Source: Candidatus Poribacteria bacterium (lineage in GTDB: Bacteria > Poribacteria > WGA-4E > WGA-3G). Taken from it: a stretch of 52,251 bases of DNA. Location: positions 11,201-63,451 of the forward strand of contig JAGWBV010000007.1 in assembly GCA_021295715.1 (NCBI GenBank). The letters are read 5' to 3'. Positions within the stretch are counted from its first letter, which is position 1; each line of letters opens with the position of its first letter. The notes beneath the pieces were generated by a model. It ran no database searches. It saw only the letters and a program-made list of their open reading frames with translations, and was not told the DNA's origin. The position numbers and the translations under genes were made by a program. Positions 1 to 52,251 of the stretch are shown here, in pieces.

Positions 1-249
1 AATCCGGGTGGACAAAACCTCTGGCGGTGGACGCTCGGTGAATTTCTGAACGACCAAAGCGGTTTCCTTCACATCCAATCCGATGTTTTTGGTGGTAACA
101 GCGGCGGACCAGTACTTAACAAACAAGGTGTTTTGCTGGGGATTATCGCAAGAAGTGACAGGCACATGAATGCCTTGGCGATTCCAGTGAAAGACATAAA
201 CCGGTTACTGTCTGAATCGCGGTTAGAACATTCAAGGTCCCATAGATAG
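1..249 (+). CDS. C-terminal end of a trypsin-like (S1C-type) serine protease, partial
   Basis: The reading frame is open from base 1 to a TAG at 247-249, so only the last 82 residues are present. They contain GGNSGGPVL, the signature around the catalytic serine of trypsin-like proteases of the DegP/HtrA and S1C group, followed by the typical LLGIIAR strand and an IPVKDI stretch. No PDZ domain follows: the protein ends about 30 residues after the motif. Such enzymes usually act in the periplasm or as single-domain proteases. The histidine and aspartate of the triad, and any signal peptide, lie upstream of the window. Confidence 0.85.
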   Translation, partial: NPGGQNLWRWTLGEFLNDQSGFLHIQSDVFGGNSGGPVLNKQGVLLGIIARSDRHMNALAIPVKDINRLLSESRLEHSRSHR

Positions 250-251
250 AA

Positions 252-372
252 TTATAGTAAAGTCCATAATTACTTGGACATTACAAGGCGAGGATACAAT
301 CCTCGCCAGCGGTGGTGTGGGGAACTTTGTTCATTGAGCACCTATTCACATATTTTGGGATGTTACTATAAA
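252..372. repeat. Small inverted-repeat element with internal GGCGAGG hairpin (MITE-like)
   Basis: The element begins with TTATAGTAA (252-260) and ends with the exact inverse TTACTATAA (364-372). Inside is a perfect 9-bp hairpin, GGCGAGGAT (287-295), loop ACA, ATCCTCGCC (299-307). It lies just after the protease stop and codes for nothing. GGCGAGG-type hairpins recur at 27864 and 37937. The form suggests a miniature non-autonomous mobile element or a dispersed terminator-like repeat; no target-site duplication was established. Confidence 0.5.
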
Positions 373-424
373 CACACAAGAGCGAGATCTGTGATACTAA
401 CTTTTAGGAAAGAGGTACTAACAG

Positions 425-1004
425 ATGGCATATAGCAATTTTACATTAGAAATGGTGCGAACAGCGTTTCAATTAGAGATAGTTGAGTCCGCAGGCATTT
501 TTTCTGAAAACGACATTAGCACGAAATGTACCGTTAGCGATCACCATCAACACAGAAAAAGCAAAATCAGAACTGATTATCGCCGATATTCTCGTTGAAC
601 TCCGAGAACAGCTGGAACGTCGTATCAGTCTCTTTTCTGGCATTGATTTCAGCATTGATGACGAAAACGGATTGACTGGGGTTTGTGATTTTTTGGTGAG
701 TTTGTCGCCTGTGCAATCTTTTTTAGAGGCACCCGTCATCATCCTCGTCGAGGCAAAGAAAGATGACCTAACTGTAGGTCTTGGACAGTGTGTTGCCGAG
801 ATGCTCGCAGCACAACGCTTTAATACTGAAAAAGGCAATAACATCCCTTATATCTATGGGGCTACCACTTCGGGGATAGATTGGCGATTCCTCAAATTGG
901 AAGGGCAAAGACTCCACATTGATATGGTAATTTACCCGATCGCACAGTGCGACAAAATCCTCGGCATCCTCTCAAGCATGGTAGGAGGTTCTGACAATAG
1001 GTAA
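425..1004 (+). pseudogene. Conserved hypothetical protein with an internal frame break
   Basis: Translation from the ATG at 425 gives MAYSNFTLEMVRTAFQLEIV and runs to about residue 25 before leaving the conserved frame; that frame stops near 596. From about 500 the conserved part continues in another frame, open to TAA at 1002-1004, including NVPLAITINTEKAKSELII, an LFSGIDFSIDDENGL stretch, VEAKKDD and GLGQCVAEMLAAQ. I recall this pattern from a widespread family, frequent in cyanobacteria, of about 200-residue proteins of unknown function with a nuclease-like VEAK motif. The two halves together have the expected order and size, so one gene with a small indel near 495-515, beside a run of T, is the simplest reading. 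Function is unknown. Confidence 0.6.
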
Positions 1005-1024
1005 GCCCTAAACAATAAAAAAGT

Positions 1025-1058
1025 TTGCAATTGAAACACAAATGTGTTATACTATAAT
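1025..1058 (+). promoter_or_regulatory. Probable sigma-70 promoter of the pyr operon
   Basis: TTGAAA (1031-1036) is followed after 16 bases by a perfect TATAAT (1053-1058). An overlapping alternative is TTGCAA (1025-1030), 17 bases, TATACT (1048-1053). Transcription from either would begin shortly before the PyrR-binding leader. Confidence 0.6.
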
Positions 1059-1083
1059 AGGAAGTAGGGTGTTAATGTCAAGA

Positions 1084-1119
1084 ACCTTTTTAATCCAATC
1101 CAGAGAGGTTGAAAAAAGG
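1084..1119 (+). promoter_or_regulatory. PyrR RNA-binding stem-loop (pyr attenuator)
   Basis: Bases 1097-1110 read AATCCAGAGAGGTT, an exact match to the PyrR-binding consensus ARUCCNGNGAGGYU known from Bacillus-type pyr leaders. The loop is closed by a lower stem CCTTTTT (1085-1091) with AAAAAGG (1113-1119). Known mechanism: UMP-bound PyrR stabilises this anti-antiterminator and lets the downstream terminator form. It lies before pyrR itself, so the operon is probably autoregulated by uridine nucleotides. Confidence 0.85.
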
Positions 1120-1183
1120 ATGAAAAAATACAATTTGAATCGGAATCATAATGTAGACTGTCCATCGGCAGCGGTTGGATGAT

Positions 1184-1220
1184 GCCTTTCTCGTCACATC
1201 AGACGGGAGGGGCTTTTTTT
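1184..1220 (+). terminator. Rho-independent terminator of the pyr attenuator
   Basis: GCCTTTCTCGTC (1184-1195) pairs along all 12 positions, three of them G-U, with GACGGGAGGGGC (1202-1213) across the loop ACATCA, and seven T follow (1214-1220). It sits between the PyrR-binding hairpin and the pyrR start, as in classical pyr attenuators. Confidence 0.85.
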
Positions 1221-1314
1221 ATTGAGAGAACACAAGCGACAAACTTTACCTATCAACTCGACTCCGTTCCAAGAGATTCAAGCACGAGTTGATGGATAAA
1301 CGGGGCAAAAATAA

Positions 1315-3133
<1,819 letters not shown>

Positions 3134-3144
3134 AAAAGCGAGTC

Positions 3145-3278
3145 GCCTGCAACATACGCAGAAATCCGCAGAAACGCCCAAGCAAAAACCCCAAGCAAAA
3201 ACATGCAGGCGGATATATGGAGAGGACAGCTTCTCACGCAACCCGCCTGAACGAACCGCAAGGAAAATTAAAAATATG
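3145..3278 (+). repeat. Dispersed leader repeat ending at the carA start codon
   Basis: The segment before carA carries GCCTGC (3145-3150), its inverse in GCAGGCGGATATATGG (3205-3220), and then AACCGCAAGGAAAATTAAAAA (3254-3274) directly before ATG 3276. The AAGGA is the Shine-Dalgarno site. Related sequences precede genes starting at 22041, 26060, 33988, 46240 and 49534. Confidence 0.55.
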
Positions 3279-4361
3279 AAAGCGATTCTCGCATTAGCGG
3301 ACGGGACAGTCTTTGAAGGCGAGCAGTTTGGCGCGACAGGCGAAACCATCGGCGAAGTCGTCTTTAATACCAGTATGACGGGCTATCAGGAAGTTTTGAC
3401 CGATCCTTCCTACAAAGGACAGATCGTAACGATGACATATCCATTGATAGGCAACTACGGTTGCAACGAAGCAGACGTAGAATCTATCGGTCCACAGGTA
3501 GAAGGGTTTGTCGTTCGTGAATACAGTGCATACTATAGTAATTGGCGCTCAAAATGGAGTTTGGATTCTTATCTCGCTGAACACGACGTTATTGGCATCC
3601 AAGGCATTGATACTCGCGCACTCACCCGCCGCCTCCGTGTTCACGGGGTAATGAACGGATGTCTCTCCACAGAGGATGTGAATCCTGAGAGTCTTATCGC
3701 GAAAGCCAAAGCGTGGCACGGTTTGGTAGGCTGGGACTTGGTGCAACGGGTGACGTGTCCGAGTTCGTATGCGTGGCGACAACCTGAAGAAAACAACTCC
3801 CATCCCAAATATCGCGTCATTGCCCTCGATTTCGGCATCAAATATAACATTTTGCGCCAACTGACCGAACACGGTTGTGAGGTTCAAGTCGTGCCAGCAA
3901 AAACATCCGCTGAAGAGATCCTCGCAGCGGAACCGGATGGTATATTTCTCTCAAATGGACCGGGGGATCCAATGCCAGTTGACTATGCGATCCAGACCAT
4001 TCAAACACTCATAGGCAAAAAGCCGCTTTTCGGTATCTGCTTAGGACATCAGTTGCTGGGGCTCGCGCTGGGTGGAAAGACATTTAAATTGAAATTCGGA
4101 CACCGGGGTGTGAACCAACCTGTCAAACATTTTGAGACGGACCGAGTCGAAATTACCTCACAAAATCATGGATTCTGCGTTGATATCGATTCACTACCGA
4201 ACAGTGTTGACGTTACACATATCAATCTGAATGATGACACACTTGAGGGAATACAACACCGGGAATATCCCATTTTTTCTGTACAATATCATCCGGAAGC
4301 ATCACCGGGTCCACACGATGCAAGTTATCTTTTCTCGCGTTTTACTGAAATGATGGAATAG
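3276..4361 (+). CDS. carA: Carbamoyl-phosphate synthase small (glutaminase) subunit
   Basis: CarA hydrolyses glutamine and passes ammonia to CarB to make carbamoyl phosphate for pyrimidines and arginine. Its 361 residues are normal for the family. The N-terminal CPSase_sm domain covers residues 1-150. The class I glutamine amidotransferase domain has SNGPGDP (226-232), the nucleophile elbow GICLGHQ with Cys255, and the His339/Glu341 pair in VQYHPEAS. The start is fixed by AAGGAAAATTAAAAAT before ATG 3276. It lies 142 bases after the pyrC remnant and 92 before carB. Confidence 0.96.
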
Positions 4362-4453
4362 CCATTAGCCATCAGCCGTCAGCCGTCAGCAAGAAGACTC
4401 TGGGTCATCAGAAACCTCTTTGCTGATAACTGAAAACCGACAGCGAATAAAAA
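4362..4453. repeat. Intergenic short-repeat element between carA and carB
   Basis: After the carA stop come repeated units of the type GCCRTCAGC (from 4363 to about 4392), then a spacer, then GCTGATAACTGAAAACCGAC. The right part resembles the inverse of the left units, giving a loose inverted structure. A similar arrangement lies after carB (7709-7810). These resemble the short tandemly repeated intergenic sequences of cyanobacteria and some uncultured phyla. Confidence 0.45.
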
Positions 4454-7400
4454 ATGCCAAAACGAACAGACATAGATAAAATCTTAATTATTGGATCCGG
4501 TGCGATTATCATCGGACAGGCTTGTGAGTTTGATTACTCCGGAACGCAGGCGTGTAAGGCACTCAAAGAAGAAGGGTACGAAATTACGCTTGTCAATAGC
4601 AATCCTGCGACTATCATGACAGATCCGGATTTTGCCGATCAGACCTATATTGAGCCGATTACAGCGGACACAGTGGAGCTTATAATTGCCAAGGAACGTC
4701 CGCAAGCATTGCTGCCAACACTCGGTGGGCAAACAGCTTTGAACGTGTCTGTTGAACTTGCCGAATCTGGTGTGTTAGACGAATATGAGGTTGAGCTGAT
4801 TGGTGCGAAATTGCCTGCTATCCAAAAAGCGGAGGATCGCGCGCTCTTTAAAGAGGCGATGACAAAAATCGGATTGGCAGTTCCGAAGAGCGGTATCGCC
4901 CACTCGGTACAAGAAGCACTCGCGCTCGTTCAAGAGATCGGATTCCCAGCGATCATCCGTCCTGCGTTTACGCTTGGTGGCACAGGTGGCGGTATCGCTT
5001 ACAACATCGAAGAATACGAGAAAATGGTTGCGTCGGGGCTTGCCCTGAGTCCAATCAATGAACTACTCATTGAAGAGTCTGTCATCGGATGGAAAGAATT
5101 CGAATTGGAAGTTATGCGCGATGGTGCGGACAATGTCGTCATAATATGCTCAATTGAAAATGTCGATGCCATGGGAGTCCACACCGGCGATAGCATCACT
5201 GTGGCACCTATCCAAACATTGACAGATAAAGAATATCAACTGATGCGGGATTCAGCGATCAAGATTATTCGAGAGATTGGTGTGGATACAGGCGGCTCCA
5301 ATATCCAATTTGCTGTTGATCCAAAGACTGGCAAACAGGTCGTCATTGAGATGAACCCTCGCGTTTCCCGGAGTTCCGCCCTTGCGTCAAAAGCCACTGG
5401 ATTTCCAATTGCGAAAATCGCAGCGAAACTCGCTGTCGGCTATAATTTAGATGAGATTCCCAACGACATTACAGCTGAGACGCCCGCATGCTTTGAGCCG
5501 ACTATTGATTACGTGGTCGTCAAAATTCCGAGATGGGCTTTTGAAAAGTTTCAAGGGACCGATGAAACACTCACAACACAGATGAAATCTGTCGGCGAAG
5601 CGATGGCTATCGGAAGAACCTTTAAAGAGGCATTACAAAAAGGATTGCGTTCGTTGGAGACCGGATGGCACGGTTTAGATAACCATCCACTTGAGGCGTT
5701 ACCACTTTCTGAACTACCGAGCAAGTTAAGCATTCCGAACGTCAAACGAATTTTTTATATTAAAGCGGCTCTCGCACGTGGGATGAGCATTGAGGAAATT
5801 CACGCTTACACACACATCGACCCATTTTTTCTCTACAATATGAAGGAAATCGTTGATTTTGAAAACGCTTTGTCTGAACCTGATGCCCGACACTATATAG
5901 ACCAGCATTTACAAAATCCTGATACCGATGGTGAGGTTCCCAAAAAACTTTTACAACAAGCAAAACAGTTCGGATTTTCAGATCGACAGTTGGGGGACAT
6001 TTACGGTGTTTCTGAAGAAACCATCCGAGAATGTCGGAAAGGTCTCGGCGTTCATGCAACTTTCAAAACTGTTGACACTTGTGCCGCGGAGTTTGAAGCA
6101 GAAACGCCTTACTATTATTCGACCTGTTCGAGTGAAGATGAGGTGCGTCCGTCTGATAAACCTAAAATCATGATACTCGGTGGCGGTCCGAATCGTATTG
6201 GTCAGGGGATCGAATTCGACTACTGTTGTGTCCATGCCGCCCTCGCACTCAAAGCCGATGGTTATGAAACCATCATGGTAAACAGTAATCCAGAGACTGT
6301 TAGTACCGATTATGATACCTCCGATCGGCTTTACTTTGAACCGTTAACCTGTGAAGACGTTCTCAATATTTATCACAAAGAGAAGCCATCTGGTGTGATT
6401 GTTCAATTCGGTGGGCAAACCCCGTTGAACCTTGCGATTGCGCTCAAAGCTGCAGGTGTACCGATTATCGGTACGAGTCCTGAAGATATAGCCCGTTCCG
6501 AGGACCGGCGCCTTTTCAAAGCGGTTTTAGACGACATCGGGTTAATGCAACCGCCTAACGGAACAGCGACATCGAGTGAGGAAGCTGCCCCTATAGCTGC
6601 GGCACTCGGCTATCCTGTTATCGTTCGTCCGTCGTATGTTTTAGGCGGACGCGCCATGCAGATCGTTTACGATGAAGAACTCCTGCACGAATACATGCAC
6701 TCCGCTGTTCAAGCTTCACCTGAACATCCTGTACTCATAGATAAATACCTTGAAGAAGCGATTGAAGTGGATGTTGATGCAATATCTGATGGAAACCTTA
6801 CCGTTATCGGTGGTATCATGGAGCACATTGAGGAGGCTGGCATCCATTCAGGGGACAGTGACTGCGTGCTGCCACCTTATACGCTCGTGGATGAACAGAT
6901 TGAAAATCTCAAGACCTTCACCTACGCCTTGGCAAAAGCCCTAAATGTCCGTGGTTTGATGAACGTCCAATACGCGATAAAGAACGATGAGATTTATGTG
7001 CTTGAGGTGAATCCGCGGGCATCCAGAACCATTCCATTCGTGAGTAAAGCCATTGGTGTGCCGCTAGCAAAGCTCGCAGCACGTGCGATGGCTGGCAAGT
7101 CCCTCACTGAACTTGGGTTTACAAACGAAATTGAACCCGCGTATTTCAGTGTCAAGGCTCCGGTATTTCCTTTTAACCGCTTTCCGGGTTCAAACACGCG
7201 CTTGGGTCCTGAGATGAAATCGACTGGGGAGGTCATGGGAATTGATACCGATGTTTCCCGCGCCTTTGCGAAGGCACAAAAGGCGTGTGGTTATACTTTA
7301 CCACTCGGTGGTAAGGTCTTCATCAGTGTGAAAAACAAAGATAAGCGTGCCATTATTTTCATCGCCAAAAAACTTACGGACATGGGTTTCGAGCTTATCG

Positions 7401-7708
7401 CTACGCACGGAACCGCAAAGGTCCTCCTTCGCAATGGAATGGAGTCAGAGCTGGTCTTCAGTATCGGTAAAGGGAGACCGACGATTCATGATTACATCAA
7501 AAATCATGCGGTAGATCTTATCATCAACACACCGACCGGGGACTTACATCGTCCTAATGAACTCCTAATTCGCGAAATGGCGATAGCACACGATATCCCG
7601 ATCTTCTCAACCATACCCGGAGCGGCTGCGGCTGTTAACGCCATTGACGCGTTGCAGCGCGGAGATATTACAGTCACGCCACTTCAAGATTATTTTCAGT
7701 TGCTTTAA
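4454..7708 (+). CDS. carB: Carbamoyl-phosphate synthase large subunit
   Basis: CarB phosphorylates bicarbonate and carbamate in two homologous ATP-grasp halves to make carbamoyl phosphate. The 1084 residues are full length. Half one starts [20 protein letters not shown] and has its ATP-grasp at about 125-335 with [18 protein letters not shown]. The oligomerisation domain covers roughly 400-555. Half two starts [20 protein letters not shown] at about 575 and contains [18 protein letters not shown]. The C-terminal MGS-like allosteric domain lies at about 940-1080, the region that in other bacteria binds UMP or ornithine. No frame breaks are seen, in contrast to pyrC. pyrB (aspartate carbamoyltransferase) is absent from the visible operon. 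Confidence 0.97.
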
Positions 7709-7710
7709 TA

Positions 7711-7806
7711 GTTTTCAGCTCTCTATTCTCAGTTTTCAGTTAAAAGGTCTCCGTTGATACAAACTATCCCTTTTACTGACGACTGACGACTGATAACTGG
7801 CGACTT
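7711..7806. repeat. Intergenic short-repeat element after carB
   Basis: TTTTCAGCTCTCTATTCTC and CAGTTTTCAGTT lead into a spacer that begins AAAAGG and ends CCCTTTT, followed by ACTGACGACTGACGACTGAT, AACTGG and CGAC. The right half is a tandem of about seven-base CTGACGA/CTGATAA units and the left half carries the complementary TCAG-rich sequence. It is the second copy of the element flanking carB on its other side. Confidence 0.45.
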
Positions 7807-7829
7807 TTAAAAAAAGGATAGATATATAA

Positions 7830-8597
7830 ATGGCGAATGAATCTATACAGAGAAACACCCGGTGGGTTCAAACTTTCGACCGAATACTTGAGTCGCTAAA
7901 CCTTGATGCAGAGCGTCCTGTGAGTGTTCTGCAGATTGAAGATGGTAGGGAAGTCGTCGTTGTACAACCCAATGCTTTCACTATCTCGCGAATTTATGCG
8001 ACTGGTCGTCCTGATGGTATGCGTCCACACGGTGTAGATTCCTATTACGATTACTTCTTCGCGAGGTTGCGAGAGTATGAAGAACAGCACGGAACCCGTG
8101 AGGGGTTTCAATTGGAGTCGGAGGAATGGGAAATCCTTTTTGAGGAATCTTTTCATCGTTATACCCGTTACCTTCTATTCGCAGGTATCAAACGGTGGGA
8201 AGATGTCCAACGCGATACCGCTACGAATCTGGCAGTAACAAATTTGGCACGCGAATGTGCTCCATCCGAAACTGCTTGGCGGAGTTACCAGTATAAGGGA
8301 TATATGCTCATGATGCACAGCATCGCTAAGGCAGAATTGAGCCTGCAAGAGGACGATACAGCGACAGCATTGCAACAGATTGACGCTGGAATACAACAGA
8401 TTGGGGAGTTCTGTGGCGAATGTTTACGCGAGGAACACGGTGAGGCAGAAAATATTACCCGTGAACGTTATCTCAGCAACCTTATAGAATTTCGATCCGA
8501 TCTGGAGACACTGGATTCAGACGCTACCGAAGCAGAAAGCGATGAAGAAGATATCTTGGCAGAGTTGGAGAGATTGCTAAACGAGGATGAGGAATAG
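7830..8597 (+). CDS. Conserved-looking protein of unknown function with acidic tail
   Basis: I do not recognise this 255-residue protein. It has no signal peptide or membrane segment and is probably cytoplasmic. It opens with a mixed alpha/beta region containing an EDGREVVVVQPNAFTISRIY strand pair, has a long helical middle rich in aromatic and acidic residues, and has a CGECLREEHG segment near 195 with a CxxC pair. The last 30 residues are strongly acidic (ESDEEDILAELERLLNEDEE). The start is preceded by AAAAAAAGGATAGATATATAA, a good ribosome-binding site. It follows carB by 121 bases and may be co-transcribed, but nothing shows a role in pyrimidine synthesis. Confidence 0.75.
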   Translation: MANESIQRNTRWVQTFDRILESLNLDAERPVSVLQIEDGREVVVVQPNAFTISRIYATGRPDGMRPHGVDSYYDYFFARLREYEEQHGTREGFQLESEEWEILFEESFHRYTRYLLFAGIKRWEDVQRDTATNLAVTNLARECAPSETAWRSYQYKGYMLMMHSIAKAELSLQEDDTATALQQIDAGIQQIGEFCGECLREEHGEAENITRERYLSNLIEFRSDLETLDSDATEAESDEEDILAELERLLNEDEE

Positions 8598-8657
8598 GGT
8601 AAGGTTCTATTAGGACACTATTGTTCAGGGGCTGTTGTTTTAAAACTTTATCGTCCA

Positions 8658-9305
8658 CTACGTCTCGTCTTCATGTGGTGCTTGTATCAGGATACCTCCA
8701 AAGAACAGGAACGCGATGCCTCGGATGAGCACATGCAATTGTATCCCGAAGTCCAAAAGAACACCGACTGGAAAAGCGATCACTGAAACAAAGAACAGAT
8801 AACCAGCAACCGGATTTCCCCACGAATGGAGCGCGGAGCCGTAGCAGATTGCAAGAAGTGCACAGAGGAATGCTCCGGTCATAAAGAGAGCTTCCCCCCA
8901 CTCTGCCCACAATGCGTAGAATGAGGTGCTAATTGCAGCGGTCGTTGATTCGCTGGCAAGTTCGGATAGCAAGTTTAAAGGAGCAGTTTGTGAACAATGG
9001 GCTATCAATTCTATGGTAAGCCAAGGGATGGCGAAGCAGGCTCCGAGAATACTACGTGAACCAGCGTCTGAAGAAAGTAAACCATACCCAGCTAATAGCA
9101 TTGGCACAAGTAAAATGGTCGAAACGACCCCTATTCCGTGATAAACCCCAATTTTTCCTATGAGTTCCAGTTGTTCTGCTGATGGGAGTGAAGAAAGAGT
9201 CGATAAACCAAAAATAAACCAAATACTTGAGGCAAGCATGAGAAAACCACTCAAGCCGCCAGTAAGCCCACCGAGTCTATACAGTGAGCTGAGCTTTTTG
9301 TCCAT
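8658..9305 (-). CDS. Multi-pass membrane protein, DUF4386-like
   Basis: The 215 residues hold about six hydrophobic segments (roughly 12-35, 52-75, 85-102, 128-155, 162-182 and 188-205), with a short charged N-terminus (MDKKLSSLYR) and an acidic end (APHEDET). The RLGGLTGGLSG opening and overall pattern resemble the DUF4386 family of small integral membrane proteins, whose function is not known. The gene is convergent with 7830-8597 and divergent from the regulator at 9477. The start is preceded in sense by TCGGAGGAATGAATGG, a clear Shine-Dalgarno site. Confidence 0.7.
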   Translation of the reverse strand: MDKKLSSLYRLGGLTGGLSGFLMLASSIWFIFGLSTLSSLPSAEQLELIGKIGVYHGIGVVSTILLVPMLLAGYGLLSSDAGSRSILGACFAIPWLTIELIAHCSQTAPLNLLSELASESTTAAISTSFYALWAEWGEALFMTGAFLCALLAICYGSALHSWGNPVAGYLFFVSVIAFPVGVLLDFGIQLHVLIRGIAFLFFGGILIQAPHEDET

Positions 9306-9476
9306 TCATTCCTCCGAAAAAGTGCAATAAAATTCTTCGTATCAAATGCTATAATTCTATCGTATATTATGATTTTAATAGTTTACTCGAATTCAAAATT
9401 TTAAACAAACTATTTTTTTGAGGAATAAAAATAACTTGAGTGGAAAATCGGGAATATTTTAAAAGGTGCTCCGACC

Positions 9477-10901
9477 ATGAACACGGAAAAAACGGTGCTT
9501 ATCGTAGATGCCGACAGGACGGAACGGGAACTTGTTTGTGAAACACTTGCAGGTCAAGGGTTGCGTCTCGTCGTTACAGGGAATATGTATCAAGCGTTTC
9601 ATCATATTGAGCACCTAAGGGTAGACATTCTCATCGCACAATTGAGAGCGGAACGGATTGATGGATTGTCACTGCTCGATGCCGCAGCACAGCACCAACC
9701 TGATGTTGGTGTGATTTTTATCACAGCGTCTAACATTCTGGAAACCGACATTGGTATCAAAGCGATGCTGGCATATAAAGATTCCTTTTTTCTACCGAAA
9801 CCGGTTAATCCTGTCCATCTGGCGGCACTTTTGCAGAGGACTCTTGAAAACCAACGTCTCGCTTTCGAAAATCGGCAATTACAATCACAAATAGATGAGA
9901 AAGAAGGGTTACGTCGTCTCACAGGGAAGTCGTCTCAGATCACAAAAATTCGCGACATGATTACGCAGATCGCGCCGACAAAAGCGACTGTGATGATATA
10001 CGGTGCGCGGGGGACAGGCAAAGAATTGGTTGCCCGTGCGATTCATCATCGAAGTTTACGACGCGGTTCTCTGATTGCCTTCAATTGTGCAACGCTAAAC
10101 GAAAACCTAGCAGAATCTGAACTCTTTGGTCACGAACGTGGCGCGTTTAGTGGCGCGTATGATCAACGCATCGGGAGATTTGAACTTGCACATGGGGGCA
10201 CCCTATTCCTTGACGAGGTCTCGCAACTCAGCCCATCCAATCAAGCACGCCTTTTGCGTGTCCTCGAAGAACGTGAATTTGAACGGGTCGGTGGTGACAA
10301 GACGATTCAGGTCGATGTCCGTGTTGTGTGCGCCACGAACCACGATTTAGAAGCCGCTTCCAGTAGGCGAGAATTTCTCCCAGATCTCTATGATCGGCTT
10401 AACGTAGTGCCTATCTACCTCCCAACACTTCAGGAACGCGTTGAAGATGTTCCGCTGCTCGTTAAGGATTTCCTTGAAGAGTTCAGCAAACAGAATGGTA
10501 AGTCTCCAATAACGATCGCACCGGAGGCGGTTAGAACATTGATGAAATACGATTGGCCCGGGAATGTTCGCGAATTGAAAAACTGTATTGAAGGTATGGT
10601 TGTTATGTCCAATCAATCAACAATCCAGCAGATTCACCTGCCTGAACGTATTCTCAAAGCAACGGGAACAGAGTTTTCAAATTTACTTTCGGTGCCTGAT
10701 GTCTGGCAAATTGGTGCGAATAACGGTGGGCAACTTTTAAATGTAGAGGTCGGTATGTCCCTTGATGAGATTAATCGGGAGGTACTGCGCGCTACCCTCG
10801 AATCCGTAGACAATAACAAGGCAAAAGCGGCAAAAATTCTCAAAGTAAGCCGACGGACAATCCAACGGAAAGCAAAAGAGTACGGTCTCTCCAACGAATA
10901 A
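9477..10901 (+). CDS. Sigma-54-dependent NtrC-family activator with degenerate receiver
   Basis: Three domains are visible: a response-regulator receiver (1-115), an AAA+ activator domain (145-385) and a C-terminal Fis-type helix-turn-helix (445-474, NKAKAAKILKVSRRTIQRKA). The Walker A is GARGTGKE (176-183) and Walker B is GGTLFLDE (240-247). The sigma-54-contact loop reads GAFSGA (222-227) instead of GAFTGA. At the phosphoacceptor position the receiver has Gln55 (ILIAQLRAERIDG) where active receivers have Asp; the conserved Lys108 in FLPKP is kept. Phosphorylation at the normal site therefore looks impossible, and output may be constitutive or controlled by another contact. No histidine kinase is adjacent. 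An AT-rich divergent spacer precedes it. ATG 9477 follows AAAAGGTGC. Confidence 0.92.
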   Translation: MNTEKTVLIVDADRTERELVCETLAGQGLRLVVTGNMYQAFHHIEHLRVDILIAQLRAERIDGLSLLDAAAQHQPDVGVIFITASNILETDIGIKAMLAYKDSFFLPKPVNPVHLAALLQRTLENQRLAFENRQLQSQIDEKEGLRRLTGKSSQITKIRDMITQIAPTKATVMIYGARGTGKELVARAIHHRSLRRGSLIAFNCATLNENLAESELFGHERGAFSGAYDQRIGRFELAHGGTLFLDEVSQLSPSNQARLLRVLEEREFERVGGDKTIQVDVRVVCATNHDLEAASSRREFLPDLYDRLNVVPIYLPTLQERVEDVPLLVKDFLEEFSKQNGKSPITIAPEAVRTLMKYDWPGNVRELKNCIEGMVVMSNQSTIQQIHLPERILKATGTEFSNLLSVPDVWQIGANNGGQLLNVEVGMSLDEINREVLRATLESVDNNKAKAAKILKVSRRTIQRKAKEYGLSNE

Positions 10902-10975
10902 GAATTGTCACAGTGCCCTATTTTCCGTCCGCTTATCTGGAGTCTTCAAGCGCATCAATTTAACGCAGCGGACAT

Positions 10976-11767
10976 TCAGTATCCTTCGGACAAGAGTTCC
11001 TGCTTGTTTGCATAAACCTGTTTATAATAATCTATGCGTTTGAGTTGCGAAGCCGCTTCTTCGTCAATGATGACAACCGTTCGAGGATGCATTTGCAACA
11101 CCGATGCTGGCACTTCCGCTGTGATAGATCCCTCTACGGCGTGAGCAATCGCTCCCGCTTTCGATTCGCCGTTTGCCAGCAGCAGACACTGTTTCGCTTC
11201 CATGATCGTGCCTACCCCCATTGTAATCGCCATTTTTGGCACTGCATCGACGGCTCCTCCGAAATGCGGTGCGTTAGCCTCAAGCGTACTCTGCGTCAAA
11301 GTCTTGATGCGAGTCCGAGACCCCAGAGATGAACTCGGTTCATTGAAACCGATGTGCCCATCTTTTCCAATTCCAAGCACTTGGATGTCGATGCCACCCG
11401 CGTTTACAATTGCTGCTTCGTACTGCTCACAAAATTCCTCGTGTGCTACAGCCGTGCTCTGTGGGATATGGCGATTCCCAGCAGGGATATTAACAGCATT
11501 AAAAAAATGGGTCTCCATGAAGGTGTGGTAACTATACGGATGGCTCGGTGGAATTCCGACGTACTCATCTAAGTTAAAAGTCGTCACGGCTGAAAAATCG
11601 AGTCCTTCCGTTTTGTGCATTCGTGCCAAGGCTTTATAAAGCCCAACGGGTGTGCTACCTGTAGCGAGTCCCAAAACGAGGTTCGGCTTTTTTAGGAGTG
11701 CGCTTCGGATAATTTCCGCCGAAACCGCTATAAGCTGCGTATAAGTCGGTTGAATAATAACTTCCAT
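10976..11767 (-). CDS. nagB: Glucosamine-6-phosphate deaminase
   Basis: NagB converts glucosamine-6-phosphate to fructose-6-phosphate and ammonia. The 263 residues are normal length. The substrate loop is LGLATGSTPVGLY (32-44). The catalytic residues match the E. coli enzyme: Asp67 in NLDEY, and Asp136, His138 and Glu143 in GIGKDGHIGFNEP, corresponding to D72, D141, H143 and E148. It is the last gene of a minus-strand run with a TIM-barrel sugar enzyme and a TPR protein. No nagA is present, so incoming amino sugar may be deacetylated elsewhere. Confidence 0.96.
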   Translation of the reverse strand: MEVIIQPTYTQLIAVSAEIIRSALLKKPNLVLGLATGSTPVGLYKALARMHKTEGLDFSAVTTFNLDEYVGIPPSHPYSYHTFMETHFFNAVNIPAGNRHIPQSTAVAHEEFCEQYEAAIVNAGGIDIQVLGIGKDGHIGFNEPSSSLGSRTRIKTLTQSTLEANAPHFGGAVDAVPKMAITMGVGTIMEAKQCLLLANGESKAGAIAHAVEGSITAEVPASVLQMHPRTVVIIDEEAASQLKRIDYYKQVYANKQELLSEGY

Positions 11768-11815
11768 TTATTTCGTGAATACTTTCCAATTACGTGAGTA
11801 TTTTTGGGTTTCGTG

Positions 11816-12604
11816 TTAAACATTTCCAGCGATGATCCTGTCCATATCACTGCTGATACTCTGCACCCTACCCTCTGGATTGTCTCCGTCAACGGGGAGT
11901 TCTGCAGTCATGTAATCGTCATATCCGACCTCTTCAAGTGCTGCCATAACGGCGTTCCAATCGATTGTGCAGTCTTCAATCAGATAGGTAAACCGGGTCT
12001 CATTTGCGTTGAAACCCTTGATATGCACTTTAGAAATACGGCTACCAAGCGAGCGAATCCAATGTTGTGGATATCCATACAGCACGATGTTACCAACGTC
12101 AAAATAGGCTGTTACTGTTTCATCCTCAAATTCGTCGAGATACTGAGAAAATTCCATCGGACTGAGTAGAAATTTATTCCAAACGTTCTCAATGGCGATT
12201 GTGATGCCTTTTTTTGATGCCTCTGGAATCAGTTTTCGGATTTCTGTTTGTGAACGTTCATACGCTGCTTCGTAGTGGGTCGCTTCATTGACAACAGCCG
12301 GAACGAGTAGTACTGTGTCCGCTCCGACAACCCTTGCGGTCGCTATGGAGTCAAGCATTCCTTCTCTCGATTCGGCACGAACCGTGTCATCTGCATCGGA
12401 AAGTGGACATGACCAGTGTTTGCTATTCATCACACCGAACACTTCCAATTGATGTTGCGTTGCGATCTCTTTTGTCTCGTACCGGTCGTCACCATTTACG
12501 AGGGTACCAATTTCAACACCGTCAAAACCGGCTTCTTTCGCGAGCTTAAACCGTGCTTCCGTCGAATTACCGGGTAATGAGCCGATGCATATCCCTTTTT
12601 TCAT
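11816..12604 (-). CDS. Sugar phosphate isomerase/epimerase (xylose-isomerase-like TIM barrel)
   Basis: The 262-residue single TIM barrel belongs to the AP endonuclease 2/xylose isomerase-like family. Characteristic stretches are AGFDGVEIGTL at the second strand, GADTVLLVPAVV, ITIAIENVWNKFLLSP (metal-binding Glu), TAYFDVGNIVLYGYPQHWI (Asp) and ISKVHIKGFN (His). These positions usually bind a divalent metal and catalyse isomerisation or epimerisation of a ketose or inosose; the substrate cannot be read from sequence. Its ATG overlaps the TGA of the upstream TPR gene by four bases, and nagB begins 48 bases downstream. The three are probably one transcript. Confidence 0.88.
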   Translation of the reverse strand: MKKGICIGSLPGNSTEARFKLAKEAGFDGVEIGTLVNGDDRYETKEIATQHQLEVFGVMNSKHWSCPLSDADDTVRAESREGMLDSIATARVVGADTVLLVPAVVNEATHYEAAYERSQTEIRKLIPEASKKGITIAIENVWNKFLLSPMEFSQYLDEFEDETVTAYFDVGNIVLYGYPQHWIRSLGSRISKVHIKGFNANETRFTYLIEDCTIDWNAVMAALEEVGYDDYMTAELPVDGDNPEGRVQSISSDMDRIIAGNV

Positions 12605-13944
12605 CTATTTTTCCTTTCGGTTCGGTCCGCGGCTTGCGCCGTCTGAATTTTTGATAGGAATTTGTTGTATACGTCTACCTCTGGTGCCAACGCAAGGGCT
12701 TGATGAATCGCTTCCAAAGCCTCCGCATATTGTGTGTTGCGGTAGTAGGTGTATGCGAGTGTATCGTAGTATCTCGCAGTCGGTTCCAAGGAGACAGCAT
12801 GCTTTGCTAAGTCAATTGCTTGCTGCATCTCCTTACCGAGTCCGGCATAAAGGCGAGCCAAGTTGTTATATGCTTCTGCTGCTGTGCTATCCACAACGAT
12901 TGCACGCTTGAACGCTGCAATCGCTGGTTCAAACTGCTGTTGGTTGATATAAATGACACCTAACTTCAACCATGTCTGCGGGTCGTCTGGTGCGATTTCC
13001 GTAGATTTCTGATACGCCAATGCCGCTTTTTCAAAGGCTCGCTGTTTGATGAAGACTTCGCCGAGATGCGCGTACCCTGGCAAATAAGACGGATGCACCT
13101 GTGTGGCAGTTTCGTAAATCTGGACGGCTGCTGTTAAATTATTATAAGCCTCGTGAAGTTCTCCTAATTTGATGTATAGCATCGGCAGATTCGGATTTAG
13201 ATAGAGTGCCTCACGATATTCATGTACCGTGTCCTCGTAAGTTTTCAGGTGTCGAAACTGTGCCATAGCTGCCGCGGCTTGTTCACTGTTCCCAAGCCGT
13301 CGATAGGTGAGTGCTCGCCGATAATGTGCCTGTGATAAATACTGATTTCGGACGAGCGCGGCATCGTAATACTCCATCGCCTGTTGTAGGCGATTCTGCA
13401 GTTCTGATACCCTGCCCAAGCCGTAATAGGATTCAGTATGGTCGGGATTTAAGCGGATGCTCTCACGATAAGCATTTTCAGCCGCATTCAACCGGTGTTG
13501 TAGCACATACACATCACCGAGATGGATGTGTCCTTCTGCGTTTTCAGGAAGTAGAGCGAGTGCTTGTCTGAGATGGTTTTCGGCATGGGTCAATTCGCCT
13601 TGGGTCTTGTAGACGACACCTAAATGAAGGTGCGCGGTTCCATGCACACCCTGTGGTGCTTTTAGTGCCAAAGCACTCTGATATGCCGATACCGCCTCGC
13701 TTAAGCTGTTGAGTTCCTGATAAACAATACCGATGTAACATTCGGCGAGGCTCCCAACGTCCTCGGATGTCGCAAATTCTTTTCGGATGCTTTGAAATTC
13801 GGTGAGTGCCAGATCGTATCGTTCCGCGTCAAGGTAGCGCGCCCCGCGTTCAAACCTGTTGTTGAGTTCCAGCTCAGCATCGCACCATCCTTGTATGGCT
13901 GAAAATAAAATGAGCAAAAGAAAGCAGGTGATTAAGGATTTCAT
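12601..13944 (-). CDS. Secreted tetratricopeptide-repeat protein
   Basis: The protein has a signal peptide (MKSLITCFLLLILFSAIQG..) followed by about ten tetratricopeptide repeats of 34 residues, for example AHLHLGVVYKTQGELTHAEN, GHIHLGDVYVLQHRLNAAEN and TWLKLGVIYINQQQFEPAIA. Such arrays are protein-protein interaction scaffolds, here probably periplasmic or at the outer membrane. I start at ATG 13944 (447 residues) because the signal peptide begins there; a GTG at 13977 would add 11 non-hydrophobic residues. The gene overlaps the following sugar isomerase gene by ATGA. Confidence 0.88.
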   Translation of the reverse strand: MKSLITCFLLLILFSAIQGWCDAELELNNRFERGARYLDAERYDLALTEFQSIRKEFATSEDVGSLAECYIGIVYQELNSLSEAVSAYQSALALKAPQGVHGTAHLHLGVVYKTQGELTHAENHLRQALALLPENAEGHIHLGDVYVLQHRLNAAENAYRESIRLNPDHTESYYGLGRVSELQNRLQQAMEYYDAALVRNQYLSQAHYRRALTYRRLGNSEQAAAAMAQFRHLKTYEDTVHEYREALYLNPNLPMLYIKLGELHEAYNNLTAAVQIYETATQVHPSYLPGYAHLGEVFIKQRAFEKAALAYQKSTEIAPDDPQTWLKLGVIYINQQQFEPAIAAFKRAIVVDSTAAEAYNNLARLYAGLGKEMQQAIDLAKHAVSLEPTARYYDTLAYTYYRNTQYAEALEAIHQALALAPEVDVYNKFLSKIQTAQAADRTERKNR

Positions 13945-14000
13945 TGTGGGGAGTAGACGGCATTGATGCGTAAACACACGCGGAATGAGAGAGTAGGTGT

Positions 14001-14022
14001 GGGACGGCGCGGGAGCCGTCCC
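14001..14022 (-). terminator. GC hairpin downstream of the first LamG gene
   Basis: GGGACGGC (14001-14008), loop of six, GCCGTCCC (14015-14022) is a perfect 8-bp stem 19 bases after the LamG stop. There is no strong T run in either direction, so it may be a weak or Rho-assisted terminator. A hairpin of the same plan follows the second LamG gene. Confidence 0.45.
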
Positions 14023-14040
14023 TACATTTCAGGGGTGAAA

Positions 14041-14835
14041 TTAGTCACGATTTCTTTTCAGTTGTCCCCACGTCGTGGCGACCTTGTCTTCAGGTTCAAC
14101 AGGAAGCAGCCCACCGTCCATAACATTCGTGATCTCTTTTTCGTCGAGAGCTCTGTCGTAGACATAGAGGTCATCGATGTAGAACTTCGCGGCGTTATAA
14201 CCCGTTCTACCGATGTAAAGTTTCTCTGCCCCTTGGGCGTGATCCTTCGGAACAGTCTGTTTATCAACCTCTTTGCCATCGATGTAAAACAGGAAGTCGG
14301 TCCCTTCTTTTATCCCAGCAATGTGATACCATTTGTTTTCATCAAATGTATCACCTTCTCCATCAGGACCAACACAATGGCTTCCAGCGTTTCCAGGATT
14401 GAATCGGTAGTGGATGTGCAAAGGCACACGGTTACAGGTCCAGATACCCGGTGAACGGTCAGAGCCAGGAGCTTTTTTCGCGATGATTTGATCCCAGCCC
14501 CCGGAGTTCGGATCGGTAAAGTTGAGCCAGAAGAGATAGGAGTTGTCTGTATAATCTTCCAATTCTTTGAAGGAATCGACTGTCACGCTGTCTCCGGGCT
14601 TTGCGAATAACATTGCGCCGTTGCCGTGGACGACTTCATCCTTGACAATCTTCGCGCCATCAACGATTTCACCATCGTTTCCACCACCGGTTTCATCTTC
14701 AAGATTTCCACCTTTTGCTTCATCGAAACTGAAGTAAAGGATTAAACCCTTATCTTCAACCTTTGCGGCATCTGTAGAGAGCGCGCTGCCTACCATCAGT
14801 AGTGCAACAGCGAGTACATACATAACTAAACGCAT
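14041..14835 (-). CDS. Secreted LamG-like jellyroll protein 1, with VEP..ATTW tail
   Basis: Residues 1-23 form a signal peptide (MRLVMYVLAVALLMVGSALS..). The rest is a concanavalin A/LamG-like jellyroll: LILYFSFDEAKG at the start, NDGEIVDGAKIV, WLNFTDPNSGGWDQIIAKK in the middle, WYHIAGIKEGTDFLFYIDGK, and the family ending FYIDDLYVYDRALDEKEI. Two cysteines (in WTCN and SHCVG) may pair. Such domains usually bind carbohydrate or protein. The C-terminus is LPVEPEDKVATTWGQLKR, the tail shared with four other proteins here. The start has a strong Shine-Dalgarno (GAGGAGGTAAACTC). It is a close tandem paralogue of the gene at 15141. Confidence 0.9.
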   Translation of the reverse strand: MRLVMYVLAVALLMVGSALSTDAAKVEDKGLILYFSFDEAKGGNLEDETGGGNDGEIVDGAKIVKDEVVHGNGAMLFAKPGDSVTVDSFKELEDYTDNSYLFWLNFTDPNSGGWDQIIAKKAPGSDRSPGIWTCNRVPLHIHYRFNPGNAGSHCVGPDGEGDTFDENKWYHIAGIKEGTDFLFYIDGKEVDKQTVPKDHAQGAEKLYIGRTGYNAAKFYIDDLYVYDRALDEKEITNVMDGGLLPVEPEDKVATTWGQLKRNRD

Positions 14836-15087
14836 GAGTTTACCTCCTCATGTCTTAAACGCAATTGATGTACCGTGCGGACCCGAAAAAAAGCCCGCGT
14901 TTTAACTCACAAAATATCGTAAAAGAATTGCTTAAATATGTCAAGGAAAATCTGCGTCTGAAACTTTCCGATGCCATCTATAAAATTCAAAGCATTTATT
15001 GTATTGTCGCTGGCGTTCGGATTTGTGTTATCTATCTGTAGAGATGGAGGGACAAGCTTCGCTGTAGAAAACAGGCAAGTATAGATA
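14836..15087. other. Spacer between the two tandem LamG genes
   Basis: This spacer carries the ribosome-binding site and promoter of LamG 1 (reading leftward). From about 14945 to 15087 I see no gene, RNA or strong repeat. Confidence 0.5.
14916..14944 (-). promoter_or_regulatory. Promoter of LamG gene 1
   Basis: On the minus strand TTGACA (14944-14939) is followed by 17 bases and TACGAT (14921-14916). The sequence around the -35 box, CCTTGACATATTTA, is nearly the same as before LamG gene 2. Confidence 0.6.
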
Positions 15088-15122
15088 TAAAAATGGATAT
15101 GGGGCGACGTGAGAGTCGCCCC
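15088..15122 (-). terminator. Hairpin terminator of LamG gene 2
   Basis: GGGGCGAC (15101-15108), loop of six, GTCGCCCC (15115-15122) is a perfect 8-bp stem 18 bases past the stop. In the minus sense it is followed by ATATCCATTTTTATA, giving a short T tract. The stem differs in sequence from the one after LamG gene 1 but keeps its plan. Confidence 0.55.
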
Positions 15123-15140
15123 ACACTTTATGATGTGAAA

Positions 15141-15932
15141 TTAATCACGACGTGTTTTGAGTTGTCCCCACGTCGCAGCGAGTTTGTTTTGCGGTTCCAC
15201 AGGGGTGAGAAGACCGCCGTCCATGACAATTGCTACCTCATCAGCACTGAGGGCTCTGTCGTAGATATAGAGGTCATCAAGGTAGAACTTCGCAGAATTA
15301 TACCCCGTTTTACCGATATAGAGTTTCTCTTCCCCTTGGGCATGACTTTCCGGAACTGTCTGTTCGTCAACCACTTCACCATCAATGTAAAACTTGAATC
15401 CGGTACCTTCTTTTACACCAGCAATATGGTGCCAGTCGCCGGTATCAAATGCATCACCTTCGCCTTCAGGACCGACACAGTGGCTTCCGGCGTTGCCCGG
15501 ATTGAACCGGTAGTGAATGTGCAACGGCACACGGTTACAGGTCCAGATACCCGGTGAACGGTCAGAACCCGGTGCTTTTTTCGCGATGATTTGATCCCAG
15601 CTGCCAGAGTTCGGGACAGTGAAATTGAGCCAGAAGAGATAGGAATTGTCTGTATAATCTTCTAATTGTTGAAATGATTCGACCGTCACACTGTCATTAG
15701 CTTCGTCGCATAACAACGATCCTCCGCCGTAGACAACTTCATCGGAAACAATGTCCGCGCCATCGATCATACCATCATTTCCGCTGCCTGTTTCATCTTT
15801 AACTGTACTGCCATCTGCTTCGTCGAAACTGAAGTAAAGAATTAAGCCGTCGTCTTGGATTACGGCGTGTGTGGTGAGCGCGCTGCCTACTATTAGAAAG
15901 ACAATGGCAAGTAAATACAACATTAAACGCAT
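15141..15932 (-). CDS. Secreted LamG-like jellyroll protein 2, with VEP..ATW tail
   Basis: This 263-residue protein has the same plan as its neighbour at 14041: signal peptide (MRLMLYLLAIVFLIVGSALT..), one LamG/ConA-like domain (LILYFSFDEADG to FYLDDLYIYDRALSADEV), and the tail TPVEPQNKLAATWGQLKT. The central block from WLNF to SHCVGP is almost identical in the two paralogues, while the first 80 residues differ more. Both have the same GAGGAGGTAAACTC Shine-Dalgarno and a similar promoter, so the duplication included the 5' region and each copy is probably transcribed alone. Confidence 0.9.
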   Translation of the reverse strand: MRLMLYLLAIVFLIVGSALTTHAVIQDDGLILYFSFDEADGSTVKDETGSGNDGMIDGADIVSDEVVYGGGSLLCDEANDSVTVESFQQLEDYTDNSYLFWLNFTVPNSGSWDQIIAKKAPGSDRSPGIWTCNRVPLHIHYRFNPGNAGSHCVGPEGEGDAFDTGDWHHIAGVKEGTGFKFYIDGEVVDEQTVPESHAQGEEKLYIGKTGYNSAKFYLDDLYIYDRALSADEVAIVMDGGLLTPVEPQNKLAATWGQLKTRRD

Positions 15933-16045
15933 GAGTTTACCTCCTCATGTCTGAAACAAATTAACATGCTATGCGAGCAGTTTGCGTTAAGACCGGCTTC
16001 CAGCCATCTATTCATGAAAAGGCTCGCGTTTTTATTTACATAAGT

Positions 16046-16074
16046 ATTATATAAAGAAATGCTAAATAGGTCAA
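16046..16074 (-). promoter_or_regulatory. Promoter of LamG gene 2
   Basis: On the minus strand TTGACC (16074-16069), 17 bases, then a perfect TATAAT (16051-16046). It shares the CCTTGACCTATTTA context with the LamG gene 1 promoter. Confidence 0.7.
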
Positions 16075-16187
16075 GGAGAATTGTCTCCACCCATTTTCTC
16101 TTGGAAATGGATGATATCGAAATTTACATTTGTTTTAATTAAGACAGCCATTGGACTATTCCTGATGTTCCTGTGTATAAAAATCCT

Positions 16188-16216
16188 TTGACATACCTTT
16201 ATTTCTGTGGTATGCT
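16188..16216 (+). promoter_or_regulatory. Sigma-70 promoter of the FMN reductase gene
   Basis: A perfect TTGACA (16188-16193) is followed by 17 bases and TATGCT (16211-16216), with TG at 16208-16209 giving an extended -10. The start codon is 80 bases downstream. Confidence 0.7.
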
Positions 16217-16295
16217 AAGTTGAACTTCAATGGATTTAGGTGATACTGAATTCACGAGGATTGCCCTATTTTATTTTTTTCAAAGGGATGTTGAA

Positions 16296-16865
16296 ATGAA
16301 GAGTACCGATAATCGATCCATCTACGTCGTTGCCATCTGTGGGAGTCTGCGACAGGGTAGCTCAACGCATGCTGCACTCCAAATCGCGCTCTCTGCTGCG
16401 AAAGAGGCTGGTGCTGAAGTCGAGTTGCTTGAGCTCGGTGAATACGACCTCGTTTTCCAAGGTTCTGTCGCGAGTGAAAGTGACTATCCGCCTGGTGTGC
16501 TCAAGTTGCGGGAAAAAGTGAAACGTGCACACGGCATACTTCTCGGATCGCCTGAATACCACGGTAGTTTCAGTGGTGTCCTTAAAAGTGCACTCGATTT
16601 GATGGGATTTGATGAGTTTGAGAATAAGGTGATCGGGCTTATCGGTGTATCCGGGGGACGAATGGGCGCGGCGAACGCGCTGTCTATGTTACGGACGGTA
16701 GGCACTGCCCTTCACGCATGGGTTGTCCCGAATGACGTATCAATCCCAAACTCATCTGAGGCGTTTGATGCGGATGGTAATTTACACGATGCTGAATTGA
16801 CGGCGCGCGTCAAAGCTGTAGCCGAACAGGTTACCGAATTCGCTGCACTTCGGAATTCAGCATAA
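16296..16865 (+). CDS. NAD(P)H-dependent FMN reductase (flavodoxin-like)
   Basis: The 189-residue flavodoxin-like fold protein opens YVVAICGSLRQGSSTHAAL, the phosphate loop that binds FMN. It has GILLGSPEYHGSFSGVLKSALDL at 79-101, the substrate/flavin loop of the NADPH-dependent FMN reductase family, and a LIGVSGGRMGAANALSMLR stretch. Members reduce flavins, quinones or azo dyes in the cytoplasm; the exact partner is unknown. I start at ATG 16296, which has AAAGGGA 7 bases upstream, instead of 16230. Confidence 0.9.
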   Translation: MKSTDNRSIYVVAICGSLRQGSSTHAALQIALSAAKEAGAEVELLELGEYDLVFQGSVASESDYPPGVLKLREKVKRAHGILLGSPEYHGSFSGVLKSALDLMGFDEFENKVIGLIGVSGGRMGAANALSMLRTVGTALHAWVVPNDVSIPNSSEAFDADGNLHDAELTARVKAVAEQVTEFAALRNSA

Positions 16866-16914
16866 GAACAGGAACGATACAGAAACATAGGACGAATAAA
16901 ACCCGGTAGACGAA

Positions 16915-17649
16915 ATGAACACAATACACAATTGGGATGCCTGGCTTGGAACGGATGAAGCGGGAAAGGGTGATTATTTCGGTCCGCTCGTCGTCGCAGC
17001 AGTTTACGTGGATGCAGATTGTCGAGAAACCCTCCGTGATTTGGGAATTGCCGATGGGAAAACGCTATCAAATCGTCGTATTCGGGACCTCGCTGAATCG
17101 ATGCACCATCGCTATGAAAAGCGTATCGTTGTCGTGAAAAGGATGCCCAACGCGTATAATCCCCTTTATAACGATTTTCATAAGCGAGGACAAAACTTAA
17201 ATCACCTTCTGGCATCGCTCCATGCAGAAGCCATTCATACTTTAGCGACTCGGGTAGGCGCGAAACACGCGCTTGTTGACAGGTTTTCTAAGGACGACCT
17301 CATCACACAACAGCTACGCCAACGCATGAAGGGAAAACCACGTTTGCAACAAGGTCCGTCTGTTCCATTTCAAGGTGGAATTTCGCGTGGTATCCATTTA
17401 GGGATTGAGATAATACAGGTCCCAAAAGCAGAACGGGATATTGCCGTTGCTGCCGCCTCTATCATCGCTCGAGATGCTTTCCTGAAGGCTATGGAAACCT
17501 TGTCTGAAAAATATGAGATTTGTTTGCCGAGAGGCTCGTATCAAGTCGTAGAAGCAGGCAAAGAATTTGTCGCGATACATGGGAGTAGTGCATTGGGGAA
17601 CGTTGCAAAACTTCACTTTAGTTTAACAGATGTTGTTCGGGCTTCCTAA
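16915..17649 (+). CDS. rnhC: Ribonuclease HIII, catalytic domain only
   Basis: RNase HIII cuts the RNA strand of RNA-DNA hybrids. The protein opens almost at once with the active-site block GTDEAGKGDYFGPLVVAAV (Asp14, Glu15); another acidic residue is Asp122 in ALVDRF, and RDIAVAAASIIARDAFL is the conserved helix. At 244 residues it is shorter than typical RNase HIII (about 300) because the N-terminal TBP-like substrate-binding domain is missing. There is no upstream in-frame sequence for it: the preceding gene ends 49 bases before. It precedes thiI by 89 bases. Confidence 0.88.
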   Translation: MNTIHNWDAWLGTDEAGKGDYFGPLVVAAVYVDADCRETLRDLGIADGKTLSNRRIRDLAESMHHRYEKRIVVVKRMPNAYNPLYNDFHKRGQNLNHLLASLHAEAIHTLATRVGAKHALVDRFSKDDLITQQLRQRMKGKPRLQQGPSVPFQGGISRGIHLGIEIIQVPKAERDIAVAAASIIARDAFLKAMETLSEKYEICLPRGSYQVVEAGKEFVAIHGSSALGNVAKLHFSLTDVVRAS

Positions 17650-17738
17650 GCGAGAGCACACACCACTCCCTTACAATACAACAAGCCTCCTCGTGAAACG
17701 AAGTGGCGCGCGGAGCAGAAACCTAATCGTTAAAAAAT

Positions 17739-18896
17739 ATGGAAGCATTATTTAGCATTCATTACGCCGAAGTTGGACTCAAAGGCAAAAATAGGGTATT
17801 TTTTGAGAAACGACTTGTGAATAATATCAAACTGTCCCTGCGCGGCACAGGATATGCAGAGGTAGAACGCCTTCACGATAGAATCCTTGTGCATCTTGGA
17901 CAAAGTGTTGACCTCACAGAAGTTAAGAGACGTTTGCAGCGGGTTATGGGTATCGCTTATTTTGAACTCGCTTGTCGGACCGAAAGAGACATCACTGCTA
18001 TTAAAGAGGCTGCCCTACGGCAGATCCAAAATGCCTCTTACGAATCCCTTAAAGTCGAGACACGACGAACAGATAAAACCTTTCCGTTAACCTCTCCACA
18101 GGTGAGTGCAGAGGTTGGTGGTTATCTCGTCACGGAAACGGGTACGAGAGCCGATATGCATAATCCCGATTTAGTTTGCTGGGTGAAAATAACACATAAT
18201 GCGGCGTATATCTCCACCGAGAAAATTCCAGGGATTGGCGGGTTGCCTGTCGGTGTGAGTGGTAAAGTGCTCGTTATGTTGTCTGGCGGGATTGATTCCC
18301 CTGTTGCAGCATGGCAGATGATAAAACGTGGTGCGAAAGCCGTTTTCATCCACTTTTACAGTTATCCGTATACCGATAAAGCCTCTTTGGAGAAGGTAAT
18401 TGAACTCATTGAGATTTTAGCGGTATCAAACTATCGCAGCACCGTTTATCTCGTTCCATTTGCTGAACTCCAGCAGGCTATCGTCGCTGCGACACCGGCA
18501 CCCTTCCGAGTGGTGCTGTATCGGCGAATGATGACCCGAATTGCCCAGCACATTGCGACCACAGTGAATGCAGAGGCACTCGTTACTGGCGAAAGCCTCG
18601 CACAAGTCGCTTCACAAACCTTAACAAACCTCAGAACGATTGAAGCGATTGCCGAGATCCCAATTTTGCGACCACTCATTGGCGAGGACAAGGCTGAAAT
18701 AATCGAAAAGGCACAGCGGATCGGCACTTTTGACGTATCCACACGCCCACATCAGGATTGTTGCTCCCTCTTTGTCCCGAAGCATCCTGCAACCCGTGCG
18801 TCGCTCATCGAATTAGCAGACGCAGAATCGGGTTTAGATATAGACGCGTTGGTTGAAGATGCGTTAAATAATCTTGAAAAACAGGTCGTCGGTTGA
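17739..18896 (+). CDS. thiI: tRNA 4-thiouridine synthetase / thiamine sulfur-transfer protein ThiI
   Basis: ThiI adenylates and thiolates uridine 8 of tRNA and can supply sulfur for the thiazole of thiamine. The 385 residues contain an N-terminal ferredoxin-like domain (HYAEVGLKGKNRVFFEKRL), a THUMP domain (about 60-165) and the PP-loop pyrophosphatase motif SGGIDSP (182-188), then TGESLAQVASQTLTNL and a CCSLFVP segment. The C-terminal rhodanese domain of the E. coli protein is absent, as in the shorter Bacillus type, so sulfur must come from a separate partner. The start is preceded by TCGTTAAAAAAT. The next gene starts four bases after the stop. Confidence 0.94.
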   Translation: MEALFSIHYAEVGLKGKNRVFFEKRLVNNIKLSLRGTGYAEVERLHDRILVHLGQSVDLTEVKRRLQRVMGIAYFELACRTERDITAIKEAALRQIQNASYESLKVETRRTDKTFPLTSPQVSAEVGGYLVTETGTRADMHNPDLVCWVKITHNAAYISTEKIPGIGGLPVGVSGKVLVMLSGGIDSPVAAWQMIKRGAKAVFIHFYSYPYTDKASLEKVIELIEILAVSNYRSTVYLVPFAELQQAIVAATPAPFRVVLYRRMMTRIAQHIATTVNAEALVTGESLAQVASQTLTNLRTIEAIAEIPILRPLIGEDKAEIIEKAQRIGTFDVSTRPHQDCCSLFVPKHPATRASLIELADAESGLDIDALVEDALNNLEKQVVG

Positions 18897-18900
18897 ACAG

Positions 18901-19926
18901 ATGATTTCTCAAAAAATTCTGCTCATTCGTCTCAGCTCCCTTGGGGACGTTGTGCTTACAACGCCAGCTATTCGAGCGGTCCGTGCCCATTTCTCGGATG
19001 CTTATATCGCTATGCTCGTAGGAAAACAGTCAGCGGATGTCCTTCGAGAAAATCCACACCTTGATGAGATAATTACGTTTGACCGACTCGCTAAGAACAA
19101 GGATACACGCGAGATGTTACGGACGGTCCGCGTCCTACGTGAACGTAAATTCACGCTGGCTATCGACCTACAGCGGAAGTTCCGTACGGAGCTGCTGATG
19201 TATTTCAGCGGTGCCGCTGATCGTGTGGGTAAAGGTGTGCTCTGTACTGTCCGGGTCCTTGAGCAAGGGAACAAACACGCCACAGCACACTATTTTGACC
19301 TGTTGCATGCAGTCGGAATTCCGGCAGTAGATCAAAAACTTGAACTGTTTCTTGCTGAATCTGAGCGCACAGATGCTTCGCAGCGATTTGATGCTGCAGG
19401 TGTTACACAGACGGGTTTAAAGGTGGGGGTTTTTCCGGGAGCAGGATGGAAGTTACGTGAATGGATGCCTGATCGCTTCGCAACTATTGGGGACAGGCTG
19501 GTTCGGCATTTCAACACCGAGATCCTGATATTCGGAGGACAAAAGGAGGCGGAACTCGTACATACCGTTGCGAATTTGATGGATGCGCGCGCCGTTCCGT
19601 TCGCTGGAAATCTTCAGGTTCGGGAGTTAGCCGCCTGTATTGAAAAGTGCGATCTCTTTCTCACAAACGATACCGGTCCGATGCACATTGCCGCAGCAGT
19701 TGGAACGCCCACTGTATCCTTGTTCGGTCCCGGCAATCATATTCGATTTCAACCGCTCGGCGGTTTGCACCAGACCCTTCGTCACGATGTGCCATGCAGC
19801 CCTTGTAAGCAATTTACAGATAAATGTAAAGATAATATCTGTATGAAAAAAATCACTGTAGATGAGGTGTGGCAGTCTATCTCCGAGACGCTTACTTCAT
19901 CCGCACGCCGCCTCAAAAACACGTAG
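18901..19926 (+). CDS. Glycosyltransferase family 9 (ADP-heptose:LPS heptosyltransferase-like)
   Basis: The GT-B fold protein starts ILLIRLSSLGDVVLTTPAIR, the family 9 N-terminal signature, and contains LFLTNDTGPMHIAAAVGTP with SLFGPGN, the donor-binding region of heptosyltransferases. A cysteine-rich end (CSPCKQF..CKDNICM) is common in this family. It probably adds a heptose or related sugar to a lipopolysaccharide core at the inner membrane. I start at ATG 18901, four bases after thiI, since the motif begins there; 18874 would add nine residues inside thiI. The last 30 bases overlap the convergent dipeptidase gene. Confidence 0.9.
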   Translation: MISQKILLIRLSSLGDVVLTTPAIRAVRAHFSDAYIAMLVGKQSADVLRENPHLDEIITFDRLAKNKDTREMLRTVRVLRERKFTLAIDLQRKFRTELLMYFSGAADRVGKGVLCTVRVLEQGNKHATAHYFDLLHAVGIPAVDQKLELFLAESERTDASQRFDAAGVTQTGLKVGVFPGAGWKLREWMPDRFATIGDRLVRHFNTEILIFGGQKEAELVHTVANLMDARAVPFAGNLQVRELAACIEKCDLFLTNDTGPMHIAAAVGTPTVSLFGPGNHIRFQPLGGLHQTLRHDVPCSPCKQFTDKCKDNICMKKITVDEVWQSISETLTSSARRLKNT

Positions 19927-20970
19927 GTGATTCTCCCCGAGCACTTTTCGGATATCTTCGTCAGTATAGCCACGATCACTTAAACCTTCAGCGATCTTGA
20001 TGAACTCACTGGCATCCTTGAGTAGATCGCCCCCGCCGTCGAAATCTGATCCGATACCAACATGATCAATCCCAGCGATGTCGATGGCGTAGGCGAAGTG
20101 GTTGAGCAGCTGCGCCAATGGAGGCATCTTTGTCCATCCATCGGTAGTGATAAACCCCGGAACAAAGGTGATACCGACAACTCCACCGTTAGCCGCTAAG
20201 GCTTTTAGTTGCTCGTTACTCAGATTCCGTGAGTGGCGACACAAGGTTTTGCAATTGCTATGTGACGCAATGACAGGGCGTTCCGATATTTCCAGCACGT
20301 CCCAAAATCCACGTTCACTAATATGCGAAACATCCACGAGCATTCCAAGACGATTCATCTCTTTGACTAATGCCATACCGAATCGTGTCAAGCCGCCCCC
20401 CATATCCTCTTCATCGTTTCCTGTCGATGCCCATGTATTCAGGTTATGGGTCAGTCCAATTGAGCGAACACCAAGCGTATACAGTGATTGGAGAATATTA
20501 AGGCTCCGTTCGACGGCTTCACTATTTTCAATCACAAGAACTGCGGCGAGTTTGCCAGCTGCTTTTGCTTCTCGGATATCACTTGCCTTCTGGACGATAC
20601 AGATATCGTTGGCGTTTGCTGCCACTTCTGTCTCGAACCAACCGAATGCATCTAATGCATAGGCGAGATGATTTTTCCATGCGCGTGTCACGTCAACAGC
20701 GAAAAAAGCGGCATCAATACCTCCGTGCCGCATTTTCGGTATATTGAGTTGGATGCCTATGGCTTCCTCTTCAGGTGGAACAGGACCGCGTAGGTAAGCA
20801 ATAGTGCCAATCGGATCTGTAGTGTTCTGGACACTTTCGTCAGCGAGACTGACATTGCCTCGGCGGATATGTGCCACGATGGCATCGTTGTGTGAATCTA
20901 TCACGAGTGCCTGCTCATGTAGTTCGGAAATTTGCGTGTTTAATGTCATTTTTTTCTCTTTCTTCTCCAT
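19897..20970 (-). CDS. Membrane dipeptidase family (peptidase M19) metalloenzyme
   Basis: The TIM-barrel amidohydrolase-type dipeptidase has the metal ligands of family M19: HND in VIDSHNDAIV, Glu in VLVIENSEAV, and His residues in VIASHSNCKTLCRHSRNLS. GIGSDFDGGGDLLKDASEF is the C-terminal signature. Relatives cleave dipeptides, including D-containing ones; bacterial forms are often cytoplasmic, and no signal peptide is seen here. The start is uncertain: ATG 20970 has AGGA one base away, while ATG 20949 has a purine-rich run before it and would remove MEKKEKK. It begins nine bases after the glycerol-1-phosphate dehydrogenase stop, so the two are probably one transcript. Confidence 0.92.
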   Translation of the reverse strand: MEKKEKKMTLNTQISELHEQALVIDSHNDAIVAHIRRGNVSLADESVQNTTDPIGTIAYLRGPVPPEEEAIGIQLNIPKMRHGGIDAAFFAVDVTRAWKNHLAYALDAFGWFETEVAANANDICIVQKASDIREAKAAGKLAAVLVIENSEAVERSLNILQSLYTLGVRSIGLTHNLNTWASTGNDEEDMGGGLTRFGMALVKEMNRLGMLVDVSHISERGFWDVLEISERPVIASHSNCKTLCRHSRNLSNEQLKALAANGGVVGITFVPGFITTDGWTKMPPLAQLLNHFAYAIDIAGIDHVGIGSDFDGGGDLLKDASEFIKIAEGLSDRGYTDEDIRKVLGENHLRVFEAACG

Positions 20971-20979
20971 GTCCTGAGG

Positions 20980-22041
20980 CTAATCTAATATCGTTTGTAT
21001 CGTCCGTTCAGCAATGTCGGGTGTAATCCGTAAAGTCGTTGCGACAGTATATGGAAGCTGATGGTGCGCGACATAGTCGGATAGGTTGATAAGCGTCTCG
21101 GCAATTGCATCACGGGCAACAGCGGACGGACGGTAATTAATCTGCAAACACTCCAACGCGTGACGGTACTGCGTCCAAGGTTGCGATTGCAACACAGCCA
21201 TCAAGAGAATACCGAGTCCTACCAATTCGCCATGTAAAAGCGATTCACCATTTGTAGTCTCGTTATCGGTACTCCTCCCTTCAGCGGGTGTTAAATGGTT
21301 CTCAATGGCATAGACGAAATAATGTTCGCTTCCCTCTTCAACACGGCTGTGTCCGCATTGATAGCAGAGTTGGACTTCCATACAAAGCAGATCAAGTAGG
21401 AGTTTCAAGCCGGTTGGCGTCCCATTCCCGATTTCCCGTGCGTTATCCAGAAGCGTTTGCAGGAGCGTGCTTGCTATGCCAACCGCTTGTGGTGTGAGTT
21501 GTTGGTTTGATGGGTTCGCCTCCATCTTCTCCGCTTCCTGCCAATCCCAGAGTGCTGTCGCGATTGAGAGAACATCTGCAGCACCGCTTGCCCGCATTGA
21601 GGCAGGAGCATTGCACAACACCTCCATATCTATAATAACAGTGTCCGGTGCTTTTGAAGGAACATAATGGACACACCCATTTTCTCTAACGCCTGTCGCA
21701 TCGGTAAGAAAAGCATCCGTCGATAGAATGGTGGGGAGCGCAATGAGTGGCAACCCTTTGGCAGCAGCAACATATTTGGCAGTATCAATTGCTAATCCTC
21801 CACCGATGCCATAAACCACTTCCGCCTTACACGCTTCCGCAAGCGCAGCCATATCTGTCCGCGTGTTGCTATCAGCGTAGATAGGGTGTCGCGTATTTAT
21901 GTCAATGCCATTAACGACCTTCCATGCCGGAGCTGTCGTCAGAACGACAGCCTCGCGATGTTCTTTAATATTCGCAAAAGGACATCTCACGATACTTGGC
22001 AATCGTCCAATCTTTTCATGAGAACAATCATCTCGCAACAT
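20980..22041 (-). CDS. sn-Glycerol-1-phosphate dehydrogenase (AraM/EgsA type)
   Basis: The enzyme reduces dihydroxyacetone phosphate to sn-glycerol-1-phosphate, the archaeal-type lipid backbone; bacterial AraM of Bacillus does the same. Visible features are the NAD-binding GIGGGLAIDTAKYVA (78-92), PTILSTDAFLTDATGVRENG, and the metal ligands Asp in SGAADVLS, His in EEGSEHYF and His in LLHGELVGLG. The 353 residues fit the family. The C-terminal part also resembles iron-type alcohol dehydrogenases in general, so another polyol phosphate cannot be excluded. ATG 22041 is preceded by the dispersed CCGCAAGGTATAATTAAAAA leader. Confidence 0.85.
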   Translation of the reverse strand: MLRDDCSHEKIGRLPSIVRCPFANIKEHREAVVLTTAPAWKVVNGIDINTRHPIYADSNTRTDMAALAEACKAEVVYGIGGGLAIDTAKYVAAAKGLPLIALPTILSTDAFLTDATGVRENGCVHYVPSKAPDTVIIDMEVLCNAPASMRASGAADVLSIATALWDWQEAEKMEANPSNQQLTPQAVGIASTLLQTLLDNAREIGNGTPTGLKLLLDLLCMEVQLCYQCGHSRVEEGSEHYFVYAIENHLTPAEGRSTDNETTNGESLLHGELVGLGILLMAVLQSQPWTQYRHALECLQINYRPSAVARDAIAETLINLSDYVAHHQLPYTVATTLRITPDIAERTIQTILD

Positions 22042-22095
22042 TTTTTAATTATACCTTGCGGTTAAATGACGTCGGTTTGAACTTTAACATTCTTT
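22039..22095 (-). repeat. Dispersed leader repeat at the glycerol-1-phosphate dehydrogenase start
   Basis: Read on the minus strand this is GTTAAAGTTCAAACCGACG, then TCATTTAACCGCAAGG and TATAATTAAAAA, directly before ATG. About 50 bases match the sequence before the yacG gene at 26060 closely, including GTTAAAGTTYAAAC. The AAGG provides the ribosome-binding site. Confidence 0.6.
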
Positions 22096-22195
22096 TCTCG
22101 AATCTGAAGAAATCCGCAGAAATACCCTATCAAAAACATCCCTTCATTTCAATTTATGAGACTGAAGGACTTACTTCATTGTCCCGCAGGTTCCT

Positions 22196-23356
22196 CTACA
22201 GGCTTGCGTGTGTTATCTCCACGAGATATACCTGTCTGGAGCCTTCATGAACTGAATCGAAAGTAATCGTTTTTCCGTCGGGTGCCCAGCGTGGATGTAG
22301 ATCACATCGGATATCCCCAACAAACTGCTCTTCGTGATGGAATTCGCCGAGAATAATCTTTCGATTTTCAGCGATATTGTAAACCATAAGTTCTGCCAAA
22401 CGTTCTGGACTGCGAGGGTACGTATCACAAAGTAACCACTCGCGGTCTGGTGAGAATGAAGCGTGCCCATCGTTCGGCAGGACCCCACGTCCAATTGGCG
22501 TGAAGTCGCGAACCCCATCTGCGAATTCAACAAATCCCATCTCACCGGATATATCTGAAGAGACAAGAATTCGTGTAGGAGTCCGCCAGTCGAAATGGGA
22601 CACTCGATAGTCAAATGGGATCTGCATTTCCAGATCGGAGCCATCAGGATTGACTGTCCAGAGCGAGGTGCAGTGCCCTGTTTCCCGACGGACTCGACAG
22701 AAAAATAGAAGTCGTGTCCCGTCTGTATTAAACAGAACGTGATTGAACCAAGTGCGCTTGCCTACCATCCGTTCGTCCCCGGTCGCTCGGATGACATCAG
22801 CGATAGAGAGGACAAGCTGAGAACTCCCATCTTGGAGATTGAGTTGATATAAGCCGTCGTCCTCGGGTTGTGCTGTGACCTCACTGGATTTCGTGTGTGT
22901 AGCGTAGCCGACGACAGCACGGCAGTGTGCCATCCGTCCGTAGTTAAGCCCAATGGCGAGTGGTGCGGTCGGGGACACAGCTGCAATCGCGCCCTGAATT
23001 GTCCGAATGGCACCTGTTCTCGGATTTAAAGCACGCGATACAAGGTTGCCATCTTCCCAATCGTTAAACGTGAATTCTGCACGGGCAGTGTCGTGTTCCC
23101 TGTTCTTGCTGCCGTTTATCCAGTGGAGCATACTTCCTTGTTGGAGGTTAAAAGCGGAGGTCTTCGCGTGCGGGATAAATTCGTGCGTTTCGCGATGAAT
23201 CAGTCCAACTGTTGCTATATCCGCGGGTAGCGGACGGTGCGTATGAAAATCTGTTTCCAACGCGAGGTGGTACCTTGTCGCGCTATCCCACGGATTAATG
23301 CCGTAGTATCCGAAAAAATGGTGCTTTGGACTGGAGGATAACTTTTCAATGTACAT
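22196..23356 (-). CDS. Oligogalacturonate-lyase-like beta-propeller protein
   Basis: The 386-residue protein is built of repeated beta-propeller blades, for example FNHVLFNTDGTRLLFFCRVR, DGHASFSPDREWLLCDTYP and HPRWAPDGKTITFDSVHEGS. The order of histidine-containing blades (FNH, SHFDWR, GHASFSPD, DLHPRWAPDG) resembles oligogalacturonide lyase (Ogl, PL22), which splits unsaturated digalacturonate in the cytoplasm and uses such histidines for the metal. TolB-like propellers share the blade form, so the enzymatic call is tentative. No signal peptide is seen, consistent with a cytoplasmic location. Confidence 0.7.
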   Translation of the reverse strand: MYIEKLSSSPKHHFFGYYGINPWDSATRYHLALETDFHTHRPLPADIATVGLIHRETHEFIPHAKTSAFNLQQGSMLHWINGSKNREHDTARAEFTFNDWEDGNLVSRALNPRTGAIRTIQGAIAAVSPTAPLAIGLNYGRMAHCRAVVGYATHTKSSEVTAQPEDDGLYQLNLQDGSSQLVLSIADVIRATGDERMVGKRTWFNHVLFNTDGTRLLFFCRVRRETGHCTSLWTVNPDGSDLEMQIPFDYRVSHFDWRTPTRILVSSDISGEMGFVEFADGVRDFTPIGRGVLPNDGHASFSPDREWLLCDTYPRSPERLAELMVYNIAENRKIILGEFHHEEQFVGDIRCDLHPRWAPDGKTITFDSVHEGSRQVYLVEITHASL

Positions 23357-23746
23357 GTTTATTTCATTAATAGCAAATGCTCTAATTCCGACGAAATGAT
23401 TACAGCAGCTTAGGTTCTATTGCTACTTGAAAAAACCAGAAATTTCGTAATTTGTAGAGTGTCGCAGTTTACGTGAATTTATTAATTTGACGTATTAGTG
23501 TAATTTTGGCATAATGAAGACTTAGGACACTCATATTAATATACTCTATCATTGAAATGCCTAACCCAATATGCTTTTTTACATTTCGCTGCGAATTCTG
23601 AAACCGTATTTTACTTTCATCGTTTTTCTATGCAGTCGACATTTCAAAGAAAATATGTGGTTCTCCTGAATGCCTTGGCACCTTCCTAAACAAGCACTCA
23701 TAAGCCTTTTATATTCTTAACCACAGACGACCCAGGCGATAGAAAG
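23357..23746. other. Long divergent spacer before the PP2C phosphatase gene
   Basis: The region is AT-rich and holds no convincing gene. It contains a good rightward promoter at 23487-23515, which would give an mRNA leader of about 220 bases before the phosphatase start. I see no riboswitch or strong hairpin in that leader. Confidence 0.45.
23487..23515 (+). promoter_or_regulatory. Probable sigma-70 promoter for the PP2C phosphatase gene
   Basis: TTGACG (23487-23492), 17 bases, CATAAT (23510-23515), with TG at 23507-23508 making an extended -10. Confidence 0.5.
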
Positions 23747-24481
23747 ATGCAGTTTGCAGCAAAAACAGATACAGGTAAACTTCGTGAAAGAAACGAAGAC
23801 CGATACTATTTTGATACGCAACTCCAATTATTTGCCATCGCTGATGGTATGAGTGGTCATGAAAGCGGCGATGTCGCGAGTCTTATCGCTCTTGAGATTA
23901 TCCAGGAGTGGGCGAAAACCCAAGCATCTCCACAGAGCGATTTAGGACCCATGAAAAGACTCGCTGTTTTGACCGAACTCGCGGAGGAAGCGAATCAGCG
24001 TATCTATACTGCAGCGGAGAACAGTGGCAAGGCACGTGGTATGGGCACAACCCTCATCGCAGGCTTTGTTACCTTCAGCTACCTCACTTATGTTCATGTT
24101 GGGGATAGCCGGCTTTATGTTTTACGCGATGGAAAGATCACACAAATAACAACAGACGATACATTCGTTCAAAAGATGGTCGAAAAGGGAGAAATAACGC
24201 CCGAAGAGAGCCGCGTTCATGAAAAACGAAATATTGTCACACAGGCTGTTGGTCTGATGCCTACTGTCACTGTCAGTGCTGATGCGTATCCACTTGGTCC
24301 AGGGGACATCGTCCTCGCGTGTACCGATGGCTTGCATGACATGATTGTCAACGATAATGAGATTGCTGAGATTATTATGACTGCCCGCAATATTGAAGAA
24401 GCGTCAGAAAATCTCGTCAACAAAGCACTCGATTACGGTGGCACCGATAACGTCACAGTTCTCCTCTTTGCCATCGATTAA
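23747..24481 (+). CDS. PP2C-family serine/threonine protein phosphatase
   Basis: The 244 residues form a single PP2C domain of the bacterial PrpC/Stp type that removes phosphate from Hanks-type kinase substrates using two metal ions. The metal-binding motifs are NEDRYY, IADGMSGHESGD, GMGTTL, VHVGDSRLYVLR, CTDGLHDM and GGTDNVTVLL. The second motif has Ser where most members have Gly (ADGMGGH). No kinase gene lies next to it, unlike the usual prpC-prkC pairs. The preceding AGAAAG is a modest ribosome-binding site. Confidence 0.92.
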   Translation: MQFAAKTDTGKLRERNEDRYYFDTQLQLFAIADGMSGHESGDVASLIALEIIQEWAKTQASPQSDLGPMKRLAVLTELAEEANQRIYTAAENSGKARGMGTTLIAGFVTFSYLTYVHVGDSRLYVLRDGKITQITTDDTFVQKMVEKGEITPEESRVHEKRNIVTQAVGLMPTVTVSADAYPLGPGDIVLACTDGLHDMIVNDNEIAEIIMTARNIEEASENLVNKALDYGGTDNVTVLLFAID

Positions 24482-24548
24482 CCTATCTTAGCAATATCCC
24501 CACTTCCTCTACTTTAAATTTTTAACGACGCGCCTCGCCGAAACGCAC

Positions 24549-25004
24549 TTATTCCTCTGACGTGGTCTTCTCCTGTTCACCAAAAACCAGTGCGCCATCA
24601 GGATCCATCTCTTCTTCCCATGTTTCTTGGCGGATGGGTATCGTTAATTCTGGCAATTCAATCCGGTTCGCCTCAGTCCACAAGCGTTCAAGGTTATAGT
24701 AGGAACGCCTATCGGAAAGAAAGACATGTATGACAAAGTCGACGTAGTCTAACAGAATCCAATCTGCTTTGCGCTCACCCTCCTGATGCCAAGGACGCTG
24801 TGCCCAGTTCGTTTCGAGTTCCTCAATAACGGCTTGTGATATACCTTCCATTTGAATATCAGAAGTGCCACTAAAAATTGCAAAAAAATCCGTGAAGCCA
24901 TCAAGTTCCCGAAGATCGAGAATGACACCGTCCTGTGCGCGTCGACTCATCGCTGCAGATGCAGCAGCCTTTACCATATCCAACGTATTCTTTTCGGTTC
25001 CCAT
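24549..25004 (-). CDS. rsfS: Ribosome silencing factor RsfS
   Basis: RsfS binds ribosomal protein uL14 and keeps the subunits apart in poor nutrients. The core carries DGVILDLRELDGFTDFFAIFSG, TSDIQMEGISQAVIEELE, the GERKADWILLDYVDFVIHVF block and YYNLERLW, all typical of the family. At 151 residues it has a 25-residue acidic tail beyond the usual end. The start is fixed by GGAAGGAAACCACA before ATG. It is the last gene of the minus-strand order nadD-yacG-yqeK-rsfS, a common bacterial neighbourhood. Confidence 0.94.
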   Translation of the reverse strand: MGTEKNTLDMVKAAASAAMSRRAQDGVILDLRELDGFTDFFAIFSGTSDIQMEGISQAVIEELETNWAQRPWHQEGERKADWILLDYVDFVIHVFLSDRRSYYNLERLWTEANRIELPELTIPIRQETWEEEMDPDGALVFGEQEKTTSEE

Positions 25005-25063
25005 TGTGGTTTCCTTCCTGGTCTCTATTCCTATATGGCGGTGTACGGAAACCGCCTCTGTTT

Positions 25064-25666
25064 TTAAATCTCGCCACCTTCTAACGTACTGTTGTAGGTA
25101 TGAAGCGTATTCGGATGAATCAACACCCCTTTCCCCAAGAGATACACAATCTCCGTACGTGCTACATGATGCACCGCTCGACGCAAATTTGTGTGTGCCA
25201 GTTCCCGTACGACATCGACTTCTTTATGGGTCCGTGTTGGTTCTGCGAAGTCGGCAACATATAATATCTGTGCAATAATACCCATTGATGGGTTCCCTGT
25301 CGTATGGTTCCGAATGGCTTCAAGAACTTCAAGTTCCGTTACAGCAAACTTCTCTATTGCGATTTTTACACCGATAAACGGATGCAAAAGAGACGGATTT
25401 TGCTTTTCGATCGGATCCAGACGAATCTCATAGCGTTCTATTTCGCTGTGTAATGCTTGAGTACTCATCCATTTTGCACTATCATGCAAAAGTGCAGCGA
25501 GGTTGGCATGCCAGACGTTGGCTCCATGAACATGTGCTAAATCAACACTCATCTCTTGTACAGAGAGGACGTGTTGATAGCGTTTCTCGCTCAACTTATC
25601 TAAGAGGTACTTCTGAATTTCAATCGACTTCGGGTGTGCCCGAAGTTCTGCTAATGTGCAATTCAT
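25064..25666 (-). CDS. yqeK: YqeK-type HD-domain hydrolase
   Basis: YqeK proteins are HD-domain enzymes that hydrolyse diadenosine tetraphosphate symmetrically. Metal-binding residues are visible in KRYQHVLSVQEMS (His), AALLHDSAKW (His-Asp), AIRNHTTGNPSM (His) and LYVADFAEPTR (Asp). The 200 residues match the family. The ATG at 25666 has no good Shine-Dalgarno. A copy of the dispersed leader lies 25 bases further upstream, but no start codon follows it, so the original start region may have changed. It lies 59 bases before rsfS. Confidence 0.9.
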   Translation of the reverse strand: MNCTLAELRAHPKSIEIQKYLLDKLSEKRYQHVLSVQEMSVDLAHVHGANVWHANLAALLHDSAKWMSTQALHSEIERYEIRLDPIEKQNPSLLHPFIGVKIAIEKFAVTELEVLEAIRNHTTGNPSMGIIAQILYVADFAEPTRTHKEVDVVRELAHTNLRRAVHHVARTEIVYLLGKGVLIHPNTLHTYNSTLEGGEI

Positions 25667-25691
25667 CTAATATCAACGAGGTTTCTAAATC

Positions 25692-25760
25692 TTTTTTAAT
25701 TATTCCTGGCGGTTAAACGATGTGAGATTGAGCGTTGACGCGCCTTCCTTATATCCGCTC
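25692..25760 (-). repeat. Dispersed leader repeat upstream of yqeK (displaced copy)
   Basis: In the minus sense it reads GAGCGGATATAAGGAAGG, then CATCGTTTAACCGCCAGG and AATAATTAAAAAAG. It differs from the other copies in being 25 bases from the ATG, and in carrying GCCAGG where others have GCAAGG. Confidence 0.5.
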
Positions 25761-25817
25761 TTCACTTCATTACGAGCTACGCGCTTTGCTCTACTTCCTT
25801 CTTCCTGTGCCAATCCG

Positions 25818-26060
25818 TCAGTCGGTGTCATCGTCAGGAGGCACGCCCAATTCGGCGAGTTCGGCAAGAATTTCATGTTCAGTGTCCGACAGCGTTGTAT
25901 TTGGTAGTGCGGTGCGAATAGTGTATTCCTCGTTCAGCCACTTTGATAAGTCCGCTGCTTTACACCGCGCACTACAGAAAGGGAAGTTTTTCGGTAAAGG
26001 CGTTCCCTCTTTCCATACGAAATCGTAAACTGTCCCACACATACTACATGTATGTTGCAT
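25818..26060 (-). CDS. yacG: YacG-like zinc-ribbon protein
   Basis: The small 80-residue protein has a four-cysteine zinc site, CSMCG near the start and FCSARCKAADLSKWLNEEYTI, the signature of the YacG family. E. coli YacG binds and inhibits DNA gyrase. The C-terminus is acidic (GVPPDDDTD). ATG 26060 is directly preceded by CCGCAAGGAATAATTAAAAA. Its place between nadD and yqeK is unusual, since yacG more often sits by coaE. Confidence 0.88.
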   Translation of the reverse strand: MQHTCSMCGTVYDFVWKEGTPLPKNFPFCSARCKAADLSKWLNEEYTIRTALPNTTLSDTEHEILAELAELGVPPDDDTD

Positions 26061-26115
26061 TTTTTAATTATTCCTTGCGGTTAAACAACGTGTGTTTAAA
26101 CTTTAACATCTGTTT
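26058..26115 (-). repeat. Dispersed leader repeat at the yacG start
   Basis: In the minus sense it reads GATGTTAAAGTTTAAACACA, CGTTGTTTAACCGCAAGG, AATAATTAAAAA, then ATG. It is the best match to the copy at 22039-22095. Confidence 0.6.
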
Positions 26116-26159
26116 CCAAAAATCCGCCCTCCGCTACGCTTACAGGCTGCCGTTTCGGC

Positions 26160-26759
26160 TCATAGATACAACCGATGCTGTTTGATATAGGCGTGAACCC
26201 CTTCTGGCACGAGATACTGGATTGAATGACCTTCCCGAACCCGATCTCGGATGACTGTGGCGGATATATCAACGCCTGTTATCGGAAACGTGGTAACCCG
26301 TTTGCGGATCTCTAACGGAACTCGATTCAAGTTGTAATTCGGACGTGTTGTCGCGATCATAACGCATCGTTCCAACACTTCATCGAAGTCTCGCCAGACT
26401 TTATACTCAATAAGAGAGTCTGCTCCAATAATCCATGCCAGTTCAGCCGTTTCGCCATACAATTCTTTCAAGGCTTTCAGTGTCTCAATAGTATATGACG
26501 GACCTGCGCGCTCTAATTCAATGCGTGACCCCTCAAAATGCGGATTCCCTGCGATCGCTAAAAGGACCATTTGATACCGATGTTCCGGTTCGATAATATC
26601 AGCGTCTGCAACCTTATGAGGAGGCCTGGCAGAAGGGATAAACAGAATTTTATCGTAACCCAATCCTGTCCGAACCTGTTCAGCACTGATCAGATGCGCG
26701 TAGTGAATGGGGTTGAATGTCCCACCCATCACTGCGATCCTTTTGGTAGTTTTCGACAT
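26160..26759 (-). CDS. nadD: Nicotinate-nucleotide adenylyltransferase
   Basis: NadD joins ATP and nicotinate mononucleotide to make deamido-NAD. The Rossmann-type nucleotidyltransferase begins IAVMGGTFNPIHYAHLISAE, the GxFxPxHxGH ATP site. It also has FIPSARPPHK at 41-50, WIIGADSLIEYKVWRDFDEV, and the C-terminal GVDISATVIRDRVREG (the ISSTxIR motif), with the ending VHAYIKQHRLY. 199 residues is normal. It opens the nadD-yacG-yqeK-rsfS group, which links NAD synthesis and ribosome control in many bacteria. Confidence 0.95.
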   Translation of the reverse strand: MSKTTKRIAVMGGTFNPIHYAHLISAEQVRTGLGYDKILFIPSARPPHKVADADIIEPEHRYQMVLLAIAGNPHFEGSRIELERAGPSYTIETLKALKELYGETAELAWIIGADSLIEYKVWRDFDEVLERCVMIATTRPNYNLNRVPLEIRKRVTTFPITGVDISATVIRDRVREGHSIQYLVPEGVHAYIKQHRLYL

Positions 26760-26867
26760 CGGAATGTTTTAATTTTACCTTTGATTTACTGACCCCTCTA
26801 CGTCCGTCCTACTTCTTTAAAGTATATAGATTTGTGGGAGAAAAGTCAACGGAAAAATCGTGGCGCG

Positions 26868-27635
26868 CTAACGACCTTGAACGCGGGCTTTATAATCGTC
26901 ATAAGCCCTTTCAATCTGCTTTACCGATTCTTCCGCACCGAGGAAATGCGCACCGGTCAACACGACAGGTGGTTTCCCGCGCGCTGTCAGGAGTTCCGCA
27001 ACCCGGCACTTAATAGCATTGACAATCGAAAGCGTGCCTATGCTGGACGTAGGTCCCACAGGATATGCCAAATCCGGAATGTCTACGACGGCATCTCCGG
27101 GCGGATTACAGTTGTCAATCGTTAGATCCGCGACTTCAAACAAACGTTTGCCGGAGGCGTGTTTTGAGGAAGATGCACTGCTATGTGCGATTGAACTCAC
27201 TGCGATGACAGGTAGGTTCCGTGCCTTCGCTCCAATTGCCATTTCAATCGGTAGGATGTTTGTGCCGGAATTGGAAAACACCATCATACAGTCGTGCGGA
27301 CCGAAGGTGAAGTTGCGTAGGATCACCTCTGCATATCCTGAGACGTTTTCCAGAAAGAGTGCTTGACGTTGACCGTTGCAACCGACGACTTGGTTGTGGA
27401 ACGTAACTGCCAATTCAACGATCGGAAAGAACCCCGGAAAACTGCCATAACGTGGAAAAATCTCCTCGACCGGCATACGGGAATGTCCAGATCCGAATAG
27501 GTAAACGAGTCCGTCTTCTGCTATAGTTTCTGCACACATCTCAGAGGCTTGTGCAATCGCCTCGGTTTGTGTCGTCTCAATTTGTTTTAGAACGTCTTGT
27601 GCAACGTGTAGATAACGTAGATGGGAAGTACTCAT
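26868..27635 (-). CDS. SIS-domain sugar isomerase (UPF0309-like)
   Basis: The 255-residue SIS-fold protein has LVYLFGSGHSRMPVEEIFPRYG (43-64) and MVFSNSGTNILPIEMAIGAK (around 118-137), the phosphosugar-binding loops, followed by VIAVSSIAHSS. It resembles the UPF0309 family, relatives of GmhA and the MurQ N-terminal type, thought to act on phosphosugars such as N-acetylglucosamine derivatives. The start codon has only a weak AAGGT upstream. A clear promoter lies at 27713-27741. Confidence 0.85.
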   Translation of the reverse strand: MSTSHLRYLHVAQDVLKQIETTQTEAIAQASEMCAETIAEDGLVYLFGSGHSRMPVEEIFPRYGSFPGFFPIVELAVTFHNQVVGCNGQRQALFLENVSGYAEVILRNFTFGPHDCMMVFSNSGTNILPIEMAIGAKARNLPVIAVSSIAHSSASSSKHASGKRLFEVADLTIDNCNPPGDAVVDIPDLAYPVGPTSSIGTLSIVNAIKCRVAELLTARGKPPVVLTGAHFLGAEESVKQIERAYDDYKARVQGR

Positions 27636-27712
27636 AATATTGGTGTTTGCGGTAACCTTGATCGCTTGAGTTACGGATTTCTAATAGAAAGTTATGACGA
27701 AATGTCCTGTCC

Positions 27713-27741
27713 ATTCTATCAGAATTCACGTACTGTTGCAA
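27713..27741 (-). promoter_or_regulatory. Sigma-70 promoter of the SIS-domain gene
   Basis: Minus strand: TTGCAA (27741-27736), 17 bases, TAGAAT (27718-27713), with TG just before the -10 (TGATAGAAT). Confidence 0.6.
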
Positions 27742-27863
27742 TCTTTTATAGCAAAATATCAGAGGCATTTGATTTCCCATTTTTCTGATTTTTGCCATAC
27801 TTGCCAGCAGATACAGCATGAGATTTATGTCCCGATTTCCTGCTGGTGAATAGACAGTAAAAA

Positions 27864-27905
27864 GGCGAGGTGTTTTGCTTGAGTATTTCTCCAAGCAACC
27901 TCGCC
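27864..27905. repeat. GGCGAGGT hairpin, dispersed family
   Basis: GGCGAGGT (27864-27871) pairs with ACCTCGCC (27898-27905), with an inner GCTT/AAGC pair. The stem sequence is shared with the hairpins in the elements at 252-372 and 37898-37984. Confidence 0.55.
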
Positions 27906-28100
27906 AACGGGTTAAGAATCGTCGGGCACGGCACGAAATCGCGCACCTTGTATAAAATAGACGTTAAAACAACAGTGACGTTAGAAGAGAATCTCACGCA
28001 TTTCAGCTCAGATGAGTGAAAGGAGATGGTGACACCGATACGCGGACTGTCCCTCTGAAACTCTGTTTTCCATGGGCACACGTATCTGGTATTGGTCGTG

Positions 28101-28298
28101 TCACACTGCAGTTATCCGCTCTGAAACCGCATTTTGCGTCGCTACCATAGCACTCCGCAGTGCCTGGAAATAATTCCGCTCAGCTCTCCTTATCCGCTTC
28201 TTATCGCCTTCAATACGCGCCGATACGAGTGTTTCCCAATTTAACGCCAGGATACGGTTGTATTTCTGTAGTACTTTCCAATACGCTTTCGAAGCCAT
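28101..28298 (-). CDS. Small basic helical protein, unknown
   Basis: This is a 65-residue protein starting MASKAYWKVLQKYNRILALN. It is rich in Lys and Arg in the centre (EGDKKRIRRAERNYFQALRS) and appears wholly helical. I recognise no family. It is supported as real by a strong Shine-Dalgarno, TAAGGAGAAACACA, before ATG 28298; the frame is open further upstream but without such a site. The charge pattern could suit an RNA- or DNA-associated protein, but this is only a guess. Confidence 0.6.
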   Translation of the reverse strand: MASKAYWKVLQKYNRILALNWETLVSARIEGDKKRIRRAERNYFQALRSAMVATQNAVSERITAV

Positions 28299-28438
28299 TG
28301 TGTTTCTCCTTACGTTATTGGTGGTTTGTTCATTGAGAAGATGGAATGCATTTTTCTTCCTCCACACTTCTCTCCTATGAAAATAAAAACGTTATACTGT
28401 AGTTTTCGGTTTCAAACCACCATGTTCTCAGCGCAAAA

Positions 28439-29452
28439 TTAACGAATTCGATACCGCTCAACGGCATCCATATCGAGGCTGATGCCTAATCCGGGTGCAT
28501 CTGATAGATGGATTGCACCGTTTGAGAGATCCATACTGCCACCAGAGAGGTCGTCAATGCGGATATGTGGAAGCTCATCAATCGGCATTGTGCAATTTGG
28601 CAGTGTACATGCGATGTGTGCCGCGAACGTTGAAGCGACGCATGAACCGAACGCAAAGATCTGCACCCAGATTGGTAGGTCAGCGGCTTCCGCAACGGCG
28701 GCACTTTTACGGAGTCCTGCGACGTTCCCACCCATGTTAACCGCATCCACTGCACCTGCAAGGATATTCTCTAAGATCCCTGGTGGTGCCCCCAGATGTC
28801 GAGCGACTGGCACCTCCACTTCCTCCCGCATCCGACGATACCAAGACAAATCTTCAAAACGAATTGGGTCCTCGTAGACTTCAATATTATACGGAAGCAA
28901 CTCTTCTGCGAGTCGAAGACCGGTCTCCAAATCTCCGAACTCCGTGTTGGGATCGACACGAATCTGAAAATCAGGTCCACACGCGTCTTTAATGAGACGT
29001 GCGGTTTCGACAATATTCGCTTTCCGCGCCTTGAGTTTATGCACCCGAAAACCCATGTTCGCGGCGCGTTCCGCCTCTGCCGCTGTCGCTTCCGCTGGCA
29101 TTGGTGGCGACCAGTAGGCGAGTTCAACACTATCCCTATATTTCTCACCGATTAGTTTATGCGCAGGCACCCCCAATGCCTGTCCTGCCAAATCATAAAA
29201 AGCACATTGAAAAACGAATGACTCGGAGGCGAGGTCAATCTCCCAAAGATTTTTGCCGACGTATCTTTCGGCAATCTGGTCAGCTTGATCTGTAATATCG
29301 CTGTTTAGGGAATTGCTCTCACCCAATCCTGTCAGTCCTTCATCTGTATGCACCCAAACCAAGGTGGTCGGGTAATCCATTCCCGAATGTTCCTGTATCG
29401 CTGGGATAAATGGGATGGAGATGGTTCGGTATTCAAAGCCTGTGATTTTCAT
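28439..29452 (-). CDS. Enolase-superfamily (mandelate racemase/muconate lactonizing) protein
   Basis: The 337 residues have the N-terminal capping domain (1-125) and a (beta/alpha)7-beta barrel. The KxK motif is Lys139/Lys141 (VHKLKAR); metal ligands Asp167 (IRVDPNTEFG) and Glu194 (VYEDPIRFED) are present. At the third ligand position, where an acidic residue in a GE or DES context is normal, the sequence reads VARHLGAPPG with His219. Relatives abstract a proton next to a carboxylate, for example in sugar-acid dehydration or dipeptide epimerisation. The specific reaction is unknown and the altered site makes even basic activity uncertain. GGAGGGAAACCG precedes the ATG. Confidence 0.85.
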   Translation of the reverse strand: MKITGFEYRTISIPFIPAIQEHSGMDYPTTLVWVHTDEGLTGLGESNSLNSDITDQADQIAERYVGKNLWEIDLASESFVFQCAFYDLAGQALGVPAHKLIGEKYRDSVELAYWSPPMPAEATAAEAERAANMGFRVHKLKARKANIVETARLIKDACGPDFQIRVDPNTEFGDLETGLRLAEELLPYNIEVYEDPIRFEDLSWYRRMREEVEVPVARHLGAPPGILENILAGAVDAVNMGGNVAGLRKSAAVAEAADLPIWVQIFAFGSCVASTFAAHIACTLPNCTMPIDELPHIRIDDLSGGSMDLSNGAIHLSDAPGLGISLDMDAVERYRIR

Positions 29453-29765
29453 CGGTTTCCCTCCAATCTCTGGTTTCTCGTAACTGAAATTTTATGCGAT
29501 TTATCGGATTAGTGTCAAACATATTATCAAACTTCGCTGTCCTTTCCTCAACGTTTTCGTCGTCCTACCAAACCAATAGGTGAGATTTCGTAAGGTTTGG
29601 TTAAATATTTAGGTATTTCCATCATGCCTCCGCACCCACTATAAGTTTCCCCGTATTAACACATTTTCTTCTGGATTTTGGATTGGAAATCTGCTATAAT
29701 TTCCCTATACTCTGTAACGACAAAGGGCGCGACCTGTATGCCCAAATAAAAAGGAACCGTTTGTA
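29453..29765. other. Divergent spacer, enolase-like gene / aldo-keto reductase
   Basis: Holds the leftward promoter 29489-29518 and a rightward extended -10 TGCTATAAT (29692-29700) without a clear -35 box. I see nothing else in it. Confidence 0.45.
29489..29518 (-). promoter_or_regulatory. Promoter of the enolase-superfamily gene
   Basis: Minus strand: perfect TTGACA (29518-29513), 18 bases, TAAAAT (29494-29489), about 40 bases before the start codon. Confidence 0.6.
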
Positions 29766-30716
29766 ATGAAGTACATAAAAATTCCCGGAGTCAGTAAAGA
29801 CATCTCACACCTGATTCTGGGGACCATGATATTTTCGCCTGTAAAATTCGACTATAGCACCGAAATGATCGACGCTTTCTTTGAAGCCGGTGGAAATTCC
29901 CTTGACACAGCCCACGGTTATGGTGGCGGCGATAGTGAAATGCTTATCGGTCTCTGGATGCGGCAACGCGGTAACCGAGACGAAGTCTTCCTCATTGACA
30001 AAGGTGGGCATCCACAAGGCAGAGTACCGCGTCCACGTCTCTCCCCCGAAGAACTCAAAAGCGATCTTGATGAAAGTCTCATCCGACTTCACACCGATTA
30101 TATCGACCTCTACATGCTCCATCGTGACGACCCTGTGATTCCCGTTGAAACCATCATTGATTACCTGAACGACGAGATCGGCGCAGGACGCATCCGCGCG
30201 GCTGCTGCTTCTAATTGGGAACCTCAGCGCATTATTGATGCCAACACCTATGCCGCCGAAAATGGATTGGCAGGCTTCGTCTCTTGCAGCAATAACATTA
30301 GTCTCGCTGTGCCGATGGAACCGATGTGGGGTGGTTGTGTCTGTGTCGACGCTGCGGCTCGCGAATGGCATAAAGAGAGTCAGTTCCCTCTGATGCCTTG
30401 GTCTTCACAAGCACGAGGTTTCTTTAGCGGTGCGTTTACACCGGAGAACCGCGAAAACGGAGATATGGTGCGCGTCTATTACAACGACGGCAATTTTGAA
30501 AGACTCGCACGCGCAAAGAAATTAGGTGACAAATACGGCTATTCGGCGATTCAGGTCTCCCTCGCATACTGCTTGAATATTCCATTTCCGGTTTTTCCAA
30601 TTATTGGACCCGTAGCCTTAAGTGAGATGGATTCCTCACTCGGTGCGATGGCACTTGAACTTTCCGATGCTGAAATGGAATGGCTTAACCTGGAAACGGA
30701 TGGAAATCCTCTATGA
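29766..30716 (+). CDS. Aldo/keto reductase 1
   Basis: The 316-residue TIM-barrel oxidoreductase has the catalytic tetrad in SLDTAHGYGGGDSE (Asp, Tyr), FLIDKGG (Lys) and YMLHRDDP (His), and a nucleotide-phosphate site in SAIQVSLAYCL and IIGPVALSEMDSSL. It probably reduces a sugar-derived or other carbonyl with NADPH in the cytoplasm. TGA 30714-30716 overlaps an ATG at 30713, joining it to the damaged beta-barrel gene. The AKR at 49810 is only distantly similar. Confidence 0.92.
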   Translation: MKYIKIPGVSKDISHLILGTMIFSPVKFDYSTEMIDAFFEAGGNSLDTAHGYGGGDSEMLIGLWMRQRGNRDEVFLIDKGGHPQGRVPRPRLSPEELKSDLDESLIRLHTDYIDLYMLHRDDPVIPVETIIDYLNDEIGAGRIRAAAASNWEPQRIIDANTYAAENGLAGFVSCSNNISLAVPMEPMWGGCVCVDAAAREWHKESQFPLMPWSSQARGFFSGAFTPENRENGDMVRVYYNDGNFERLARAKKLGDKYGYSAIQVSLAYCLNIPFPVFPIIGPVALSEMDSSLGAMALELSDAEMEWLNLETDGNPL

Positions 30717-31759
30717 TCGCAAGATTTGTTTTCCTACTACTCTGCTTCCAATTCATCTTTTCACCTCTCGGTTTTGTCCAAGAAAGCTGAGGCGCGTGAA
30801 GCAATCCTGCAATTCCACGCGGCTGGATTGGTGAAGTCAGTCTGACTTCAGAAGAGATGAAGCGATTTCAGGGTAATGTCAGTATGATGCGATGGTTCGA
30901 TGCACAGGGTGGACACGTAGAAACAGAAGGCGTCTCACCAGATGGAAACGTCATAGGCGTGCCGCTCCACCGACACCACGTTAAACTAAACATATTTCGC
31001 GTTGATATTGGCTTGAAGTATCAGATCGGTTCCCAATGGATGCTTGAAGCGAATGTCCCCTACGAGACCAAAGCCCAAGAGGCAACTGTCGAACAGATTG
31101 ATCCCGTCACACCCGAACAATGGGACGCGATTATACGTAATGGAAACAACCATCACCGAAACGAAACCTATACCGGACTCGCCGATGCCGATGTTCTATT
31201 GACGCATCATGTTCATGGGATCTTTAAGGAGGACGACTTTTTTACAGGACGGGTCGGAACCACAATTCCATTTGGTAAGACTGAAGAAGATCCATGGAAG
31301 TTAGGAGCTGCAGGACTCGAGCATCTCCATATACAGTTCGGCACCGGCACCTTCAACCCGATTGTAGACTTGCATTACAGCCTTCCGCTCTACGAAGGGT
31401 TGGGTGCGAACGCCAGCATCCGCGGGAAATTGCCGTTCTATGAAAACAGCAAAACCTACCGCGCCTCTCGGGAACTTACCTACACAGGTGGTCTGAATTA
31501 TCGTTTCAGTGACTGGCTCTCGCTACAAGCAGGCTACCTCGGCTTTTATCAGTCCTATGCGTATTGGGCAAGAGAACTGGATATCAATACCGGCCTCCTT
31601 TTCAGCATGGCCTCCGTTGGTGCCTCAATTGCAACGCCCTATAACATCCCTGTGTCTGTCGCATTGATGTTGCCCTTGAGTCAAAAGACACTTTATGAAG
31701 ATAGCGATGCTTTTGAATTCGGTCCCTTGGTATCGTTAACAGTTTTATATTCATTTTAA
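30713..31759 (+). pseudogene. Outer-membrane beta-barrel-like protein with two in-frame TGA codons
   Basis: ATG 30713 overlaps the preceding stop as ATGA and encodes MIARFVFLLLCFQFIFSPLG, a good signal peptide. The same frame then meets TGA at 30788-30790 and 30797-30799, and continues open for 319 codons (SNPAIPRGWIGEVSLTSEEM onward) to TAA 31759. An internal ATG at 30857 could start a signal-less form. The body is rich in alternating beta segments (LNIFRVDIGLKYQIGSQWML, GRVGTTIPFGKT, GGLNYRFSDWLSLQAGYLG) and ends VSLTVLYSF with a terminal Phe, as outer-membrane barrels do. It resembles the family of proteins first noted in phenol-degradation pathways. Two point mutations, a miscalled segment, or readthrough could each explain the stops. 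Confidence 0.65.
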
Positions 31760-31824
31760 TTGCTGGAAATGCTCCACACGGTCCGAATCTTGATTGAATG
31801 TCGAAACATCGTAGGTGAAGAACA

Positions 31825-33960
31825 ATGCGAATAAAATTGTTAAAATTTTTAGGTCTCCGATATAGTTTAATTTTAGCAGTAGCAGCTTTTTTGTTTGGTT
31901 GTGACGTGCCGAATAATCCGTATCCGAAATCCGAACACGATCAAGAAATTTACTATAACACATTCAGGGCAGAACCGAAACACTTCGATCCAGCAATTTC
32001 CTACAGTTCGGATGAATACAGATTTATCCAGCAGATTTATGAGCCACCGTTACAATACCACTACCTGAAAAGACCTTACGAACTCATCCCGTTGACCGCA
32101 GAAACAGTGCCGCAACCCCACTACTTCGATGCCGATGGAAAAGAGTTATCGACAAAAGCTCCTGCGGAATCGGTGGCGCGTGCCGTTTATGAAGTCCGCA
32201 TCCGTCCAGGAATTATGTATCAGCAGCATCCGTGTTTTGCGAAAACAGCAGACGGCGAATGGCGTTACCGCAACTTAACGAAATCAGAGGTCAAAGGCTT
32301 TGATGAGGTCAAAGATTTCTTAATGACAGGCACGCGTGAACTCATCGCGGCGGATTATGTCTATCAGATCAAACGGATGGCGGATCCGAGCGTTTCCTGT
32401 CCTATTCTCAGTACCCTAAAGGATTATATCCTCGGTATAGACGCGTATTCAAATGCTATTGCTAAAGGGCAGAAAGATGCTCCTTTTCCCGGTGTCGAAA
32501 TCGTAGATCGGTACACCTATCGGATCATCCTCAAGACGAAGTATCCGCAGTTTGTCTACTGGTTAGCGATGCCTTTCTTTTCGCCAATGCCTAAAGAGGC
32601 TATTGATTTTTACAGTCAACCTGCTGTCAAGGATCGGAACATCACCATTGACAGGTTTCCTGTCGGAACGGGTGCCTATCGGATAGAAACGCTCCTCGCG
32701 CACAAAGAGATAGTTCTCGTGAAAAATGAGAATTTTCGGGTGGTGCGTTACCCATCAAGCGGAGAACCCGGTGATAGGGAAGCCGGACTTTTGGACGATG
32801 CATGGGAAATTGTTCCGTTTATTCCAAGAATCGTCTACAAGTTGGAAAAGGAATACATCCCGCGCTGGAATAAATTTTTACAGGGATACTACGATATTTC
32901 CAGCATTTCTTCGGATACGTTTGACAGTGCCGTCGCGTTTAACGACACAGGCGATCCGAGGGTAAGTGAGGAGATGAAAGCAAAAAATATCATGCTACGC
33001 ACCAGTGTTGAACCAACGACGAGCTACCTTGCTTTTAATATGTTGGACGACACCGTTGGTGGAAACTCAGTGGAAAAACGGAAACTCCGCCAAGCGATTT
33101 CGATCGTTTTAGATTTTGAGGAGTATATTGAAATTTTCTACAATGGACGCGGTGTTAGTTCGCATAGTCCTATTCCACCTGGTATCTTTGGTTACGAAGG
33201 GGGCGAGAGGGGCATGAACTCTTATGTCTATAATTGGGATGACGAGAAACAACGTCCGGTTCGCAAATCCACTGCAGAAGCCAGACAACGTCTTGCGGAA
33301 GCTGGCTATCCAGATGGACAGGACAGTAATGGAAACCCGCTTGTTGTCACTTTTGACAACGCATGGACTTCGGCAGGTGCTACGCCGCGCTTAATGTGGA
33401 TACAGAATAAGTTAGATCGACTCGGCATCACGATGGAGAACCGCACGACCGATTACAATAGATTTCGTGACAAAGTGAAGAACGGGAACTTCCAAATTAT
33501 CTCATGGGGATGGCATGCCGATTACCCTGATGCGGAGAATTTCTTGTTTCTCCTCTATGGACCGAATGCCAGAGCCGGTCACGGTGGTGAAAATACTGCT
33601 AACTACGATAACGCGGAATATAACAAATTCTTTGAGCAGATGAAAAATATGGAAAACTCGTCAGAACGGTTGGCACTAATTCGAGAAATGAACCATCTGC
33701 TTCAACGAGATGCACCGTGGGTCTTCACCTTCCATCCTGTTAGTTTTAGTTTGTCGCATCAATGGGTGAAGAACAGCAAGCCGAACTCTTTGGGGGGTGG
33801 AACGCTAAAATATGTTCGCATTGATGCTGATGAGCGATCGGAAAATCGGCAGGCATGGAATCAACCCATCGTCTGGCCCCTATGGGCATGTATTGCTCTT
33901 CTCATTTTAGGCACTATTCCGGCTGTAATCACAATTTGGAAACGGGAACGGGGTTCTTAA
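31825..33960 (+). CDS. Peptide-type ABC substrate-binding lipoprotein with C-terminal membrane anchor
   Basis: This 711-residue protein belongs to solute-binding family 5 (oligopeptide/dipeptide). A lipobox LFGC puts lipidation at Cys26. YYNTFRAEPKHFDPAISYSS is the family N-terminal motif, and WGWHADYPDAENFLFLLYGP the late one. At the end, IVWPLWACIALLILGTIPAV is a hydrophobic segment followed by TIWKRERGS, a second membrane anchor not usual in this family. At about 650 mature residues it is longer than typical DppA/OppA (about 520). It is followed after 27 bases by one permease gene. Confidence 0.9.
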   Translation: MRIKLLKFLGLRYSLILAVAAFLFGCDVPNNPYPKSEHDQEIYYNTFRAEPKHFDPAISYSSDEYRFIQQIYEPPLQYHYLKRPYELIPLTAETVPQPHYFDADGKELSTKAPAESVARAVYEVRIRPGIMYQQHPCFAKTADGEWRYRNLTKSEVKGFDEVKDFLMTGTRELIAADYVYQIKRMADPSVSCPILSTLKDYILGIDAYSNAIAKGQKDAPFPGVEIVDRYTYRIILKTKYPQFVYWLAMPFFSPMPKEAIDFYSQPAVKDRNITIDRFPVGTGAYRIETLLAHKEIVLVKNENFRVVRYPSSGEPGDREAGLLDDAWEIVPFIPRIVYKLEKEYIPRWNKFLQGYYDISSISSDTFDSAVAFNDTGDPRVSEEMKAKNIMLRTSVEPTTSYLAFNMLDDTVGGNSVEKRKLRQAISIVLDFEEYIEIFYNGRGVSSHSPIPPGIFGYEGGERGMNSYVYNWDDEKQRPVRKSTAEARQRLAEAGYPDGQDSNGNPLVVTFDNAWTSAGATPRLMWIQNKLDRLGITMENRTTDYNRFRDKVKNGNFQIISWGWHADYPDAENFLFLLYGPNARAGHGGENTANYDNAEYNKFFEQMKNMENSSERLALIREMNHLLQRDAPWVFTFHPVSFSLSHQWVKNSKPNSLGGGTLKYVRIDADERSENRQAWNQPIVWPLWACIALLILGTIPAVITIWKRERGS

Positions 33961-33968
33961 TTTATGGA

Positions 33969-33990
33969 CACAAGGCATAATTAAAAAATG
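33969..33990 (+). repeat. Leader motif at the permease start
   Basis: CACAAGGCATAATTAAAAA stands directly before ATG 33988, matching the core of the dispersed leader seen at carA, yacG and others, here without the longer 5' part. Confidence 0.5.
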
Positions 33991-34980
33991 ATCAGTTATA
34001 TTATTCGACGGACCCTTTACGCAATCCCAATCTTGATCGGTGTGAACATCACTGTATTTCTACTTTTCTTTGTCATCAGTTCTCCCGACCTAATGGCACA
34101 ACGAATTCTCGGTGAGAAGAACATTACACAGGAAGATATTGACAATTGGAAGAAACAAAACGGCTACCATCTGCCCCTCTGGTTCAATACCAAGGCATCT
34201 GGAACCGAGTCTTTGACACAAACCATCTTCTTCCAGAAATCGGTTAAACTCTTTTTCTTCGATTTTGGAACATCGGATGCCAACAATATTGACATCACTG
34301 CACAGATTTCTCAACGAATGTGGGCGAGTCTTGCGATTGCACTCCCGACCTTTCTGATTGGTGTTCTGGTAAACATCACCGTTTCAATGATTGTCGCTTA
34401 TTATCGGGCAACCTACGTCGATTTCTGGGGTACAATCGTTGCGGTTATTCTCATGTCTGTCTCAACACTGTTCTATATTATTGGCGGGCAATGGGTGTTC
34501 GGAAAAATATTACGTCTCTTTCCAATCTCTGGATATGATACGGGTGCAGACATGTTAAAGTTCGTTATTCTGCCAGTGGTTATCGGCATTATTGGTGGTG
34601 TCGGCACCGGTATCCGTTTTTACCGAACGATCTTTCTTGAAGAAGTGAATCGGGACTATGTCCGGACAGCACGCGCAAAAGGATTGAGTGAAGCAGTTGT
34701 TCTCTTTAAACACACTCTGAAGAACGCAATGATTCCGATACTGACGAATGTGGTCTTGGTAATTCCGTTGCTTTTTATGGGAAGTTTGGTGATGGAAGCG
34801 TTTTTCGCAATTCCGGGGCTTGGAGGTTTTACGATAGAAGCTATCCACGCACAGGATTTCGCGATTGTGCGAAGTATGGTTTATATGGGTTCTGTGCTAT
34901 ACATTGTTGGTCTCTTACTCACCGACATCAGTTACACGCTGGTTGACCCGCGGATTCGACTTGGATCTTCTGCCGCGTAA
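33988..34980 (+). CDS. ABC transporter permease, DppB/OppB type
   Basis: The 330 residues start MISYIIRRTLYAIPILIGVN, the characteristic first helix of DppB-type permeases. About six membrane segments follow, with the cytoplasmic EAA loop VRTARAKGLSEAVVLFKHTL that docks on the ATPase. It should form a channel with a DppC-type partner and two ATPases, but none is here: the next gene encodes an unrelated small membrane protein. The partners must be encoded elsewhere or have been lost. Confidence 0.93.
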   Translation: MISYIIRRTLYAIPILIGVNITVFLLFFVISSPDLMAQRILGEKNITQEDIDNWKKQNGYHLPLWFNTKASGTESLTQTIFFQKSVKLFFFDFGTSDANNIDITAQISQRMWASLAIALPTFLIGVLVNITVSMIVAYYRATYVDFWGTIVAVILMSVSTLFYIIGGQWVFGKILRLFPISGYDTGADMLKFVILPVVIGIIGGVGTGIRFYRTIFLEEVNRDYVRTARAKGLSEAVVLFKHTLKNAMIPILTNVVLVIPLLFMGSLVMEAFFAIPGLGGFTIEAIHAQDFAIVRSMVYMGSVLYIVGLLLTDISYTLVDPRIRLGSSAA

Positions 34981-35020
34981 ATTACCCAATAAATAGGTTG
35001 ATTCCACAGTTGGAGCAAAC

Positions 35021-35458
35021 ATGGTCTCGCGAAATAGAAACTATCAAATTATGCAAGGGGTAATGAGCCTCATATTGGGGTGTTTCAGTATCGGTTTGTT
35101 GATAACACTCCGGGGTTCAGGGTATTCAACCGCAATACTTTCCATCTTTCTGCTTGTAGGAATCGCTCTCATCTTCTCTGGTGATTATCTCCTAAACCCA
35201 TTCAAACTGCCTGTCACACCTCGAAAGCAGGAATTAGCGAGCGACATTGGTCTCGTCGCTTATGGAGCATTGTATTTCGGCATTGCGCTGTCCAAACTCT
35301 TACAACCCCGGTGGTTCACTGTCAATTTGCCGATCTTCTTACAACCGATTTGGGTGCGGCGCGGCTTAGCAGCTGTTGGAATTGTCTTAATCTCTGTCGG
35401 GGTGTATGGGATTTATAAATTACTCTCGGAGGGACTGCCTGTAGAGTCTTCGGAATAG
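35021..35458 (+). CDS. Small membrane protein, unknown
   Basis: The 145 residues have four hydrophobic segments (about 12-32, 35-53, 68-86, 110-133), with a basic N-terminus and the charged tail LLSEGLPVESSE. No family was recognised. The start follows TTGGAGCAAAC. It may be co-transcribed with the permease 40 bases upstream, and the hairpin at 35480 ends the run. Confidence 0.65.
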   Translation: MVSRNRNYQIMQGVMSLILGCFSIGLLITLRGSGYSTAILSIFLLVGIALIFSGDYLLNPFKLPVTPRKQELASDIGLVAYGALYFGIALSKLLQPRWFTVNLPIFLQPIWVRRGLAAVGIVLISVGVYGIYKLLSEGLPVESSE

Positions 35459-35479
35459 AGTCCATGTGAATTGTGCAAA

Positions 35480-35498
35480 GCGCGGTTAGAAACCGCGC
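35480..35498. terminator. Hairpin between convergent genes
   Basis: GCGCGGTT, loop AGA, AACCGCGC is a perfect 8-bp stem between the convergent genes ending at 35458 and 35514. It lacks a T run, so it may be a bidirectional stop of moderate strength. Confidence 0.5.
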
Positions 35499-35513
35499 GT
35501 GATTGCGACACAT

Positions 35514-35819
35514 TCATTTGGCAATAATCACGGCATAACGGAGGGGTGTCTCACCGACATTGCGTATGCCGTGTAAAACTTGACAATCGACATGGACAGC
35601 TTCGTTGTCGCTGACACGGTGCGTCTGATCCCCAAACAAAACTTCGCCTTCACCAGAAAATACATAGAAAATTTCTTGACCTTCGTGTGTATGTGGTGGA
35701 TGCGCTCGCTTCCCAGGTCCGACTTCGGAGATATGAAGGTGGAGTTGTTCCCGGTCCGATCCGGTTTCAAATATAAATCGATCAATACCTTTGATGTCGT
35801 TTCTAATCTCTTTTTCCAT
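35514..35819 (-). CDS. Small single-domain cupin
   Basis: The 101-residue beta-barrel has the two cupin motifs: PGKRAHPPHTHEGQEIFYVFSG (His, His, Glu metal ligands) and NEAVHVDCQVLHGIRNVGET (second His). Such proteins bind a metal and may act as sugar isomerases, dioxygenases or sensors; the role here is unknown. The start is well supported by AAAAGGAGAACTGTTC. The neighbours are the mannonate-dehydratase-like gene, divergent, and the small membrane protein, convergent. Confidence 0.88.
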   Translation of the reverse strand: MEKEIRNDIKGIDRFIFETGSDREQLHLHISEVGPGKRAHPPHTHEGQEIFYVFSGEGEVLFGDQTHRVSDNEAVHVDCQVLHGIRNVGETPLRYAVIIAK

Positions 35820-35937
35820 GAACAGTTCTCCTTTTCAGCTGAGTTTGTCACACAGAATTGGGTCCAAAAGATTGGTATTAACTTAACACGCCGCTTAGAA
35901 ATTGTCAATTACCAATCTTAGCCTGTCTCATTTTGAA

Positions 35938-35966
35938 TTGACTTCGTTTTTTAGGTATGTTAGAAT
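35938..35966 (+). promoter_or_regulatory. Strong sigma-70 promoter of the mannonate-dehydratase-like gene
   Basis: TTGACT (35938-35943), 17 bases, TAGAAT (35961-35966), with TGT before the -10. It lies 65 bases before ATG 36032. Confidence 0.7.
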
Positions 35967-36031
35967 GTGCAGATACCGTTTTAATCCGACAATTGATACG
36001 GCCCATTCAATTGTCAAAGGAGAACAAAACG

Positions 36032-37036
36032 ATGAATAAACCTGAGAAACAACCCCACAAAAAGGCGACGATGCACGTCGGTGTTCAAGGTATCGGAACA
36101 TCTCCTAAAGAGTTGGCATTCCTTGTGCGCCACGGGGTAACGCACATGGATGCGTCCGTTGAAAACACCGAAACCGACACATTGGTTCGACACAAAGCAG
36201 AAGCGGCGGAAGCGGGTGTTAGTCTTGAGATGATTCATATCGGGCTTCCAAGGAGTATTACGCTTGCCGAAGATCCCCAGCGCGATCGGGATATTGATGC
36301 CGTTTGCAAAATGATCGAGAACGCCGCAGCAGCTGGATTGCGAGGATTAAATTACAATTTTTGCATCCTAAACCATCAGCGCACAGAGAGCACACTTGGA
36401 CGTGGTGGCTCAAGTTACAGCACTTTCGATTTTTCCAAGTACGATAACGAAACGCTGTCAGAAGCGGGTGAGGTGCATCGCGAAGAAGCATTTGATCGGA
36501 TCACGTATTTCCTCGAGCGTGTGATTCCAGTCGCTGAAGCAAACCGAGTCCAGATGGCGTGCCATCCGAACGATCCGCCTGCCCCTGTGCTGAGGGGTGT
36601 TGAACGATGGAATTATCCGATTTTTGATGGCTTGAAACGTTTCGCTGAAATTGTGGATAGTCCGTATCACGGTTTTAATTTCTGCTGTGGCACAGTTTCA
36701 GAGGGTTTAGAGGATCCAGGGACTGAGTTCTACGAAATTCTACGGTATTTTGGCGAGCAAAAGAAACTTTTCAACATTCACTTTCGTAACATTCGTGGCG
36801 GATTGTACAACTTCCAAGAGGTGTGGCCCGACGAGGGGCATCTGGACATGCACAGAGTTGCGCAGATCCTCCGAGATGTGGAATACCCGCACATGCTGAT
36901 GCCCGACCACGCACCAGGACATCCAGATGACCCATCACCGCCCAGTGTTTCTGGTAGGGTTCGACAGGCATGGGCATTCCAGTTCGGGTATATCATCGCC
37001 CTGATTCAGGCGGTAAATTCGGAATCGTTAGATTAA
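36032..37036 (+). CDS. Mannonate-dehydratase-like TIM-barrel enzyme
   Basis: The 334-residue barrel has motifs of UxuA, which dehydrates D-mannonate to 2-keto-3-deoxygluconate: MACHPNDPP, FNFCCGTVSE, LFNIHFRNIRGG, DEGHLDMHRV and HMLMPDHAPGH. The metal-binding Cys and His residues lie in these segments. It would work in glucuronate breakdown; the other pathway genes are not in this window. I start at ATG 36032, with AAAGGAGAACAAAACG upstream; 35957 would add 25 residues beyond the ribosome-binding site. Some relatives are general xylose-isomerase-like proteins, so the substrate remains open. Confidence 0.85.
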   Translation: MNKPEKQPHKKATMHVGVQGIGTSPKELAFLVRHGVTHMDASVENTETDTLVRHKAEAAEAGVSLEMIHIGLPRSITLAEDPQRDRDIDAVCKMIENAAAAGLRGLNYNFCILNHQRTESTLGRGGSSYSTFDFSKYDNETLSEAGEVHREEAFDRITYFLERVIPVAEANRVQMACHPNDPPAPVLRGVERWNYPIFDGLKRFAEIVDSPYHGFNFCCGTVSEGLEDPGTEFYEILRYFGEQKKLFNIHFRNIRGGLYNFQEVWPDEGHLDMHRVAQILRDVEYPHMLMPDHAPGHPDDPSPPSVSGRVRQAWAFQFGYIIALIQAVNSESLD

Positions 37037-37110
37037 TTAGTTTCAGTTAGAGTGCCACTGTCTTTTTCAAAACGTCCCTTAATGGCAAATCCAACCCTCA
37101 GGAGGTAAAA

Positions 37111-37893
37111 ATGAAATTCATTATAATTGGCTTAGCGATTATTATCATTAGTCTGAGCTTCACAGTCCAAACCTATGCGGAGATCGATCTTGGAACCGCA
37201 AGAGGCATTTGGCTACTTGACGAAGGTGAAGGCACTATTATTAACGATATGTCTGGAAACGAAAATCACGGTGAACTTCAGGGCGGAGAATGGGTCGACG
37301 GACCAGAGGGTCCTGCTCTAAGTTTGAACGGGCAAGACGATCGTGTTATCATCGCAGACTCCGACAGTATGTATCTGGAAAAGGCATGGACGATCACCGC
37401 CTGGACTTTTGTAAATAGCACCGAAAACGGTTTTGGACATATTCTCGGCAAAAGACCCGCATCTGGAACAGTGGCAAATTACGCTTTCAGGACCAGCGGC
37501 AATGGCACCGGCTGGGAAGCATACTATTCGCGAGGCGGATGGAAAGGTGCTTGGAATCAAGGAACCGTAAAGAAAGATGAATGGCTGTATATGACCGCCA
37601 CTTATGACGGGGAAGATACCATCACAATCTATGAAAATGGATCTGAAATCGGCTCTGTCAGCGGACATGGTGGACCGGCACCTCGGAATGACACTGATGT
37701 CAACATCGGCGGTTGGACCAACAACACCTCAGAGACGCTTGACGGTATGCTCTATGAGGTCGCAATTTTTAGTGTCGTGCTGGCAGAAGACGACATAAAC
37801 GCTCTGATGGATGATGGGCTCCCATCGCTACTCACTGCAGTTGAACCTTCTGGTAAACTCGCAACGACATGGGCAAACCTGAAATCTCAATAA
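37111..37893 (+). CDS. Secreted LamG-like jellyroll protein 3, with VEP..ATTW tail
   Basis: A signal peptide (MKFIIIGLAIIIISLSFTVQT..) precedes one ConA/LamG domain of about 210 residues: ARGIWLLDEGEG and NENHGELQGGEWVDGPEGPA at the front, then LSLNGQDDRVII, WTITAWTFV, WLYMTATYDGED and DGMLYEVAIFS. The end is AVEPSGKLATTWANLKSQ. ATG follows CAGGAGGTAAAA. Its paralogue starts 137 bases downstream. This pair is a different LamG subtype from the two at 14041 and 15141, with little identity outside the tail. Confidence 0.9.
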   Translation: MKFIIIGLAIIIISLSFTVQTYAEIDLGTARGIWLLDEGEGTIINDMSGNENHGELQGGEWVDGPEGPALSLNGQDDRVIIADSDSMYLEKAWTITAWTFVNSTENGFGHILGKRPASGTVANYAFRTSGNGTGWEAYYSRGGWKGAWNQGTVKKDEWLYMTATYDGEDTITIYENGSEIGSVSGHGGPAPRNDTDVNIGGWTNNTSETLDGMLYEVAIFSVVLAEDDINALMDDGLPSLLTAVEPSGKLATTWANLKSQ

Positions 37894-37897
37894 CACA

Positions 37898-37984
37898 GGA
37901 CTTACGCAAAATTGATGGCATACTCATAAAATGTTGGCGAGGTTAGGAAACCTCGTTAGCAAATACACGGATATGCGTTAGTTC
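37898..37984. repeat. MITE-like element with GGACTTACGCA ends
   Basis: The left end GGACTTACGCA (37898-37908) is matched inversely by TGCGTTAGTTC (37974-37984), 9 of 11 positions. The centre has the hairpin CGAGGTT/AACCTCG (37938-37944 with 37949-37955). The same ends in perfect form bound the element at 40410-40529. It lies between the two LamG genes. TATAAT at 37985-37990, just outside the right end, could be a -10 box for the next gene. Confidence 0.55.
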
Positions 37985-38029
37985 TATAATAGTTGGATCA
38001 ATGGTACACTCAACTTTTAGGAGGTAAAC

Positions 38030-38812
38030 ATGAAATCCATTATAGTTTGCTTAGCGATCATTACCATAAGTTTGACTCTCACAGTCCAAACTGATGCGGA
38101 GATCGATTTTGAAACGGCAAGAGGGATTTGGTTACTCGACGAAGGTAAAGGCGATCAAATCGAGGATATCTCAGGAAACGAGAATCACGGTGAACTTCAA
38201 GGCGGAAAATGGACCAAAGGACCCGATGGTCCCGCCCTAAGTTTAAACGGTCAAAATGACCGTGTTATCATCGCAGACTCCGACAGTATGTATCTCGAAG
38301 AGGAATGGTCAATCACTTCATGGGTGTATGTCAACAAATCCGAGAACGGCTATGGACATATTCTCGGTAAAAGACCCGCGGCGGGGACAGTGGCAAATTA
38401 TGCCTTCAGGACCAGCTCCAGCGGTACCGGTTGGGAAGCTTACTTCGCGAACGGCGGCTGGAAAGGTGCCTGGAATCAAGGACAGGTGAAAAAGGATGAA
38501 TGGTTGTATATGACTGCAACCTATGACGCAAAGGATACCATCAAGATCTACGAAAATGCTGAAGAGATTGCTTCTGTTGGCGGAATGGGTAAACCGAGCC
38601 CTCGGAATGACACTGACGTCAACATCGGCGGTTGGACCAACAACACTTCAGAGACGCTTGACGGTATGCTCTATGAGGTCGCAATTTTTGCTTCCGTTCT
38701 GGAACAAGAAGATATAGAAGCACTAATGGAAGAAGGACTCGTAACACTACTGCCTGTTGAGCCTTCTGGTAAACTTGCAACCACATGGGGAAACATCAAA
38801 TCTGGACAATAG
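38030..38812 (+). CDS. Secreted LamG-like jellyroll protein 4, with VEP..ATTW tail
   Basis: The 260 residues match the upstream paralogue in length and plan: signal peptide (MKSIIVCLAIITISLTLTVQ..), LamG domain with NENHGELQGGKW, RVIIADSDSMYLEEEW and VNIGGWTNNTSETLDGMLYE, and the tail PVEPSGKLATTWGNIKSG. The DNA of the two genes is also very similar, for example around GACGGTATGCTCTATGAGGT, so the duplication is fairly recent. Strong Shine-Dalgarno TAGGAGGTAAAC. A terminator follows. Confidence 0.9.
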   Translation: MKSIIVCLAIITISLTLTVQTDAEIDFETARGIWLLDEGKGDQIEDISGNENHGELQGGKWTKGPDGPALSLNGQNDRVIIADSDSMYLEEEWSITSWVYVNKSENGYGHILGKRPAAGTVANYAFRTSSSGTGWEAYFANGGWKGAWNQGQVKKDEWLYMTATYDAKDTIKIYENAEEIASVGGMGKPSPRNDTDVNIGGWTNNTSETLDGMLYEVAIFASVLEQEDIEALMEEGLVTLLPVEPSGKLATTWGNIKSGQ

Positions 38813-38824
38813 ACCAGACAAACC

Positions 38825-38880
38825 GAGTGCAGTCGGTGCGTTCCCTGAACGACTGGCTGCACTCATTTTCATCTTGCTTT
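38825..38880 (+). terminator. Terminator after LamG gene 4
   Basis: GAGTGCAG (38825-38832) pairs with CTGCACTC (38857-38864), with an inner CGTTC/GAACG pair; ATTTTCATCTTGCTTT follows. This is a long imperfect stem with a T-rich 3' side, 13 bases after the stop. Confidence 0.6.
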
Positions 38881-38930
38881 ATTTTTCTCATCGGGTTATG
38901 ATACTCATATCAGGACATTAATAAATAAGC

Positions 38931-38960
38931 TTAACTTGATGCGATTTTTAGTCCTATAAT
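38931..38960 (+). promoter_or_regulatory. Possible promoter of the sulfatase gene
   Basis: A perfect TATAAT lies at 38955-38960, with TTAACT (38931-38936) 18 bases before it as a poor -35 box. The start codon is about 50 bases downstream. Confidence 0.35.
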
Positions 38961-39008
38961 CTGGGTTGCTTTGCTAAGGCAGCAACTTAGGTTAATATGG
39001 AGATTACT

Positions 39009-40289
39009 ATGGCGAAGTCCCCGAACGTCCTTCTTATTCTCGCCGACGACCACGGCTATGGTGATATTTCAGCTCACAACGGTCCTTCAATTCAGACACC
39101 CAATATTGACAGAATTGCCGAAAACGGCGTGCGATTCACCAAATTTTATGCCAATTCCTCCGTTTGTTCTCCCAGTAGAGCCTCTCTTATGACTGGACGC
39201 TACCCCGACCAAGCCGGAGTGCCGGGTGTAATCCGCACGCATCCAGAAAACAGTTGGGGCTACTTTCGACAGGACGCAGCCACACTCCCATCAGTTTTGA
39301 AGCAGAAGGATTACAATACCGCACTTATCGGGAAGTGGCACCTTGGGCTTGAACCGGAGAATCATCCATGTAAACGAGGTTTCGACCATTTCCACGGCTT
39401 TCTCGGCGATATGATGGATGATTACTACACGCATCTCCGACATGATATCAATTACATGCGACACGGTTCCGATACGATCCATCCGCAGGGACATGCCACA
39501 GATCTCTTCACAGAATGGAGCGTGGATTTCATTCGCGCGCAGGCACAGTCATCACGGTTTCCTTTTTTTCTCTATCTTGCATATAATGCACCACATACAC
39601 CGATCCAACCGCCTGACGATTGGGTAGAACGGGTGAGAGAACGCGAGCCGGATATTTCTGCGCAGCGCGCTAAATACATCGCCCTTGTTGAGCACATGGA
39701 TGCTGGTATTGGGCGAGTACTCGATACGCTTGTCGAAACGGATCAGTTGTCCAATACGCTGGTTATCTACACCTCTGACAACGGTGGGTCAATGGACGTT
39801 GGCGCGCATAATGGTCCCTTGCGCGGGCAAAAGGGCGAGATGTACGAAGGCGGCATCCGAGTCCCAGCGTGTGCAATGTGGCCAGGGCATGTTCCAGAGG
39901 GACATGTTACCGATCAGGTCGCGTTGCTGATGGATCTTTTCCCGACAGTATGTGAGGCAGCAGGGGCACCGATCACTCATGAGATCGAAGGACGTTCAAT
40001 TTGGCAAACATTCCAAGGAGAGCAGCAAGACTTCTCTGATCGCATCCTCTACTGGTTACGCAGAGAGGGAGGACAGCGGTTTCTCGGGCAGTGTCAGCAT
40101 GCTGTCCGGCGTGGGGACACCAAATTGTTGCACAACAGTCCGTTTGAGGCATTGGAACTCTACGATTTGTCAAGTGATCCATTGGAGACGACTAATGGTT
40201 CACAGACACAGATAGACCTCTTTAGAGAAATGAGTCAATTATTTCAGGCGGAAACGCAAAAGGCTGGGTCTGTTCCGTGGCAGCAGTAA
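39009..40289 (+). CDS. Type I (formylglycine) sulfatase
   Basis: The 426-residue alkaline-phosphatase-fold enzyme starts NVLLILADDHGYGD (metal Asp pair) and contains the CSPSR signature in SSVCSPSRASLMTGRYPDQA, where Cys53 is normally turned into formylglycine. LIGKWHLG, YNAPHTPIQPP and YTSDNGGSMD supply further active-site residues. It removes sulfate esters, most likely from glycans. I start at ATG 39009, with GGAG six bases upstream; ATG 38997 would add four residues. No signal peptide is present, so it should act in the cytoplasm on imported fragments. No FGE-type maturase is nearby. Confidence 0.93.
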   Translation: MAKSPNVLLILADDHGYGDISAHNGPSIQTPNIDRIAENGVRFTKFYANSSVCSPSRASLMTGRYPDQAGVPGVIRTHPENSWGYFRQDAATLPSVLKQKDYNTALIGKWHLGLEPENHPCKRGFDHFHGFLGDMMDDYYTHLRHDINYMRHGSDTIHPQGHATDLFTEWSVDFIRAQAQSSRFPFFLYLAYNAPHTPIQPPDDWVERVREREPDISAQRAKYIALVEHMDAGIGRVLDTLVETDQLSNTLVIYTSDNGGSMDVGAHNGPLRGQKGEMYEGGIRVPACAMWPGHVPEGHVTDQVALLMDLFPTVCEAAGAPITHEIEGRSIWQTFQGEQQDFSDRILYWLRREGGQRFLGQCQHAVRRGDTKLLHNSPFEALELYDLSSDPLETTNGSQTQIDLFREMSQLFQAETQKAGSVPWQQ

Positions 40290-40409
40290 GCGCGGTCTGG
40301 AATGTGCTGCGCTATTGAGTTGTTTTTGTTCTGCCAGTTTGCAATTGTCTTGAGCGCACATAAGTTTTAAGCCGTTTAAGCCATTGGGTGAGTAATATAT
40401 TTACATCAT

Positions 40410-40529
40410 GACTTACGCAATTATGATCATGGCACGCGCTATGAGAGCGGGACCGGATAAAAAACGCAGCCCGTTTCTTGGAAACCCAACCTAACAGGTT
40501 ATGCTACAAAACAGCACGCTGCGTAAGTC
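40410..40529. repeat. MITE-like element with perfect GACTTACGCA inverted ends
   Basis: GACTTACGCA (40410-40419) and TGCGTAAGTC (40520-40529) are perfect 10-bp inverted repeats bounding 120 bases. The interior has no open frame of note and includes an AACCT/AGGTT mini-hairpin. The ends match the element at 37898-37984; the interiors differ. Confidence 0.6.
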
Positions 40530-40578
40530 CTATACATTTGAGAAATTAAATATCCGAATAGAAAAGGAGGTCCCTGTT

Positions 40579-40692
40579 TTGTTTCACGGACGAAACTTAC
40601 GTGATACATCAGAGTCCGAGAACACTCGAGACGCGACTACCATTCGCGGACGAGAGATCGCAATGATGCCACGGAAGTCACCCCAGAAATAG
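40579..40692 (+). CDS. Possible small protein before the ankyrin gene
   Basis: A TTG at 40579 stands seven bases after AAGGAGGT and opens a 37-codon frame (MFHGRNLRDTSESENTRDAT onward) ending in TAG at 40690-40692. The peptide is charged and has no recognised family. The strong ribosome-binding site is the only support. It could instead be the relic of a longer first exon-like start of the ankyrin gene, which lies in another frame. Confidence 0.25.
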   Translation: MFHGRNLRDTSESENTRDATTIRGREIAMMPRKSPQK

Positions 40693-40706
40693 ATACAGGA
40701 AAGACA

Positions 40707-41552
40707 GTGATTTCATCAACATCCAAACACGTTGAGCGTTCAATCCACCAAGTGGAAAAACCTGGTTATAGTTCCCTGCATGATGCGGCACGGGACAATG
40801 CTTATAGTGCAGTATCAGTGTTGTTGGAAAATGGCGTAGATGCTAACGCAAAAGACACATATGGTTATCCTCCCCTGCACTGGGCAGCATGGCATAATGC
40901 TTACAATGCAGCAGTAATATTGCTGGAAAATGGGGCAGATGTCAACGCAAGGAACGATAAGGGCTTTACTCCATTGCATTGGGCAGCGTGGAATAATGGA
41001 CATGAAACTGCAACGATACTGCTGGAAAATGGCGCAGATGTCAACGCAAAGAATGAAGATGGCACCACGCCTCTACATTGGGCAGCATGGCGTAACGTTT
41101 ATGAAGTAGAAGGGGTATCGCTGGAAGACCAAATGGGGGTTAATCCGAGAAACAAATCTGGCTATACGCTTCTGCACTGGGCAGCGTGGCGTAATGCTTA
41201 TAAAACAGCAGTCGCATTGCTGGAGAATGGCGCGAATGTTAATGTCAAAGACAAAAATGGCTGTACACCTCTACATATAGCGGCGGAAGACGACACTTCT
41301 GAAGTGGCAACGGTATTGGTAAAAAACGGCGCGAATATCAACGCGAGGGATAACAATGGCGATACACCTTTGCACGTTGCAGCGCAGCACAATGCGTATG
41401 AAACGGCATTGGTACTGTTAGAAAGTGGCGCCGATGCTAACGCTGAAGATGAGCAAGGTCATACACCTCTACACATTGCGGCAGAGAAGAAAGCACATGA
41501 GGCAGTAAAGGTGTTATGCCGTCACCGAGAACGCAGGGGATGGTCATGGTGA
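40707..41552 (+). CDS. Ankyrin-repeat protein
   Basis: The 281 residues consist of about eight ankyrin repeats of 33 residues from residue 17 to the end. The units are unusually alike: TPLHWAAWNNGHETATILLE, TPLHWAAWRNVYEVEG, TPLHIAAEDDTSEVATVLVK. Four carry LHWAAW. The array ends with CRHRERRGWSW. No signal peptide or other domain is seen, so it is probably a cytoplasmic binding scaffold. The start is GTG 40707 with AGGA upstream; no in-frame ATG precedes the repeats. It stands between a sulfatase and a fucosidase, and one role could be to bind such enzymes, but that is only positional. Confidence 0.88.
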   Translation: MISSTSKHVERSIHQVEKPGYSSLHDAARDNAYSAVSVLLENGVDANAKDTYGYPPLHWAAWHNAYNAAVILLENGADVNARNDKGFTPLHWAAWNNGHETATILLENGADVNAKNEDGTTPLHWAAWRNVYEVEGVSLEDQMGVNPRNKSGYTLLHWAAWRNAYKTAVALLENGANVNVKDKNGCTPLHIAAEDDTSEVATVLVKNGANINARDNNGDTPLHVAAQHNAYETALVLLESGADANAEDEQGHTPLHIAAEKKAHEAVKVLCRHRERRGWSW

Positions 41553-41594
41553 TCGTCGTTCAATACGTGAACTTTACAGAATTACGGATAGTCA

Positions 41595-43961
41595 ATGACA
41601 AACGCAGATACAAATAATCTTGTTTTATGGTACCAGAAACCAGCCGAGGCATGGACAGACGCACTCCCCATTGGAAACGGACGGCTTGGTGCTATGGTGT
41701 TCGGGGGTGTGGCGCGTGACCGCATTCAACTCAACGAAGAAAGTCTTTGGGACGGCGGTCCCCGGGACACAAACAATCCAAAGGCTTTGGAAGCACTCCC
41801 AAAGGTGCAGCAGCTGCTCTTTGACGACAAAAACGAAGAAGCTACTCAACTCGCTGGTGAGACGATGCTTGGCATCCCAGAACGTATCAAGTCCTATCAA
41901 TCCTTGGGCGATCTGTTCCTTGAGTTTTCCCATGATGGTAATCCTACCGAGTACCACCGAGAGTTAAATTTGGATACAGGCATTGCAAAAACAACGTATC
42001 GCTGCGGAGATGTCATTTTTAGCAGAGAAGTTTTTGCGACAGCGGTAGACAATCTGATTGTCCTCAGAATTGAATCTGACACGGCAGGGCAACTCGCTTT
42101 CAACATCGCGATCACCCGGGAACAAGATGCTATTGTTGAAGCGATTGCCGCGAATATCCTTAGATTGGACGGGCAATGCGGCAAGACTGGCATGCGGTTT
42201 TCAGTGTATCTACAGGCGCAAATTGAGGGCGGGAAGATCCAGTCGGAGAACGACCAACTCGTTGTGCGTGAGGCAAATGCCGCGACACTTCTCCTCGCTG
42301 CTGCGACAAGTTACATTAATCAGAACAACATAAGCGGAAGCCCGCACGCGCTCTGCGAGGGGCATCTCACCGATATTGACGCAAAATCTTATACGACAGT
42401 TCGAGCAGATCACATCGCCGATCATCAGGACCTGTTCCAACGAGTGCATCTGGATCTCGGCAGTCCCGACGCTGCTGCGGAAGCACGCCATCACGATGAC
42501 CGTGATCGCGTGACTTCCGAGAATCTCGCGACCGACGAACGCTTGGAGGCTGTAAAAGCAGGTGCCTCGGACCCGGGACTTGTTGCCCTCTACTTCCAGT
42601 ATGGCCGCTATTTGATGATGGGAAGTTCGAGACCCGGATGCTTGCCTGCAAATTTACAAGGCATCTGGAACGAGCACATGAATGCCCCTTGGAATAGCGA
42701 TTTTCATACCAATATCAATCTCCAGATGAACTATTGGGTACCTGAAATCTGCAACCTTGCGGAGTGCCATATTCCCTTATTCGATTATATGGATACGCTT
42801 GTTGAACCGGGAAGTCGCATCGCGAAGTCCCATTATGGTGCCAATGGTTGGGTAGTCCATCATCTTTCTGACGTATGGGGTTTCACAACGCCTGCTGATG
42901 GCATCTGGGGTATCTGGCCCGTAGGTGCGGCGTGGCTGTGTGAACATGTGTGGGAACACTATCTTTTCGGTGGCGATAAAGATTTTCTCATAGGACAGGG
43001 CTACCCACTCATGAAAGGTGCCGCCCGCTTCATACTGGATTTTCTCGTTGAGGCACCCGAAGATACACCCCTCGCCGGTAAACTCGTCACGAATCCATCA
43101 CACTCACCCGAAAACAGTTTCCTAAAGCCTGATGGCACACGCTCCTTGTTTACCTACGCGGCAACGATGGACCTGGAAATTATTCATGAACTCTTTACCA
43201 ACTGTATCGCCTGCATCGATGTTATCGGGGAGGATGCCGAATTCCGTGCTGAGTTGGTCTCGGCTTTGGAACGACTCGCACCGCTCCAGATTAGCGAGAA
43301 AACAGGTCGGTTGCAAGAATGGGTCTTTGATTACGACGAACCGGAACCAGGACACCGACACATGTCGCACATGTATGCACTCCACCCAAGTTGCCAAATT
43401 ACATTGCGCGGGACACCCGAGTTAGCAGCCGCAGCAAAGAAATCGTTGGAATATCGTCTGGCGCACGGGGGTGGACATACAGGTTGGAGTCGTGCATGGC
43501 TCGTCAACTTCTGGGCGCGGCTTGAGGATGCCGAGACGGCATACACGCATCTTCAGGCACTTCTGGCGAAATGTACGCTTACGAACCTATTCGATACACA
43601 TCCACCGTTCCAGATCGATGGAAATTTCGGCGGAACTTCTGGCATCGCAGAGATGCTGCTTCAGAGCCATGCGGGTGAGATTCACTTGTTGCCAGCACTC
43701 CCAAAGGCATGGAACACAGGCAGTACCAGCGGATTGCGTGCCCGCGGTGGATTTGAGGTATCAATGGCATGGGAGAGTGGACAACTCACCGAAGCACGTC
43801 TCCATTCCATATTGGGAGCAGATTGCACTGTCCGAACAACCGTAACTGTTTCGGTGACGTGCGATGGCGTACCAGTTAAAACGGAACAATCGGAGTCGGT
43901 TGTCAGGTTTGGAACAGAGGTAGGGAAAACGTACACGCTCACGAACCGGAAGGAAAATTAG
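41595..43961 (+). CDS. Glycoside hydrolase family 95 alpha-L-fucosidase
   Basis: The 788-residue enzyme opens [16 protein letters not shown] and [16 protein letters not shown], the GH95 N-terminal signature. The (alpha/alpha)6 catalytic domain has Asn373 and Asn375 ([11 protein letters not shown]), Glu506 ([10 protein letters not shown]) and Asp675 ([11 protein letters not shown]), in the same order and similar spacing as the catalytic N421/N423/E566/D766 of Bifidobacterium AfcA. GH95 enzymes invert alpha-1,2-fucosyl or alpha-L-galactosyl bonds. There is no signal peptide, so imported oligosaccharides are the likely substrate. Its stop overlaps the convergent methyltransferase stop by four bases. 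Confidence 0.93.
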
Positions 43962-44881
43962 AAAAACATACGTTCCTGATCGGTATATTGCCTGATCCGA
44001 TCCTCTGCCAGTTCGATGTATTTCTCCTCAATGTCGTATCCAATATAATGTCTCCCCGATTTCAGAGCACTCAAGCACGCTGTACCGCTTCCACAGAACG
44101 GATCCAGGACGACATCACCTACGAAGGTATAAAGTTGAATCAACCGATGTGGCAACTCCTCAGGAAAGGGAGCGGGATGTCCGATACGTTTCGCCGAGAC
44201 GGACGGAAACGTCCAAACGCTTTTTGTCCATTCCAAGAAATCCTCTTTGCGAATCGAATTCTCTCCCCCGTTGCGTTTCCGAGAAAAGGAGTCCTTTGAG
44301 AAGACAAGGATATACTCATGAACGTCTCTCAGCACAGGATTTGCCGCCGATTGCCAACTTCCCCACGCCGTTGAGGAACCAGCACTGGAAGCTTTGTCCC
44401 AAATTATCTCACCCCGCATGTAGTAACCTATTGATAGCATATCTTCTATGATGTAGCTATGCAATGGGATATAGGGTTTCCGTCCCAAGTTGGCAATATT
44501 GATGCACACTCTGCCACCGGTAACCAATTTTTTATAGGTTTCAGCGAAAACAGCGTAAAGGAGTTTTCTGTATTCCGCGAGTGATAAATCCTCGTCATAC
44601 TCCTTTTTGGCATTATACGGCGGAGACGTAACCATTAGATGAACACTATCATCAGGAATTGCGGACATGTCTGTGCTGGACGCACAATGAAGTTGATTGA
44701 GACTTTCGGCAGGGATGGGGTTTTCTACCCATGTATCGGGTTTTGGGGGTTCCTGATCGGCGTAGAGTTTACTCCCATAAAATTCACTGGCATCGTGATT
44801 GATTCTTCCAGGCGTTCCGAATGCGCTGGTCTGGGTCCCCTGTTCCCGAGATTCCGAATTGTGTTTACGATTATGCGCCAT
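43958..44881 (-). CDS. Beta-class DNA methyltransferase (N4-cytosine or N6-adenine), apparently solitary
   Basis: The protein has catalytic motif IV as TSPPYN (85-90) followed much later by the AdoMet motif I as DPFCGSGT (260-267), the order of beta-class enzymes; SPPY occurs in both N4-cytosine and N6-adenine methylases. The target-recognition part lies between (about 160-240). The first 60 residues are extra and polar. No restriction endonuclease gene is adjacent, so it may be an orphan methylase or part of a split system. The start has AAAGGGGT upstream. Confidence 0.9.
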
Positions 44882-44998
44882 ACCCCTTTACCTGTGCTTG
44901 CTTATTTCTCAATCGCTTTCGACTGTCAGCATATTGGCTATCGATTTCCTTCAACTTTCGGAACCTTCATTTTTGATCCGCGACTGCTGATGACTATT

Positions 44999-46240
44999 TC
45001 AATATCGATCCGGAGACCAGAAGATGACATCGCGTTTAGGAAACAGCGTTTTTAAAAATGTCGAGACTTCTGAGGATACCGAAGCCTCAGAACTTACCTG
45101 CTCCCATCCTATCTCACCGAAGAGAAGTTGCCAGAAATCTGCCTCGGTCAAGTCTACTCCGAGGTCAACAGCATCGGCATCTTCAGGAACGATTTGCAGC
45201 GTGCCATCGGCATTGTGTCGTAAGGCGACTTGCTGATTGTTAAGAGCAGGCAATTTGAGGGTGAGGGGTGGAAACGTTTCCTCAGCATCGTCAATTCGCG
45301 ATTCCCATCCGACGACAAGGCGACGCAAAAGTACCGGTAGGTTCACGGCATAGAGCATCATCTTCGTATCCGTTTTCGGCGTTAATGCGCCATTGCATCC
45401 TGCGGTGAGCCGTTCTACAAATGGGTGATGAGGTGAGAATGTGCCTTCTATCTTCTCAACCGCTTGTGCCGCACAAACTGTCAGGAAATGCGATACAAGT
45501 GCCTCCAAGACTCCTGCATTGTTAGGGACGTATCCTATCTCACGCACTTCTGCGGTCTTTGTAGCAGCGGTTTGTAATCCCGAATCATATATTTCATAGT
45601 TGAGATACCCGCCGATATGTCCGTTCCGGCGTGCAACGACAGTTGGAAAAACGCCACGGATGTGGCAGGGAGCCATATCCCAATACGCGCGTGTCCGTGT
45701 GATGGTTCCGCTCTGCTGGGCACTGCTGAGGTCGTATAGTCTCGCCACAGCATCTAAATCTGCCACTCGGTTGAAAGTGCTTATCTCCCATTCGGAGGAA
45801 GAGCCTGCATTCGTTATCAAGTTGCATGGCATGACGAAACCGTGCAAAGGGAGGGAAGTCCATCCCAAACGGCGATAAAAACCCTCTGGAATGATAGTAA
45901 ACAAGGCACCGATGTCGCATCCTGTCATCCGCATATAGTCAATTGTATCCCGCATGAGGGCAGAGGCATACCCAACGCCCTGATACTTCGGATGTGTGCA
46001 AACACCACCAATGCCGCCCATCGTTACAAGGGATGCCCCGATCCGCAGCCGTCGCTCCCAAACGCGCAGCGTCGAAACAACTGTGTCGTTCACGACGACA
46101 ACGCGGGTCTGCGGAAGTCTGTAACTACTGTCCCCGCGCATATACTGTCTATAGCGTTCATGTCCATCGGGATTAAACACCAAGCAACAGAGGTCAACAA
46201 CCTGTTCTAACTCTGACTCGCAAACTGCTCTAATTTCCAT
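44999..46240 (-). CDS. GNAT-family N-acetyltransferase, Eis-like
   Basis: The 413-residue protein has an N-terminal GNAT domain with the acetyl-CoA loop VCTHPKYQGVGYASALMRD (about 81-99), a second degenerate GNAT-like part, and a C-terminal region with LTLKLPALNNQQVALRHN and WQLLFGEIGW, resembling the sterol-carrier-like third domain of Eis proteins. Such enzymes acetylate amines, in some cases aminoglycosides or small peptides; the substrate here is unknown. ATG is directly preceded by CCGTAAGGTATAATTAAAAA. Confidence 0.88.
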   Translation of the reverse strand: MEIRAVCESELEQVVDLCCLVFNPDGHERYRQYMRGDSSYRLPQTRVVVVNDTVVSTLRVWERRLRIGASLVTMGGIGGVCTHPKYQGVGYASALMRDTIDYMRMTGCDIGALFTIIPEGFYRRLGWTSLPLHGFVMPCNLITNAGSSSEWEISTFNRVADLDAVARLYDLSSAQQSGTITRTRAYWDMAPCHIRGVFPTVVARRNGHIGGYLNYEIYDSGLQTAATKTAEVREIGYVPNNAGVLEALVSHFLTVCAAQAVEKIEGTFSPHHPFVERLTAGCNGALTPKTDTKMMLYAVNLPVLLRRLVVGWESRIDDAEETFPPLTLKLPALNNQQVALRHNADGTLQIVPEDADAVDLGVDLTEADFWQLLFGEIGWEQVSSEASVSSEVSTFLKTLFPKRDVIFWSPDRY

Positions 46241-46398
46241 TTTTTAATTATACCTTACGGAGGAACAACACGGGTTAGAACTATCAAGGATGTCCCTTAT
46301 ATCCGCCTGCGCCGGTGTTGCAGGCTACAGACTCGGGTTTAACGAAAACCTCTTTACCGATAACCAACTACCAATTCAATTATACCTTGCGGCGTAAT
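46238..46398 (-). repeat. Dispersed leader repeat before the acetyltransferase, with a second core copy
   Basis: In the minus sense it has GCCTGCAACACCGGCGCAGG and CGGATATAAGGG (46326-46294), then CCGTAAGGTATAATTAAAAA next to ATG. The 6-bp GCCTGC/GCAGGC pair and the GCGGATATA block are shared with the carA leader. A second core, CCGCAAGGTATAATTGAATT, lies upstream at about 46378-46397, where no start codon follows. Confidence 0.55.
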
Positions 46399-46412
46399 GA
46401 AAATGATGCCAA

Positions 46413-47462
46413 TCACTGCATCGAGAAAACAACCCCTAACGCTTCATTCGGCGTTTGAATCAATTTTTCACACCCTTCAGATGCCTGATCGATCGGGATA
46501 ATGTCTGTAATCAGCGGTTTCACCTGGATTTTGCCTTCCGACATCAACCGCAGTGATAATTCTAAATTGCGTTGCGTGGGCCAAGGGACAAACACGGGTG
46601 GGTAATCCGCACCGTGTTCATAATCCTCGTCGTGATAACCGGGTCCAGTGCGAGCGGCACTAATAACATCGACGTTGCCGAGACCTGCCGCAAAACCGTG
46701 CGTAATGTTTGCACCCCCGACGATGACAATCCGTCCAACTTTGTGGGTATCCGGTGCGGTTTTCAGCATTGCACGGATCTGTTGAAACGCACTTGTTCCA
46801 TCGCCACCAAAAGCGATAATTCCGCAATCCATACCGTAACCGTTGGTAAATTCCTGTGCCATTGGAATCGGATCTGTGTCCGACACATTTATCGCACGGT
46901 GTATCCCTGCGGTTTCTGCAATGCCTATCCGTAGCGACAACCTATCCAATCCAATAACATAGGCACCCGCGGTTCTGGCTATCTGACACGCGAATTGTCC
47001 AACAATTCCCAATCCAGCAACGACAACGTTCTCGCCAATACGGATGCGTCCGCGTTGCACCGCGTGGAGTGCAGTTGCTGCGAGATGAATAGATGCGGCT
47101 TCTTCGTGGCTGACGTCATTCGGAATTTTCGCGCACAGGTTATGTGGAACACAGGCGTGCGTGGCGTGAAGCGCATATCCGCCACCCATACCAGCCACCC
47201 TATCGCCGATCTCGAATTCGTCGCAATCACCCTCTTTACCGACGACAACACCAGCGTTCGTATACCCGAACGGACGCTGCCGTGCTTCAGAACCCGGATT
47301 CTCGCGTCGCCGTTTGACACCGCCGAGTTCCGTGCCGGGACTCACCATTGACGCATGAACTTCAATTAGGAGTTGTCCCGATTTTGGTGCAGGCGTTTCC
47401 TGTTCTTCCGTCCAGATACGTCCCGCCTCATTCATCATCAAAACTTTTCTCGTTTTACTCAT
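46413..47462 (-). CDS. Zinc-type medium-chain alcohol dehydrogenase
   Basis: The MDR-fold enzyme has a GroES-like N-terminal half (PGTELGGVKRR, PFGYTNAGVVVGKEGD, FEIGDRVAGMGGGYALHATHA) and a Rossmann half with VVVAGLGIVGQFACQIAR (NAD(P)-binding). Catalytic-zinc ligands are not in the standard places, as the usual CGxD early motif is replaced by SPGTE, so it may resemble the BchC-type or sugar-dehydrogenase branch. I start at ATG 47462, with AAAAAGGACTGTTT upstream, giving 349 residues. It follows the PhyH-type dioxygenase by 63 bases. Confidence 0.88.
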   Translation of the reverse strand: MSKTRKVLMMNEAGRIWTEEQETPAPKSGQLLIEVHASMVSPGTELGGVKRRRENPGSEARQRPFGYTNAGVVVGKEGDCDEFEIGDRVAGMGGGYALHATHACVPHNLCAKIPNDVSHEEAASIHLAATALHAVQRGRIRIGENVVVAGLGIVGQFACQIARTAGAYVIGLDRLSLRIGIAETAGIHRAINVSDTDPIPMAQEFTNGYGMDCGIIAFGGDGTSAFQQIRAMLKTAPDTHKVGRIVIVGGANITHGFAAGLGNVDVISAARTGPGYHDEDYEHGADYPPVFVPWPTQRNLELSLRLMSEGKIQVKPLITDIIPIDQASEGCEKLIQTPNEALGVVFSMQ

Positions 47463-47525
47463 AAACAGTCCTTTTTGTTTCTTTATATTTCTGGGTGCGT
47501 TTTGCAAGCGCACCAAATCGAACAT

Positions 47526-48500
47526 CTACTGGTAAGGTTCCAAATCAATCCCGGGATATGCATCCTCAAGACGTGCAAGAGCTTCCGGTGTGTAGTATGC
47601 ATCACCAGGAGCGGGCCACCCCAAAACGCGTCGCACGGCAGGGGTCGTCCTTATGACAAACTTCATGTAGTTTGGGCTACTCCACCCCGGCACAGGACGT
47701 GTCGTTTTGCACCAATCGGCATTGTCGGCGCGATGGAAGTGATACCCCATCCACCCACGCTGTCTGTTCTTGTTCCGAAACGGCTGTGCTGCGTGAACCA
47801 AATAACTGGAACGGAATGCAACACTTCCCGCTTTCGCCGTAAGAGGAACAGGATCTGCGAGTTCACCTTTAAATTCACGTAGGTCAGGTATACCCATTCC
47901 GCCTGCTCTACCGGGATACTTCACCCATATCTTATCCAATTGGTTCTGTGAACCTGGACAGACGAGCATCGGCGCACCATCCGCTTTGATGTCGTGCAGG
48001 AAGATTGCGGACAGAATATATCCGTAGCGTTGCCAATCCGGATGTGGTGGCAAGGCGGAATTCGTTGCATTGTCAATATGATACCCCTGCCACGGATGTT
48101 CACTGTGCCGGCTATCGGTGAGACCTTCTCGGAGAAATATTTGTCCATAACCGAGTCGAATTTCTTCCGTGCCTAACAATTGCTGTGCGATTGTGAGATA
48201 CGTCTCGTTTTCGATGAGCTTATCCAGCGCTTCCAAGCCTGTCGGAAAATGCACTGCTTTACCGAACGGACCAGCAAGCAGTTGCAGATCGCTGTTCTTC
48301 TCATAGGCACTCTTCAACACGTCCGGCTGCGGATCCCATTTCTCCCGATATTCGGCGTAAGTCAAGCCATCGTAAGCATTGTGCTCCATCTCTTCTAACG
48401 CGGGTGCAATTGTATCCGATGAAAACACGTTGGGCACCACGATTATTCCATCACGTTTCCATGCTGTTAGTTGTTCCGTTGTGAGTTGCATAGTCTTCAT
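47526..48500 (-). CDS. Phytanoyl-CoA dioxygenase (PhyH) family protein
   Basis: A cupin-fold Fe(II)/2-oxoglutarate oxygenase. The iron site is His/Asp in YHIDNATNSALPPHP and a distal His in SYLVHAAQPF, with the 2-oxoglutarate Arg in FRNKNRQRG. Members hydroxylate small molecules of many kinds; the substrate is unknown. ATG 48500 overlaps the rfbB-type TGA as ATGA; ATG 48491 has GGGAG nine bases upstream and is equally possible. The family is typically expanded in Poribacteria-like genomes. Co-transcription with the dehydratase and dehydrogenase suggests a pathway for a modified sugar. Confidence 0.9.
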   Translation of the reverse strand: MKTMQLTTEQLTAWKRDGIIVVPNVFSSDTIAPALEEMEHNAYDGLTYAEYREKWDPQPDVLKSAYEKNSDLQLLAGPFGKAVHFPTGLEALDKLIENETYLTIAQQLLGTEEIRLGYGQIFLREGLTDSRHSEHPWQGYHIDNATNSALPPHPDWQRYGYILSAIFLHDIKADGAPMLVCPGSQNQLDKIWVKYPGRAGGMGIPDLREFKGELADPVPLTAKAGSVAFRSSYLVHAAQPFRNKNRQRGWMGYHFHRADNADWCKTTRPVPGWSSPNYMKFVIRTTPAVRRVLGWPAPGDAYYTPEALARLEDAYPGIDLEPYQ

Positions 48501-49534
48501 CTCCCTGAGAACGTTTCCCATTTATCCTCTTGAATCATTTCACTATCTGCTTTCTGCTGAATTGTCTGCCACCATTCCTGATTTTCGATGTACCACTGGA
48601 TCGTCTCTCGCATCCCATCTTCAAAGGCAATGATCGGTTTCCAACCGACATCACGGGCGATCTTGGTTGAATCCAAGAGATAACGACAATCATGCCCGGG
48701 TCGATCGGGTACATAAGTTTTCAAATGCTGCGGTTTGTTAAGAACATCCAATATGAAATCGCTAATGTCTTCAATACTCTTCTCCACACCACTGCCGACG
48801 TTGTAAGTTTCACCGATTTTGCCGTCCTCAAGGACTGCCGCGATTGCGCGACAATGATCCTCAACGTGCAACCATTCGCGTCGGTTATGACTGCTTCGGT
48901 AGAGCGTTAGCGGTAAGTCTTGGAGCGCATTGGTTGTAAAGAGCGGAATGAGTTTTTCTGGGTGCTGATAGGGACCGTAGTTGTTTGCACAATTGGAAAT
49001 CGTTATCGGCATACCGAAGCTATGGAAGTAGGCGTTCACGAGATGATCGGCTGCTGCTTTAGAAGCATTGTAGGGTGTTTGTGGACGATAGGGGGCATTT
49101 TCACTGAACCTATCAGGTGAGTCTAAAGGCAATTCACCATATACCTCACATGTAGAGATGTGATGAAATCGCTGCACGTCGTGTTTCCGAGATGCATCCA
49201 GTAACACCTGCGTCCCTATCACGTTCGTTTCAAAGAAACGCCGCGGATGCAGAATTGCCCGACTGTTGTGTGACTCTGCCGCGAAATTGACGATTACATC
49301 CGGAGACTCTTTGCGCAGCACACTTTCCACAAGATCGGCATCCAGAATATCACCGTGCACAAACTGATACCGTTTTGGACTGTGGGTTTCCGCTATATCC
49401 ATCAGATTGGAGAGATTTCCAGCATACGTGAGCCGATCAAAGTTGACGATACTATCGTCCGAATTGCGTTGCAGATAGTATCGGATGAAGTTGGTACCGA
49501 TAAACCCAGCACCACCCGTGACCAATAATTTCAT
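48497..49534 (-). CDS. dTDP-glucose 4,6-dehydratase-like (RmlB/RfbB) sugar-nucleotide enzyme
   Basis: The 345-residue extended short-chain dehydrogenase begins LVTGGAGFIGTNFIRYYLQR (NAD site) and has the YxxxK pair Tyr155/Lys159 (TPYNASKAAADH), with RWGPxGP-type NCANNYGPYQHPEKLIPLF downstream. In true RmlB the active-site triad T-D-E includes an acid Asp; here it reads Thr128-Cys129-Glu130 (ISTCEVYGEL), and the usual HVDRSI is HNSRAI. It may therefore dehydrate less well, act on a different sugar nucleotide, or be an epimerase/decarboxylase relative. No rmlA, C or D is near. ATG follows CCGCAAGGAACAATTAAAAA. Confidence 0.88.
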   Translation of the reverse strand: MKLLVTGGAGFIGTNFIRYYLQRNSDDSIVNFDRLTYAGNLSNLMDIAETHSPKRYQFVHGDILDADLVESVLRKESPDVIVNFAAESHNSRAILHPRRFFETNVIGTQVLLDASRKHDVQRFHHISTCEVYGELPLDSPDRFSENAPYRPQTPYNASKAAADHLVNAYFHSFGMPITISNCANNYGPYQHPEKLIPLFTTNALQDLPLTLYRSSHNRREWLHVEDHCRAIAAVLEDGKIGETYNVGSGVEKSIEDISDFILDVLNKPQHLKTYVPDRPGHDCRYLLDSTKIARDVGWKPIIAFEDGMRETIQWYIENQEWWQTIQQKADSEMIQEDKWETFSGR

Positions 49535-49556
49535 TTTTTTAATTGTTCCTTGCGGA
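49532..49556 (-). repeat. Leader motif at the RfbB-like gene start
   Basis: In the minus sense CCGCAAGGAACAATTAAAAA and two more A are directly followed by ATG. This is another member of the dispersed leader family, matching in the core only. Confidence 0.5.
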
Positions 49557-49714
49557 GAAATGGCGCGACTTGAAATTCAAAGGTTTGCGCGTTCAAGCTA
49601 ACAACCCCTCCTTTTCAATGAATACCTCTATCTTATCAAAAATCAGTGTGGTCTGTCAATCTAAATTCGTTTTTATGGACGGAAATTCCGAGTTCCAGAG
49701 CACTATAATAATTG

Positions 49715-49743
49715 TTGACAATTAGTCGTGAATGTCATAAGAT
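49715..49743 (+). promoter_or_regulatory. Sigma-70 promoter of the second aldo/keto reductase
   Basis: Perfect TTGACA (49715-49720), 17 bases, TAAGAT (49738-49743), 66 bases before ATG 49810. Confidence 0.55.
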
Positions 49744-49809
49744 GGACGACAAATTCAAATTGTAATACTTTGATAGTGCAGGGTCCCGTGCCTTGCGAAA
49801 GGGAAAATA

Positions 49810-50748
49810 ATGCGCCAACGCAAATTAGGGAATACAGGGTTAACCGTTTCTGAAATCGGCATGGGAACATGGGAACTCGGAGGTCGCGAATGGGGAGACA
49901 TCAGTGAAACCGATGCTGTGGACCTCCTCCGATACGCCTTTGAAAGTGGTGTTACCTATTACGATACGGCAGACCAATACGGAGGAGGTCGCGCCGAACG
50001 ACTCCTCGGTGAAGCCTTTTCAACACTCGGCAATAGAGTTATCATTGCGACGAAACTCGGATATGAACTGGATTCCGATGGCTGGATTAGCCATGGATGG
50101 GAGCATCCATCGTTCAACGTTTCGCCAGATTACATTCGTCTATCAGTCGAAGGGAGCCTCACGCGATTGAAGCGTGATGTTATAGACATCTATCAATTCC
50201 ATTCGCCGCCACCTGCTGATGCGTGGGATGACGCATTCGGGACAATGGAAGCACTCAAAACCGAGGGCAAGATTCGCTTTTATGGGATGGGTCTCGGTAG
50301 TGAAGCAGACGCGCTAAAGGCAATAAAAGAAACCGGTATTTCTTCGCTGATGCTCACCTACAATATCCTTACCCAAGAAATGGCAACCCCTGTAATGGCG
50401 ACCGCTGCTGAGAATGGGATCGCTGTTGTTGTCCGACAGCCGCTGTCGTCCGGTTTACTCTCTGGACACCTCGGACCGGATACCGTCTTTGCGGAGAACG
50501 ATTATCGGAAAACTTGGTCCCGTGAGAAATTTCTTGCCGATCTGGAGCGGGTCGAACAGGTTAAGTCGATCGTTGGGAATAAAGTGCACAGTCTTCCACA
50601 AGCCGCCCTCAAATTCATTTTGGCACATCCGGCGGTCTCCTGTGTTGTTCCGGGAATGATGACCCCAGCACAAGTTGACGATGGAGTTGCGACATCGGGT
50701 GCAGCGCCTTTACCTGCGGACATTTTGGACCAACTACGCAACGATTGA
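49810..50748 (+). CDS. Aldo/keto reductase 2
   Basis: The 312 residues have the tetrad in YYDTADQYGGGRAERLLG (Asp, Tyr), IIATKLGYE (Lys) and YQFHSPPP (His), and the phosphate-binding ALKFILAHPAVSCVVPGM. This is the YghZ/tas-like branch of NADPH-linked aldo/keto reductases. AAAGGGAAAATA precedes the ATG. The following thiamine-binding-type gene begins ten bases after its stop, so the two are probably co-transcribed. Confidence 0.93.
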   Translation: MRQRKLGNTGLTVSEIGMGTWELGGREWGDISETDAVDLLRYAFESGVTYYDTADQYGGGRAERLLGEAFSTLGNRVIIATKLGYELDSDGWISHGWEHPSFNVSPDYIRLSVEGSLTRLKRDVIDIYQFHSPPPADAWDDAFGTMEALKTEGKIRFYGMGLGSEADALKAIKETGISSLMLTYNILTQEMATPVMATAAENGIAVVVRQPLSSGLLSGHLGPDTVFAENDYRKTWSREKFLADLERVEQVKSIVGNKVHSLPQAALKFILAHPAVSCVVPGMMTPAQVDDGVATSGAAPLPADILDQLRND

Positions 50749-50758
50749 AGGAGGCACT

Positions 50759-51091
50759 ATGAAGGTTATCGCGGATCTCTGTGTTGTTCCAATAGGCGTC
50801 GGCGTATCGGTCTCGAAATATGTCACTGCGTGTGAAAAAGTGCTGAAGGCGGCGGGTTTAGAGACAAAACTGCATGCGTATGGCACTAACATTGAAGGCG
50901 AATGGGATGTTGTCTTTGCAGCGATTCGGCAGTGCCACGAAGTCGTCCATGAGATGGGTGCCCCGCGAATTACAACGACGCTCAAGTTTGGCACTCGGGT
51001 CGACAGAACACAGACAATGGACGATAAGGTTAGCAGCGTCGAAAAGCAGTTACAGGCAAAGGGACCGATGGGGAATTTAAAATTTAATTGA
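50759..51091 (+). CDS. MTH1187 / YkoF-type thiamine-binding-like small protein
   Basis: The 110-residue ferredoxin-like protein contains MKVIADLCVVPIGVGVSVSK, GLETKLHAYGTNIEGEWDVV and APRITTTLKFGTRVDRT, the pattern of the MTH1187 (DUF77) family. Some members bind thiamine or hydroxymethylpyrimidine; their role is not settled. The start is ATG 50759, with AAGGAGGC five bases upstream. An upstream ATG in the same frame at 50675 lies inside the AKR gene and has no such site. Confidence 0.88.
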   Translation: MKVIADLCVVPIGVGVSVSKYVTACEKVLKAAGLETKLHAYGTNIEGEWDVVFAAIRQCHEVVHEMGAPRITTTLKFGTRVDRTQTMDDKVSSVEKQLQAKGPMGNLKFN

Positions 51092-51180
51092 AAAAAATTA
51101 GTTGGACTTCTCTGGTAACTTATGGTAAACTGTTTTCGTTAAATGAATAGAAACGATAATCAAAACATGGAGGATAAAAA

Positions 51181-51873
51181 ATGAAAAGCAAATTCATGCT
51201 TTTGGCAGTGTGTGCTATCGGAGTTCTTCTTACGGCGCAATTCGCTGCCGCCCTTGATAAAATTGAAGGTCCTTGGTATTGGATGATCACCGAAAGCCCC
51301 GCTGGTGGTGGTGGTGCCGCCGTAACAGATGAAGACGGTATCGACGAAGCAACAAAGGGTAAATTGACCGAGGAAGATGTCGCAGAACAGGGCATAACAA
51401 AAGAGATTCTGAAGGTCAAATTTGCCGAAAATTACGAATGGACCGAGGGAGAAATCGCCCCAGTCGGGGGAAACAACATCAACGACATGCTCATAAAGAT
51501 TAAGTTGGGACCCGGCGGCGATGTCAATGACCATTGTTCCTACGCCGTAATCAACGCTGTATCAAAGACTACGAAGAAGGGTGCTGAAGCCCGTGTCGGT
51601 AGTGATGATTCCGTCAAGGTCTGGATGAACGGTGAAGAGGTACACAAAAACCCTGTCAACCGCGGGGCTGGTGATTTCCAGGACACATTCGAGGTGGATA
51701 TTAAAAAAGGCGATAATGTTTTCATGGTTAAAGTCTGTGAACGCGGTGGTGGGTGGAGCATGTTCGCCGGTATCGACGCGCCTTTGGAATACAATCTGGA
51801 GTTTAAGGGACTTCCTGTTGAACCTGCTGGCAAATTAGCGACGCAGTGGGCAGAAGTCAAAAGCTCTTACTAA
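51181..51873 (+). CDS. Secreted beta-sandwich protein with VEP..ATQW tail
   Basis: The 230-residue protein has a signal peptide (MKSKFMLLAVCAIGVLLTAQ..) and a mature start LDKIEGPWYWMI. The main part is a galactose-binding-like beta-sandwich with the block DDSVKVWMNGEEVHKN and KKGDNVFMVKVCERGGGW. Such blocks occur in carbohydrate-binding and sugar-surface proteins. It ends LPVEPAGKLATQWAEVKS, the same tail as the four LamG proteins despite its different fold. A GGAGGATAAAAA site precedes ATG. A paralogue begins at 52139. Confidence 0.85.
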   Translation: MKSKFMLLAVCAIGVLLTAQFAAALDKIEGPWYWMITESPAGGGGAAVTDEDGIDEATKGKLTEEDVAEQGITKEILKVKFAENYEWTEGEIAPVGGNNINDMLIKIKLGPGGDVNDHCSYAVINAVSKTTKKGAEARVGSDDSVKVWMNGEEVHKNPVNRGAGDFQDTFEVDIKKGDNVFMVKVCERGGGWSMFAGIDAPLEYNLEFKGLPVEPAGKLATQWAEVKSSY

Positions 51874-51879
51874 GTCGGT

Positions 51880-51959
51880 ATTTTAGCCGGTACTACCGTT
51901 CCCGGAACTCACAATTCAGAACCGTTTTTATCGGCTAAAATCGCACAAGTTTTTTGTGC
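51880..51959 (+). terminator. Hairpins after the secreted beta-sandwich gene
   Basis: ATTTTAGCCG (51880-51889) is exactly inverted as CGGCTAAAAT (51932-51941) across a 42-base loop. Next to it GCACAA (51943-51948) and TTGTGC (51954-51959) form a second small stem around a T-rich loop. They lie between two paralogous genes and probably end transcription of the first; the long first pair could also be regulatory. Confidence 0.45.
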
Positions 51960-52138
51960 TTGATTTAATTGTGGTATATTTGTTAAACTAATTTAAAGAG
52001 GTTGTCCTATCTTTGTAAACATCGGCATAATATTGTAGCCACGATCTTCTGATCACGGCACAACCCGATCCGTAAGAACAGGCAACACTGATTTCGTTTT
52101 GTTTAAATTAAAAGTAAAAAATTAATCGGAGGATTTTC

Positions 52139-52251
52139 ATGAATAGAAAATTGTTCACAGTCGGGCTCGCATGCATCATAGCACTTTTTGTTATGGCACA
52201 AACTGCCGATGCCCAAGATAAAATTACCGGTCCGTGGCTTTGGATGATTGC
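52139..52251 (+). CDS. Second secreted beta-sandwich protein, N-terminal part only
   Basis: The frame starts at ATG 52139, with TCGGAGGATTTTC upstream, and is open to the window end. It encodes a signal peptide (MNRKLFTVGLACIIALFVMA..) and the mature start QDKITGPWLWMI, matching the DKIEGPWYWMI of the gene at 51181. It is therefore a tandem paralogue; whether it ends in the same tail cannot be seen. Confidence 0.75.
   Translation, partial: MNRKLFTVGLACIIALFVMAQTADAQDKITGPWLWMI

Follow-up and report, generated by a model that had tools for sequence, protein, structure and literature searches.

A Putative Outer-Membrane Selenoprotein Family of Poribacteria with Two In-Frame TGA Codons and a Candidate Tandem-Hairpin SECIS

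Introduction

Prokaryotic selenoprotein families have been collected in Table 1 of a 2026 review, whose text counts 119 of them (PMC13188914). Among the entries of that table are outer-membrane barrels that are predicted to hold selenocysteine (Sec), namely the MtrB/PioB GSU2204-family outer-membrane selenoprotein (NF041027) and the FCYXU-type TonB-dependent receptor (NF049945). Two Sec residues in a U-x-x-U arrangement are entered for a metal-binding family (NF041115), the FmdB-family, and some Prx-like proteins. In the SO_0444 family Cu/Zn efflux transporter (NF033936), Sec occurs in a metal-transport setting. The legend of Figure 2 of the same review describes the bSECIS model as a loop of 3-9 nt on a stem of 4-16 bp at a spacing of 16-37 nt, with a G within the first two loop positions. 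According to the review, a subset of putative elements fails this model. Cys/Sec pairs are treated there as a standard criterion for selenoproteins (PMC13188914).

Here a gene with two in-frame TGA codons is described from the MAG (G000) of a sponge symbiont, a Candidatus Poribacteria bacterium; the MAG has 5.1 Mb, 175 contigs, and 96.04% completeness. The window is the whole stretch of 52,251 nucleotides that was analyzed. The gene is very probably intact and would encode a secreted outer-membrane barrel protein with two selenocysteines, SelB recoding both codons by means of a tandem-hairpin SECIS. This reading draws on the conservation of both TGAs, a Cys/TGA exchange at the first site, a conserved RNA structure, the presence of selB and selD in the MAG and of selA and tRNA-Sec in most of the sampled genomes of the phylum, and a predicted barrel fold.

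Gene Organization

The features of the locus are collected in Table 1. The frame that begins with the ATG at 30713 reads MIARFVFLLLCFQFIFSPLGFVQES, TGA, G-A, TGA, and SNPAIPRGW..., and it closes at TAA 31757-31759. The original prediction had placed the signal peptide, both TGAs, and the barrel in one frame with no indel, and reading of the frame agrees with this. Its choice of 30713 as the start also holds, as this ATG overlaps the reductase stop (30714-30716) in the form ATGA. A reductase-like ORF, judged by eye, was found upstream of the barrel in seven of the eight loci listed. The mechanical ORF call begins at 30857 and omits the first 48 codons of the gene, and so conceals both the signal peptide and the putative functional motif.

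Table 1. Positions of the features in the window
Feature	Position	Strand	Basis or remark
Aldo/keto reductase	29766..30716	+	Pfam Aldo_ket_red, E 2.6e-47
Start codon and putative signal peptide MIARFVFLLLCFQFIFSPLGFVQES, 25 codons	30713..30787	+	Frame reading; leader in 39/39 relatives
TGA, putative Sec site 1 (Cys in paralogs)	30788..30790	+	TGA in 39/39 relatives
TGA, putative Sec site 2	30797..30799	+	TGA in 39/39 relatives and in every paralog with the motif read
Predicted outer-membrane beta-barrel, 319 codons	30800..31756	+	12 long strands in the model; His groups HRH, HHR, HLH
Hairpin 1, candidate SECIS	30804..30828	+	Core 30806-30810 with 30822-30826; other pairings in some relatives
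Hairpin 2, candidate SECIS	30832..30850	+	Stem of 7-8 bp; 3-nt loop GUC at 30840-30842

Conservation and Selection

Relatives were sought in genome_contigs with a query that begins after the second TGA, and loci matching query residues 1-319 were counted. This search found 39 loci at 57-88% identity, all from Candidatus or uncultured Poribacteria. Both codons are TGA in each of the 39. The double TGA is also present in chromosome records of 5.7-6.7 Mb (OX639992.1, OX638352.1, and OX639973.1). The motif in the relatives is Q-x-[SG]-U-G-A-U-S-N-P. When 23 of the 40 proteins were aligned, the window's included, the block Q-x-x-U-G-A-U-S-N-P was invariant, and the His residues in H-R-H, H-H-R, and H-L-H were invariant or nearly so. 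One of the 39 relatives (L044) clusters in the tree with a second copy of genus g2, apart from the nearest kin of the window gene. Not all of the relatives need therefore be strict orthologs.

The barrel was compared with that of the closest relative (L009), which gave a dN of 0.057, a dS of 0.577, and a dN/dS of 0.098. For the 25 codons of the leader the values were 0.109, 0.528, and 0.206. Judged by these substitution rates, the barrel is under purifying selection. UGA is kept among homologs, and there is coding potential on both sides of it.

These results bear on whether the gene could be a pseudogene by ordinary decay, a product of sequencing error, or a barrel that starts at Met 30857. 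All that speaks for decay or error is the raw frame. Against it stand the purifying selection and the two TGAs, whose presence in all 39 relatives rules out chance and sequencing error. The later start was likewise tried and ruled out. Met 30857 is present in just 18 of the 39 relatives, including those in which it is shifted by a 2-codon insert, and absent in 21, whereas an in-frame ATG and a hydrophobic leader (judged by eye) precede the TGAs in every one. The idea raised with the original prediction, that orthologs might start at this methionine with no signal peptide, is refuted by the same counts. Taken together, a decayed, misread, or later-starting gene is scarcely credible.

The original prediction had left a choice between two substitutions and readthrough. 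The need for substitutions is not borne out, because all 39 relatives have the two TGAs in common. Readthrough came close, and the evidence favors selenocysteine recoding over leaky readthrough or decay. As to the residues that replace the stops, none were found in the 39 relatives; Cys is found at site 1 in a clade of paralogs.

A genome-wide reassignment of UGA was also considered, and no support for it was found. The reductase ends in TGA, and so do two of the 39 relatives of the gene (the others end in TAG, 24, or TAA, 13). In 38 of the 39, the barrel contains no additional TGA. Such a reassignment has a negligible probability, and the original prediction had likewise argued against a general code change.

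The one relative with a further TGA (L031, 4001-4096) carries it in frame at barrel codon 31, a position that is Trp in relatives. We regard this third TGA as damage to that genome, and the locus was retained in the counts of 39. In the profile search described below, one row of genome G022 shows three TGAs.

Distribution and Paralogs

A profile of 23 proteins was searched over 84 Poribacteria genomes. Matches were found in 66 genomes and in 8 of 21 genera. They comprise all 58 genomes of the window's family and 8 of the 14 in the rest of its order; no member was found by this profile in the 12 genomes outside the order. Six genomes of the same order have no match (G005, G064, G065, G016, G029, and G054). 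The selA cut-off is exceeded in at least four of these (G005, G016, G029, and G054), so that Sec synthesis is kept there for other proteins. Weak matches within the phylum in G028:C131 and G019:C86 were rejected as other barrel-like ORFs that do not have the motif. The match in G073:C23 breaks off where its contig ends, with no motif visible, and only one copy was seen in G074. Copies in pieces (G056, G043:C2:632519-633145, and G011:C1:1198170-1198804) were not counted as intact.

A copy with a single TGA was found in 36 of the 38 genomes of the window's genus, the window's own genome included. In all 36 of these paralogs, site 1 has a Cys codon (TGT or TGC), TGA stands at site 2, and the motif is Q-E-S-C-P-A-U-S-N-P. 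The paralog in the window's MAG (G000:C5:66550-67596, L120) has the motif CPAU. Genome G067 carries both forms, C-S-A-U (L124, with Cys at site 1) and U-G-A-U (L125). Site 2 is TGA in every copy in which the motif was read, although some of the scans required it by pattern. In genome_contigs of close relatives and in plasmids, no homolog with Cys at site 2 and no homolog outside Poribacteria was found. In the plasmid search the window protein had no match and the paralog had one at an E-value of 0.5.

In a 32-row tree of part of the sequences, the Cys label at site 1 needs two changes, also when the starred branches alone are considered; the tree tool flags long branches where the group of L124 meets L133. 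By this tree, at least two exchanges between Cys and TGA seem to have taken place at site 1, in one direction or the other. The second exchange falls in a family other than that of the window. Cys is found in homologs at site 1, both in the 36 genus paralogs and in L124.

The exchange also bears on whether a near-cognate tRNA (for Trp, Arg, or Cys) could read UGA at this conserved site with no use of selenium. In favor of such a reading, readthrough is in general a process that structure downstream of a stop can promote. Besides TGA, however, only Cys occurs at site 1. Two TGAs only 9 nt apart would also be expected to multiply the loss of product, and the Sec machinery is present in most of the sampled relatives. 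Near-cognate decoding is thus quite improbable.

Downstream RNA Structure

Two hairpins downstream of the TGAs are common to 40 sequences. Hairpin 1 is formed by CCCGC and GCGGG (window 30806-30826), and in most sequences hairpin 2 is GAAGUCA-GUY-UGACUUC (window 30833-30849). The loop of hairpin 2 starts with G in all 40 rows. When the pairs were counted over 480 cells, 97.7% could pair, compared with 22-55% in controls slid by 1-3 columns. Three pairs are changed on both sides, a number reached in 1 of 500 shuffles; sequences that are related can, however, score above shuffles of this kind with no structure present. For further pair types the count is ordinary, being reached in 103 of 500 shuffles. 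Hairpin 2 recurs in the paralogs and in other families, where it has compensatory forms such as GAAGUUA/UAACUUC. Its pattern fits 39 of the 40 loci scanned in the paralog check, L177 being the exception. It was not seen in the divergent L133 (G066).

Codon usage points to the same region. The fraction of majority codons is 0.94 in hairpin 2 (4 codons) and 0.81 in 30800-30852 (12 codons), compared with 0.63 in the rest (140 codons). None of 20000 resamplings gave an excess as high, either for hairpin 2 or for 30800-30852. Synonymous variation is lowest at the hairpins: among 151 sliding windows, the six that rank highest begin at 30809-30833.

Folding of 30800-30852 gave z-scores of -2.05 for the window, -5.05 for L010, -2.14 for L026, and -2.55 for L041. 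Hairpin 2 is present in all four folds. Hairpin 1 pairs otherwise in L041, and that of the window has a U-U mismatch. The stretch 30786-30840, which is cut through hairpin 2, gave a z-score of 0.01 and another structure.

Hairpin 2 agrees with the loop and stem terms of the bSECIS model. Its loop lies 40 nt past the second TGA and 49 nt past the first, outside the range of 16-37 nt, and the spacing is larger still in relatives with 3-6 nt inserted. Hairpin 1 stands at 11 and 20 nt from the TGAs, but it has an 11-nt loop. We infer that the tandem element acts like a bSECIS; it is not filed here as a standard one. We suggest that hairpin 1 may fold away part of the distance to hairpin 2.

Selenocysteine Machinery

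The genes for Sec synthesis and insertion were looked for in the window's MAG. There, selB (349.6 bits) and selD (359.5 bits; G000:C29:59245-60168, L081) both score over their cut-offs. The selD gene has one in-frame TGA in a CAG-U-ASK segment and is itself a further selenoprotein candidate. Directly downstream of selB is a gene resembling tRNA-Sec, with TCA in the anticodon position, which scores 39.5 bits and is below the 47 of its family. This selC (G000:C54:31679-31784; L002 1501-1606) consists of the 5' part only and departs from its relatives after GGTGGGTTCG. Genomes G007 and G025 have the same order of selB, selC, and the next ORF, which we take to be a lipoyl synthase, but their tRNA gene is intact. 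A search that allowed up to 2 mismatches did not find the 3' part of the tRNA elsewhere in the window's MAG. The gene selA was not found in this assembly. When the selA region of G007 was compared, only a gene 1.4 kb from selA matched well (C18:55483-56805), and this match runs to the last base of the 56,805-base contig. An assembly gap may explain the absence, and the missing selA probably lies in it.

Across the phylum, the tRNA-Sec cut-off and the selA cut-off were each passed by 54 of 58 genomes. The 5' pattern of the tRNA is also absent in G033 and G048. Two equal tRNA-Sec matches were found in G040, and two in G037, each at the start of its contig.

The state of selC allows for another explanation, that the family is a selenoprotein elsewhere and that this strain has lost Sec decoding, so that its TGAs are stops and the gene is freshly dead. 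The lost 3' part of selC, in a flanking order that is kept from G007 and G025, its absence from the rest of the MAG, and the absence of selA from the assembly are all in line with such a loss. However, selA may lie in the gap, the frame of selB is open, and the only break in selD is its Sec codon. Both barrel paralogs are likewise open apart from their TGAs, and the low dN/dS of the barrel against L009 (about 0.10) also speaks against a loss. The break in selC is either a real deletion or a misassembly. A local misassembly is plausible because the MAG is in 175 contigs at 96% completeness. A loss in this strain is thus unlikely, and it is the reality of the selC break that decides whether the strain itself still decodes UGA.

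Protein Fold and Gene Neighborhood

The AlphaFold2 model is a barrel of 12 long strands with a mean pLDDT of 74.7. It has a helix at residues 2-15 in the leader, and residues 16-30, which bear the motif, have a pLDDT below 50. Foldseek placed FapF at the top (E 6.5e-11), with the COG4313 channel 4rl8 among the best matches. In VIA-align 4rl8 came first (Z 23.6, rmsd 2.6, 247 aligned residues), and FapF had a Z of 22. Many other barrels match too, autotransporters among them at Z 16-20. Barrel matches of the window protein in Pfam and NCBIfam are all sub-threshold. PF13557, which we presume to be linked to COG4313, matches 7 of the 23 members (best E 6.3e-5) and is not in the list of the window protein. 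A PDB sequence search gave a best E-value of 0.14, to unrelated enzymes.

The neighbors of the genes can indicate what the proteins are used for. In the window's MAG, the genes that follow the paralog encode a YHS protein, two OEPs, an adaptor, and a CusA/CzcA-family pump (G000:C5:63500-80500; L120 and L150). The adaptor has HlyD_D23 and four HMBD stretches, and the pump matches its family at 933.5 bits. In G067, the neighbors of the two-TGA copy are an M56/BlaI-like pair and a fusion of a YHS domain to an AhpC/TSA redoxin. This fusion is on the minus strand of G067:C18 (L151 7664-8413), next to a Penicillinase_R repressor and an M56 peptidase.

Because the paralogs adjoin CusBA-type efflux and YHS-domain genes, these neighborhoods suggest a soft-metal or redox role for the family. 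The window gene's own neighbors are not metal genes. It is flanked by the reductase on one side and a peptide-transporter binding protein on the other. A metal role would reach it by kinship only, and a redox link is equally open.

Proposed Function

Under the preferred reading, translation would begin at 30713 with the signal peptide. The two UGAs would then each receive Sec-tRNA-Sec from SelB that is bound to the tandem stem-loop behind them (30804-30850). The product would read ...QES-U-G-A-U-SNPAIPRG... and continue into a beta-barrel of about 12 strands in the outer membrane. Its U-x-x-U pair would sit on a flexible N-terminal segment right after the signal peptide. There it would most likely act as a very soft metal ligand or as a redox pair (a diselenide), and the protein probably has a role in handling copper-like or other soft metals.

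A more detailed version can be put forward tentatively, and we consider it possible but somewhat doubtful. In it, a single tandem SECIS serves both codons, its proximal hairpin bringing near the distal, reading hairpin, which lies past the usual spacing, and the two Sec residues, inserted three codons apart right behind the signal peptide, form a diselenide or selenolate metal clamp. This clamp would be displayed at an outer-membrane channel for the capture or export of soft metals. The family to which this version applies covers 66 of the 72 genomes that were searched in one Poribacteria order.

Comparison with Known Systems

The barrel shares its fold with the COG4313 channel 4rl8 of Pseudomonas putida, as far as the model goes, but at 11% identity, and fold by itself shows no kinship.

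None of the rows in Table 1 of the review fits the barrel by name and motif (PMC13188914). When 23 members were scanned against NCBIfam at E <= 1, no selenoprotein model was matched, and this includes NF041027, NF049945, NF033936, and the UxxU families. The two outer-membrane families differ from the poribacterial one in that each is entered in the table with one Sec and with another motif or none. The SO_0444 transporter belongs to another family and has a UxC motif. The UxxU proteins share the spacing of the two Sec residues, but here the motif is located between a signal peptide and a barrel; this comparison is by table entry.

A literature search found no paper that joins "selenoprotein" with "Poribacteria." We conclude that the barrel represents a putative selenoprotein family that is undescribed. 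Earlier predictions cover outer-membrane selenoproteins and, separately, UxxU proteins. The two combined, with the motif next to a signal peptide and with a tandem element, were not found in the literature examined. If the reading is true, a common selenoprotein family (66 of the 84 Poribacteria genomes searched) would be added to this symbiont phylum, and Sec would be placed on an outer-membrane barrel. With its two UGAs 9 nt apart, the gene would offer a natural experiment on the way in which neighboring sites are served by SelB and a SECIS. The Cys-Sec paralog in the same genome would provide a built-in comparison of UxxU with CxxU.
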